Shown here one piece after another: positions 1 through 38,342 of a DNA stretch of 38,342 bases (its first letter is position 1; each line of letters starts with the position of its first letter). The notes below the pieces were generated by a model. The model made no database searches and was not told where the DNA came from. It saw only the letters and a list, made by a program, of their open reading frames with translations. The stretch is from Chloroflexota bacterium. Its GTDB lineage: Bacteria > Chloroflexota > Limnocylindria > Limnocylindrales > CSP1-4. The stretch is taken from contig PMKV01000019.1 in the NCBI GenBank assembly GCA_003157875.1, forward strand, positions 3,611 through 41,952. Reading direction: 5' to 3'. The position numbers were made by a program, and so were the translations under genes.

Positions 1-325
1 CTGGCGGGCCGAGGCCGAGCCGCATTACGACATGGGCATCATCGAGACCGGCGAAGAGCCGGAGCGCACCGAAGACTCCGTCGACGACGAGGCGGATCGG
101 CTGATGCTCGATGCCGTGGGAGTCATCCAGGAGTACGATCGTGCATCTGCGTCGCTGTTGCAGCGGCGCCTCAAGATCGGGTACGCCAGAGCCGCTCGGA
201 TAATCGATCAACTCGAGGCCCGGGGGTACATAGGGCCTTTCGACGGCTCGAATGCGCGCCAGGTGCTGCGCCGGGACGCGCCGCCGTCGAAACCGGGCGG
301 CGGCTACGGCGAGGATGAGGCATGA
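1..325 (+). CDS. ftsK: DNA translocase FtsK/SpoIIIE, C-terminal end (5' truncated by window)
   Basis: The frame is open from base 2 and encodes the last 107 residues of a protein. The visible part is the winged-helix gamma domain that ends FtsK/SpoIIIE motors and reads the polar KOPS/SRS sequences which orient chromosome pumping at the division septum. Family hallmarks are the acidic run EDSVDDEAD, then DRLMLDAVGVIQEYDRAS, SLLQRRLKIGYARAARIID and QLEARGYIGP, all close to the usual gamma-domain pattern. A short Gly-rich tail follows. The motor and membrane domains lie to the left of the window. The stop codon overlaps the ATG of the next gene (ATGA), so the two are probably translationally coupled. 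Identity is firm; length and activity cannot be judged. Confidence 0.9.
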   Translation, partial: WRAEAEPHYDMGIIETGEEPERTEDSVDDEADRLMLDAVGVIQEYDRASASLLQRRLKIGYARAARIIDQLEARGYIGPFDGSNARQVLRRDAPPSKPGGGYGEDEA

Positions 326-1734
326 CTGGATTGAACCCAGAACGCTCCGCACGGCGGCGAAGTGTTATGCACCGAAGCCCGGGCCGGCCCACCGTCCGGA
401 AGGTTCGGTCCGCCGTAGGCGAGAAGTTGCGCGAGGCCAGGGAGATCCGGGGCGTGGATCTCTTCCGCGTGGAACGCGACACGAAGATCCGCTCCAAGTA
501 CCTGGCAGCTCTCGAAGACGGGGACTTCGCCGAACTGCCCGGCGACGTCTATGCGCGTGGTTTCCTTCGGAACTACGCGACCTATCTCGGGCTCGACGCC
601 GACGAGATGGAGGAAGAGTGGCGCGAGGAGGCCGGTCAGGCCCAGCCCGTCACGCCGACCATCGTGGGGCCGATGCCGATGACCGTGCGGCGGCGCATCG
701 TCTTCCAGCAGACCCATGTGGTGGCCGGCATCGTGGCCATCATCGTTCTGGTTGTGGCGGCGTATTTCGGCTTCCAGCTCACCAGATACCTCTCCTACCC
801 GAGCCTCGCCGTGGCCTCGGCCGGTCCATCGCCCATTGTGGTGGGAATAGGCGCCACGACCTACGTCCTGAAGGGGACGGCGACCGACGGCGCCACGATC
901 TTGATCTCATGGAACGGCCAGAATCCGACGATCGTCGTCGCGGACGACGCGGGCAACTGGACCTACACGGCGCCCCTGCAGTCCGGCAGCAACCAGTTCG
1001 ACATAACCGCAAAGAACCTCGATACCAGCCACGCCAGCCAGACCACCAGGTTAGTGGTGATCGTGCCGACGCCGACGCCGACCCCGGTCGTGCCCGAGGT
1101 GGCTTTCGAGACCCCGGCCGACGGAGCTACCGTTCCGAGCGGAGACGTTATCGTGACGGGCTCGACCCTTCTCGTTTCTTCGGTCACTCTCACGATGTCG
1201 TATCTCGGGGGTCCGCAGGCTGCCGGTTCCACGCTCGCGCCGGCGACGCCGACGCCGCCGCCGGCCGCGCTGTCCAGCTCGTCGGCGACCGGCGCGGGAG
1301 CTTCGCCGTCGACTGCGCCCGCGCCGGTGGAAGCCAAGACGGGGGCCGATGGTTCGTTCACCATGACCGTGCCGATGACGCCGGGTCGCTGGAAGCTGAC
1401 CATCGTCGGCTCCACCGCGGGCGGCGGGGTGACGAAGGGGGTCTCCAGGGCGTTGAACGTCACGTACAAGGGGGTCAACGTCACCGTCCAGGTCAGAGGC
1501 AAGGACGCGACCATCCACGTCAACCACGATGACATCGTCGACGCGAACGCCCAGGTCCCTGACGGCTGGTCGATCACCGTGGTCGGCAGCAAGCTCGTGT
1601 GTGTGAGTTCGCACTTTCAGGCGGCCAACGTGTTCATCTCGATCAACGGCGCGGCCTTCGTCCCGGTCAGCACATATGGCGGCTGGCACGCCTACGTCGA
1701 TGCCAGTGGGCCCAGGAACGTTGATAGCTGCTAG
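322..1734 (+). CDS. RodZ-like membrane protein with HTH domain and Ig-like extracytoplasmic domains
   Basis: A 470-residue protein. Residues about 31-100 form a helix-turn-helix of the RodZ type (GEKLREAREIRGVDL, then KYLAALEDGDFAELPGDVYARGFLRNYA), which in RodZ contacts MreB. A single membrane helix follows at about 131-153. The outside part has two Ig-like/beta-sandwich regions, separated by a TPTPTP linker and a Pro/Ala/Ser-rich stretch near 310-340. The topology (cytoplasmic HTH, one helix, large outside part) matches RodZ, a cell-shape and elongasome organiser. No mreB is visible, so a direct MreB role is inference. The start overlaps the ftsK stop, and ftsK-rodZ-cinA is a commonly conserved order. 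An in-frame ATG at 367 is a weaker alternative start. Confidence 0.8.
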   Translation: MTGLNPERSARRRSVMHRSPGRPTVRKVRSAVGEKLREAREIRGVDLFRVERDTKIRSKYLAALEDGDFAELPGDVYARGFLRNYATYLGLDADEMEEEWREEAGQAQPVTPTIVGPMPMTVRRRIVFQQTHVVAGIVAIIVLVVAAYFGFQLTRYLSYPSLAVASAGPSPIVVGIGATTYVLKGTATDGATILISWNGQNPTIVVADDAGNWTYTAPLQSGSNQFDITAKNLDTSHASQTTRLVVIVPTPTPTPVVPEVAFETPADGATVPSGDVIVTGSTLLVSSVTLTMSYLGGPQAAGSTLAPATPTPPPAALSSSSATGAGASPSTAPAPVEAKTGADGSFTMTVPMTPGRWKLTIVGSTAGGGVTKGVSRALNVTYKGVNVTVQVRGKDATIHVNHDDIVDANAQVPDGWSITVVGSKLVCVSSHFQAANVFISINGAAFVPVSTYGGWHAYVDASGPRNVDSC

Positions 1735-1740
1735 CCGATC

Positions 1741-2253
1741 ATGGATAGCGAGCCGCTGAGCCGGCTGGTCGAACGACTCCAGGCCCGCTGCCTCGAGCGG
1801 GGCGTCACCATCGCGACGGCGGAATCCTGCACCGGCGGCCTCGTGGCGAAGCTGATCACGGACCTGGCCGGCTCGAGCGGCTACTTCCGTGGCGGAATCG
1901 TGTCGTACGCCAACGAAGTCAAGGTGCGTTTACTGGGCGTGCCCGAGGAGGGACTCGCTGCCCACGGCGCCGTGAGCGCACAGGTGGCCCGATCCATGGC
2001 CCTGGGCGCACTCAGCCGCACCGGCGCCGATCTCGCGGTCGCAGTAACCGGCGTCTCCGGACCCGGTGGCGGGAGCCCGGGCAAGCCCGTGGGTTTGACG
2101 TACGTGGCCGTCGCGGACCGAGCCGGGGTCGAGGTTCGCCGCTTCGCGTGGGACGGCGATCGGCCCGAGAATCGGGACGCAAGCGCCCGGGCCGCCCTGG
2201 AACTCCTCCTGGAGCGGGCCTCGGCGTCCGTCGAGAGCGGTGGGAAGACGTGA
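1741..2253 (+). CDS. pncC: Nicotinamide-nucleotide amidase (CinA C-terminal domain family)
   Basis: A 170-residue stand-alone CinA C-terminal domain. This family deamidates nicotinamide mononucleotide to nicotinate mononucleotide, recycling the NMN released by NAD-dependent DNA ligase. The signature TAESCTGGLVAKLIT places the catalytic serine at about residue 29. SGGYFRGG-like and SYANEVKVRLLGV motifs supply the Tyr/Lys partners near 56 and 61, and GVSGPGGGSPGKPVGLTYVA is the typical glycine-rich segment. The N-terminal COG1058 domain of full-length CinA is absent, as in many bacteria. It starts six bases after the rodZ-like stop with no clear ribosome site, suggesting coupling. Its stop overlaps the next start (GTGA). 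A nicotinate phosphoribosyltransferase lies 4 kb downstream in the same pathway. Confidence 0.92.
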   Translation: MDSEPLSRLVERLQARCLERGVTIATAESCTGGLVAKLITDLAGSSGYFRGGIVSYANEVKVRLLGVPEEGLAAHGAVSAQVARSMALGALSRTGADLAVAVTGVSGPGGGSPGKPVGLTYVAVADRAGVEVRRFAWDGDRPENRDASARAALELLLERASASVESGGKT

Positions 2254-3761
2254 CGCCCATCCGCGGCTCGGCCGACGTGGGAAGTGGCCTGGCTCCCGCG
2301 AGAGATGCCCGGCCCATCAGCGAGGGAGAACGAATCCACGTCGTCGGCGCCGGTGGCGCCGGGGCGAGTGCGGCGGCCCTGCTGGCGCATCACCGTGGGG
2401 CTTCGGTCAGCGGCTGCGACCCGGGCGGCCCTTCGCCCTACACACCGCCGCTTGTGTCCGCCGGCATCCATCTCGATTGGATGCATTCCGCGGCTCACGT
2501 GAACGGCGTGCCCCCACCGGATAGATTGGCCGTCACCAAGGCCCTGACCGCGGTCGATCCGAACAACGCGGAATTGGTCGCGGCCCGAGCTGCCGCCATA
2601 CCCCTGGAACCGTGGCAGCAGGTCATCGCGGACGCCGCCGTCGGCAAGACGCTCGTTGGAGTTGCCGGCACTCATGGCAAGAGCACGTCCTCAGGCTGGC
2701 TGGTCCACGTGCTGACCGAGGCCGGCTTGGATCCGATCGCCTTCGTCGGCGCCCTGCTGCCCGGCCGGTTGACCGGCGGGCTGCCGTCGACTGTTCGGTG
2801 GGGGCAGGGCGCCCCGTTCGTCGTCGAGGCCGATGAGTACGCCGGCAACTTCGACCCGTACCGACCGGACCTGGCGATCCTGACCTCGGCGGAGTGGGAT
2901 CATCCGGACGTGTTCGCCGATCGGGCGGCCGTCGTCGACTGCTTTGCGACCTGGCTCGAGCGCGCCGCGGTCACGGTGGCACAACCGGTACTCGTGGCCA
3001 ACGTCGGGGAGGAAGGCGTGGCCGAGGTGGTCGGGCGCCTGCGGGGCTGGCCGGGCCTCGTACATGAGATTTCACTGGCAACCGGGACCTGGGAGTCCGA
3101 GCCCTTCCTGGTGGGGACGATTCTGGCCGCGGAGTCCGGCGGCACCACCTTGCGCATGGAGGGAGCGGCACTGGCGAGTCCCGGAATCGCGAGACTGCGC
3201 CTTGCCGGTCGTCACAACGCCGCCAACGCCCTGGGCGTCGCCGGGGCCGCATTAGCGCTCGGCGTGGCACCGGACGTGCTCATGGCGGCCCTGGGGAGCT
3301 TCGACGGCGTGGGACGCCGCCTCGAGCGCAAGGGGGAGGGGAGGGGTGTGGTCGTTTACGACGACTACGGCCATCACCCTACTGCAATCCGCGAGACCCT
3401 GGCCGCGTTGCGTCAGCTGGAGCCACGCCGGCGCGTATGGGCGGTCTACGAACCGCTGACCTACCACCGGACCGCGGCCATGCTGGAGGAATTCGCCGCC
3501 GTGCTCGCCACGGCTGATGCGGTCGCGATCGCCGACATCTGGGCGGGTCGCGACCCCGACACCACCATCGTGTCGGCCGCGGCCCTCGCGGAAGCGACGG
3601 CCCGTCGCAGGCCTGGCCTCACGGCCGTGGCTCCGGGGTCGGTCGAGCAGACGGCCGATTGGCTGGCCCGATCGGTGCGCCCCGGCGACGCGGTGCTGGT
3701 GATGGGCGGCGGCAAGAGCTACAGGATCGCCGAACTGCTGCTGGAAGCCCTGTCGGAGTGA
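2250..3761 (+). CDS. Mur ligase family protein (MurC/Mpl type)
   Basis: A 503-residue ATP-dependent amino-acid ligase of the Mur family, with the three usual domains: an N-terminal nucleotide-sugar fold (GAGGAGAS at 33-40), a central ATPase (P-loop GTHGKST at 140-146; EADEY at 193-197; EWDHPDVF at 215-222) and a C-terminal domain with DDYGHHPTAI. MurC adds L-alanine to UDP-N-acetylmuramate; Mpl reattaches the recycled tripeptide. The DDYGHHPT block fits both. The YRPDLAIL..E.DH.D.F block looks nearer Mpl than classic MurC, so I do not choose. The P-loop has Ser for the usual Thr after Lys, followed by a Ser-rich run. The GTG at 2250 overlaps the pncC stop and follows GGTGGGAAG. The gene lies outside any division cluster, which fits a recycling or secondary copy. 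Confidence 0.85.
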   Translation: MTPIRGSADVGSGLAPARDARPISEGERIHVVGAGGAGASAAALLAHHRGASVSGCDPGGPSPYTPPLVSAGIHLDWMHSAAHVNGVPPPDRLAVTKALTAVDPNNAELVAARAAAIPLEPWQQVIADAAVGKTLVGVAGTHGKSTSSGWLVHVLTEAGLDPIAFVGALLPGRLTGGLPSTVRWGQGAPFVVEADEYAGNFDPYRPDLAILTSAEWDHPDVFADRAAVVDCFATWLERAAVTVAQPVLVANVGEEGVAEVVGRLRGWPGLVHEISLATGTWESEPFLVGTILAAESGGTTLRMEGAALASPGIARLRLAGRHNAANALGVAGAALALGVAPDVLMAALGSFDGVGRRLERKGEGRGVVVYDDYGHHPTAIRETLAALRQLEPRRRVWAVYEPLTYHRTAAMLEEFAAVLATADAVAIADIWAGRDPDTTIVSAAALAEATARRRPGLTAVAPGSVEQTADWLARSVRPGDAVLVMGGGKSYRIAELLLEALSE

Positions 3762-3770
3762 TTGCCGGAT

Positions 3771-3802
3771 CGCCTCGCGAGGCGGCGGGCCTTTGGTGGC
3801 CC
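3771..3802 (+). terminator. Two adjacent hairpins after the Mur ligase gene
   Basis: Nine bases after the stop codon there is a perfect 14-base palindrome (3771-3784, CGCCTCGCGAGGCG). A second hairpin follows, GGGCC (3787-3791) pairing with GGCCC (3798-3802) around a six-base loop. There is no T-run, so if this ends transcription it is not a classical intrinsic terminator. It separates the ftsK-to-Mur operon from yajQ. Confidence 0.35.
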
Positions 3803-3868
3803 ACAAGAGTGCGCCGGTGGGGCACAATCAGTTAACTCGCTGGGGGTCTTCTGTAGTGCGGAGGGTCA

Positions 3869-4360
3869 ATGGCAGGCGAATCCTCGTTCGACGTGGTGAG
3901 CGACTTCGACGACATGGAGATGCGCAACGCACTGGATCAGGTGCGGCGCGAGGTGCAGCAGCGGTACGACTTCAAGGGCGCGACGTTCGATCTGACCCAG
4001 GCCAAGACGGAACTCGTACTCATCACCGACGACGAATTCCGGGCCAAAGCCATCCGGGACCTCATCGAGTCGAAGGCGATCAAGCGCGGCCTGTCGCTCA
4101 AGATCTTCGATTGGGGCAAGATCGAACCGTCGGGCGGCAACAAGGTCCGGCAGCACATCGGGCTTCGACGTGGACTCGACGAGGATCTGGCTCGCAAGCT
4201 CAGCAAGCTCGTTCGGGAGGAATTCCCGAAGTCAAAGCCGCAGATCCAGGGTGACGCGCTCCGAGTCTTCGGCAAGAGCAAGGACGACCTTCAGCGAATC
4301 ATCAACAGGCTGAAGGAACTCGATGAACCGGTGGCACTGCAGTTCACGAACTATCGGTGA
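3869..4360 (+). CDS. yajQ: YajQ family cyclic-di-GMP-binding protein
   Basis: A 163-residue protein matching the YajQ/UPF0234 family along its whole length: the start MAGESSFDVVSDFDDMEMRN, the segment EVQQRYDFKGA, the middle ESKAIKRGLSLKIFDWGKIE, and the end FGKSKDDLQRIINRLKE. The family folds as two linked ferredoxin-like domains. Some members bind cyclic-di-GMP and act as transcription co-regulators; others have been reported to bind nucleic acid or nucleotides. The start ATG follows GGAGGG at a short distance. The gene stands alone between a hairpin pair and a new ribosome site. A diguanylate cyclase lies about 5 kb away, but a functional link is inference. Confidence 0.93.
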   Translation: MAGESSFDVVSDFDDMEMRNALDQVRREVQQRYDFKGATFDLTQAKTELVLITDDEFRAKAIRDLIESKAIKRGLSLKIFDWGKIEPSGGNKVRQHIGLRRGLDEDLARKLSKLVREEFPKSKPQIQGDALRVFGKSKDDLQRIINRLKELDEPVALQFTNYR

Positions 4361-4405
4361 GACCCGCCCGGTAAGCCGGCGCGGCGCTCATAAGGAGATG
4401 GGTCG

Positions 4406-6244
4406 ATGACGATTGCTGAGAACCAGGGCGCCACCACCACGGTCGGCGCAGCCCTGGCCGAGGGTTTGGCCCGAGCCGGCGTGAAGATAGCTTTTACCGT
4501 GCCGGGAGAGAGTGTCCTGGGATTGATCGACGGTCTGGCCGCCAACCACATTCGGGTCGTGGCCACCCGTCACGAGGGAGCCGCCGCGTTCATGGCCGCG
4601 GCGGTCGCTCAGCTGACCGGCCGACCGGCCGTGTGCGTTGGTACGCGCGCTCCCGGAGCCACGAACCTGGCCATCGGGCTCCATTCCGCCCGTTCGGACT
4701 CCGCCCCGGTGATCGCCATCGTCGGCGGCGTGCGGCGCGATCTGCAGGGACGCGAGGCCTTTCAGGAGCTCGATGTCGTCCGCGCCTTCGAACCGATCGT
4801 CAAGTGGGCGGCCGAGGTCAAAGATGCCGCCGATGCGGTCGCCATGGTCGAGCGGGCCGTCGCCACGGCCACGAGAGGACGTCCTGGGCCCGTGGTGCTG
4901 GCGGTTCCCGCCGATGTGATGGACGCGACCATTCCGGCCGGCGGGGGCCGTGCCGGGGCAGCTCATCCGGACCACCATCCCGACCCGGATCCGGCCCTGG
5001 TCCGAAAGGTTCTCCATCTGCTCGCCGACTCGCGACGACCTCTGATCCTCGCCGGCGCCGGAGTCCTCCGGGCGCGCAGCACCGACGCCCTGGTTCGCTT
5101 CGCCGAAACCATGCGTGTGCCGGTCGTCTCATCCTGGCGGCGCGGCGATCTCTTCCCCAACGACAATCCGCTCTACCTGGGCATGAGCGGTTCCGGTGCG
5201 CCGGGGAGCGTGCTGGCGCGGCTCCAAGAGGCGGATGCGCTGCTCGTGCTGGGCTGCCGGCTTGGCGAGATCACCACCTATGGTTACCGCGTGCCGGGGC
5301 CCACGACGCGCTGGGCACAGGTAGATATCGAGCCGCGCGGGGCGGGTTCGAGCAACCGGCCGGACGTCGTCATCGCGGCCGACGTGGCCGCTTTCCTGCG
5401 GATGGCGCAGCGAGTTCTGGCCCGGGCCGCCTTCGACGCCGTGTCATTCGACGAGCGGACCGCCGCGAACGCGGTCGATCGCGAAGCCTACGAGGCGAGT
5501 TCGGTCGTGGACGCGGATCCGTTCGACGGGCCGGGCGTCCATCCGGGCCGGGTCGTCGCGACCCTGGCCCGCGTTCTTCCTCCGGAGGCGATCATCACGA
5601 CCGATGCCGGAGACTTCGGCACCTGGGCGGCGCGCGGCTTCCGCTTTCGTCGACCCGGCACGTTCCTCGGTTCGTCGGCTGGGCCCATGGGCTACGGTCT
5701 GCCGGCGGCCATCGGCGCGGCTCTGGCGCGACCCGGCCGTTTGGGCGTCGCGTTGGCCGGCGACGGCGGCTTCGCCACGACCATGGCCGAACTGGAGACC
5801 GCCGTTCGGGAACGCACTCACGTCATCGTCGTGGTCTTCGACAACGGCCGTTACGGCATGATCTGGCGGCAGCAGAAGGAGCGAGGCTCGGTCGGTGGCC
5901 TGGCCACGAGGCTCGGCGCGGTCGACTTCGCGGCCGTCGCGGAGGCTTGCGGCGCACTCGGGCTCACTGTCGGGAGCGACGATGAGTTCGAGCCGGCTCT
6001 ACGGCAGGCGCTCGAATCCGGCAGGCCCGCCCTGTTGCATCTCGCCCTCGATCCGCGTTGGACGACTCCGGACGCCGGCCTGGCATCGGTCGAGATCGAA
6101 GCGATGCCGACCGAGGTGGAGTTCGCCGAGCCCGTGGCCGAGCCGGAGCCCGTGGCCGAGCCGGAGCCCGTGGCCGAGCCCGTGGCCGAGCCGGAGGCCG
6201 AGCTCGAGCCCGTGGCCGAGCCGGAGGCTGTCGACCCCGAGTAG
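4406..6244 (+). CDS. Thiamine-diphosphate-dependent enzyme, acetolactate synthase large-subunit-like
   Basis: A 612-residue ThDP enzyme of the acetolactate synthase/pyruvate oxidase/benzoylformate decarboxylase superfamily, with the usual Pyr, central and PP domains. Visible marks are the ThDP-activating glutamate in RHEGAAAFMA (Glu about 57), the central-domain run starting ALVRKVLHLLADSRRPLILAG, and the diphosphate/Mg motif beginning GDGGF at about 452 and ending near 480 with DNGRYG, where the usual NN is DN. AAK34-type regulatory subunit genes (ilvN) and other branched-chain genes are absent, so true acetolactate synthase activity is doubtful and the substrate is unknown. A strong AAGGAG sits eight bases before the ATG. 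Residues after about 573 form an acidic EPVAEP repeat tail not expected in this family. Confidence 0.82.
   Translation: MTIAENQGATTTVGAALAEGLARAGVKIAFTVPGESVLGLIDGLAANHIRVVATRHEGAAAFMAAAVAQLTGRPAVCVGTRAPGATNLAIGLHSARSDSAPVIAIVGGVRRDLQGREAFQELDVVRAFEPIVKWAAEVKDAADAVAMVERAVATATRGRPGPVVLAVPADVMDATIPAGGGRAGAAHPDHHPDPDPALVRKVLHLLADSRRPLILAGAGVLRARSTDALVRFAETMRVPVVSSWRRGDLFPNDNPLYLGMSGSGAPGSVLARLQEADALLVLGCRLGEITTYGYRVPGPTTRWAQVDIEPRGAGSSNRPDVVIAADVAAFLRMAQRVLARAAFDAVSFDERTAANAVDREAYEASSVVDADPFDGPGVHPGRVVATLARVLPPEAIITTDAGDFGTWAARGFRFRRPGTFLGSSAGPMGYGLPAAIGAALARPGRLGVALAGDGGFATTMAELETAVRERTHVIVVVFDNGRYGMIWRQQKERGSVGGLATRLGAVDFAAVAEACGALGLTVGSDDEFEPALRQALESGRPALLHLALDPRWTTPDAGLASVEIEAMPTEVEFAEPVAEPEPVAEPEPVAEPVAEPEAELEPVAEPEAVDPE
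6127..6238 (+). repeat. In-gene EPVAEP tandem repeats
   Basis: The 3' end of the ThDP enzyme gene is built from imperfect copies of the 18-base unit GAGCCCGTGGCCGAGCCG, encoding EPVAEP-type hexapeptides plus shortened copies. The copies are nearly identical at the DNA level, which points to recent slippage expansion. The resulting tail of about 40 residues is Pro/Glu/Ala-rich and acidic, so it is probably extended and disordered. Confidence 0.85.
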
Positions 6245-6278
6245 GGACCTGCCGCATCCGGGCGCGCGGTTGGCGAGC

Positions 6279-7763
6279 TCAGGATGGTGTCTGAGCCCTG
6301 CGACGTTCGAGGACGAGCGCGCTGCGCCGTTCGTGCAGTCGCATCTCCAGGCCTACCGGGTAGGTGTGCGGGTTGAGCAGGCGGCGGATTGTGGGATGGA
6401 GGCTCGCGATCTGGCCTGCGGCCCTGGCGCGGACATCGTCCAGCGAGGGTGGGGGCGCCGTGCGCCGGCCGCCTCGCATGGCCGGAAGAACCAGCTCCTC
6501 GGGTCTCCAGTCGAGCTCGATGGCCCGCATGTGGAGGGCGTCGGCCGGGTCGACTATTACGTCTCCGTCGGGCGGGGCGGGCAGGTCTTCGTCGTAGATC
6601 ATATCGGCGCGGAACCGTCCGCTGGTGTCGATGAAGCGCCGAACCCCGAGAACGCCCGGTATCGAGATCTTGGCGCTCAATTCGGAGAGCTTCACGGGGT
6701 AGCGCCAGCCCGCATCCGGATCGCAGATCGCGCTCAGCTTGTAGATGGCGCCCAGGGCCGGCTGGTCGTAGCAGGTGTCGAGCCTGGTGCCGACACCCCA
6801 GATGTCGATGCGCGCGCCCTGCTCGCGAAGCGATTCGATCGTGTGCTCATCGAGGTCGTTCGAGGCGACGATCATGGTGTCCTTGAATCCGGCCTGGTCG
6901 AGCATGCGCCGGGCCTCGATCGAGAGATAGGCGAGATCGCCGGAATCGAGACGTATGCCGGCCAGGCTGCCGCCGCGAGCCTTGAGGCGACGGCCCGTTT
7001 CGATGGCGTGTGCCACGCCGATCAGCGAGTCGTATGTGTCGACGAGGAGGGTCACGTTGTCTGGTTGTGCGTCCGCGTAGGCGTCGAAGGCGCGTTGCTC
7101 GTCACCGAAGACCTGGACCCAGGAATGGGCGTGGGTGCCGCGAACTGGTATCCCGAAGAGGCGCCCAGCCAGCACGTTCGACGTCGCGGCCACGCCGCCG
7201 ATGTAGGCCGCCCTTGCCGCGGAGAGCGCGCCGTCCGGACCCTGCGCCCGACGCAGGCCGAACTCCAGCACCGGGCTGCCGCCCGCCGCCTGCACGACCC
7301 GGGCCGCCTTGGTGGCCACGAGTGTCTGAAAGCCGATGACGGTCAGGAGGATGCTCTCGACCAGCTGAGCCTGGATAAGCGGCCCACGAACTCGAAAGAG
7401 CGGCTCGTTGGCGAAGACGACCGTGCCCTCGGGGACGGCATCGACATCGCAGCTGAACTCGAAGGCGCCAAGCCGGTCGAGGAACGGGCGGCCGAATATC
7501 GCAACGCCGCCAGGACTGCGGAGACCCGCGAGGTAGTCGATATCGGTCGCGTCGAAACGCATGCCTTCGAGGACGGCGAGGGCGTCGTCGACGCCGGCCA
7601 TGACGGCGTAGCCACCGCCGAACGGGAGCGTCCGGAAGCTCAACGCGAAGACGGTCTCACGGTCGGCGACGCCGGCGAGCTCGTAGCCGGCGCCCATGGT
7701 CAGCTCGTATAGATCGGTCAGTGTGGCCAGACTGTGCCGGTAGAGGTCAGATACGTGGGACAC
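6279..7763 (-). CDS. pncB: Nicotinate phosphoribosyltransferase
   Basis: A 494-residue enzyme that makes nicotinate mononucleotide from nicotinate and PRPP, the first step of the Preiss-Handler NAD salvage route. Family features: LTDLYELTMGAGY near the start, GGGYAVMAGVDDAL, the signature EFGLRRAQGPDGALSAARAAYIGG is present in pieces (FGLRRAQGPDGALS; AARAAYIGGVAATSN), THAHSWVQVFGDE with the histidine pair, TLLVDTYDS and GIRLDSGDLAYLS. Length is typical of the long bacterial subclass. The GTG start has no good ribosome site and overlaps the previous gene by 17 bases, so it is likely translated by coupling. With PncC at 1741-2253 both enzymes lead to the same product, nicotinate mononucleotide. 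Confidence 0.93.
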   Translation of the reverse strand: MSHVSDLYRHSLATLTDLYELTMGAGYELAGVADRETVFALSFRTLPFGGGYAVMAGVDDALAVLEGMRFDATDIDYLAGLRSPGGVAIFGRPFLDRLGAFEFSCDVDAVPEGTVVFANEPLFRVRGPLIQAQLVESILLTVIGFQTLVATKAARVVQAAGGSPVLEFGLRRAQGPDGALSAARAAYIGGVAATSNVLAGRLFGIPVRGTHAHSWVQVFGDEQRAFDAYADAQPDNVTLLVDTYDSLIGVAHAIETGRRLKARGGSLAGIRLDSGDLAYLSIEARRMLDQAGFKDTMIVASNDLDEHTIESLREQGARIDIWGVGTRLDTCYDQPALGAIYKLSAICDPDAGWRYPVKLSELSAKISIPGVLGVRRFIDTSGRFRADMIYDEDLPAPPDGDVIVDPADALHMRAIELDWRPEELVLPAMRGGRRTAPPPSLDDVRARAAGQIASLHPTIRRLLNPHTYPVGLEMRLHERRSALVLERRRAQTPS

Positions 7764-8361
7764 GGCGGACTCGTAGTGGTTCCTGCGTCGAGCTTGGCTT
7801 TGTTTCGGATGCGGTCGAGGCGGGTGGGGCCGTCAACGGCGCCTCGGGGACTGCCGGGCGAGGGGTGTCGTTGACGCTCTCCGAAATTGCCTCCAGGGTG
7901 CCGATGATCGTGGCCACGAGGAGCCCGACGGTCGGCTCGATGACGACGATCGGTTCCAGCGCCCCGGGTCGATGGCTTTCGAACATCGAGACCTCGCCGG
8001 GGTAGTTTGCCTCCAGGCTCCAGCGATCCAATAGCCCCAGGGCGGCATCGACCGCGCGCCCGGCAACCGCGCAGAGATCGGAGTCGTCCCCGCGGATGAT
8101 TGACTCGGGTTCGCCACCCGCCCGTAGCGGCAGGGGGGTCGGCAGGGCCACCAACAGGTCGCCGATGAGCATCTCGGCTTCATCGCTAAGACCGGCGGCG
8201 CGGCGGAAGACGCGCCCGCCGGTCGCCGGCCAGTTCGTTTCGATGCGGGTGCGCAGCGACACCAGGCGCATGCGACAGGTGTCGACGCTGTCGAGGGCGC
8301 GCAGCTCGGCGATCCTGCCGGCCAATCTACGCCCGGTCCCGGACCCAGGCTGCCCTTCCAC
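7747..8361 (-). CDS. Hypothetical protein upstream of pncB
   Basis: A 204-residue protein I do not recognise. It begins at a GTG preceded by an excellent ribosome site (GGAGGTGA a few bases upstream), good evidence that it is real. The first 150 residues look helical and soluble, with Arg/Leu-rich stretches (RLAGRIAELRAL; DEAEMLIGDLLVALPTPLPLR) and one moderately hydrophobic segment near 140-155 (PIVVIEPTVGLLVATIIGTL), which could be a single membrane anchor. The last 45 residues are Pro/Ala/Thr/Ser-rich and probably disordered. It overlaps the pncB start by 17 bases in another frame, so the two are likely co-transcribed and coupled, but nothing ties it chemically to NAD salvage. Confidence 0.65.
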   Translation of the reverse strand: MEGQPGSGTGRRLAGRIAELRALDSVDTCRMRLVSLRTRIETNWPATGGRVFRRAAGLSDEAEMLIGDLLVALPTPLPLRAGGEPESIIRGDDSDLCAVAGRAVDAALGLLDRWSLEANYPGEVSMFESHRPGALEPIVVIEPTVGLLVATIIGTLEAISESVNDTPRPAVPEAPLTAPPASTASETKPSSTQEPLRVRRVPRI

Positions 8362-8659
8362 GGCTCACCTCCAAGTGGCCATATACGCGAACTCGATGCA
8401 GAATCCGCGTATCCAGCATAGCGGGGCCGGGTCATGGTGACGATGGCCGAGGCTGCCGACCGATGGAGTCGCCCCAGGTGCGACTGGCCTGTTGCGGGCG
8501 CGCCGCCGGAAGCGGGCGGAACGGGGTGCGGATGGACACTGATCCCGGTGTGCCTGCCGCGACGGCCGGCAACCACGCGCATGGAGACGAGGCCGGAGGC
8601 GACCCCGCCGGATCAGTCCTGGGTCGGGGCCGGTCTGAGCCAGCCGGCGCCGCAGAGCC
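8362..8659. other. Intergenic stretch, no feature recognised
   Basis: About 300 bases between two leftward genes. Short open frames exist on both strands but lack ribosome sites and look like chance products of high GC. It probably holds the promoter for the 8361-to-6279 gene pair; I cannot point to -35/-10 boxes. Confidence 0.4.
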
Positions 8660-9376
8660 TCAGGCCCCGGGGTGTCGATGCCGGGTCTGTTCGGTGATCG
8701 GGCGGCCGAACCGATGATGGCCGTGGTTCCAATGCTGTGGGTGGTGGCTGTGGTGGTGTCCGGGAGACTCGAGCTGGATCCCCCAGCCCTCGAAATGGTC
8801 TTCGAGACTCTGGAGAGACGAAGTCGGCCACATGGTCGTCGAGACCGTCACCGTGGCGGAGTCGCCCGCCATCTGAAGGTGGTTGGAGCAGCTCTGCGCC
8901 GCATGCACCGTAGACCGAGGCCCAATCAGTGTGCCGCGGCGGCCCAGCCAAACGTCCGTCCATCGACGCACGTATACCGTTCCGGCCCGTAGCTCCACGT
9001 CGTGGCTGAAGAAGGCGCCGATCCAGACGAGCAATAACCATGCCGGGAGGGGAGCCAGGACCAGCAGCATCGACAGCCCGTCTCCCCCGCCGCTGACCCG
9101 GATGCCACGGAGTCCCAAGAGAGCGACAGCTACGCCGACCAGCGCCATGAGCCAAGCCCAGCCCTGGACAACCGGCGGGTTCACGCAGGAGCCGAGTTCG
9201 TCGAGTTCGGCTTGGACCCGGTCCGGTGGAACGTAGTAGGAGGGCGTGGACCAGCCGAAGTAGAAGTACTGTCTGGGCGCGACCCACCCCGTATGGCGGT
9301 GCCTCGGGTCCAGCCAGCGCGGCGGAGGGACCGGCGAACCGAGCAATCTATCGAGCAACCATGAGTGCGCGGCCAT
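8660..9376 (-). CDS. Membrane protein with two helices, PH-like region and His-rich tail
   Basis: A 238-residue protein of unknown function. The ATG at 9376 is preceded by AGAGGAA at correct spacing, so I prefer it to a longer frame upstream. Layout: about 65 polar residues (WLDPRHRHTGWVAPRQYFYF), a coiled/aromatic stretch, two adjacent membrane helices (WAWLMALVGVAVALLGL and LSMLLVLAPLPAWLLLVWIG), then about 75 residues of alternating beta pattern (DVELRAGTVYVRRWTDVWLG; ATVTVSTTMWPTSSL). That last part resembles small PH-like domains that follow paired helices in bacterial membrane proteins; this is a shape-based guess. The C-terminus carries a histidine cluster (HHHSHHPQHWNHGHH) of the kind that can bind Zn, Ni or Cu. 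It is divergent from the diguanylate cyclase. Confidence 0.6.
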   Translation of the reverse strand: MAAHSWLLDRLLGSPVPPPRWLDPRHRHTGWVAPRQYFYFGWSTPSYYVPPDRVQAELDELGSCVNPPVVQGWAWLMALVGVAVALLGLRGIRVSGGGDGLSMLLVLAPLPAWLLLVWIGAFFSHDVELRAGTVYVRRWTDVWLGRRGTLIGPRSTVHAAQSCSNHLQMAGDSATVTVSTTMWPTSSLQSLEDHFEGWGIQLESPGHHHSHHPQHWNHGHHRFGRPITEQTRHRHPGA

Positions 9377-9691
9377 AGTTCCTCTATCGCTGCGGCAGGT
9401 GCCGCGAGACGCAATTCTGCACACCAGGGTGACTTGCGCTTGCCCGTTCCGGTTCGGTCGGATCGTGCGGATGGGCGAACTTGTCGGCTAACCGCGGACC
9501 AGGTCTGGCCGATGCCGCCCGTCGGCTGATGGAGCCGCTCCTCGCGACGGGCGGCCGGACGACCTAGGGGTTCGTGATCGGCAAAAGAGCCATCGCCGGA
9601 AGACCACTCGCGCGGTAGCATCGGCTGCGCCTGAGATGCGTGGCCACCCTCTGGGACACCCGAGGGCGGGCCGCAGACAGGGTGGGTGACA
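9377..9691. other. Divergent intergenic region
   Basis: About 315 bases between divergently transcribed genes, so it should hold both promoters. I see no convincing -35/-10 pair and no gene. It contains the leader hairpin described separately. Confidence 0.4.
9642..9672 (+). promoter_or_regulatory. Leader hairpin before the diguanylate cyclase gene
   Basis: GGCC (9642-9645) pairs with GGCC (9669-9672); inside it CCCTC (9647-9651) pairs with GAGGG (9662-9666) and GGG (9653-9655) with CCC (9659-9661) around an ACA loop, with one bulged base. The stem of about 12 pairs ends 14 bases before the GGTGGG ribosome site region. It could stabilise or regulate the leader. No T-run follows, so it is not a clear terminator and no known riboswitch fold is recognisable. 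Confidence 0.35.
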
Positions 9692-10645
9692 ATGCCGGGT
9701 CGCAAGGTCGCGAGGCCAAAAGTCTTCAGCGATGCGTTCCTTTTCCATGCCCTCATGGAAACCGCAGCGGACAGCATTTACTTCAAGGACCGTGACTGCC
9801 GTCTGGTGCGCGTCAACAATGGGATGGCAAATAGCCTCGACGTTTCGGATCCGGCAGAGCTCGTTGGCAAGACGGATATCGACCTGTACGGAGAGGAGTT
9901 CGGCCGGGGGACCCGGGTCGACGATCTGAGGGTCATGGAGTCGGGCAGACCCATCATTGGTCTGCTCGAGAGCCGCCAACTGGGAAACGGCAGGACGAAC
10001 TGGAGCCTAGCCTCTAAGTTGCCAATTCGTGACGAGTCCGGCCGGATCGTAGGTCTGGTGGGCATCACTCGGGATATCAACGAGCTGAGGCAGGTCGAGC
10101 AGGCCCTGCAGCATCTGGCCACGCACGATCCGCTGACCGACCTGCCGAATCGCTTCCTGATGGTGGACCGGATGAGCCAGCTCCTGGCGCGGGGTCGACG
10201 GTCGGGTACCGCTTTCGGCGTGGTATTCATGGATATCGACGGCTTCAAGGACGTAAACGACGCACATGGGCACGAGTTCGGGGATCTCCTGCTCCGTGCC
10301 GTTGCCGACCGACTCAGGACGAGCGTCCGCCAGAGCGATACCGTCGCCCGTGTGGGCGGCGACGAGTTCGTGGTCATCGTCGATTCGATGCGTGCCGGTG
10401 AGGCCGAGACCGTCGCCTCGAACATCGAGCGTGCGCTGGCAGCTCCGTTCGCCCTGCAGCGACACCAAATAGAAGTCGCGGTCAGCATCGGCATCAGCCT
10501 CTATCCGGACAACGGCACGGACGCGGACACGTTGCTCAGGGCCGCCGACTACGCTATGTACATGGCCAAGAGAGCGGGCGGGAACAGACACATGAGCTGC
10601 GCTCCCGGCTCACCAAAGCCCGGAGAAGTGCTCCAGAGGCCGTAG
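9692..10645 (+). CDS. PAS-GGDEF diguanylate cyclase
   Basis: A 317-residue cytoplasmic sensor enzyme predicted to make cyclic-di-GMP from two GTP. Residues about 18-131 form a PAS domain (ETAADSIYFKDRDCRLVRVN ... GLVGITRDINE), which would sense a small ligand or redox state. Residues about 140-300 are the GGDEF domain: HDPLTDLPNR, DIDGFKDVND, the intact active-site motif GGDEF at 222-226, and SIGISLYP. An RxxD product-inhibition site (RQSD, 213-216) lies exactly five residues before GGDEF, so feedback control is likely. There is no membrane helix and no EAL domain. ATG at 9692 is preferred because GGTGGG lies five bases upstream; a GTG two codons earlier is possible. Confidence 0.92.
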   Translation: MPGRKVARPKVFSDAFLFHALMETAADSIYFKDRDCRLVRVNNGMANSLDVSDPAELVGKTDIDLYGEEFGRGTRVDDLRVMESGRPIIGLLESRQLGNGRTNWSLASKLPIRDESGRIVGLVGITRDINELRQVEQALQHLATHDPLTDLPNRFLMVDRMSQLLARGRRSGTAFGVVFMDIDGFKDVNDAHGHEFGDLLLRAVADRLRTSVRQSDTVARVGGDEFVVIVDSMRAGEAETVASNIERALAAPFALQRHQIEVAVSIGISLYPDNGTDADTLLRAADYAMYMAKRAGGNRHMSCAPGSPKPGEVLQRP

Positions 10646-10664
10646 CCGCTTCCGGCGGCGGCGA

Positions 10665-13106
10665 TCATCCGGCTGGCGGCCTGGGCCCTTCGACCACGGC
10701 AGGTGTCAGGTAGCGCCGGCGATCCGTGATTTCGACGACGGGACCTACCAGCTCCAGCTCTGCCGTGAGCCGTCGGTCGACCGACGAGGTGCCCAGCCAG
10801 ACGTCGAAGCGGCCGGGTTCGACAACGTTTCGGAATGTCCGATCTACCAGGCCGAGCTGCTCGCTCGCGAGGCTGAAGACGACCGTGCCCGTCTCACCCG
10901 GGCGAAGCCTCAGGCGCTTGAAGCCGCGCAGCTCCGCCACGGGCCTGGTGACGCTCGCCTCGCGGTCGTGGACGTAGAGCTGGACTACCTCGTCGCCGTC
11001 ACGCTCGCCGACGTTGTGGAGGTCCGCTCGGATGGTGATCTCGCCGCCGGCAGTCGGCATGGAGGCCGGGTCCAGCCGCAGGTTCGAGAGCTCGAAGCGG
11101 GTGTACGACAGCCCGAAGCCAAACGGCCAGAGCGGCGCGGCCGACCCGTCAACGTAGTCGCCGTGCCAGTGCGATTCGCCGCCCGACGGCTTGTGGCGGT
11201 AGCCGATTGGGACCTGGCCGAGACGGCGGGGAACGGTGAATGGGATCTTGCCTGCGGGAGTCCGATCGCCGAACAAGGTCTCGACGATCGCGTCCGCTCC
11301 TTCGTCGCCGGGAACCCAGGCCAGCAGGATCGCGTGGCAGTTCTCGGCCGCCCATTCCAACGCCAGGGGCCTGCCGCTCATGACGACGAGCACGACGGGC
11401 GTGCCCGTTGCCACGACGGCCTCGAGCAACTCCTGCTGTCTTCCGGGCAGGCCGATCTCCAGACGGTCCCGCGACTCGCCGGTCGTGCAGCTCGCGGACA
11501 TGCCGGATCGTTCGCCCAGCACCAGGATGGCTACCTCGGCCGTTCGGGCGAGCTCGACCGCGGCCGAGATCTCGGCTGTGGCGCCGTCCGTCAAGCCGCA
11601 GCCCTGTTCGTGCCGAATGACGCCGCCGGGAAGGCGCTCTCGGAGGGCGTCGAGAATCGTGCGCCGTCCAGCGAGCTCGGCTGCCAGGATCCCATCACGG
11701 CCTGCGACACGCGGCAGCGCCACCGGTTCGTCCGCGGCCTCTGCGAGCGATTCCAGGGCCGCGACGTAGCTGTAGTCGCCGAGCAGTTCGCGGGCGCCAT
11801 GAGCCAGCGGGCCGATCACCGCGACGGATCGACGGTCCGCTCGAAGCGGCAGAAGACCGGTGTTCTTGACGAGCACCAGGGACCCGCCCGCGAGCTCGCG
11901 ACCAAGCCGGCGCTCCTCGTCGGTCGGGCCGAGATACCCCATGGCTGCCGGCTCATCGACGAAGGGATGCTCGAATAGCCCGAGCCGTAACTTCGTGGCG
12001 AGCGTTCGCGCCACCGCTCGATCCAGCAGCGACTCCGGCACATCGCCGCTCTGCAGCCGTAGGGCGAGGGGCTGGGCGTAGGCCGCGGGGGCCGGCGTCT
12101 CCACGTCCACGCCCGCGCGCAAGGCGAGTTCCGCCGCCACGCCCAGGTCCGCGGTCATGCGGTGCTGAGTGACGAGTTGGCCGATCCCGTCGAAATCCGC
12201 CACGACCGCGCCGTCGAAGCCCCATTCGCCGCGCAGGATCACGGTCAGGAGCGACTCGGAGGCGACGCATGGGACGCCGTCGAGGTCCGTGTAGGCGTGC
12301 ATGACGCTCGCCATACCCGCGTCCCGAACCGCGGCCTCGAAAGGCAGGAGGAACTCCTCGCGGATCTCGCGCGGCCCGAGGTGTGCCGGAGCCTGGTTGA
12401 GCCCGCCTTCGGGCGCTCCGTGGCCGACCATGTGCTTCCCGGTGGCGACGACCCCGTCGCGCATGTCATCTCCGGAGGCGCCCTGAAGCCCGCGGACGTA
12501 GGCGCAGCCCATCGCGGAAGCGAGATACGGGTCTTCGCCGAATGTCTCCTCGATCCGGCCCCAGCGCGGATCGCGGGCCAGGTCCAGGACCGGCGCGAGC
12601 CCCTGTCGCAGCCCCAGGGCCAGCATGCGCTTCCGAATCGAGGCCGCGACCGCCTCGAGCAGCTCCGGGTCCCAGCCGGCTGCGGCGCCGATCGACTGAG
12701 CGAAGCACGGCGCCGAACGGGCCATCAGCCCGTGCAGCGACTCCTCGGCCAAGATAGCCGGGATGCCCCATCGCGTCTCCTGGAGCAGGAACCTCTGGAT
12801 GGCGTTTCCGGCCCGCGCAACGTCGCCGGCGTCCAGCCCGGAAGCTCCGGCCAGTCGCGTGATGTGGCCGACCCCGCTGGGTATTCGCGCCCGGGCGGCC
12901 GGCACGTCGACTTCCACGCCGTCGAGCACGTCCGCGGCCCAGACGGCGACTATCTGCGCCAGCTTCTCCCGGCGACTCATCCGCGCCAGGAGATCGGCGG
13001 TTCGGACCTCGACCGACAGTCTCGGATCGCGATAGGGGAGGTCGGCCAACCCGCTGGGCTCCTTCCACGTACCGATGCGACGACCAGCCCCCTGTGGGCC
13101 GGACAC
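10665..13106 (-). CDS. Glycoside hydrolase family 3 beta-glucosidase/xylosidase
   Basis: About 813 residues, typical for a full GH3 enzyme with (beta/alpha)8 domain, alpha/beta sandwich and C-terminal fibronectin-III-like domain. Marks: PYRDPRLSVEVRTADLLARM at the start of the fold, RWGRIEETFGEDPYL, the KH motif in GKHMVGHG, and the nucleophile aspartate in GAVVADFDG (about residue 304). The C-terminal half has GERSGMS, WVPGDEGADAI and the FnIII part ending with the usual LR.GETG.V.F run. Substrate cannot be read from sequence; beta-glucosides or beta-xylosides are usual. No secretion signal is seen, so it is probably cytoplasmic. The frame extends 49 codons further upstream, but GH3 homology begins after the GTG at 13106, which I chose; no strong ribosome site supports it. 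Confidence 0.88.
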   Translation of the reverse strand: MSGPQGAGRRIGTWKEPSGLADLPYRDPRLSVEVRTADLLARMSRREKLAQIVAVWAADVLDGVEVDVPAARARIPSGVGHITRLAGASGLDAGDVARAGNAIQRFLLQETRWGIPAILAEESLHGLMARSAPCFAQSIGAAAGWDPELLEAVAASIRKRMLALGLRQGLAPVLDLARDPRWGRIEETFGEDPYLASAMGCAYVRGLQGASGDDMRDGVVATGKHMVGHGAPEGGLNQAPAHLGPREIREEFLLPFEAAVRDAGMASVMHAYTDLDGVPCVASESLLTVILRGEWGFDGAVVADFDGIGQLVTQHRMTADLGVAAELALRAGVDVETPAPAAYAQPLALRLQSGDVPESLLDRAVARTLATKLRLGLFEHPFVDEPAAMGYLGPTDEERRLGRELAGGSLVLVKNTGLLPLRADRRSVAVIGPLAHGARELLGDYSYVAALESLAEAADEPVALPRVAGRDGILAAELAGRRTILDALRERLPGGVIRHEQGCGLTDGATAEISAAVELARTAEVAILVLGERSGMSASCTTGESRDRLEIGLPGRQQELLEAVVATGTPVVLVVMSGRPLALEWAAENCHAILLAWVPGDEGADAIVETLFGDRTPAGKIPFTVPRRLGQVPIGYRHKPSGGESHWHGDYVDGSAAPLWPFGFGLSYTRFELSNLRLDPASMPTAGGEITIRADLHNVGERDGDEVVQLYVHDREASVTRPVAELRGFKRLRLRPGETGTVVFSLASEQLGLVDRTFRNVVEPGRFDVWLGTSSVDRRLTAELELVGPVVEITDRRRYLTPAVVEGPRPPAG

Positions 13107-13253
13107 CGTCGTGATTAGGATGCACCCATGCAGGACAGGCAGCAGCACCGTCGTGAACCGGCGTCCAGCAACAGATGCGCGACAGGCGACGCCGATGAGT
13201 GCAGAATGGTCGTCCTGTCGGCGAAGCTGCCGGTAGCCCGAACTGAGGACCAA

Positions 13254-13511
13254 ATGACGAAGCGGTCAAGACACGAGCGCGAGCAGCGAGACGCCCAGAA
13301 CGTGCGGGTCAAGCAGATCACGGCCGACTGGGAGCGAGCCATCTCGCCCGAGCGCATGGCGGCATTCACGGCCGAAGTAGAAGCGGCACGCGCCCGTGGG
13401 CCGCGGCCCAAGCAGCCGGACATGGCCCCGGGAACGGCTCCCCATCCGCCGCGCCCCGGCCACGAACCCCGCCCGCCGAAGAAAGAAGAGACTCGCCGAA
13501 CCAGGTACTAG
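13254..13511 (+). CDS. Small charged hypothetical protein
   Basis: An 85-residue protein starting at an ATG with GAGGA six bases upstream. It is rich in Arg, Lys, Glu and Pro: the first half is a likely helix (RHEREQRDAQNVRVKQITAD; SPERMAAFTAEVEAARARG) and the second half is Pro-rich and disordered, ending in KKEETRRTRY. No family recognised. It runs towards ftsH and overlaps the end of that gene by four bases on the opposite strand. A longer frame begins at 13128, but its extra 42 residues look non-coding. It could be a nucleic-acid-associated protein by composition; that is speculation. Confidence 0.5.
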   Translation: MTKRSRHEREQRDAQNVRVKQITADWERAISPERMAAFTAEVEAARARGPRPKQPDMAPGTAPHPPRPGHEPRPPKKEETRRTRY

Positions 13512-15721
13512 TCGACGGGTCGCTTGGCACCCAGCAAGCCGTGCTGCCACCAACTCAGGAGCAGCAGGCGAGCGATGGAGGACCACGTGCGGCGCGGCTG
13601 AGTGCGCGAGCGCATCAGCTTTGGACGGATCGGTAGAGGAGCGGCCGCGCGGCCAACCGCCGAGATCTCCGCGGTGGCCACGGACGTCGCGATCAAGTCG
13701 TCGATCTCATCCCAGCTTCGTGGCTTGCTCTTGGCGCTGCGCCACTGCGTCTCTACATCGGCTGAAGGTGCGAGCGAGCCCTCGAACAGGGCGTCGAACT
13801 GGGCTCCATCGATCCGTTCGTGTTCGTAGAGGTACGCGGCGACTCGGGTGAGTCGCTTCAATTCGGCCAGGAGTGCTTCGCGCGCCTGGGTGTAGGCCTG
13901 ATCGAGAACCGCGTTGATCGCCCGGTCCATCGCGGCGCGAACGCCGACCGAAAGCGCGGTCTCGTCGTCGACCACCCGGAAGCTCAGCGTGCCCCGTCCC
14001 GTCGAGCCGGGTGCTACGCAGTCTGGATCCTGGCCCATGCCCCATCTGGTGACCATCTTGGTGGCGATATCGCTCGCCTTTTCGAGGTCGTTGGACGAAC
14101 CGCCGGTCACGTCCTCGAATAGGATGGCCTCGGCCGCTCGACCACCCATCAGGGCGACGAGTCTTGAGCGAAGATCGGACTCGGATGGCAGATCGTCGTC
14201 TTCGGAGGACGACACCGTCACGCCCAGCGCATCGCCGTGGGCGAACAGGCTGATCTCCTCGACTCGCCGGCGCTCACCGAAGAGCCGGCCGCAGACGGCG
14301 TGCCCGGCCTCGTGCGCGGCGATGATGCTGCGCTCGCGCTCGTCCATGGAGCGTTTGCGAGAAGTGCCGAGGATGGACTTGAGCCAGCCGTCGTGAACGT
14401 CGACGGGCGTGATCATCTCGTGACGCCTACGGGCGGCGAAGATCGCGGCCTCGTTGAGCAGATCGGCGAGCTGGGCGCCGCTCATACCCGCTGTCCGTCG
14501 TGCGATCGACTCCATGTCGACGGCTTCCTCGAGAGGCTTGCCGTTGGCGTGGATGTCGAGGATGGCGCGGCGACCGTCTATGTCCGGCAGGGGGACGTTG
14601 ACCTTGCGGGTGAAGCGTCCGGGGCGAAGCACTGCCTGGTCGAGAGTGTCGATGCGGTTGGTGGCCGCGATCACCACGATCGATTCTGATGACAGGAAGC
14701 CATCCATCTCCGCCAGGAGCTGGTTCAGGGCCTGTTCGCGCTCGTCGTTGGAGTTGTTGCCGCCGCGGGTCTTGGCGAGAGCGTCGATCTCATCGACGAA
14801 GATGATGGCCTTGCCGAACTTGCGGGCGACGGCGAAAAGCTCGCGGACGCGCTTGGCACCGACGCCCACGTACATCTCGACGAAGCCCGAGCCCGAGATC
14901 GACACGAAGGCGACGCCGGCCTCGGTCGCGGCCGCGCGAGCAAGCATCGTCTTGCCGGTGCCCGGAGGTCCGTACAGCAGCAAGCCACGGGGAATGCTCG
15001 CGCCCAGAGCGCGGAACCGATCGGGGAACTTCAGGAACTCGACGACCTCGGTCAGCTCGAGCTTGGCTTCATCGCAGCCGGCGACATCGGCGAAGCGGGT
15101 CGGCCGAGCGATCGAACCGGTGCCGTCGGGCCCATTCGGATCGGACGGAAGGACGATGTGGTAGTTGCTCGATCCTTTGGCGCCGCCCATTCCGGTCCTG
15201 CGCAGTAGCACCAGGGCGACGACAAGGACGATGCCGAGCATGGCAAGTTGCGTGACCCCGCCCAGCGGATCCGAGGATTGGGATCCGGACCCGGAGGTGC
15301 CGTTGCTGGCGGGCAGCTGGGCCAGCGAGTCGGTGGCTATGAGGCGCCCGTACCCCAGGCTTCGCAGGGCGGCCAGTGCGTCGTTGGGAGCGACATACAG
15401 GATAATCCGGACCCACTGGCCGCTCGTCGTTCGAGCAGCGAGGAGGTCCGTGACGGGGGCCGATGCGGCGGCCGGCGAGGGCACGGCCACGAGCGAGATA
15501 GTGGCGACCTCGCCCGCGTCGATATGCCGCTGGAGGTCGAGAAGGGTCCAATCCGCGCTGAAGGTATAGGTGTCGGCGACCGGCGTCGGGTTGTTGAAAG
15601 CCCCTGTGAGGGCGGCCAGGGAGAGGACGCCGACGACGGCGAGGATAGCCGCGGCAAGGCCCACCGTTCGCACGACGTGGCGTTGAGCCAGCGCCCGTAG
15701 CCGCTTGCCGAACCTGCGCAC
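13508..15721 (-). CDS. ftsH: FtsH-type ATP-dependent zinc metalloprotease
   Basis: A 737-residue membrane AAA+ protease. Two helices (about 17-37 and 155-174) bracket a periplasmic/exterior domain of about 115 residues. The AAA module has Walker A GPPGTGKT (251-258), the pore-loop segment SGSGFVEMYVGVG, Walker B IIFVDEID (306-313) and the second region of homology ATNRIDTLDQAVLRPGRF (353-370). The protease has HEAGH (470-474) and the third zinc ligand in GGSSNDLEKA (Asp about 545). FtsH degrades damaged membrane proteins and short-lived regulators. The GTG at 15721 follows AGGAGAG with good spacing; a longer frame to 15814 is disfavoured. The last 90 residues are Ser/Arg/Trp-rich and unlike common FtsH tails. 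The sequence is divergent, so it may be a second copy rather than the housekeeping one. Confidence 0.9.
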   Translation of the reverse strand: MRRFGKRLRALAQRHVVRTVGLAAAILAVVGVLSLAALTGAFNNPTPVADTYTFSADWTLLDLQRHIDAGEVATISLVAVPSPAAASAPVTDLLAARTTSGQWVRIILYVAPNDALAALRSLGYGRLIATDSLAQLPASNGTSGSGSQSSDPLGGVTQLAMLGIVLVVALVLLRRTGMGGAKGSSNYHIVLPSDPNGPDGTGSIARPTRFADVAGCDEAKLELTEVVEFLKFPDRFRALGASIPRGLLLYGPPGTGKTMLARAAATEAGVAFVSISGSGFVEMYVGVGAKRVRELFAVARKFGKAIIFVDEIDALAKTRGGNNSNDEREQALNQLLAEMDGFLSSESIVVIAATNRIDTLDQAVLRPGRFTRKVNVPLPDIDGRRAILDIHANGKPLEEAVDMESIARRTAGMSGAQLADLLNEAAIFAARRRHEMITPVDVHDGWLKSILGTSRKRSMDERERSIIAAHEAGHAVCGRLFGERRRVEEISLFAHGDALGVTVSSSEDDDLPSESDLRSRLVALMGGRAAEAILFEDVTGGSSNDLEKASDIATKMVTRWGMGQDPDCVAPGSTGRGTLSFRVVDDETALSVGVRAAMDRAINAVLDQAYTQAREALLAELKRLTRVAAYLYEHERIDGAQFDALFEGSLAPSADVETQWRSAKSKPRSWDEIDDLIATSVATAEISAVGRAAAPLPIRPKLMRSRTQPRRTWSSIARLLLLSWWQHGLLGAKRPVD

Positions 15722-15900
15722 TGCGCTCTCCTGGCCTCGATACCCCGCGCCACTCGCGTGGGGGGCCGAAGGGTCCGGATTGTCGCGCGACTGTATGGCT
15801 CTCGGGCCTCGCACGACCGTCGAGCTGTGGGATGGGGTGGGGGACCTTCAGGGTACTCCTAATGGGCGGTCACGTCCCAGGTACGTCAGGCGACCGTCGA

Positions 15901-17985
15901 TCAGGCGCAGTACTGATCCGCCTTACCGATGGCGGCGTAGGGGCAGGCCGCGGCATCGATCAGATAGAGCAGGGCACCGCGATTGCGTGCCGTTTGCTTT
16001 GCTATGACCTCGTCGGGGACGTAGACGATGCCCCTACCGGCCTCCGCGGCGGTCGGGTAGAGCTCGATGGTAAACGAGAAGATGCCGTATGTGCCGTACA
16101 TCCAGTCGATCTCGTCGCCGTCGCTCGGGAACAGAAGGCTAGACTGCTCGTATCCGTAGCCGTTCATCGAAGACATCGTGGCCGCCATGCTCATGAAGAC
16201 CGCGTAGTCGTCCCGCTTCATGTCCGGGGGGTAGTGGTCGTAGGTGTAGGCGTACGGATACAGGATCAGCTCGCCGTGAGTGTGGAGGGTCACGTGCGTG
16301 ACTATCCGCTGCTTGCCGTCGATGGCCCGACTGGCGACGAAGTCCGCCACAGCCCTGGTTTCCGGGGCCGAGAAGGAATACGGGCCCCAGTACAGGTCGC
16401 TCCACGGCAGGTTGCTGCCTCCTTGGGCGAAGGCCCATTTGTAGCTGTAGTTCCGATTGAGGTCCGTTCCCACGGCTGAGTTGTTGTCGTTTGGCTGGCG
16501 GTTCTTGCGCCAGTAGTTGTATGGATTGCCGGAGAGGTCGTACACCCAGCCGTCCGGATTCACGGCGAAGATGATCCAGATCACCCGCGTGTCGACCAGG
16601 CGATGCACGTATGGGTCGGTGGCGTAATCCGCCGTCAGCGTGCGGAAGAGATAGAGCGCCTGCTCTACGCCCAGATGCTCACTGGCGTGGTGAAGAGCGT
16701 CCACCAGGACCTCGGGCTTGTCTTCGTCGATCGCGACGTTGCTGGAGACCTTGGCCGCCCAGATGTCGCGGCCTTCGGCGCTCTTGCCTATCGAGAAGAT
16801 ATGGACGAGAGTCGGATAGGCGACTTCCGAGGCCCGCAAGATCGTCAGGAGCTCGCCCGGGTCGTGGTAGCCGGAATCCCATGAGGGATAGGTCGCGGTC
16901 TCGGTGGGCACGCTGATCGATCGGTTCGCGAAGCCCAGCAGCTCACCGCCGATGATGTCGGCCTGCGGGCCGATGATGCCGGCCAGGTACAGGCGCCACG
17001 GCCGGCGTGCGATCAAGAAATCGCGCGTCGCGTTCGGCAGCTGGTCGCCCGACTGAGTCAGAACTATGGACGCCCCGTGGGAGGCAGCCAGCGGGACTGC
17101 CGCGAGTCCGCCGACCTCGTCGACGCCGCTGGTGGCGACGACGGCTGCGCCGGCGGCGAAGAATCGAGCCGCGACTGCTGCCGCGGTGGCATATCGATCG
17201 CCGCCGGAAACCTGCTCCACGGCAGGGCAAATCGCCTGGATCGCGGCTATGACGTTGGCCGAGATGGAGCGCGAATCGCCGACGACAACGACGTGGTGGG
17301 GGCTCAGGCGCCGCAGTTCGTTCTCGGTGGCGCCCGGCAGGGAGCCGGCCGTTACCAGGAGCAGCGGCGCTCCCAGCGCCACCGCGGCCGGTCCGGCGAC
17401 CAGGGCGTCGAAGAAGTTCTCCGCCGACGCGACCACCACCGTATCGACGCCAGGCGCGAAGTCCGCCGCGGAAAGCACCGCGGCCAGATCCCACGATGTC
17501 CGGCCGCTTACGCGCTCCACGATGCTGGCCTGTCCCAGCATCTCCGTGACAGTGCCGAACACGCCGTCGCCGATCACCGAGCTGTCGCCGACAACCTCTA
17601 CCCGCGAAGGATGAAGCCGGGCCAGCTCAGCGGCAACGGCCTCCGGCAGCGAGTCCTTGCCGGTGTAGAGAATGGGCGCGTGGCTTTGTGCGGCTGCGGG
17701 CCCCGCCGCGACGGCGTCCGCGTAGGCCGAGCCCGAAACCAGGTAGACGACCTCGATCCGGCCCGGCCGGGACAGCTCGCCGGAAATCGAAACCGCTACA
17801 CCATAGCGATCGGCACCGTCGAGCCGGACGGCAGTCTGCTCGGCCTCGCCGTAGGGGATCGGCGAGGTGGAGGCGGTCACCGGGGTGAATACCCCGCTGG
17901 CGGCAAGGATCCCGACGCACAGCACGCCCACGGTCCGCCAGCTCACACGGCGGCCGGCCAGGACTCTGAGCATCGGAAGAGCCAT
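15901..17985 (-). CDS. Secreted cell-wall-binding-2 repeat protein fused to M14 zinc carboxypeptidase
   Basis: A 694-residue exported protein. An N-terminal signal or anchor helix lies at about 18-38 (TVGVLCVGILAASGVFTPVT). Three cell-wall-binding-2 repeats follow (about 50-145, 150-245, 250-350), each starting near V.R..G.DR(Y/W).. and ending in a VVGDS- or IIGP-type segment; such repeats attach proteins to the outer envelope. Residues about 365-690 form a peptidase M14 domain: zinc ligands His433 and Glu436 (HASE) and His568 (LHTHGELILYPY), substrate-binding GTDLNRNY, and general base Glu641 (FSFTIELYP). It should trim C-terminal residues from peptides or wall stem peptides. All catalytic residues are present. 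ATG at 17985 is chosen; TTG at 18021 or ATG at 17973 are alternatives and none has a strong ribosome site. Confidence 0.88.
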   Translation of the reverse strand: MALPMLRVLAGRRVSWRTVGVLCVGILAASGVFTPVTASTSPIPYGEAEQTAVRLDGADRYGVAVSISGELSRPGRIEVVYLVSGSAYADAVAAGPAAAQSHAPILYTGKDSLPEAVAAELARLHPSRVEVVGDSSVIGDGVFGTVTEMLGQASIVERVSGRTSWDLAAVLSAADFAPGVDTVVVASAENFFDALVAGPAAVALGAPLLLVTAGSLPGATENELRRLSPHHVVVVGDSRSISANVIAAIQAICPAVEQVSGGDRYATAAAVAARFFAAGAAVVATSGVDEVGGLAAVPLAASHGASIVLTQSGDQLPNATRDFLIARRPWRLYLAGIIGPQADIIGGELLGFANRSISVPTETATYPSWDSGYHDPGELLTILRASEVAYPTLVHIFSIGKSAEGRDIWAAKVSSNVAIDEDKPEVLVDALHHASEHLGVEQALYLFRTLTADYATDPYVHRLVDTRVIWIIFAVNPDGWVYDLSGNPYNYWRKNRQPNDNNSAVGTDLNRNYSYKWAFAQGGSNLPWSDLYWGPYSFSAPETRAVADFVASRAIDGKQRIVTHVTLHTHGELILYPYAYTYDHYPPDMKRDDYAVFMSMAATMSSMNGYGYEQSSLLFPSDGDEIDWMYGTYGIFSFTIELYPTAAEAGRGIVYVPDEVIAKQTARNRGALLYLIDAAACPYAAIGKADQYCA

Positions 17986-18110
17986 CCCTATGAGGGTGAG
18001 GCTCGGCGCGCGCGCCGACAAGCAGATATGTGGCGGACAGTCGTCCTATCCGGGTTCTTTGTGGACTTCGGCATGCGTTCGTAGCCAGAGCCCACTCGGT
18101 GTCGGCGCCC

Positions 18111-18785
18111 TTACGGCACGCTGCCGGCCGCGGGCGGGTCGGCCGTGATCGTCTTGGGCCACGTGCCCTTGAAGTAGATGCCGCCTTCGCGCAGTTCGAG
18201 CGCGTCGATCGTGATGCCTGCCTTGACGATGCCCGCGTTCAGGTAGGTGTCGAGCTCGGTCTGGGCCTGGTCGACGAAGTTGCTCGGCACGCTGATGTTC
18301 CCGAACTGAAGCTTGCTGATACTGATGTTGACGGACTTTGGTCCCGTCCGAACGATCGAGAACTGCCCGTCCACCGGCCCTGAGATCGGATAGCCGGGGA
18401 TGGCCTTCACGAAGGCCGCCATCTCGACGTAACCGTCGTGGATCCGGAAGTTGAGGCCGCTCAGATACGGGTTCTCGCTGTTGAACTCGCGCAGCGACCC
18501 GAGCGCCGCCTCGGTGATCACGCCGTCTACCTGCACGGCGCCCGACCAGTGGTGCGGGCTCGAAAGCGTGTAGTTGGCCGGCGCCGACGGCCGAGTGATC
18601 CCGTACTGGGCGCAGAACGCCTCGAAGTCCTGCCGATCCTGCTGCATCCCCAGGTCGCGCGCGTGATCCATGCCGAACACGCCGCTGACGACCGGCACCT
18701 GCACCACGCCCGACCACCCGGCCACTCCGGCCGGAACGGCGAGCACCACTCCCACCACCACGACGAGAACGAGAAGCTTGCGCAT
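18111..18785 (-). CDS. Exported hypothetical protein, possibly DUF2993/LmeA-like
   Basis: A 224-residue protein with a clear N-terminal signal sequence (MRKLLVLVVVVGVVLAVPAG) and a perfect ribosome site (AAGGAGG seven bases before the ATG). The mature part has repeated beta patterns: SGAVQVDGVITEAAL, LNFRIHDGYVEMAAFVK, SVNISISKLQFGNISVP and AGITIDALELREGGIYFKGT, with a helix FVDQAQTELDTYLN. This alternation, and the closing LREGGIYFKGTWP element, recalls DUF2993/LmeA-like lipid-associated envelope proteins. I offer that only as a possibility. No lipobox cysteine is seen. It is transcribed divergently from the ECF sigma operon and lies upstream of the wall-binding carboxypeptidase. Confidence 0.75.
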   Translation of the reverse strand: MRKLLVLVVVVGVVLAVPAGVAGWSGVVQVPVVSGVFGMDHARDLGMQQDRQDFEAFCAQYGITRPSAPANYTLSSPHHWSGAVQVDGVITEAALGSLREFNSENPYLSGLNFRIHDGYVEMAAFVKAIPGYPISGPVDGQFSIVRTGPKSVNISISKLQFGNISVPSNFVDQAQTELDTYLNAGIVKAGITIDALELREGGIYFKGTWPKTITADPPAAGSVP

Positions 18786-19010
18786 GCCCCGGCCTCCTTA
18801 CCCCATCGCCTCCGGCGCGATCACGCCGTCGGTCACCGTCAGCCTGACACATCACCGCCCGGAAGGGTAGGGGTCGTGGTAGAGGCAGGCATGGCCGGGT
18901 AGGTGCGTCGCGGTTGGCGCTGTTCCTCGGGCTCCGGTGCAGTGGGGCCGTGTCCGGTTCGGCGCGGTTGCGCGTTGTACATGTAGGCGACAATGCCACC
19001 GGAGGGATGC

Positions 19011-19601
19011 GTGACGGGAATAGACCTGGCGGAGTTCGACGGCTCGTTGGGGGCAGAGGACCGCGACGAGGAGATAGCCGCGGCCGCGCGGACAGACTCG
19101 AATGCCTTCGCCCTGTTGTATCGCCGTCACCACCTGAGCGTCTTCCGCTTCCTGCGCGCCCGAACGGCCTCCGAAGACGAGGCGGCCGAACTGACGGCGG
19201 TCGTCTTCGAGCGAGCCCTCGCGGCGATCGGGCGGTATCGGCCGCGGGGCGGGGGTGTGATTGCCTGGCTATTCACGATTGCCCGAAACGCCGCCGTGGA
19301 CGCCGAGCGCTCGAGACGTCGCCGTCGGCCGGTCGTAGCAGCGGCGTCTGAGCCCCGGACCGAGCCGCAGGACCCGCGCCTGCTCGAGGATTCGGTACTG
19401 GATCGCGAACGCATGGCGGACCTCCGGGCTCGAGTCGACCGCCTTCCCGCCGTTCAACGAGACGCCATCGTTCTTCGATACGCCGGCGGACTCACGGCGC
19501 GTGAGATGGCCGGCACGCTCGGCAAGAGCGAGGCCGCAACCCAGAAGCTCCTGAGCCGTGCGCTCGCAGCCCTGAGGGAGTCCTACCGTGACGATGGATG
19601 A
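19011..19601 (+). CDS. ECF-family RNA polymerase sigma factor
   Basis: A 196-residue sigma-70 factor with only regions 2 and 4, as in extracytoplasmic-function sigmas. Region 2 spans about 25-95 (AFALLYRRHHLSVFRFLRAR; LFTIARNAAVDAERSRRRRR) and region 4 about 138-190 (RVDRLPAVQRDAIVLRYAGG; LTAREMAGTLGKSEAATQKL). It should direct RNA polymerase to a small regulon under envelope or nutrient signals. The GTG at 19011 is preferred because GGAGGG lies five bases before it; an upstream ATG at 18993 lacks one. It overlaps the following membrane gene, the usual sigma/anti-sigma arrangement. I could not find a clear ECF-type GGAAC promoter in the upstream 200 bases. Confidence 0.92.
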   Translation: MTGIDLAEFDGSLGAEDRDEEIAAAARTDSNAFALLYRRHHLSVFRFLRARTASEDEAAELTAVVFERALAAIGRYRPRGGGVIAWLFTIARNAAVDAERSRRRRRPVVAAASEPRTEPQDPRLLEDSVLDRERMADLRARVDRLPAVQRDAIVLRYAGGLTAREMAGTLGKSEAATQKLLSRALAALRESYRDDG

Positions 19602-20652
19602 ATATCTTGCCGGCGGAATAGGGGAGGATCTCGAATTTCTCCTCGCTCGGGCCTATGCAGTGGATATCCCGGCCGACCTGGGCGCCCGACTCGATGGGCG
19701 TGTCTCGAGGGCAGTCGGGCACTGGCGCCCGTTGACCTCCACGTCAGCGCGTCTGATTCGTCCCAGCGGCCGGCGCCTGGTCTTGATTCCTGTCCTTGTC
19801 CTTGTCCTCCTGGCAGCAGTCGTGGTGACTGTGATTGGAAACGGCGGCACCGCCGCATCGTACGAGTCCCAAGGCGGATATACGTGGGAGCACGCGGAGC
19901 AATTGGGACTGAGTCAAACCGTGAACGGGTACAAACTCACCCTGGAGAGGGCCTACGCGGACGCCAATCAGATGATGGTCGCCATCACCGTCGTGGACAC
20001 ACAGAACAGGGGATGGCATCAGGTCGATGTCAGGGGGGTTTCCGTAAGCGACGGTTCCGAGGGCGAGTGGTCCATGAACACCGGCTTTTCCGATCCGGTC
20101 AGTGTCACCTCGACTGCGACCCTCTTCTTGTTCGACTATTCGCCCGGAGTTGCTGCAGCCGGCCGACGGGCGTTCAAGGTGACCGTGTCTTCGGTCTCCG
20201 TCGACAACCCGGTGAGCGGGCTTAGTGGCGCCGGTCCGGGGTGGGATCCCTGGCACGACGTCGCCGTGAATGTGTCATTCGCCTTCGACCTGACGGTGGT
20301 CGGTGGGTCTGAGGCGACGCCCCGCCTGTCCGCCGAGTACAACGGCGTCACGTTCACGCTCGATCGGATAGTGACCGCGCCCTCGACGGTCCGGGTAGAG
20401 CTGCATGTGGTTGGCCTGACCACGTCGGACGCGGACCGGCCGCTTGTGTTCTGGGTGAGCCACGCAGGCAAGGACCTGGGCCCGGGGGTTTCCATGTCCC
20501 AAGGATCGCGGTGGACCGTCTACACGCAGACCGGCGTCGACGATCCCGCCGGGGACTGGACGGTGACCATTGCCGACGCGGCCGAGGAGATAGCTTCCGG
20601 CGTGGTCGTGCCGACAGGACGTACCTGGACCCTGCAGTTCTCCATGCCGTAG
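19588..20652 (+). CDS. Probable membrane anti-sigma partner with DUF4179-like outside domain
   Basis: A 354-residue single-pass membrane protein overlapping the sigma gene by 14 bases. A short cytoplasmic part (1-63) could hold the sigma, a helix lies at about 64-84 (LVLIPVLVLVLLAAVVVTVI), and about 265 residues lie outside. The outside part begins YTWEHAEQLGLSQTVNGYKL and TLERAYADANQMMVAITVVD, a pattern found in DUF4179-type anti-sigma proteins, followed by two or more beta-sandwich segments. It lacks the HxxxCxxC zinc anti-sigma motif, so assignment rests on position, topology and domain resemblance. The GTG at 19588 is favoured (GGGAG eight bases upstream); an ATG lies two codons later. 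Confidence 0.75.
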   Translation: MTMDEYLAGGIGEDLEFLLARAYAVDIPADLGARLDGRVSRAVGHWRPLTSTSARLIRPSGRRLVLIPVLVLVLLAAVVVTVIGNGGTAASYESQGGYTWEHAEQLGLSQTVNGYKLTLERAYADANQMMVAITVVDTQNRGWHQVDVRGVSVSDGSEGEWSMNTGFSDPVSVTSTATLFLFDYSPGVAAAGRRAFKVTVSSVSVDNPVSGLSGAGPGWDPWHDVAVNVSFAFDLTVVGGSEATPRLSAEYNGVTFTLDRIVTAPSTVRVELHVVGLTTSDADRPLVFWVSHAGKDLGPGVSMSQGSRWTVYTQTGVDDPAGDWTVTIADAAEEIASGVVVPTGRTWTLQFSMP

Positions 20653-20692
20653 TCGTCGCCAGGAAGTCGGCTCATTCCATCAGGGTCGCTGG

Positions 20693-21508
20693 TCAGGGAA
20701 GCACGTTTACCAGACAGGTCGGGCCGCCGTCGGCGAGCGCGAACTCGTCGAGCTCCAGCTCGTGAACCGCCAGTCCGGTCTCGCGAAGGAGGCGCGCGGC
20801 GGTCGGGTTTCCCGAGCCGAGGAAGGCGTGCCCGCCGCGCGCCAGGACGTTGGCGCCCCCCAGCTCGTCGTGGGGGAGAAGCAGCCGGCGGAACTCGCCG
20901 GGCGGTGCGGTGTCCGGCCCGGCAGCGTCGAGCGAGGCGAAGCCGGCGGGGGTGCCGATAAGGGTTTTCGGATCCACGACGGTGACGGCCGTGGCGAGGT
21001 GAAGGCGATCCGCCACCGGACAAAGGAAGGTCCGGTATCCAAGGGATCGCGCGACGTCGGCGAGCACGCGCGCGCCGGGGACGTTCGTTCTGGCGCTCAG
21101 GCCGATCGCCACTCGGCCGCCGTAGACGACCACGTCGCCGCCTTCGAGCGTCCCCGGTTCCTCTACCGGCACGACCCGCGTGCCTCCTGGCAGGCGATCG
21201 ATCGCCGCCCGAAGAACGGAATCCACCTCAGACCGCCGAGACGCGACGGCGGGCCGTGCCACCACGACTGCCGGCGATCGGTCGGGCAGGACCGGCGCCA
21301 GCGCGACGAGCGTGTCCGAGACGAACGTGGCGTCGGGGAGATCCGGTTCCTCGGGAAGACGCAGCAGCGGCAAGCCCGCGGCCTCGAGCGCCGAGCAGAA
21401 CGCGGCGTGCTGCGCTCGCGCCCGAGAAACGTCGATCCGGTGGCGGTCCGGGTGGTTCGAGATCGCGTCACGGAATGCGGCGCCCGGCGGCCGAACGATC
21501 ACGAGCAT
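20693..21508 (-). CDS. Dimethylargininase (N(G),N(G)-dimethylarginine dimethylaminohydrolase family)
   Basis: A 271-residue member of the amidinotransferase/arginine-modifying fold. The catalytic triad is visible: Glu122 in GTLEGGDVVVYGG, His170 in DRLHLATAVT, and nucleophile Cys265 in GGPTCLVN. Substrate-side marks are RPPGAAF at the start, PDATFVSDTLVAL and GLSARTN. Dimethylargininases turn methylated arginines into citrulline plus methylamines; relatives can act on arginine or related compounds, so the exact substrate is inferred. Length is typical. The ATG at 21508 starts exactly at the family N-terminus (MLVIVRPPG); the frame is open 92 codons further upstream but that part is not family-like. 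It converges on the anti-sigma gene with 40 bases between them. Confidence 0.87.
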   Translation of the reverse strand: MLVIVRPPGAAFRDAISNHPDRHRIDVSRARAQHAAFCSALEAAGLPLLRLPEEPDLPDATFVSDTLVALAPVLPDRSPAVVVARPAVASRRSEVDSVLRAAIDRLPGGTRVVPVEEPGTLEGGDVVVYGGRVAIGLSARTNVPGARVLADVARSLGYRTFLCPVADRLHLATAVTVVDPKTLIGTPAGFASLDAAGPDTAPPGEFRRLLLPHDELGGANVLARGGHAFLGSGNPTAARLLRETGLAVHELELDEFALADGGPTCLVNVLP

Positions 21509-21638
21509 TCGCGAATCGTAGCGGGTTCGGGGTCTTGCACAAGGCGTGCTGATGCGGCGCGGCCGCGACGTCGGGTCTTCGCTACAGTTGAGGACGGCGA
21601 GGAACCTCGCTTCGAATCCTGGGACATTGGAGCGCGTC

Positions 21639-22919
21639 GTGGGTGAGCTTGTCTTTCCGGTCGGGTTCATGTGGGGAACCGCGGCGTCGGCACACCAGAC
21701 CGAGGGCGGAAACTCAAACAGTGACTGGTGGGAGTGGGAACTGCGACAGGGCACTCCGTGCAAGGAGCCGAGTGGCGCCGCCATAGACCACTACAACCGC
21801 TACCCTCAGGATCTGGCGCTGTTGGCGGGCCTTGGGTTCAACACCCACCGCTTTTCGGTCGAGTGGGCTCGCATCGAGCCCGAGGAGGGCGCCTTCGACG
21901 AGGCCCAGCTCGACCACTACAGAAGCATGGTCGACGCCGTGCGCTCAAACGGGCTCATCCCGATTGTCACCCTCAACCACTTCACCCTGCCGATGTGGGT
22001 GGCGGCGAAGGGAGGCTGGCTGGGCGACGCGACGCCCGGTTTCTTCGCTCGCTATGTGGGGAGGGTCGTCGAAGCCTTCGGAAATCGAGTGGACTGGTAC
22101 AACCCGATCAACGAGGCAGCCGCGGTGGCCTTTGGCGGCTACATGGGGGCCATGGGATTCCCGCCCGGCGCCCACGGAGTGGCCAGCTGGCGGCGAGCGG
22201 TCCGCGGTCTGATCGCGGGCCACAGACAAGCTCGCGAAGCCATCAAGCGGCTGCGGCCAGGCGCCCAGGTGGGGCAGATGCATGCGCTGCAGGAGTGGGA
22301 GTCGAACGCGGGCGGCCGATCGGTCATGGAATACTCGCGCCGCATGGGCGAGGACGTCTACCTCGAGGGATCGCGCGACGACGACTACGTTGGCGTCAAT
22401 ACCTACACTCGCACCCGGATCGAGATGTCACGACCCATGGGCTGGTTTGCGAGGGGCGCCCTTTCCGTCGGGCCCATCGAGCGGTTCCTGGTTTCACGGA
22501 CAGTCGACAGGCAGGTCGCAGCCGGTTTGGTGGTCGATCCTCGCGAGGGCATCCGCCGGACCCCGATGGGCTACGAATACCGGCCGCAGGCCATCGCGGC
22601 TACGGTTCGGCGAGTGGCCGGGCTGTTTCCCGGCAAGCCGATCCTTGTCACCGAGCACGGCGTCGCCACAGACGACGACACTGAGCGAGTCGAGTACATC
22701 AGGGCGGGCCTCGAGGCATTGCATACCCTGATCGGGGAGGGCATCCCGCTGCGCGCGTACATCCACTGGACCGGCTTCGACAACTTCGAGTGGGCGTTGG
22801 GGTATTCGATGAAATTCGGACTCGTCGCCGTGGATCGCGAGACCCAGGAGCGAAAGCCAAAGCCTTCGGCGCGGTTCCTGGGGCAGATCGCGCAAGCGAA
22901 CAGACTCACCATCGGCTGA
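21639..22919 (+). CDS. Glycoside hydrolase family 1 beta-glucosidase-like enzyme
   Basis: A 426-residue single-domain GH1 protein, near the short end of the family. It begins with the usual FPVGFMWGTAASAHQTEGG (subsite -1 binding) and has NTHRFSVEWARIEPEEG, then acid/base Glu159 in WYNPINEAA and nucleophile Glu339 in ILVTEHGVA. The canonical TxNEP and TENG motifs are altered to PINEA and TEHG, but both glutamates are kept, so activity is likely with shifted substrate preference. The late FDNFEWALGYSMKFGLV block is typical for the +1/-1 aromatic site. No secretion signal. The GTG at 21639 follows TTGGAGC; upstream ATG at 21546 adds non-homologous residues. It could work with the GH3 enzyme on plant or algal oligosaccharides (inference). 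Confidence 0.88.
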   Translation: MGELVFPVGFMWGTAASAHQTEGGNSNSDWWEWELRQGTPCKEPSGAAIDHYNRYPQDLALLAGLGFNTHRFSVEWARIEPEEGAFDEAQLDHYRSMVDAVRSNGLIPIVTLNHFTLPMWVAAKGGWLGDATPGFFARYVGRVVEAFGNRVDWYNPINEAAAVAFGGYMGAMGFPPGAHGVASWRRAVRGLIAGHRQAREAIKRLRPGAQVGQMHALQEWESNAGGRSVMEYSRRMGEDVYLEGSRDDDYVGVNTYTRTRIEMSRPMGWFARGALSVGPIERFLVSRTVDRQVAAGLVVDPREGIRRTPMGYEYRPQAIAATVRRVAGLFPGKPILVTEHGVATDDDTERVEYIRAGLEALHTLIGEGIPLRAYIHWTGFDNFEWALGYSMKFGLVAVDRETQERKPKPSARFLGQIAQANRLTIG

Positions 22920-22948
22920 CCGTGTCGCGGTAAGTCGCTCGGCGGACG

Positions 22949-23326
22949 CTACGCCAGGACCGTCTCCGTCCCATACCGCGTGAAGACCGGGTCTCGCGTA
23001 ACGACGACGGCGCGTAGACGGACTGCCTGGGCAATCAGCATTCGGTCGAACGGATCGCGATGGATCGCCTCGAGCCCGCCGGCGCGCTCAGCGTCGGCGG
23101 CCGTGACGGGCGCCTCTATGAAGCCGGATTCCTCGAGCACGGCTGCCAGGCCGTCCGGCGCGCTCAGCTTTCCGATCGCTCGCTTGATGGCAATCTCCCA
23201 GACGGTCACGGCGCTCACGATGACCTCGTTGGCGGGATCGGCGATGAGGTCACGCGCACTCCGGTCGAGCGAGGGATCATCGGCCAGCCACCAAAGCAAC
23301 GCGTGCGCGTCGAGCAGAAGCCTCAT
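22949..23326 (-). CDS. vapC: PIN-domain toxin, VapC family
   Basis: A 125-residue PIN-domain endoribonuclease. The acidic active site is complete: Asp6 (MRLLLDAHALLWWL), Glu44 (SAVTVWEIAIK), Asp91/Asp94 (HRDPFDRMLIAQA) and Asp112 (VVTRDPVF). Related VapC toxins cut tRNA or rRNA when freed from antitoxin. The ATG overlaps the antitoxin stop (ATGA), fixing the start and showing translational coupling; a longer frame to 23398 is therefore rejected. Confidence 0.93.
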   Translation of the reverse strand: MRLLLDAHALLWWLADDPSLDRSARDLIADPANEVIVSAVTVWEIAIKRAIGKLSAPDGLAAVLEESGFIEAPVTAADAERAGGLEAIHRDPFDRMLIAQAVRLRAVVVTRDPVFTRYGTETVLA

Positions 23327-23556
23327 GCCTCGAACGCGTCCAGCAAGGCATCGTCTGTTTGGTCGAAATCGGGGGCGAGATGGACGAGCCCGCGCCACAG
23401 GCCCGGCTCCCGAGACTGCGTCCGCGGGCGCAATGGCACGAGTCGCGCCACAGGATGCCCGTCGCGTGCGATCACGATCTCCTCGCCGGCTTCGACGCGC
23501 TCGACAAGACGCGAAAAGTGCGTCTTCGCCTCATGCATGTTGATTGGTTCGGGCAT
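23323..23556 (-). CDS. Phd/YefM-type antitoxin of the VapC pair
   Basis: A 77-residue antitoxin. The N-terminal MPEPINMHEAKTHFSRLVER and EEIVIARDGHPVARLVPL form the Phd/YefM DNA-binding fold, and the acidic C-terminus (LVHLAPDFDQTDDALLDAFE) is the toxin-neutralising arm. It precedes and overlaps vapC by four bases. It would bind VapC and repress the pair's own promoter. The start could be the GTG at 23574; the ATG fits family N-termini better. Confidence 0.92.
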   Translation of the reverse strand: MPEPINMHEAKTHFSRLVERVEAGEEIVIARDGHPVARLVPLRPRTQSREPGLWRGLVHLAPDFDQTDDALLDAFEA

Positions 23557-23812
23557 TTGGGCGGCGGTCTCCACGATGGGTTAGTCCACCTTAGTCCGGC
23601 TGACCTGGCGAGTCAACTATCACAGGCCCGAGACTACCGATCGCCGCTCAACCGCCGCTTACCCGAGCCGCCGCCCGTGCTCCGTGATGCCGGCGACATT
23701 CAACGGCGAAGGCCTGAGCCGGGGCGCTACCATCGGCGAGACGGCGTCACCGCGGCTCCTTCGCGGACGGACCATGGCGTCGCCGACCGCAGACCCAGAG
23801 TAGAGGAGGGAC

Positions 23813-24421
23813 ATGAATAGCGCATTCACGTTGTCGACCGTTCCGGCCGAATTGCAGTGGAAGAGCCAGCCCCTGGACTGGGCCGTGGGGCCGGATGGCA
23901 GCCTGTCCATCCTGGCCGGAGAAGCCACGGACTGGTTCATCGACCCCGCCGGCGGCTACGTCAGCGACACCGCGCCGGCCGCGCTCTTCAGTCCGCCGGA
24001 CGAGAGCTTCCTGTTGAGTGCCAGGGCGAGCGTGGACTTCGCCTCGGCCTTCGATGCGGGCTTCATCCAGGTGCGCGCCGCGGACGACCGGTGGGCCAAG
24101 TTCTGCTTCGAGTACTCGCCTGCGCAGCAGCCAATGGTTGTGTCCGTGGTGACGCGGGGCGTTTCCGACGACTGCAATTCGACGGTCATCGATGGTCGAG
24201 AGGTCTACCTTCGCGTGGCCGTGACTCCCGGGACGATTGCGTTCCACTATTCGCGCGACGGGAGCTTCTGGAACCTGGCCAGATACTTCGGTCTGGAGCG
24301 AACAAGCAGTCTGCAAGTGGGTTTCTCGTCTCAGTCGCCGACGGGGAAGAAGTGCAGCGCCGTCTTCTCGGAGATCATCTACCGGGCGGGCGCGCTCAAG
24401 GACAACCGGACCGGGGAGTAG
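23813..24421 (+). CDS. DUF1349 concanavalin-like domain protein
   Basis: A 202-residue protein with the DUF1349 beta-jellyroll (concanavalin-A-like). Family blocks: WKSQPLDWAVGPDGSLSILA, GEATDWFIDPAGGYVSDTAP, DAGFIQVRAADDRWAKFCFE, a VVSVVTRGVSDDCNS stretch, and IAFHYSRDGSFWNLARYF. Relatives include yeast REE1-like proteins and many uncharacterised bacterial proteins thought to bind carbohydrate. No signal peptide, so it is cytoplasmic. The ATG is preceded by GAGGAGGG, an excellent site. It is convergent with the reductase gene. Exact function unknown. Confidence 0.85.
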   Translation: MNSAFTLSTVPAELQWKSQPLDWAVGPDGSLSILAGEATDWFIDPAGGYVSDTAPAALFSPPDESFLLSARASVDFASAFDAGFIQVRAADDRWAKFCFEYSPAQQPMVVSVVTRGVSDDCNSTVIDGREVYLRVAVTPGTIAFHYSRDGSFWNLARYFGLERTSSLQVGFSSQSPTGKKCSAVFSEIIYRAGALKDNRTGE

Positions 24422-24443
24422 GGGAGCGACTCATAGGCCCAAG

Positions 24444-25004
24444 CTACGCCGGCACGTAGCCCAGATATATGGCGCCCGACGCGAACCTCCGCGTCTCGGT
24501 GAGCCGCAGGCCGACCGGTGTCTCGAGCCCGGGGAAGAACGGCAGGCCCGCCCCGAGGATGACCGGGTGGACGACGACGCGGTATTCGTCGATCAGGCCT
24601 CGCCGGATGAATTGGGCGGCCAGCGTCGGCCCGGCGACGCTCAAGTCGCCGGGGAATTCGGACCGCAGCCGCGCCAGCACGTCGCCCACATCGCCGCTCA
24701 CGAGCCGGCTGTTCCCATCGACGTGGTCTAGGCTTGTCGAGAAGACGATCTTCGGCGTCGCGTTCCACACCCGGGCGAAGTCGATCATGTAGTCGGGCGC
24801 AGACGGGTCCGACTCCGCGGTCGGCCAGTAGGCGTTCATGACCTCATACAGTCGCCGCCCGTAAAGGAACGCATCCGTCTCGCGGGAGCGGTCGTTGAAC
24901 CAGCGGTGGGTCTCTTCGTCGACGGTCGTCCAGTCGAGGGAGTGGTCGGGAGTCTCGACGTAGCCGTCGAGCGAGACGTTCATCAAGTAGACCAGCTTGC
25001 CCAT
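24444..25004 (-). CDS. Dihydrofolate reductase-fold protein (RibD C-terminal family)
   Basis: A 186-residue DHFR-fold protein: MGKLVYLMNVSLDGYVETPD at the start, DAFLYGRRLYEVMNAYWP, PKIVFSTSLDHVDGNS, the NADPH-binding-type GDLSVAGPTLAAQFIRRGLI and PVILGAGLPFFPG. This group (RibD C-terminal/YyaP-YwjB-like) uses NADPH but the physiological substrate is usually unknown; it is not the housekeeping folA. The ATG at 25004 follows GGAGGCGAGG directly; the frame is open 29 codons further upstream without homology. Confidence 0.88.
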   Translation of the reverse strand: MGKLVYLMNVSLDGYVETPDHSLDWTTVDEETHRWFNDRSRETDAFLYGRRLYEVMNAYWPTAESDPSAPDYMIDFARVWNATPKIVFSTSLDHVDGNSRLVSGDVGDVLARLRSEFPGDLSVAGPTLAAQFIRRGLIDEYRVVVHPVILGAGLPFFPGLETPVGLRLTETRRFASGAIYLGYVPA

Positions 25005-25125
25005 CCTCGCCTCCAATGCGGTGCGTGCCGTTCCCCCTATCTTGACGAACCGGGCGGAAGGCTCATAGCTCCGTGGCCGGCGTTGCGGCACGCGCCGACG
25101 AAGGTCGATCTCTGTTATGAGGCCT

Positions 25126-25482
25126 TCAAGCGGTTTCCTTCGGGTGCGCGAGATCGACTTTGGTGACCCACACCACTTTGTCGGTTAGATCCGGGCAGTA
25201 GAACACCCGACCGCTGCCGCTGATCTCGTGTTGCCACTGCGGCAGACGCTTGCCGCCGATGACCTTCTCGGCCAGTGGGGGTTTGAGTTGGTGGGTGCGG
25301 TTGGGATTGTCCCCTCGGTCAAGCGGACGCAGGATTAGCCGGCCGCGGAGCGCGGCCATCAATTCAGGTTCTGCCGCCATCGCCTGCCCCCACTCCTTCT
25401 GGGCCCGAGCAGAAGCCGGTCTGATAGTCCACGGTCCGAGGGTGGCACGCAGCGCCTCCCTGCGGGTCGGCGGCTTTGGCAT
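25126..25482 (-). CDS. Putative RelE-like toxin of a type II toxin-antitoxin pair
   Basis: A 118-residue basic protein. After an N-terminal extension, the segment WTIRPASARAQKEWGQAMAA, then RTHQLKPPLAEKVIGGKRLP, QWQHEISGSGRVFYCPD and VVWVTKVDLAHPKET match the alternating helix/beta layout of RelE/ParE-fold toxins, and particularly a group common in Actinobacteria ending in ..GHPK.T. It directly follows a Phd-like antitoxin gene (15-base gap), the usual order. RelE-fold toxins cut mRNA on ribosomes or poison gyrase; which applies is unknown. Confidence 0.7.
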   Translation of the reverse strand: MPKPPTRREALRATLGPWTIRPASARAQKEWGQAMAAEPELMAALRGRLILRPLDRGDNPNRTHQLKPPLAEKVIGGKRLPQWQHEISGSGRVFYCPDLTDKVVWVTKVDLAHPKETA

Positions 25483-25497
25483 CAGAACGCGCGAGTC

Positions 25498-25983
25498 CTA
25501 CAGCTCAGCGTCAACGAGGGGCGCGGCCTCCTCCGCCGCGAGCGCCTCGCGAGTGGCCGGATCCGCCCACGCCTCGGCAGTCGCGCGCCAGTCGCCCAAC
25601 AGTAGCTCGACCGGCCGCAGAGACATACCCGAGGAGGCGACGAGCAGCGCTTCGGTGAGCTCGTCGAGGCACCGTCGCTGGACTTCATCAGGCAGGACGC
25701 TGAGCCATGCGAGATCCCCGTACAGGCCGGCCGAACGCTGTCCAGCCTCCCGATCGACCGCCTGTCTGGCGCGGATCAATTCCAGAGCCAGCTCAGCGAT
25801 CTCGTAGGTTCGGTCTATATCCGCGGCCGGCGCGAGGACGAGGGCCGTTCCGTCCTTGTCCCGCAGGAGCGCCTGCCCCGAACGGGCGGCATCGATGACA
25901 GCGCGGTGGTGGCGCGCGAGATCCGTGGCCTGATAGGCAACCTGGGGACCCGACTCGGAAATGCGTCTCATACGCACGATCAT
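25498..25983 (-). CDS. Putative Phd-like antitoxin paired with the RelE-like toxin
   Basis: About 161 residues. The first part (VAYQATDLARHHRAVIDAAR, then GQALLRDKDGTALVLAP) is a Phd-type DNA-binding fold. The long C-terminal half is helical and acidic (WLSVLPDEVQRRCLDELTEA; LLLGDWRATAEAWADPATRE), larger than usual antitoxin arms. It is upstream of the toxin, as expected. The start is uncertain: GTG 25989, ATG 25983 and ATG 25971 are all in frame, and a 12-base tandem duplication at 25969-25992 created the extra ATG. No ribosome site is visible. Confidence 0.7.
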   Translation of the reverse strand: MIVRMRRISESGPQVAYQATDLARHHRAVIDAARSGQALLRDKDGTALVLAPAADIDRTYEIAELALELIRARQAVDREAGQRSAGLYGDLAWLSVLPDEVQRRCLDELTEALLVASSGMSLRPVELLLGDWRATAEAWADPATREALAAEEAAPLVDAEL

Positions 25984-25992
25984 ACGCACGAT
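25969..25992. repeat. Perfect 12-base tandem repeat at the antitoxin start
   Basis: CATACGCACGAT occurs twice with no spacer, at 25969-25980 and 25981-25992, over the start of the Phd-like antitoxin gene. It duplicates four codons and one start codon. Because antitoxins repress their own promoters, it could be an operator; equally it may be simple slippage. Confidence 0.8.
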
Positions 25993-26053
25993 GGTGCAGC
26001 TGTCAATCAGGCATGCCTTGCGCCCGCCAATGCTTCAGTGGCCGCGGTCGGGC

Positions 26054-26938
26054 CTAACAGGACTGGAGGATGACCCAGGCGCGATCGAAGGCACGCCCCG
26101 CGGCGTCCGCTTCCTTGATCCAGTAGTAGATCACGCCCGTGTCGCCCCAGTCGGTGCCGAGCCTGCCGTCGGTGTCCACCTGCAGTAGCAGTCGCCAATC
26201 GCGGCCGCATCGCTTCAGTTCAGCGTCGATGTCAGGGTGCTTGCTTGACTCCCAGGCGAGGCCGCGAGACAGCATCTCGCAATCGGCCGGCATGGCGTTC
26301 TGAACCTGGTCCGGATGGCCGAAGAGCCGATGCGTCGGCACATGCGTGACGCCGTCGGGGTGTCCGCTCAGTCGATCCCCGAGTTCGAAGAAGCCCGCAT
26401 ATCTGGGCTCGACGATCGGATCTGGTGGCCAACAGGGGCCCAGGATTCTGCCGATCTCATTGTTTTCGGCGCAAGGAAGGGTCCATTCGGTTCGATACCG
26501 GACGACGTGGGGCGTGAAGACGCAGCTCGGCGCCAGATCCGCTGGTGGCCGCCGCGCCTCGAGATCGCTCAAGTCTGCAAACCAGACCACCCGCCATCGA
26601 GCCCGATCTTCCAGGGCCGAACTCCACGGCGGATCGTCCGCGTCGTAGAACACCGACAACATGCCCGAGTCTGGCAGCCAGCTGACGATGTCGAGCCGGG
26701 CGACCTCTTCCAGACGAATCTGGCCGACGAACGCGAGCGCCCCGCCGTCATTCCGCATCGGCCATTCGAAGCCGGAAGGCATGGCCGGATCGCCGCCCAG
26801 CCGTGCTCCGAGGAGTTCGCCGGGTCCGTCATCCAGCAGGATCCGGGCCGAGGGCAGAGCAACCGCGGCTAGCTGGTCGGCCCAGGGTCCCAGGCCCGAT
26901 TCTCTGGCGAGTTCCGCTACTCGATCTCGACCGTCCAT
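26054..26938 (-). CDS. DUF1963 (YwqG-like) protein
   Basis: A 294-residue protein of the DUF1963/YwqG family. Marks are the early RILLDDGPGELLGARLGG, DPAMPSGFEWPMRNDGGALA, FVGQIRLEEVARLD, the GMLSVFYDADDPPW segment, and the late SGHPDGVTHVPTH ... LLLQVDTDGRLGTDWGDTGV block with VIYYWIKEADAAGRAFDRAW. Family function is unknown; members are soluble and often lie in defence or mobile regions. The ATG at 26938 begins where homology begins; the frame stays open to 27103 but that part is not family-like. Confidence 0.85.
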   Translation of the reverse strand: MDGRDRVAELARESGLGPWADQLAAVALPSARILLDDGPGELLGARLGGDPAMPSGFEWPMRNDGGALAFVGQIRLEEVARLDIVSWLPDSGMLSVFYDADDPPWSSALEDRARWRVVWFADLSDLEARRPPADLAPSCVFTPHVVRYRTEWTLPCAENNEIGRILGPCWPPDPIVEPRYAGFFELGDRLSGHPDGVTHVPTHRLFGHPDQVQNAMPADCEMLSRGLAWESSKHPDIDAELKRCGRDWRLLLQVDTDGRLGTDWGDTGVIYYWIKEADAAGRAFDRAWVILQSC

Positions 26939-26947
26939 GGCTTCAAC

Positions 26948-26953
26948 TATATG
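26948..26953 (-). promoter_or_regulatory. Candidate -10 box for the DUF1963 gene
   Basis: On the minus strand TATAGT lies ten bases upstream of the ATG. It differs from TATAAT by one base and would place the transcription start almost at the ATG, implying a leaderless or nearly leaderless mRNA, consistent with the missing ribosome site. No good -35 is seen at 16-18 bases. Confidence 0.3.
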
Positions 26954-27130
26954 GGATCGTCTGGGGTGCCACGGGCGTTCAACAACCACGCCGGCGAGTT
27001 CTAATTCACTGCCGATCGGTAAGGCGCCCATGGGCGCCGAGTGACGCCGCGGGATCTGTCGCGCGTCAGGCGCTGAGGCCAAACCGCGAGGCCGGCCGAA
27101 CACCGCTGACCCAACAGGAGCTCGAACCGC

Positions 27131-28449
27131 GTGTCGCTGTCAACGACTATCAAGTCCATCCAGGACGTCATGCGCAAGGACGTCGGCGTTGATGGGGACG
27201 CCCAGCGGATCGGCCAGCTGACATGGCTCCTCTTCCTCAAGATCTGGGACGACCGGGAGCAAGAGCTAGAGCTAATCGAGCCCGGCTTCAGGTCGCCTCT
27301 GGTCGGAGTCACCTGGCACGAGAATGGCGTTGTCCGTCGCGCTGATGACCTTCGCTGGCGCACGTGGGCAGCTGACTCAGAAGGAATGACGGGCGACACG
27401 CTCATCAACTTCGCCGAGCAAACACTCTTTCCGGCGCTCAAGGGAATGGACGTCGGCCCCAATGTAGATGCCCTGGGGGAGGGGACCGGGCTAGCGAGCA
27501 CCCTGCGCAGGCGTCGCCTCCTCGTCAGGAGCGTATTTGAGGATGCTTATCAGTACATGAAGTCTGGGACCCTACTCCGCCAGGTGATCAATCGACTCCA
27601 GGCGGACATCGACTTCAACGACGCGCGTAATCGTCATCTGTTCGGGGACCTCTACGAGCAGATTCTCCGAGACCTGCAGAGTGCCGGCAACGCCGGCGAG
27701 TACTACACGCCCAGGGCGGTGACGCAGTTTGCCGTTGCGATGTCGAATCCCAGGCTCGGCGAAAAGGTCCTAGACCCTGCCTGTGGAACCGGAGGCTTCC
27801 TCGCTGGCTCGATTGAGCACGGCAACACCTTGGCCAGGCCTCTGCGCGACATCTCAACACGTGACCGCGTGGATGTGATCCTCACGAATCCGCCCTTCGG
27901 TGGAATAGAGGAGGACGGAATAGAGAACAACTTCCCTGTCGATGTTCGTACCCGCGAGACCGCTGATCTGTTCCTTGTGATGATCATGGAACTTCTCAAG
28001 CCGGGCGGCAGAGCAGCGGTGGTGCTTCCGGATGGGACTCTCTTCGGGGAAGGCGTGAAGACACGGATCAAGGAGCGTTTGCTCGCGGACTGCAATCTCC
28101 ACACGATCGTTCGGCTGCCAGCAGGGGTCTTCGCCCCCTAGAGAAGGGCACGCCAACGGTCGATGTCTGGTACTACGAACACCCGTACCCAGATGGCGTC
28201 GGGTCCTATTCGAAGACCAGACCGATGCGCGTCGAGGAATTCGACCCAGAGACTGAATGGTGGCACGATCGTCGCGAGACCGCCCAAGCCTGGAAAGTAA
28301 GCATCGCTCAGATTCGAGAGCGCAGGTACAACCTCGACATCCCGAATCCCAACAAGCCAAGCCCGGAACACGGCGACTCATTGGCGCTTCAGCGTCGAGT
28401 CGCCGAGGCTTCCGCGAAGGAAACAGGGCTACTAGATGACCTGGCTCGA
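27131..28449 (+). pseudogene. hsdM: Decayed type I restriction-modification methyltransferase subunit HsdM
   Basis: Clear HsdM sequence (LFLKIWDDREQELE; NAGEYYTPRAVTQFAV; motif I DPACGTGGF; motif IV NPPFGG; ETADLFLVMIMELLKPGGRA; GVKTRIKERLLADCNLHTIV), carrying several lesions. Between motif I (27773) and the RHGN-type block (27820) only a few residues separate GFLAGSIEH from GNTLARPLRD, where family members have about 50 more; part of the SAM-binding fold is missing. At 28136-28141 the frame stops just after GVFAP; the expected 11-residue TGIKTNLLFF-like segment is gone (about 31 bases), shifting the frame. HsdM sequence resumes at 28141 (KGTPTVDVWYYEHPYP; KPMR-like; QAWKVSI) in the other frame and runs without a stop into hsdS. 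Catalysis is unlikely. G+C is visibly lower than in neighbours. Confidence 0.85.
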
Positions 28450-29328
28450 ATGCTGGAACACGCCTCAGAGGGCTTCAGCCTGCCCCGCGATGGCATTCGC
28501 GCCGGTCTCCAAGCCGTAGTTGGTGCCCCGGATGGAATCGCATACCTTCGACGGATCGTTATGAGGCTGGCAGTGAGCGGAGCGCTGGTGCCTCAGGATG
28601 TGACTGACGAGCCGGGTGCAATCCTATTGCAGCGCATTCGGCGCACACGGACGAAGCTCGTCAAAGACCATTTCATTCACGATGCGATAGTCCTTCCAGC
28701 CCCATCAGCTCGCGATTTCGCGTTCCAACTACCCCCGCGATGGGCGTCTGCGCGGTTGTCAGAAGTCGCCGCGGTCCTGGATTTCCGCCGGGAGCCTGTC
28801 AACGCCACCGAACGCCAGCGGAGGATCGCCGGCAAGCCGGCCGACCAACTCTACCCGTACTACGGAGCGACGCAGCAGCAAGGCTGGATAGACGACTATC
28901 TATTCGATGAGGAGTTGGTTCTCCTCGGCGAGGATGGAGTTCCATTTCTAGACCCACTTCGCCCGAAGGCATACCTGGTCTCGGGCAAGTCATGGGTCAA
29001 CAACCATGCCCACGCCATCAGCGGCATCGAGATGTCCAATCCGTACCTGCTGCATTGGCTCAACAGCTTCGACTACAGCGGCCGGGTCACGGGGACCACT
29101 CGCGCGAAACTCAACCAGTTCCGTGTGAACGACATCCCGCTACCTGTTCCACCGAGGGCTGAGCAGGACCGGATCGTCGCTTGCGTCGCTGAGTTCATCG
29201 ACGTTCTCAACCGGTTGCGGGAGCTGCACGAAGCGATCAGCACGGCGAGTACCGAACTCGCGAGAGCGCTTCTGCATCAGGCTACGAAGCCAGTGAGCAC
29301 CGCTCGGAATGCCGATGGGCCCGCCTGA
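28450..29328 (+). CDS. hsdS: Type I restriction-modification specificity subunit HsdS, half-size
   Basis: The frame is shared with the shifted hsdM tail and has no stop between them; I place an independent start at ATG 28450, giving 292 residues. The N-terminal APDGIAYLRRIVMRLAVSGA, LVPQDVTDEPGAILLQRIRR is the typical leading conserved region. One target-recognition domain follows (FQLPPRWASARLSEV ... YYGATQQQGWIDDYLF ... KSWVNNHAHAI ... NPYLLHWLNS), then the conserved PVPPRAEQDRIVACV helix. Full HsdS proteins have two such units, so this is half-size: either a homodimerising single-domain form or a deletion product. No hsdR lies nearby, so restriction is not possible from this locus alone. 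The domain itself looks intact. Confidence 0.75.
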   Translation: MLEHASEGFSLPRDGIRAGLQAVVGAPDGIAYLRRIVMRLAVSGALVPQDVTDEPGAILLQRIRRTRTKLVKDHFIHDAIVLPAPSARDFAFQLPPRWASARLSEVAAVLDFRREPVNATERQRRIAGKPADQLYPYYGATQQQGWIDDYLFDEELVLLGEDGVPFLDPLRPKAYLVSGKSWVNNHAHAISGIEMSNPYLLHWLNSFDYSGRVTGTTRAKLNQFRVNDIPLPVPPRAEQDRIVACVAEFIDVLNRLRELHEAISTASTELARALLHQATKPVSTARNADGPA

Positions 29329-29399
29329 ACATCTCTAGGACATTTCCATGGGACTTTACAAGGGACAGGTCCGCTCCTGGCGAACGGACATAACCTCTC

Positions 29400-29573
29400 T
29401 TATCGGAAGTAGTATCCCAGCCAAACGAGGTCGATCTGGCTCGGTCTCCTACGCTCGCCGCTCCTGAGGGTGTCGCTCGATCTGCTTATGCGCTGGTTGC
29501 TGACGCCGAGCAATATCCCGGTGTCGCGCGACGTGTAACCGGAATTGCGGAGCTCGCGGACGGCGTGGCGCAT
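29400..29573 (-). pseudogene. Remnant of a helix-turn-helix (HicB-antitoxin-like C-terminus) gene
   Basis: The minus-strand frame reads MRHAVRELRNSGYTSRDTGI then LLGVSNQRISR, a clear Fis/HicB-tail-like helix-turn-helix of the xxRDIGxLLGxSxQRIS kind. After QRIS it continues into unrelated sequence (SSDTLRSGERRR ...) and no proper N-terminal domain is found upstream. I read it as the degraded 3' end of an antitoxin-type gene; a very short real protein cannot be excluded. Confidence 0.45.
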
Positions 29574-29655
29574 GGCCGCGGGCGGCGAACGGTCCGGACC
29601 CTGGGGTGACGCGGCCCGCCGCGCTCGGCGCAAACGGCGGGCCGCGGTGTGACGG

Positions 29656-29679
29656 CAACGAAACGCCCGAAGGAACCGC
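29656..29679 (+). repeat. Repeat P, copy 1
   Basis: A 24-base segment with only two mismatches to 30773-30796; the last 16 bases (CGCCCGAAGGAACCGC, 29664-29679) are identical in both copies. Same orientation. Confidence 0.8.
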
Positions 29680-29732
29680 GACCCCGCATCGTTCGGCCGA
29701 TCCGAGAATCGGTCGAGTCGTTCGGCTTCTCG

Positions 29733-29837
29733 TGGCCCCTCCGGGCAATGCCGACTCTAGGCCGATAGGAGCGCTATGCCAACGGCTTTTTCCACCTGTT
29801 TCGTAACTCAAGACGGGGCGCGGGGGAACTGTCCACG
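29733..29837 (+). repeat. Repeat Q, copy 1
   Basis: Diverged copy of 31044-31148, aligning without gaps over 105 bases. Shared blocks: TGGCCCCTCCGGGCAA at position 1, a TAG block near 26, TTTTCCACC at 56 (TTATCCACC in copy 2), TTT near 67 and TGTCCAC at 98. Identity between the blocks is low, but all spacings are equal. Confidence 0.75.
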
Positions 29838-29874
29838 ATTCATGCACACGGACCGCGGTGGGCCGGGCGAAGGC

Positions 29875-29907
29875 GGGGCTAACCCGGGGCTAACCCGGGG
29901 CTAACCC
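29875..29907. repeat. Three 11-base tandem repeats
   Basis: GGGGCTAACCC occurs three times without spacer (29875-29885, 29886-29896, 29897-29907), ending six bases past the stop of the leftward mannosyltransferase gene. Each unit is nearly self-complementary (GGG..CCC), so the array can fold into several hairpins and could act as a transcript end on the minus strand. Confidence 0.85.
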
Positions 29908-29912
29908 GAGTG

Positions 29913-30671
29913 TCAGGCCTCCGTCTTGAGGCCGCGCCGGCGGCGCCGGGTCAGTGTCGAAAGTCGCAGCGCCACGACCAGCAAGAGCGCCTCCATGAAA
30001 ATGTTCATGCTCATCTTGGAGGTCCCCACGCGCCGCTCCTCGAAGGTGATCGGCACCTCGACCACGCGCGCTCCGGCCATGCGAGCCCGAAACGTCGTCT
30101 CGATCTGGAAGGCGTAGCCGCCGGCGTGCAATCGGTCGAGGTCGATCTGGCGCAGCGCGGCCGCGCGCCATGCCTTGAAGCCACCCGTCAGGTCGTGATA
30201 CGGCATGAGCAGAACGATCTGGGAGAAGACGCTGCCGCCGCGGCTGACGAACCGCCGCAGGAAGTTCCAGCGCGGAATCTGTCCGCCCTTGACGTAGCGG
30301 GACCCAAGAACCAGGTCGGCCGTGCCGCTCCTGAGCGGCTCGAGCAGCGAAGGCAGAAAGCGGACCGGATGGCTGAAGTCGGCGTCTATCTGGACCACGA
30401 TGTCGGCGTCGCGGGCCAGCAGGTCCTTGAATGCGGCCACGTAGGCCCGCCCGAGGCCCTGCTTGGCCGATCGGTGCATGACCGCGATTGCATTGTTGCC
30501 TTTGGCCATCACGTCGGCCAGCTCGCCCGTTCCGTCGGGGGAACCGTCGTCGACGATCAGGACGTGGGCGTCTGGCACCGCACCGAGGATTGCGTCGACG
30601 ATCGGGCCGACGTTCTCGCGTTCGTTGTAGGTCGGGACGATGATCCAGATGCTCGGACTGGCGGGCGGCAT
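29913..30671 (-). CDS. Polyprenol monophosphomannose synthase-like GT2 glycosyltransferase
   Basis: A 252-residue GT2 enzyme of the dolichol-phosphate mannosyltransferase group. Marks: IWIIVPTYNERENVGPIVDA, ILGAVPDAHVLIVDDGSPDGTG, the nucleotide-metal motif in VVQIDADFSHP, DLVLGSRYVKGG, and PYHDLTGGFKAWRAAAL. It should move mannose (or glucose) from GDP/UDP sugar to a polyprenyl phosphate at the inner membrane face, feeding protein or glycolipid glycosylation outside. The C-terminus has a weakly hydrophobic stretch (FMEALLLVVALRLSTL) followed by RRRRR, but no full pair of helices. The gene stands alone between two repeat-bearing non-coding blocks. Confidence 0.9.
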   Translation of the reverse strand: MPPASPSIWIIVPTYNERENVGPIVDAILGAVPDAHVLIVDDGSPDGTGELADVMAKGNNAIAVMHRSAKQGLGRAYVAAFKDLLARDADIVVQIDADFSHPVRFLPSLLEPLRSGTADLVLGSRYVKGGQIPRWNFLRRFVSRGGSVFSQIVLLMPYHDLTGGFKAWRAAALRQIDLDRLHAGGYAFQIETTFRARMAGARVVEVPITFEERRVGTSKMSMNIFMEALLLVVALRLSTLTRRRRRGLKTEA

Positions 30672-30772
30672 CGACTTCCTGGCTGCTGGTGGGTCGCGGC
30701 CGAGGATACCGCCTCTCTCCCCTACTCTGCTTGACGGTAGGCCGACGAGCTACGGGCGGCTGAATCAGGACA

Positions 30773-30796
30773 CAACAAAGCGCCCGAAGGAACCGC
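30773..30796 (+). repeat. Repeat P, copy 2
   Basis: Second copy of 29656-29679, two mismatches in 24 bases, same orientation. The distance from P to Q is 263 bases here but 69 in copy 1. Confidence 0.8.
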
Positions 30797-31043
30797 TTTG
30801 ATCGGACTGCGGGTTCGCGCGTACCGGCCGCTTCGACCTCCGCGAGCAAGGGATCCGAGGACTCCTCGCTCAGCGGTGGACCGCGCTCCGGCCACTGCCG
30901 GACCTGCCACCAAACCCTCTACATTCTGGCTTCCGCGGCGTGCGTTCTGTGCTAGTTCTCAGGAACCGTTGCGGGCTCCTCAGTTTTTACGCAGATCGTA
31001 GGCACCGTTTCCGCCGGAACCGCTGGCCTGATGTCGATCTCGC

Positions 31044-31148
31044 TGGCCCCTCCGGGCAAGACAGAATGTAGATCCGGCGAGCCCCAGGAGGAAGAGGCTT
31101 ATCCACCACTTTGGCCCTGGCGTTGGGTAGTTTTGGGAGTTGTCCACC
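31044..31148 (+). repeat. Repeat Q, copy 2
   Basis: Second copy of 29733-29837. The start TGGCCCCTCCGGGCAA is identical; TTATCCACC begins 55 bases later and TTGTCCACC a further 41 bases later, the same intervals as in copy 1. Both short motifs resemble DnaA boxes by one or two changes. Confidence 0.75.
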
Positions 31149-31196
31149 CGCCGCGAACAGGCCGTGTGGATGCGAAGGGGCTCCTGCGATTGTATG

Positions 31197-31210
31197 AGAA
31201 CGGCCGTTCT
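31197..31210. promoter_or_regulatory. 14-base palindrome after hflX
   Basis: AGAACGGCCGTTCT is a perfect palindrome 15 bases beyond the hflX stop. It could be the stem of a transcript end or a protein site; the core GAAC-N4-GTTC resembles Gram-positive-type LexA boxes, but no SOS gene starts here. Confidence 0.3.
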
Positions 31211-31224
31211 ATAGTGGGCGGGAG

Positions 31225-32541
31225 CTATGCGTCGGCCTCGCCGTCGCGGAGCGACTCCCGCCATTTGGCCGCGACCGCGTCCAGCTCACCGGCGAGTGCG
31301 GGGCTGACGCGACCCGTGACCCGGACATCTGTGGCGCGGTATTCGAGTTCGACGGTGCCGCGTTCGCGGATGCGGGCGATCAGCTCTCCGGCTCGATAGG
31401 GCACCGCCACGTCGATATCCACCCAGATCGACGCCAACAGGGCGGAAAGCTCGGCCTTGAGTGTTTCGAGCCCGTAGCCGGTTACGGCCGAGATGAGGAC
31501 CTGGCCGGAGATGGCGGGTGCGGGGGTATTGCCGTCGCGGGCCGCTGCCTCGATCAGGTCGGCCTTGTTGAAGGCCACCAGACGTGGCTTGTCGCCGGCG
31601 CCGAGCTCTTCGAGAACCGTCTGCACGGTGGCGCGGTGCTGGGCGAAGTGCCGGTCCGAGGCGTCGACGATCTCAAGCAGGACGTCGGCGCGCGTCACCT
31701 CCTCGAGCGTGGCCCGGAAGGCGTCGACGAGCTGGTGGGGCAGCTTGTGGATGAAGCCCACCGTGTCGGTGACGATCGCGGTCTGACCCTCGCCGAGCTT
31801 GACCTGGCGGGAGGTCGGATCCACCGTCGCGAAGAGGCGGTCCTCGGCCTTGACGACTACTGAGCCGACGAGCGAATTCAGCAGGGTGGATTTGCCGGCG
31901 TTGGTGTAGCCGACGATCGCGACGGTCGGGAAGAGCCGCCGGTCGCGGGCGCGGGTCGCGGTTCGGCGCTGCTCGGCGACCTGCTCGACCCGCTCCTTGA
32001 ACTTCTTGATCCGCTCTCGGACGAGGCGACGGTCCGTCTCCAGCTGCGACTCACCGGGGCCTCGGGTACCGATTCCGCCGCCGGTTCGCGAAAGGTGAGT
32101 CCACATCCTGGTCAGACGCGGCAGCTGGTATTCGAGCTGGGCCAGCTCGACCTGGAGACGGCCTTCGTGCGTCTGGGCGTGCTGGGCGAAGATATCGAGG
32201 ATCAGGCGCGATCGATCGATGACCTTGGTCTTGACCGCCTCCTCCAGGGCGCGCTGCTGGGCAGGTGAGAGCTCGTCATCGGCGATCAGGACCGTGTAGC
32301 CGGTCTCGGACTTGGCGGCGACCAGTTCGTCTACCTTGCCCTTGCCGACGTAGTAGTTGGGGTCGAGGTGGCGGCGGTTCTGCCACTCGGCCCCGACGAC
32401 TTCGGCCCCGGCGGTGTCGGCCAGGCTGGCCAGCTCGCCGATCGATTCTTCGGCGGTCCAGCCCGGGTCGTCGCCGGTGTCGACGGCGACCAGGAACGCG
32501 CGCTCGACCGGTGCGGCGAGATCGATCATGTCCTTGGGCAT
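31225..32541 (-). CDS. hflX: GTPase HflX
   Basis: A 438-residue ribosome-associated GTPase. The N-terminal HflX domain (about 12-195) has NRRHLDPNYYVGKGKVDEL, SPAQQRALEEAVKTKVIDR and the glycine-rich GGGIGTRGPGESQLE. The G domain has G1 GYTNAGKST (211-219), G3 DTVGF (259-263) and G4 NKAD. HflX splits stalled ribosomes after heat or antibiotic stress. It is the last gene of the rny operon, 57 bases after miaA; hflX next to miaA is common. No good ribosome site before ATG 32541; ATG 32529 is a possible alternative. Confidence 0.95.
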   Translation of the reverse strand: MPKDMIDLAAPVERAFLVAVDTGDDPGWTAEESIGELASLADTAGAEVVGAEWQNRRHLDPNYYVGKGKVDELVAAKSETGYTVLIADDELSPAQQRALEEAVKTKVIDRSRLILDIFAQHAQTHEGRLQVELAQLEYQLPRLTRMWTHLSRTGGGIGTRGPGESQLETDRRLVRERIKKFKERVEQVAEQRRTATRARDRRLFPTVAIVGYTNAGKSTLLNSLVGSVVVKAEDRLFATVDPTSRQVKLGEGQTAIVTDTVGFIHKLPHQLVDAFRATLEEVTRADVLLEIVDASDRHFAQHRATVQTVLEELGAGDKPRLVAFNKADLIEAAARDGNTPAPAISGQVLISAVTGYGLETLKAELSALLASIWVDIDVAVPYRAGELIARIRERGTVELEYRATDVRVTGRVSPALAGELDAVAAKWRESLRDGEADA

Positions 32542-32598
32542 TGGGCCAGCATAACGGATGGGCTCGATGAGCCCAGAGGAGCGGCGCGGGCGGCGACG

Positions 32599-33561
32599 CT
32601 AGCTCGGCAGGTAGTGATCGATCGTCGCCAGGGCCTTCCCGATCGGCAAGTCGTGGCTCGCGTCGAGCCAGCAGATCTCCGGCTCGCGGCGGAACCAGGT
32701 GGCCTGGTGGCGGGCCAGCAGGATGTTGCGGCGGGCATCCTCGGCGACGGCCTCTTCGCGGGTGAGCCGGCCGGCGATGAGCGCCAGGCTCTCGGAGTAG
32801 CCGATGCCGGAGAAGCTGGGCGAGGCAGGGTCGAAGCGGGCGACGAGCGCCTCCGTCTCCTCGACCAACCCGGCGTCGAACTGCGCCTGGGCGCGCGTGC
32901 GGATACGTTCCCGCAGCACGGGAGACTCGACGGTCAGGCCGAGCCACAGGACCGGGCGCCCATAGCCGGCCGGCTCGGGGAGGGCCGCGTCGCCCTGGAG
33001 ACGGGCTATCTCGAGCGCCCTCACGACGCGTCGCGGATTGCGCGCGTCGATGACCGCGGCGCGCGTCGGAGCCAGTTCGCGCAGCTCGGCTACCAGGGCG
33101 GGCAATCCTTCCGCGACGAGTCGCGCATCCACGGCGGCGCGCACGGCCGGGTCCCACGGCAACTGGTCGACTGCCATGCCGCGAGCCACGGCCCGCAGAT
33201 AGAAACCCGTGCCACCAACGAGGATCGCGACGGCGCCACGTTCGGCGATTGCCGCCAGCGCCTCTCGGGCGTGGCCGGCGTATTCGGCCACGCTGAACGG
33301 CGCGTCCGGGTCGACGAGATCCAGACCGTGATGGGAGACTCGGGCTCGCTCTGCCAGCGTGACCTTGGCCGTGCCGATGTCCATGCCCCGGTACACCTGG
33401 CGTGAGTCGGCCGAGATGATCTCGGCAGAGATACCGCGCGCGACGAGTGCTTCGGCGAGCGCCAGCGACAAAGCGGTCTTGCCGCTCGCCGTGGCACCGG
33501 CCAGCACGATGAGAGGCGGCCGGCCCTCAGGCGAGGACATCCGGCCCTCAGGCGAGGACAT
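32599..33561 (-). CDS. miaA: tRNA dimethylallyltransferase MiaA
   Basis: A 320-residue enzyme that adds a dimethylallyl group to A37 of tRNAs reading UNN codons; MiaB then methylthiolates it. Marks: P-loop GATASGKT (22-29), IISADSRQVYRGMDIGTAKV, VGGTGFYLRAV, DARNPRRVVRALEI and the FSGIGYSESLALI region. The first 14 residues are MSSPEGR twice because of a 21-base duplication, giving two possible starts (33561 and 33540). With the first, the gene overlaps miaB by 14 bases; with the second it begins just after the miaB stop. Confidence 0.95.
   Translation of the reverse strand: MSSPEGRMSSPEGRPPLIVLAGATASGKTALSLALAEALVARGISAEIISADSRQVYRGMDIGTAKVTLAERARVSHHGLDLVDPDAPFSVAEYAGHAREALAAIAERGAVAILVGGTGFYLRAVARGMAVDQLPWDPAVRAAVDARLVAEGLPALVAELRELAPTRAAVIDARNPRRVVRALEIARLQGDAALPEPAGYGRPVLWLGLTVESPVLRERIRTRAQAQFDAGLVEETEALVARFDPASPSFSGIGYSESLALIAGRLTREEAVAEDARRNILLARHQATWFRREPEICWLDASHDLPIGKALATIDHYLPS
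33520..33561. repeat. 21-base tandem duplication at the miaB/miaA junction
   Basis: On the minus strand the 21-base unit beginning ATGTCCTCGCCTGAGGGC occurs twice in tandem. It includes the miaA ATG and, in the miaB frame, the stop codon TGA, so the junction has two in-frame miaA starts and a repeated stop/start context. Confidence 0.85.
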
Positions 33562-35260
33562 CCGGCTCGCCCGCAGGAGCCTCGTCCTGCGCCTCCACGA
33601 GGCGGCCGCGGAGCGCGAACGGGCCGGCGTGGTCCACGTGAACCCGTACCGCGTGCCCTACGAGCTCGGGATCGCCCGCCAGATGGACGAGCTTGTTGTG
33701 GCGAGTGCGTCCGGAAAGGGCGACGCTCCCCTCCCCCGCCGTACCCTCCAGCGGGGGAATCGGCGACGCCGGCTCGTCGCTCTCGTCGGCGTCGGGATCG
33801 TGCAGGTCGAGTCTCCGGCGGGGTGGCGTGATGGCCTCGACCAGGACTTCGACGTCGCGGCCCAGCCATTCGAGGTTGCGCTCCAGCCCGATCGCCTCCT
33901 GGCGGGCCAGCAGCTCGTTGAGGCGGCGGCGCTTGACCGCGGGTGGAACGTCGTCCGGCATCTTGAGGGCTGGCGTCCCGGGTCGGGGCGAATAGGCGGC
34001 GGCGAAGACGGTATCGAAGCGGATATCGTCGAGGACGGCCAGGGTGGCCTCGAACTGGGCGTCGGTTTCGCCGCAGAACCCGACGATTACGTCCGTCGAT
34101 ACGGCGATCCCCGGCACGGCGGCGCGGATCCGGGCCAGGCGTTCGCGGTAGTGGTCGATCGTGTACTGGCGGCCCATCCGTTGCAGCATGGCGTCGTCGC
34201 CCGACTGGATCGGCAGGTGGAGGTGCTCGGCGACCGATTCGCACGTTGCCATGGCGTCTATCAATCGATCCGAGAGATCCCACGGGTGCGATGTGATGAA
34301 CCGCAACCGGGAAATCGCCGGCCCGCCGTCGGCGCCTCGGATGCCGTCGATGGCACACAGAAGCTCCGCCAGATCTGGCCGAGATCGCAGGTCCAGGCGG
34401 CGTCCGGCGGAGCGTTCGGTTTCGATGTGGCCGAACCGCTTCTCGGCCGGGAGGTCGTGGCCGTAGCTGTTGACGTTCTGCCCGAGGAGCGTCAGCTCGC
34501 GATATCCGGCCGCGGCGATCTCGCGCGCCTCGGCCACGATGTCATCGAACGGGCGGCTGCGCTCCGGCCCGCGGCTGAACGGCACGATGCAGTAGGTGCA
34601 GGTCTTGTCGCAGCCGTAGACGATCGGTAGCCAGGCCGAGATGGTCGAGGCGCGGGCGACCCGGCCCTCGGCCAGAGCGCTCGACCGAGATGCGGCCAGG
34701 CGGTCGGCGGCGCTGACGGGGCGGCCGGAGAGGACCGTGGTCGCGGCGGTAGAGACGGTCCGCAGCCCGACCGGGGACTGGGCGGAGACGAGACCGAGTC
34801 TGAGCGCCAGCTCTGGCTCCTCGTCGGGCCGCAGGAACATGTCGACTGCCGGGAATCGACGGGCCAGCCCGGCTCGCTCGGCCTCTCGAACGCCGCACCC
34901 GGTCAGGACGACACGCATCGCGGGGTGCGCCCGCTTCATCTCTGACAGGGCGCCCTGACGGCCGATCACCTTGGCCTCGGCATGCTCGCGAACAGCGCAG
35001 GTGTTGATCACGATGAGATCGGCGCCGTCCATGGAACCGGCCCGGACGCAGCCGGCGGCGAGAAGCTGACCGGCCATCTCCTCGGAGTCGCTCTGGTTCA
35101 TCTGACAGCCGAGGGTCCACATGTAGAAGCTCGGCAGGCTCCGCGTCTCGGGCCTGAATTCGACGAGATCGGCCGAGACGGAGGGCGGCACGGCGAGGGC
35201 CTCAGGCGGTGTCGAGACGGTCATGCGTGCGGCGAGGTCGCCGATCGATCGGACGGTCAT
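33548..35260 (-). CDS. miaB: tRNA-2-methylthio-N6-dimethylallyladenosine synthase MiaB
   Basis: A 570-residue radical-SAM methylthiotransferase. The N-terminal cluster cysteines are Cys52 (TLGCQMNQSDSE), Cys88 (INTCAVREHAEAKV) and Cys122; the radical-SAM CxxxCxxC is Cys217/221/224 (YGCDKTCTYC). Then LLGQNVNSYG, FITSHPWDLSD, HLHLPIQSGDD and the C-terminal TRAM domain (SGRTRHNKLVH). It is longer than usual, about 440-480, because of extra segments around 145-205, 268-292 and 481-514. The last splits the TRAM start with DADESDEPASPIPPLEG and carries a hairpin at DNA level. The start overlaps the PHP gene stop (ATGA). It works directly after MiaA, the next gene. Confidence 0.95.
   Translation of the reverse strand: MTVRSIGDLAARMTVSTPPEALAVPPSVSADLVEFRPETRSLPSFYMWTLGCQMNQSDSEEMAGQLLAAGCVRAGSMDGADLIVINTCAVREHAEAKVIGRQGALSEMKRAHPAMRVVLTGCGVREAERAGLARRFPAVDMFLRPDEEPELALRLGLVSAQSPVGLRTVSTAATTVLSGRPVSAADRLAASRSSALAEGRVARASTISAWLPIVYGCDKTCTYCIVPFSRGPERSRPFDDIVAEAREIAAAGYRELTLLGQNVNSYGHDLPAEKRFGHIETERSAGRRLDLRSRPDLAELLCAIDGIRGADGGPAISRLRFITSHPWDLSDRLIDAMATCESVAEHLHLPIQSGDDAMLQRMGRQYTIDHYRERLARIRAAVPGIAVSTDVIVGFCGETDAQFEATLAVLDDIRFDTVFAAAYSPRPGTPALKMPDDVPPAVKRRRLNELLARQEAIGLERNLEWLGRDVEVLVEAITPPRRRLDLHDPDADESDEPASPIPPLEGTAGEGSVALSGRTRHNKLVHLAGDPELVGHAVRVHVDHAGPFALRGRLVEAQDEAPAGEPDVLA
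33732..33758. repeat. Palindromic element inside miaB
   Basis: TCCCCCGC (33732-33739) pairs with GCGGGGGA (33751-33758) around an 11-base loop. It encodes the PIPPLEGTAGEGS part of the extra MiaB segment. The look is that of a palindromic repeat inserted in frame. Confidence 0.6.
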
Positions 35261-36264
35261 CTCGCGGCCGCCCGGGCCGTTGAGGGAGTCGGCGCTGCGC
35301 GGCCGAGTGCCGCGAATAGCGCGACCGCATCTTCGTCAGGGACGAAGAGAGCGGCGTGGGCCGCGGCGTAGGACTCGCCGTCCCCGTGGTAGTCGCTGCC
35401 ACCGGTCGGCACCAGACGCAGCACCGCCGCCAGGGCGGCCATCTCCGTGACCGTGGCGGCATCGAAGTGGCGGTAGTGGACTTCCAGCCCGCCGAGACCG
35501 GCGGCGATGAGGTCGGCGATGAGGTCCCGCCGGGTCGGGGCGTCGGCGAAGTGGGCCAGGACCGGCAGGCCGCCGGCGGCGCGGATGGCGGCGATGGCGT
35601 CACGCGGCCCCAGCCCCTGGCGCCGGACGTAGGCCGGCTGGCCGCGGGCAAGCAGGCCCTCCATCGCGGCGTCGACCGACAGCGCGTGCCCGGCCTGCAC
35701 GAGGAGGCGGGCGATCTGTGGGCGGCCGAGCGAGGATCCGGGGGCCAGCGCGAGAGAGCCGACTCCCGCGTCGATCGGCAGACCAAGCTCGCGCAACCGG
35801 GCGACGATCATCCCGAAACGGATCGAACGGGACCGGCGCTGCAGCTCCAACGCGGCCTCGAAGGCGTCGTCCGAGGGGTCTACTCCCAGGCCGACGACGT
35901 GCAATTCGCCTTCCCAGAGGCTCTCGATCCCCGGGGCTACGCTGTTGATCTCGACCGCCGGCACGAGGTCCAGTGGCAGGTCCGGCATGCCGGGCGCGTA
36001 CAGTTCACGCACGCCGGCCAGGGTGTCGTGGTCCGCCAGGCCCAGCACCCGCACGCCGGCCGCGGCCGCGGCTGCAACGAGGTCGCTCGGCTCCAGGACG
36101 CCGTCCGAGCGGCGGCTGTGGGTGTGGAGGTCGACGCGCGACGGATACGGTGGCACGACCGCCGGTCCGCTCATCTGGCGGCTGGCCCGGTCCTTGAACC
36201 GTACCGGGCCGGAGGCAGGCGCCTGCCGTCCCGTCGGGGCGGCCGAGCTGCTCTCCTGGCCCAC
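35257..36264 (-). CDS. PHP-domain phosphoesterase (RNase AM/YciV-TrpH-like)
   Basis: A 335-residue PHP metal-dependent phosphoesterase. Metal-binding motifs: DLHTHSRRSDG (residues 45-55), ADHDTLAGV (77 on), Glu about 105 in PAVEINS, LPVLAHF, and GSDYHGDG near the end. Relatives hydrolyse 3',5'-bisphosphorylated nucleotides or trim the 5' ends of RNAs one nucleotide at a time (RNase AM). Placement between ymdB/rny and miaB suits RNA work. I chose GTG 36264, one base after the ymdB stop and with GAGG upstream; ATG 36174 removes a disordered 30-residue leader and is also possible. Confidence 0.9.
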   Translation of the reverse strand: MGQESSSAAPTGRQAPASGPVRFKDRASRQMSGPAVVPPYPSRVDLHTHSRRSDGVLEPSDLVAAAAAAGVRVLGLADHDTLAGVRELYAPGMPDLPLDLVPAVEINSVAPGIESLWEGELHVVGLGVDPSDDAFEAALELQRRSRSIRFGMIVARLRELGLPIDAGVGSLALAPGSSLGRPQIARLLVQAGHALSVDAAMEGLLARGQPAYVRRQGLGPRDAIAAIRAAGGLPVLAHFADAPTRRDLIADLIAAGLGGLEVHYRHFDAATVTEMAALAAVLRLVPTGGSDYHGDGESYAAAHAALFVPDEDAVALFAALGRAAPTPSTARAAAR

Positions 36265-36265
36265 G

Positions 36266-37108
36266 TCAGACCTCGACGGTACGCTGGATACGCTCGACGG
36301 CAAGGGCCCGGCCGCTGGACGCATCGACGTCTATCAGGCAGGCGTTAAATACGACGGGACCGCTCCCCACCTCGAAGCGAGTCGGCAGGCCGTTGATGAA
36401 CCTTGGAATGACGGTGGCCGGGTCGAAGCCGATGACGCTGTGGATCGGCCCCACCATGCCGAGGTCGGATTGGTAGGCCGTGCCCTTGGGCATGATCCGC
36501 TCGTCGGCGGTGGGCACGTGGGTGTGCGTGCCGACGACGGCACTGACTCGGCCGTCGAGGTAGATGCCGAAGGCGTTCTTCTCGCTCGTCAGCTCGCAGT
36601 GGAAGTCGACGACGCGAACGAGAGGCAGCGGCTCCGAGGCCTGTTCGAGGAGCCGGTCGAACTCGGTGAACGGGTTTTCGATCGGGGTCATATACGTGCG
36701 GCCCTGGAAATTGAGGACAGCCACCTCGGTCCCATTCTCGGCGTGGAAGACGCCCCAGCCGCGCCCGGGAACGCCGTCGGTGCCGTAGTTGAGCGGCCGC
36801 AGGATCCGGTCCTCGTGCTCGATCTGTTCGTACATCTCGCGCTTGTCCCAGATGTGGTTGCCCGAGGTGATGACATCCACGCCGGACTTGAACATGGCCT
36901 CGGCCGTGGATGCCGTCAACCCCATGCCGCCGGCCACGTTCTCACCGTTGGCGGTCACGAAGTCGATCGCCAGCTCGTGTCGGAGACCGGGTAGAAGTGC
37001 CTCGACGGCGACTCTCCCGGGCTTGCCGATCAGGTCGCCGATCATCAGGATCCGGCAGACCCTGCCGCCCGAACCGGCAGATGGAGGCGTGCCTCCGGTC
37101 GTAGCCAC
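36266..37108 (-). CDS. ymdB: YmdB-family metallophosphodiesterase (TIGR00282)
   Basis: A 280-residue two-metal phosphodiesterase. Metal/active-site residues: Asp25 (MIGDLIGKPGR), TANGEN (52-57), GNHIWDK (83-89), His170 (VDFHCELTSEK), and His195/His197 (GTHTHVPTADE). The Bacillus relative cleaves 2',3'-cyclic nucleotides and affects biofilm and RNase Y function. It follows rny by six bases, a widely conserved pairing. The GTG start is short of a clean ribosome site; the first 16 residues (TTGGTPPSAGSGG) are low-complexity, and a start near VCRILMIGDL is possible. Confidence 0.93.
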   Translation of the reverse strand: MATTGGTPPSAGSGGRVCRILMIGDLIGKPGRVAVEALLPGLRHELAIDFVTANGENVAGGMGLTASTAEAMFKSGVDVITSGNHIWDKREMYEQIEHEDRILRPLNYGTDGVPGRGWGVFHAENGTEVAVLNFQGRTYMTPIENPFTEFDRLLEQASEPLPLVRVVDFHCELTSEKNAFGIYLDGRVSAVVGTHTHVPTADERIMPKGTAYQSDLGMVGPIHSVIGFDPATVIPRFINGLPTRFEVGSGPVVFNACLIDVDASSGRALAVERIQRTVEV

Positions 37109-37114
37109 CGGCGC

Positions 37115-38342
37115 CTACTTGGCGTATTCGACGGCCCGCGTCTCGCGGATGACCGTCACTTTGATCTGGCCAGGATAGGTGAGGCTGGCCTCGATCTTCT
37201 TGACCACGTCGCGGGCCAGGCGAGTCGCACTGACGTCGTCGATCTGATCGGGCTTGACGAGGACGCGGACCTCGCGGCCGGCCTGGACGGCGAAGCTCTT
37301 CTCGACGCCATCGAAGCTCTCGGCGATGGCCTGGAGATCCTCGAGGCGGCGGACGTACGTCTCCATCGACTCGCCTCGAGCGCCGGGGCGTGACGCGCTG
37401 ATCGCGTCGGCGACCTGGACGATGGGCGCCTCCTGCGATTCGAAGTCCACCTCCTGGTGGTGAGCGGCGATGGCGTTCACGACCTTGGGCGAGAGGTTGT
37501 GGCGCTGTGCGATCTGGGCCCCGATCTGGGCATGCGGGCCCTCGACCTCGTGGTCGATCGCCTTGCCCAGGTCGTGGAGAAGCCCACCGACCTTGGCCGC
37601 CTGGATGTCGGCACCCAGTTCGGCGGCGATGATGGCGGCCAGCCGGCTCGTCTCGACCGAATGGACGAGGACGTTCTGGCCGTAGCTGGTGCGGAACTTG
37701 AGGCGCCCGAGCAACTTGACGATCTCGGACGGCAAGGCCGGAACGCCGGCGTCGTAGATGGCCTGCTCGCCGGCCTGACGCATGACCAAATCGACTTCCG
37801 CCCTGGCTTTTGCCACGACTTCCTCGATGCGGCCGGGGTGGATGCGGCCGTCGGCCATGAGCTTGGTCAGCGCGATACGAGCAACCTCGCGGCGGACCGG
37901 GTCGAAAGCGCTGATGACGACCGTTTCGGGGGTGTCGTCGATGATCAGGTCGACGCCGGTGGCCTGTTCCAGGGCCCGGATGTTACGACCCTCGCGGCCG
38001 ATGATCCGACCCTTCATCTCGTCGTTGGGGAGATGAACCGCGGAGACGGTGTGCTCGGCGGTGTGGTCGGCCGCGATGCGCTGCATCGTAGTGATGACGA
38101 TCTCGCGGGCTCGTTCCTCGGCCTCCTCGCGCGCTTCGCGCTCGATCGACTTGGCCAGCTTCACGGCGTCGCGCTCCGCTTCGTCGCGGACGGCCTCGAG
38201 CAGCTGAGCCTTGGCCTCGGCAGCAGTCATACCGCTGACGCGTTCGAGGGCGGCAACATGCTCCTGTTGGGCGCGGGCCAGGTCGAGGCGGCTCTGCTCG
38301 AATTCACGCTCGCGATCGAGGAGCTTGCGGTCGCGCTGCTCG
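37115..38342 (-). CDS. rny: Ribonuclease Y (5' end beyond window)
   Basis: The 3' part of ribonuclease Y, 408 residues visible and the frame open to the window edge. Visible: the end of the charged coiled coil ([38 protein letters not shown]), the KH RNA-binding domain ([20 protein letters not shown]) and the HD domain with [23 protein letters not shown] and [10 protein letters not shown], ending in [20 protein letters not shown]. The N-terminal membrane helix is outside the window. RNase Y starts mRNA decay at the membrane. It is the first visible gene of the operon. Confidence 0.95.

Follow-up and report, generated by a model that had tools for sequence, protein, structure and literature searches.

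Is a locus in which hsdM has no hsdR beside it and runs on into hsdS a dead, acquired type I restriction-modification system, or is part of it kept as a small DNA-binding protein? We addressed this question for a pair of genes in the window, the whole stretch of 38,342 nucleotides of Chloroflexota DNA that was analysed. The features concerned are the following.

26054..27103, minus strand: DUF1963 gene, at the position where relatives of this hsdM carry hsdR
27131..28141, plus strand: hsdM remnant, 336 codons, HsdM_N and most of N6_Mtase, terminated by TAG 28139-28141
27818..27821, plus strand: deletion junction 1, in frame, 48-49 codons, from alignment and DNA comparison with L039, L030 and L122
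28139..28142, plus strand: deletion junction 2, 31 bases gone, giving the TAG and a change of frame, from DNA comparison with L039, L030 and L122
28141..28490, plus strand: hsdM C-terminal tail in the new frame, PF02384 positions 237-307, no stop before hsdS
28480..29328, plus strand: half-size hsdS, one target-recognition domain (TRD, of the TRD1 type of relatives), helical region, TGA; PF01420 (Methylase_S)
29400..29633, minus strand: small fragment, 77 aa ORF (RHAVRELR..SGYTSRDTGILLGVSNQRIS), beside the acquired segment and recurring here in sister genomes

Two deletions in hsdM

The hsdM remnant starts with GTG at 27131, in line with the start of its closest relative, L039 (67% identity), and matches the Pfam families PF12161 (HsdM_N) and PF02384 (N6_Mtase). 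The surviving HsdM shares 51-67% identity with the R-M-S loci of relatives such as L039 and L123 to L129; we found no relative with an identity above about 67%. We placed its deletions against intact HsdM from nine relatives. An earlier note on this DNA had proposed that about 50 residues were lost between motifs I and IV, which read DPACGTGGF and NPPF, and the alignment bears this out with an in-frame loss of 48-49 codons: 17 residues separate DPACGTGGF and NTLARP in the window, and 65-66 separate them in the intact proteins of L039, L030 and L122. In L039, CAC flanks the deleted segment at both ends, forming a short microhomology. The second proposed lesion, a frame-shifting deletion of about 31 bases, proved to be exactly that size, since precisely 31 bases present in the relatives' DNA are missing at 28140/28141; in L039 they are those lying between TA(C) and GAG, and in the relatives they encode most of Y-T-x-I-x-T-N-x-L-F-F. 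As judged from these alignments, the two deletions remove part of the predicted AdoMet-binding fold and break the frame, leaving HsdM with an incomplete core for AdoMet binding and catalysis. We rejected a programmed frameshift at 28139, since the 31 conserved bases are gone.

An assembly artefact would offer a simpler account, in which the organism's hsdM-hsdS is intact and the draft dropped two pieces of it, for instance from a strain mixture. The source assembly is a 75%-complete draft in 185 contigs, so that misassembly of hsdM is possible, a point that we count against reading the locus as decayed, and the surviving parts of hsdM are highly conserved. However, the two separate deletions concur with the loss of the M/S frame step, of the second TRD and of hsdR, the rest of the assembly contains no other copy of the window hsdS, and no long repeat lies at the deletion junctions in relatives. 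We consider such an artefact improbable.

The hsdM tail and a half-size HsdS

A single frame, open from 28141 across the HsdM tail and HsdS, closes at TGA 29326-29328 and contains ATG codons at 28225 and 28456. Its tail portion is 64% identical to the tail of L039 and 55% to that of G080, a genome of another genus. The HsdS portion carries a DNA specificity domain (PF01420) with one TRD followed by the terminal helix, whereas the HsdS of most relatives has two TRDs; it is 49-58% identical to the first half of theirs, and no remnant of a second TRD was found downstream in 29329-29912. The description of an hsdM tail running without a stop into a half-size, one-TRD HsdS was therefore correct. 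That HsdS shows no lesion, as was also claimed, holds only as long as two losses are disregarded, that of the second TRD and that of the stop and frame step of hsdM.

M and S are homologous to type I subunits and keep the operon order M-S, as expected from descent. Relatives in the phylum have the order R-M-S, an HsdM of about 486 aa and an HsdS of mostly 430-615 aa; in nearly all the intact ones M and S are separate genes, HsdS has two TRDs and hsdR lies upstream, and where hsdM and hsdS are adjacent the two overlap in different frames in most cases. The R-M-S loci of L039 and L123 to L129 resemble the window in having an HsdM with HsdM_N and N6_Mtase and HsdS directly after it, but in the window hsdR is absent, hsdM has two deletions, M and S share one frame and there is a single TRD. 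No M-S fusion like this one was matched among viral contigs, and a plasmid search gave only matches below 60% identity. Two other loci have features of the same kind. L036 (Binatia) has an hsdM with an in-frame stop (5604-7061) and, about 670 bases downstream, a single-TRD hsdS (7734-8789), and appears as another decaying relative; L046 (Moraniibacteriota) has an open frame of about 828 codons (6447-8930) that encodes a natural fusion of HsdM with an HsdS of two TRDs.

Fused and single-TRD subunits are both known from working systems. In the engineered EcoKI M-S fusion ('type IMS'), which is active, the HsdM tail is continuous with HsdS as it is here (PMC3510504), and single-TRD HsdS function as dimers in several systems (PMC3874165; PMC6158711). 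The truncated or half HsdS of EcoR124I delta50, EcoDXXI::Tn5, NgoAV and 'type 1 1/2' methyltransferases such as M.AhdI have a single TRD and in principle can dimerise, and the window HsdS is like them in this (PMC3874165). The HsdM of the window is disrupted and joined to a one-TRD HsdS, unlike the EcoKI fusion, and the other systems have an intact HsdM and form methyltransferases of symmetric specificity (PMC3874165). A type 1 1/2 methyltransferase combines a single-TRD S with an active M, and here the one TRD is present but M is disrupted. Since both the M-S fusion and the single TRD have working precedents, neither alone proves decay; the two hsdM deletions do.

Because fusion and single TRD are both of known kinds, they may predate the decay. 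In a variant compatible with decay, both would be ancestral, belonging to a once-working HsdM~half-HsdS fusion (type IMS or 'type 1 1/2') in which hsdM alone decayed later. The activity of the engineered EcoKI fusion (PMC3510504) and of single-TRD dimers (PMC3874165) argues for it, as do the single-TRD HsdS of L036 and the M-S fusion of L046, but no intact close relative of this architecture was found, the hsdM of L036 itself contains a stop, and relatives with adjacent genes have overlapping, out-of-frame M/S junctions. This order of events seems rather unlikely.

Absence of a linked hsdR

A functional type I system would have a linked hsdR, and a search of the contig with the HsdR of five relatives gave no match. 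The earlier statement that there is no hsdR is thus right for the contig and wrong for the genome: two further type I loci, both including hsdR, lie on C135 and C6. Partnership with these two systems was judged unlikely, as their HsdM are only about 30-32% identical to that of the window. The DUF1963 gene found in place of hsdR has a weak match (32% over 83 aa, on a different contig) in only one other genome of the genus.

Acquisition at a variable site

The G+C content is 60.5% in hsdM and 60.6% in the tail and HsdS, against 67.3% for the whole window, whose lowest 1-kb value (59.8%) falls at hsdM-hsdS; GC3 is 69-74% at the pair against 81-87% in neighbouring core genes. The drop in G+C remarked on earlier is therefore real. 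We also compared the interval bounded by the glycosyltransferase gene (29913-30671) on one flank and ribD/relBE on the other in 18 genomes of the same genus, some stretches of which stop at contig ends: none of the 18 has the pair, even as a decayed copy, at the syntenic site. The low G+C and this absence together show that the pair was acquired. With the contig's lack of hsdR and the fold- and frame-breaking hsdM deletions, they support the view of a dead acquired system that the note had put forward as one of two options.

We extended the survey of the region downstream of hflX to another 60 genomes from the family, many of whose stretches end at contig ends, and found no copy of the window hsdM-hsdS. 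In G080, a 5'-truncated hsdM tail with a two-TRD hsdS occupies the same place in the same orientation. This locus (L111, on contig C80, 7285-9384) has no hsdM body, and its truncation point carries a 7-bp inverted repeat, CGGTAAC-GCATTA-GTTACCG. In G038 the site holds a short piece of another, different HsdM (L100, 4475-4723, minus strand), and next to it the small ORF of 29400-29633 is present again. Copies of that ORF (HAVRELR..SGYTSRDTGILLGVSNQRIS), which looks like a terminal piece of a small DNA-binding protein or an antitoxin, occur in L087, L088, L091, L093-L095, L097, L100 and L103, one or two near the site. With type I remnants in both G080 and G038, the site downstream of hflX looks like a variable region, a turnover hotspot in which type I genes are gained and then decay.

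Is the HsdS half retained?

The other option of the note was that the HsdM tail and HsdS are kept as a minimal DNA-binding protein. In a leave-one-out comparison, the window hsdM breaks 4 of 159 invariant HsdM positions, and intact genes, each left out in turn, break 0-7 of 176-183; for HsdS, the window breaks 1 of 25 invariant columns, in an alignment in which the L035 row is in the wrong frame and reduces the number of such columns, so that we give this HsdS figure no weight. The remainder of a dead hsdM is thus as conserved as intact genes, which makes a lesion-free HsdS uninformative on retention and points to a recent decay. The proposal, whose sole ground was the lack of lesions in HsdS, is left unsupported, as hsdM outside its deletions is equally clean.

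The idea that tail and single-TRD HsdS are kept, whether as a small protein that binds DNA or as a decoy, could draw on the open frame 28141-29328 with its ATG codons at 28225 and 28456, and on the presence of an hsdM tail with hsdS at the hflX site in another genus. Yet selection is not visible when the dead part is just as clean, and in an R-M-S order losses from the 5' side spare the 3' part anyway; moreover, the HsdS of G080 has two TRDs and is only about 28% identical to that of the window, and neither form occurs at the hflX site in any other genome surveyed. We regard retention as very improbable. More improbable still is the bolder form, in which tail and hsdS were repeatedly retained at the hotspot in two genera as a partnerless DNA-binding protein and are not debris; if true, the retained unit would interfere with phage or with other type I systems.

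Discussion

The best explanation, to which we assign a probability of about 0.88, is that the locus is a recent pseudogene of an acquired type I restriction-modification operon, produced by ordinary gene decay. An R-M-S operon was acquired into the variable site that follows hflX and its neighbouring glycosyltransferase gene, presumably together with hsdR, as its relatives suggest. Measured against them, it has lost hsdR, 48-49 codons of the AdoMet-binding core of hsdM, 31 frame-breaking bases of the same gene, the second TRD of HsdS and the frame step between M and S. The open hsdS frame and the in-frame nature of the first hsdM deletion count against this explanation, as does the early stop of some same-genus stretches at contig ends.

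Given the fold established for gamma-class methyltransferases, we infer that the methyltransferase must be inactive, neither methylating nor supporting restriction, because the segment after motif I is gone and the domain is severed from its tail. A protein running from 28225 or 28456 to 29325, if translated, would be a non-catalytic, partnerless DNA-binding remnant. Read as a decayed operon, the locus would be a clean, recent example of the death of a type I system at a variable site; its contribution to comparisons of M-S fusion and TRD loss is a small one, and it alters no model.

Follow-up and report, generated by a model that had tools for sequence, protein, structure and literature searches.

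The locus raises the question of why two non-coding stretches on either side of a mannosyltransferase gene carry the same two sequence blocks, P and Q, in a window of 38,342 nucleotides (the whole stretch of DNA that was analysed) from a Chloroflexota contig. The initial annotation had described a spaced repeat pair flanking this gene, with P extending over 24 bases with two mismatches and Q aligning without gaps over 105 bases, and our comparison reproduces both observations. P is identical at 22/24 bases between 29656-29679 and 30773-30796, while the Q copies, which begin at 29733 and 31044, have identical first 16 bases and share 55/108 bases in a gapless alignment with all boxes at equal offsets. 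The best ungapped alignment of the two intergenic stretches scored 20, compared with 10-15 in 25 dinucleotide shuffles. The exact spacing that had been claimed applies inside Q but not between P and Q, where the distance from start to start is 77 bases in copy 1 and 271 bases in copy 2. A third copy lies at G000:C84:15364, so that three copies were seen in the source genome in total.

By its sequence, each pair of blocks makes up a full small-RNA gene on the minus strand, an assignment that we consider well supported: Q is the promoter together with the 5' arm of the predicted RNA, and P is its 3' arm followed by a U-rich tail (Table 1). The distance from P to Q differs because the two blocks are the ends of RNAs of unequal length, whereas the exact spacing within Q follows from promoter geometry, in the order DnaA-box-like site, -35, -10 and RNA 5' end. 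Two minus-strand RNA genes thus take the place of the generic repeat pair. The DNA between the blocks had been taken as unconserved; when each unit is aligned with its orthologues from sister species, however, its interior proves conserved, the mean column identity being 85% in the long unit, while the short one has a core that is nearly invariant across 13 genus copies. Selection on protein-binding spacing and an old element family had been offered as explanations, and both are upheld, the former as a spacing constraint on protein-binding boxes and the latter as an old family present in multiple copies. Altogether, we interpret the units as members of an independently transcribed, DnaA-linked, multi-copy family of structured RNAs that would bind a protein or the ribosome, with a probability of about 0.72. 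Within this interpretation, the predicted gene unit, strand, promoter layout, structure, copy number and synteny are well supported by sequence comparison, and we infer from them that the RNA genes are transcribed.

Table 1 Predicted RNA genes, their promoter elements and neighbouring genes in the window. Positions count from the first letter of the window.
Feature	Position	Strand	Basis
Short small-RNA gene body (copy 1), ~87 nt plus U-rich tail	29656..29747	-	conserved core, fold, covariation
5' arm of closing helix, UGCCCGGAGGGGCC	29734..29747	-	pairs with 29665-29677, G.U pairs conserved
3' arm of closing helix, GGUUCCUUCGGGC, then GUUUCGUUG tail (intrinsic-terminator-like)	29665..29677	-	
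-10 element TAGAGT, 6 nt ahead of RNA 5' arm	29754..29759	-	
-35 element TTGGCA, spacer 17 bp	29777..29782	-	
DnaA-box-like site GTGGAAAA, just upstream of -35	29788..29795	-	
Distal DnaA-box-like site GTGGACAG	29829..29836	-	
Polyprenol-phosphate mannosyltransferase-like GT2 (PPM synthase), between RNA genes	29913..30671	-	Pfam PF00535 E 2.3e-25
Long small-RNA gene body (copy 2), ~280 nt plus U-rich tail	30773..31058	-	18 orthologues, covariation, fold
5' arm of closing helix	31045..31058	-	helix 1 of consensus structure
3' arm of closing helix, then GCUUUGUUG tail	30782..30794	-	helix 1 of consensus structure
-10 element TACATT	31065..31070	-	
-35 position, weak, CTTCCT	31089..31094	-	
DnaA-box-like site GTGGATAA	31099..31106	-	
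Distal DnaA-box-like site GTGGACAA	31140..31147	-	
hflX, immediately upstream of long RNA gene	31225..32541	-	Pfam GTP-bdg_N/M, MMR_HSR1
miaA, upstream of hflX	32599..33561	-	Pfam IPPT E 8.3e-64

P (GCCCGAAGGAACC) and the initial block of Q have complementary sequences, and in the predicted RNA the two are the strands of one closing helix, which comprises 13 bp on the minus strand (GCCCGAAGGGGCC...GGUUCCUUCGGGC). Among 31 short-class copies, 99.3% of the helix cells are paired, A-U to G-C exchanges occur, and two G.U positions are conserved (in 29/31 and 31/31 copies). A conserved G.U pair on the minus strand would read A.C on the opposite one, which identifies the minus strand as that of the RNA, and this strand also folds more stably in 91/93 copies. 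An RNA read from the plus strand was rejected, with its full blocks showing no excess folding and the G.U pairs turning into A.C mismatches. The RNA bodies fall into discrete length classes between about 80 and 290 nt, and several of these classes contain the hairpin motif GAGAU-NNC-AUCAANGG (23 occurrences compared with 0.04 in shuffles), which makes up the whole core of the shortest relatives. At the 3' end of the aligned copies, the closing helix is followed by a U-rich tail, by sequence an intrinsic terminator; a relative from the class (L119) has a perfect terminator tail, GUUUCUUUUUUU.

Conserved RNA structure, which the initial annotation had proposed to look for by covariation, is seen in the long RNA gene, read from about 31057 towards 30773. 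Pairing across the 82-pair consensus structure of its 18 orthologues reaches 96.6%, and in 16 pairs both partners have changed. Among five measures of this covariation, four were equalled in 0/500 shuffles and the fifth in 4/500; because the shuffles ignore sequence relatedness and the structure was predicted from the very alignment tested, we regard the covariation as strong support rather than proof. Sliding the pairing partners abolishes the signal, and the fold has a z-score of -3.34 on the minus strand. A protein-coding reading of the long RNA was discarded, since orthologue length varies from 282 to 287 nt and no reading frame is kept. The short RNA, read from about 29746 towards 29656, is predicted to form a rod closed by 13 bp. 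Its fold in the window is barely better than that of shuffles (z -1.38), and its case therefore rests on conservation and pairing; covariation is present in the short class of copies.

The promoter layout could be aligned in 43 copies. On the minus strand it consists of GTGGACAA, about 30-40 nt, GTGGATAA, 4-6 nt and TTG (-35), with about 17-18 nt from there to the -10 element (TAnnnT) and 6 nt from the -10 to the start of the helix. Across 90 distinct upstream stretches, TAnnnT lies 4-9 nt before the helix in 80 and exactly 6 nt before it in 67 (dinucleotide shuffles, 2.75). A GTGGAHAA box starts 47-50 nt before the helix in most of the 90 and in about 0 of the shuffles; as these stretches were pre-selected for GTGGA/GTTGA within 90 nt, it is the locked position of the box, not its presence, that counts as evidence. 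The promoter sites resemble the DnaA box (GTGGAYAA; up to three per copy), and upstream of dnaA in this lineage we found TT[AG]TCCAC[AGC], the same word as in the boxes of the RNA promoters. At its ninth base the proximal box mostly has G, where the classical DnaA box has A.

A search for the combined box/-35/-10 pattern in 14 genomes returned 29 places, sorted by inspection of the downstream DNA into 19 RNA genes, 9 rsmG and 1 other (an automated sRNA flag, which was too strict, marked 4), and 0 matches for reversed-pattern controls. In the class, promoters of rsmG (gidB) share the GTGGATAA-N5-TTGAC layout with those of the small-RNA genes (loci L127-L130, L134, L167, L177, L181, L184-L186, L189, L194, L195). 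DnaA directly targets trmEF-rsmG-noc in B. subtilis (PMC8203912). Because the boxes match the word upstream of dnaA, rsmG shares the layout and B. subtilis rsmG is a DnaA target, control of the RNA genes by DnaA appears likely, and we consider binding of DnaA at their promoters probable. One could also imagine that the copies are complex intrinsic terminators of the hflX operon or clusters of DnaA-titration sites, with an incidental RNA fold. Their frequent position just after hflX, the U-rich tail and the up to three boxes per copy would fit such a role, but each copy has its own predicted promoter with box positions locked to it, the core covaries far from the terminator, and copies also occur at unrelated loci, which makes this explanation very improbable.

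A lack of copies in relatives had been named at the outset as a refuting result, and the outcome clearly favoured the initial annotation, with copies in essentially all family genomes. The census model consisted of the promoter and the 5' arm, and its counts, which include rsmG promoters, gave matches in 107/107 family genomes, mostly several in each; G081 and G082 are among the few family genomes with only weak matches, which may be rsmG promoters alone. In a phylum sample of 301 genomes, we obtained matches in all 20 family genomes, 14 of the 18 remaining class members and one of the 263 genomes from other classes, this single genome (G299) being without the RNA arms. A search with the exact P 18-mer across all GTDB species gave mostly Chloroflexota. 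Further 18-mer matches in Fimbriimonadaceae, Cytophagales, Rhodobacteraceae and others were set aside, since they have no Q and look like chance. One contig labelled Acidimicrobiia (L047, JAOSJK010000003.1) is near-identical over both RNA genes to a Chloroflexi contig (L045) and also has hflX at the RNA genes; it is probably mis-binned. A version of ~240 nt occurs in two other families of the class (L117, L119, L121, L124) and is very similar between them.

The genomic surroundings are likewise conserved in part. In the genus of the window, the order is miaA, hflX, long RNA, PPM synthase and short RNA, the PPM synthase gene lying in the same place in sister species, and across the family one to three co-directional RNA genes come after miaA-hflX. 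Such vertical synteny at hflX across genera speaks against a mobile or repeat element (a MITE, PATE, HEARO-like RNA element or integron attC), as do orthologous hflX loci that show no empty sites and a promoter and terminator that account for both ends. The multiple copies, direct repeats, conserved ends and variable interior would suit such an element. HEARO/omega RNA (RF02033) had no match in the source genome, although control genomes were likewise without a match. Taken together, we find this origin hardly credible.

Further copies lie ahead of a purine nucleoside phosphorylase gene or an ECF sigma factor gene, or close to genes of no evident relation, and we found no common function among the neighbours of copies away from hflX. 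For example, one RNA subclass is located directly upstream of a purine nucleoside phosphorylase-like gene (L170, L180, L182, L191, L112), and at least three loci among L117, L119, L121 and L124 have the ~240-nt RNA preceding an ECF sigma factor-like gene (both genes named by eye). Since some copies precede a gene of the same orientation (PPM synthase, purine nucleoside phosphorylase or ECF sigma), and about 100 nt separate the end of the long RNA from the start of the PPM synthase gene that follows it, the RNA might instead be the 5' UTR of the next gene, i.e. a cis-acting leader or riboswitch-like attenuator with the P arm as a regulated terminator. However, no downstream gene or pathway is constant (PPM synthase, PNP, ECF sigma or none), two to three copies follow each other in tandem arrays, an hsdS gene converges on copy 1 of the window, and the terminator-like end is complete with no alternative antiterminator arm seen. 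A leader is thus an improbable explanation. Two further features were noted around the short RNA gene. Between its promoter and the 3' end of the PPM synthase gene, GGGCTAACCCG is repeated as three 11-nt tandem copies (29876-29908), and a possibly truncated type I restriction-modification remnant lies at 27131-29328, with an HsdM-like ORF followed by HsdS; the best N6_Mtase stretch of the 336-aa HsdM-like ORF stops at position 219 of 311.

Returning to independent RNA genes, the following course of events can be proposed. RNA polymerase would start at the sigma-70-type promoter in Q, at about the first base of the closing helix, and would stop at the P arm, with the closing 5'-3' helix and then the U-rich tail serving as an intrinsic terminator. 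The product would be a rod or a branched RNA of about 80 to 290 nt depending on the paralogue. Given the DnaA-box-like site or sites immediately ahead of the -35, DnaA probably couples its expression to replication or growth, and the folded RNA body, made in step with these, would then bind a partner. Conserved residues in helices, closed loops and a repeated hairpin, without an exposed conserved tail, lead us to favour partner binding over antisense action, which by our judgement of the predicted structures is less likely. That the RNA works by binding a protein or the ribosome is nevertheless a tentative proposal, and the adjacency to hflX, together with the promoter layout common to rsmG, gives a hint of the ribosome as the partner. 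A broader scheme is speculative, with the odds well against it. In it, a class-wide set of paralogous structured RNAs, alike at their ends and interchangeable in their cores, would lie beside hflX, be switched along with rsmG by DnaA, and link replication initiation to ribosome assembly or rescue via a new RNA-protein or RNA-ribosome complex. A structured RNA without a known relative, found in nearly every sampled genome of this large class and usually in multiple copies, would point to an important unrecognised RNA function. The family is also a concrete test case for replication-ribosome coupling in Chloroflexota, and if the link to DnaA and rsmG is true, it would be the first structured small-RNA family under DnaA-type control according to the sources checked.

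The RNA family of this group of uncultured Chloroflexota is previously undescribed in the open literature, to which the search was confined. Rfam 15 gave no family at the gathering threshold and no plausible one at E up to 5, and the statement that no known repeat class matches was borne out. Among known RNAs, 6S RNA (RF00013) is likewise a structured RNA that has its own gene and whose 5' and 3' ends pair. Its covariance model matched 0/101 family genomes and none in the class, compared with 43/201 genomes of a phylum sample, and the paired ends with one strong closing helix and the high prevalence would suit a lineage-specific functional replacement of 6S RNA, i.e. a rod-like RNA binding RNA polymerase. 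The absence of 6S matches says little, however, because most other Chloroflexota are also without one. Moreover, the new RNAs range from 80-290 nt with several paralogues of very different length per genome, and their short forms are rods with small internal loops instead of a large central bubble, so that we regard a 6S replacement as quite improbable. Chloroflexi-1 RNA (RF01698), listed for Chloroflexus aggregans (PMC2864571), is also a candidate structured RNA from Chloroflexota but gave no cmscan match to the new RNAs.

Protein-sequestering sRNAs of the CsrB/RsmZ type are encoded several times per genome, each behind boxes at fixed positions, and contain a recurring hairpin. By analogy, the new family may be compared to them in its multi-copy sRNA genes, fixed upstream boxes and repeated internal hairpin. 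In contrast, its hairpin motif is GAU-NNC-AUC with AGA/AAN, a GGA-loop consensus was not noticed in an informal look, and the boxes are of the DnaA type in place of the GacA boxes of CsrB/RsmZ genes. Neither 'small RNA' nor 'sRNA' occurs as a term in a review of DnaA transcriptional targets from 2021 (PMC8203912). With DnaA-regulated promoters such as that of the B. subtilis rsmG operon, the new genes share DnaA-box-like sites adjoining the -35, but differ in that the transcript here is a predicted structured RNA.
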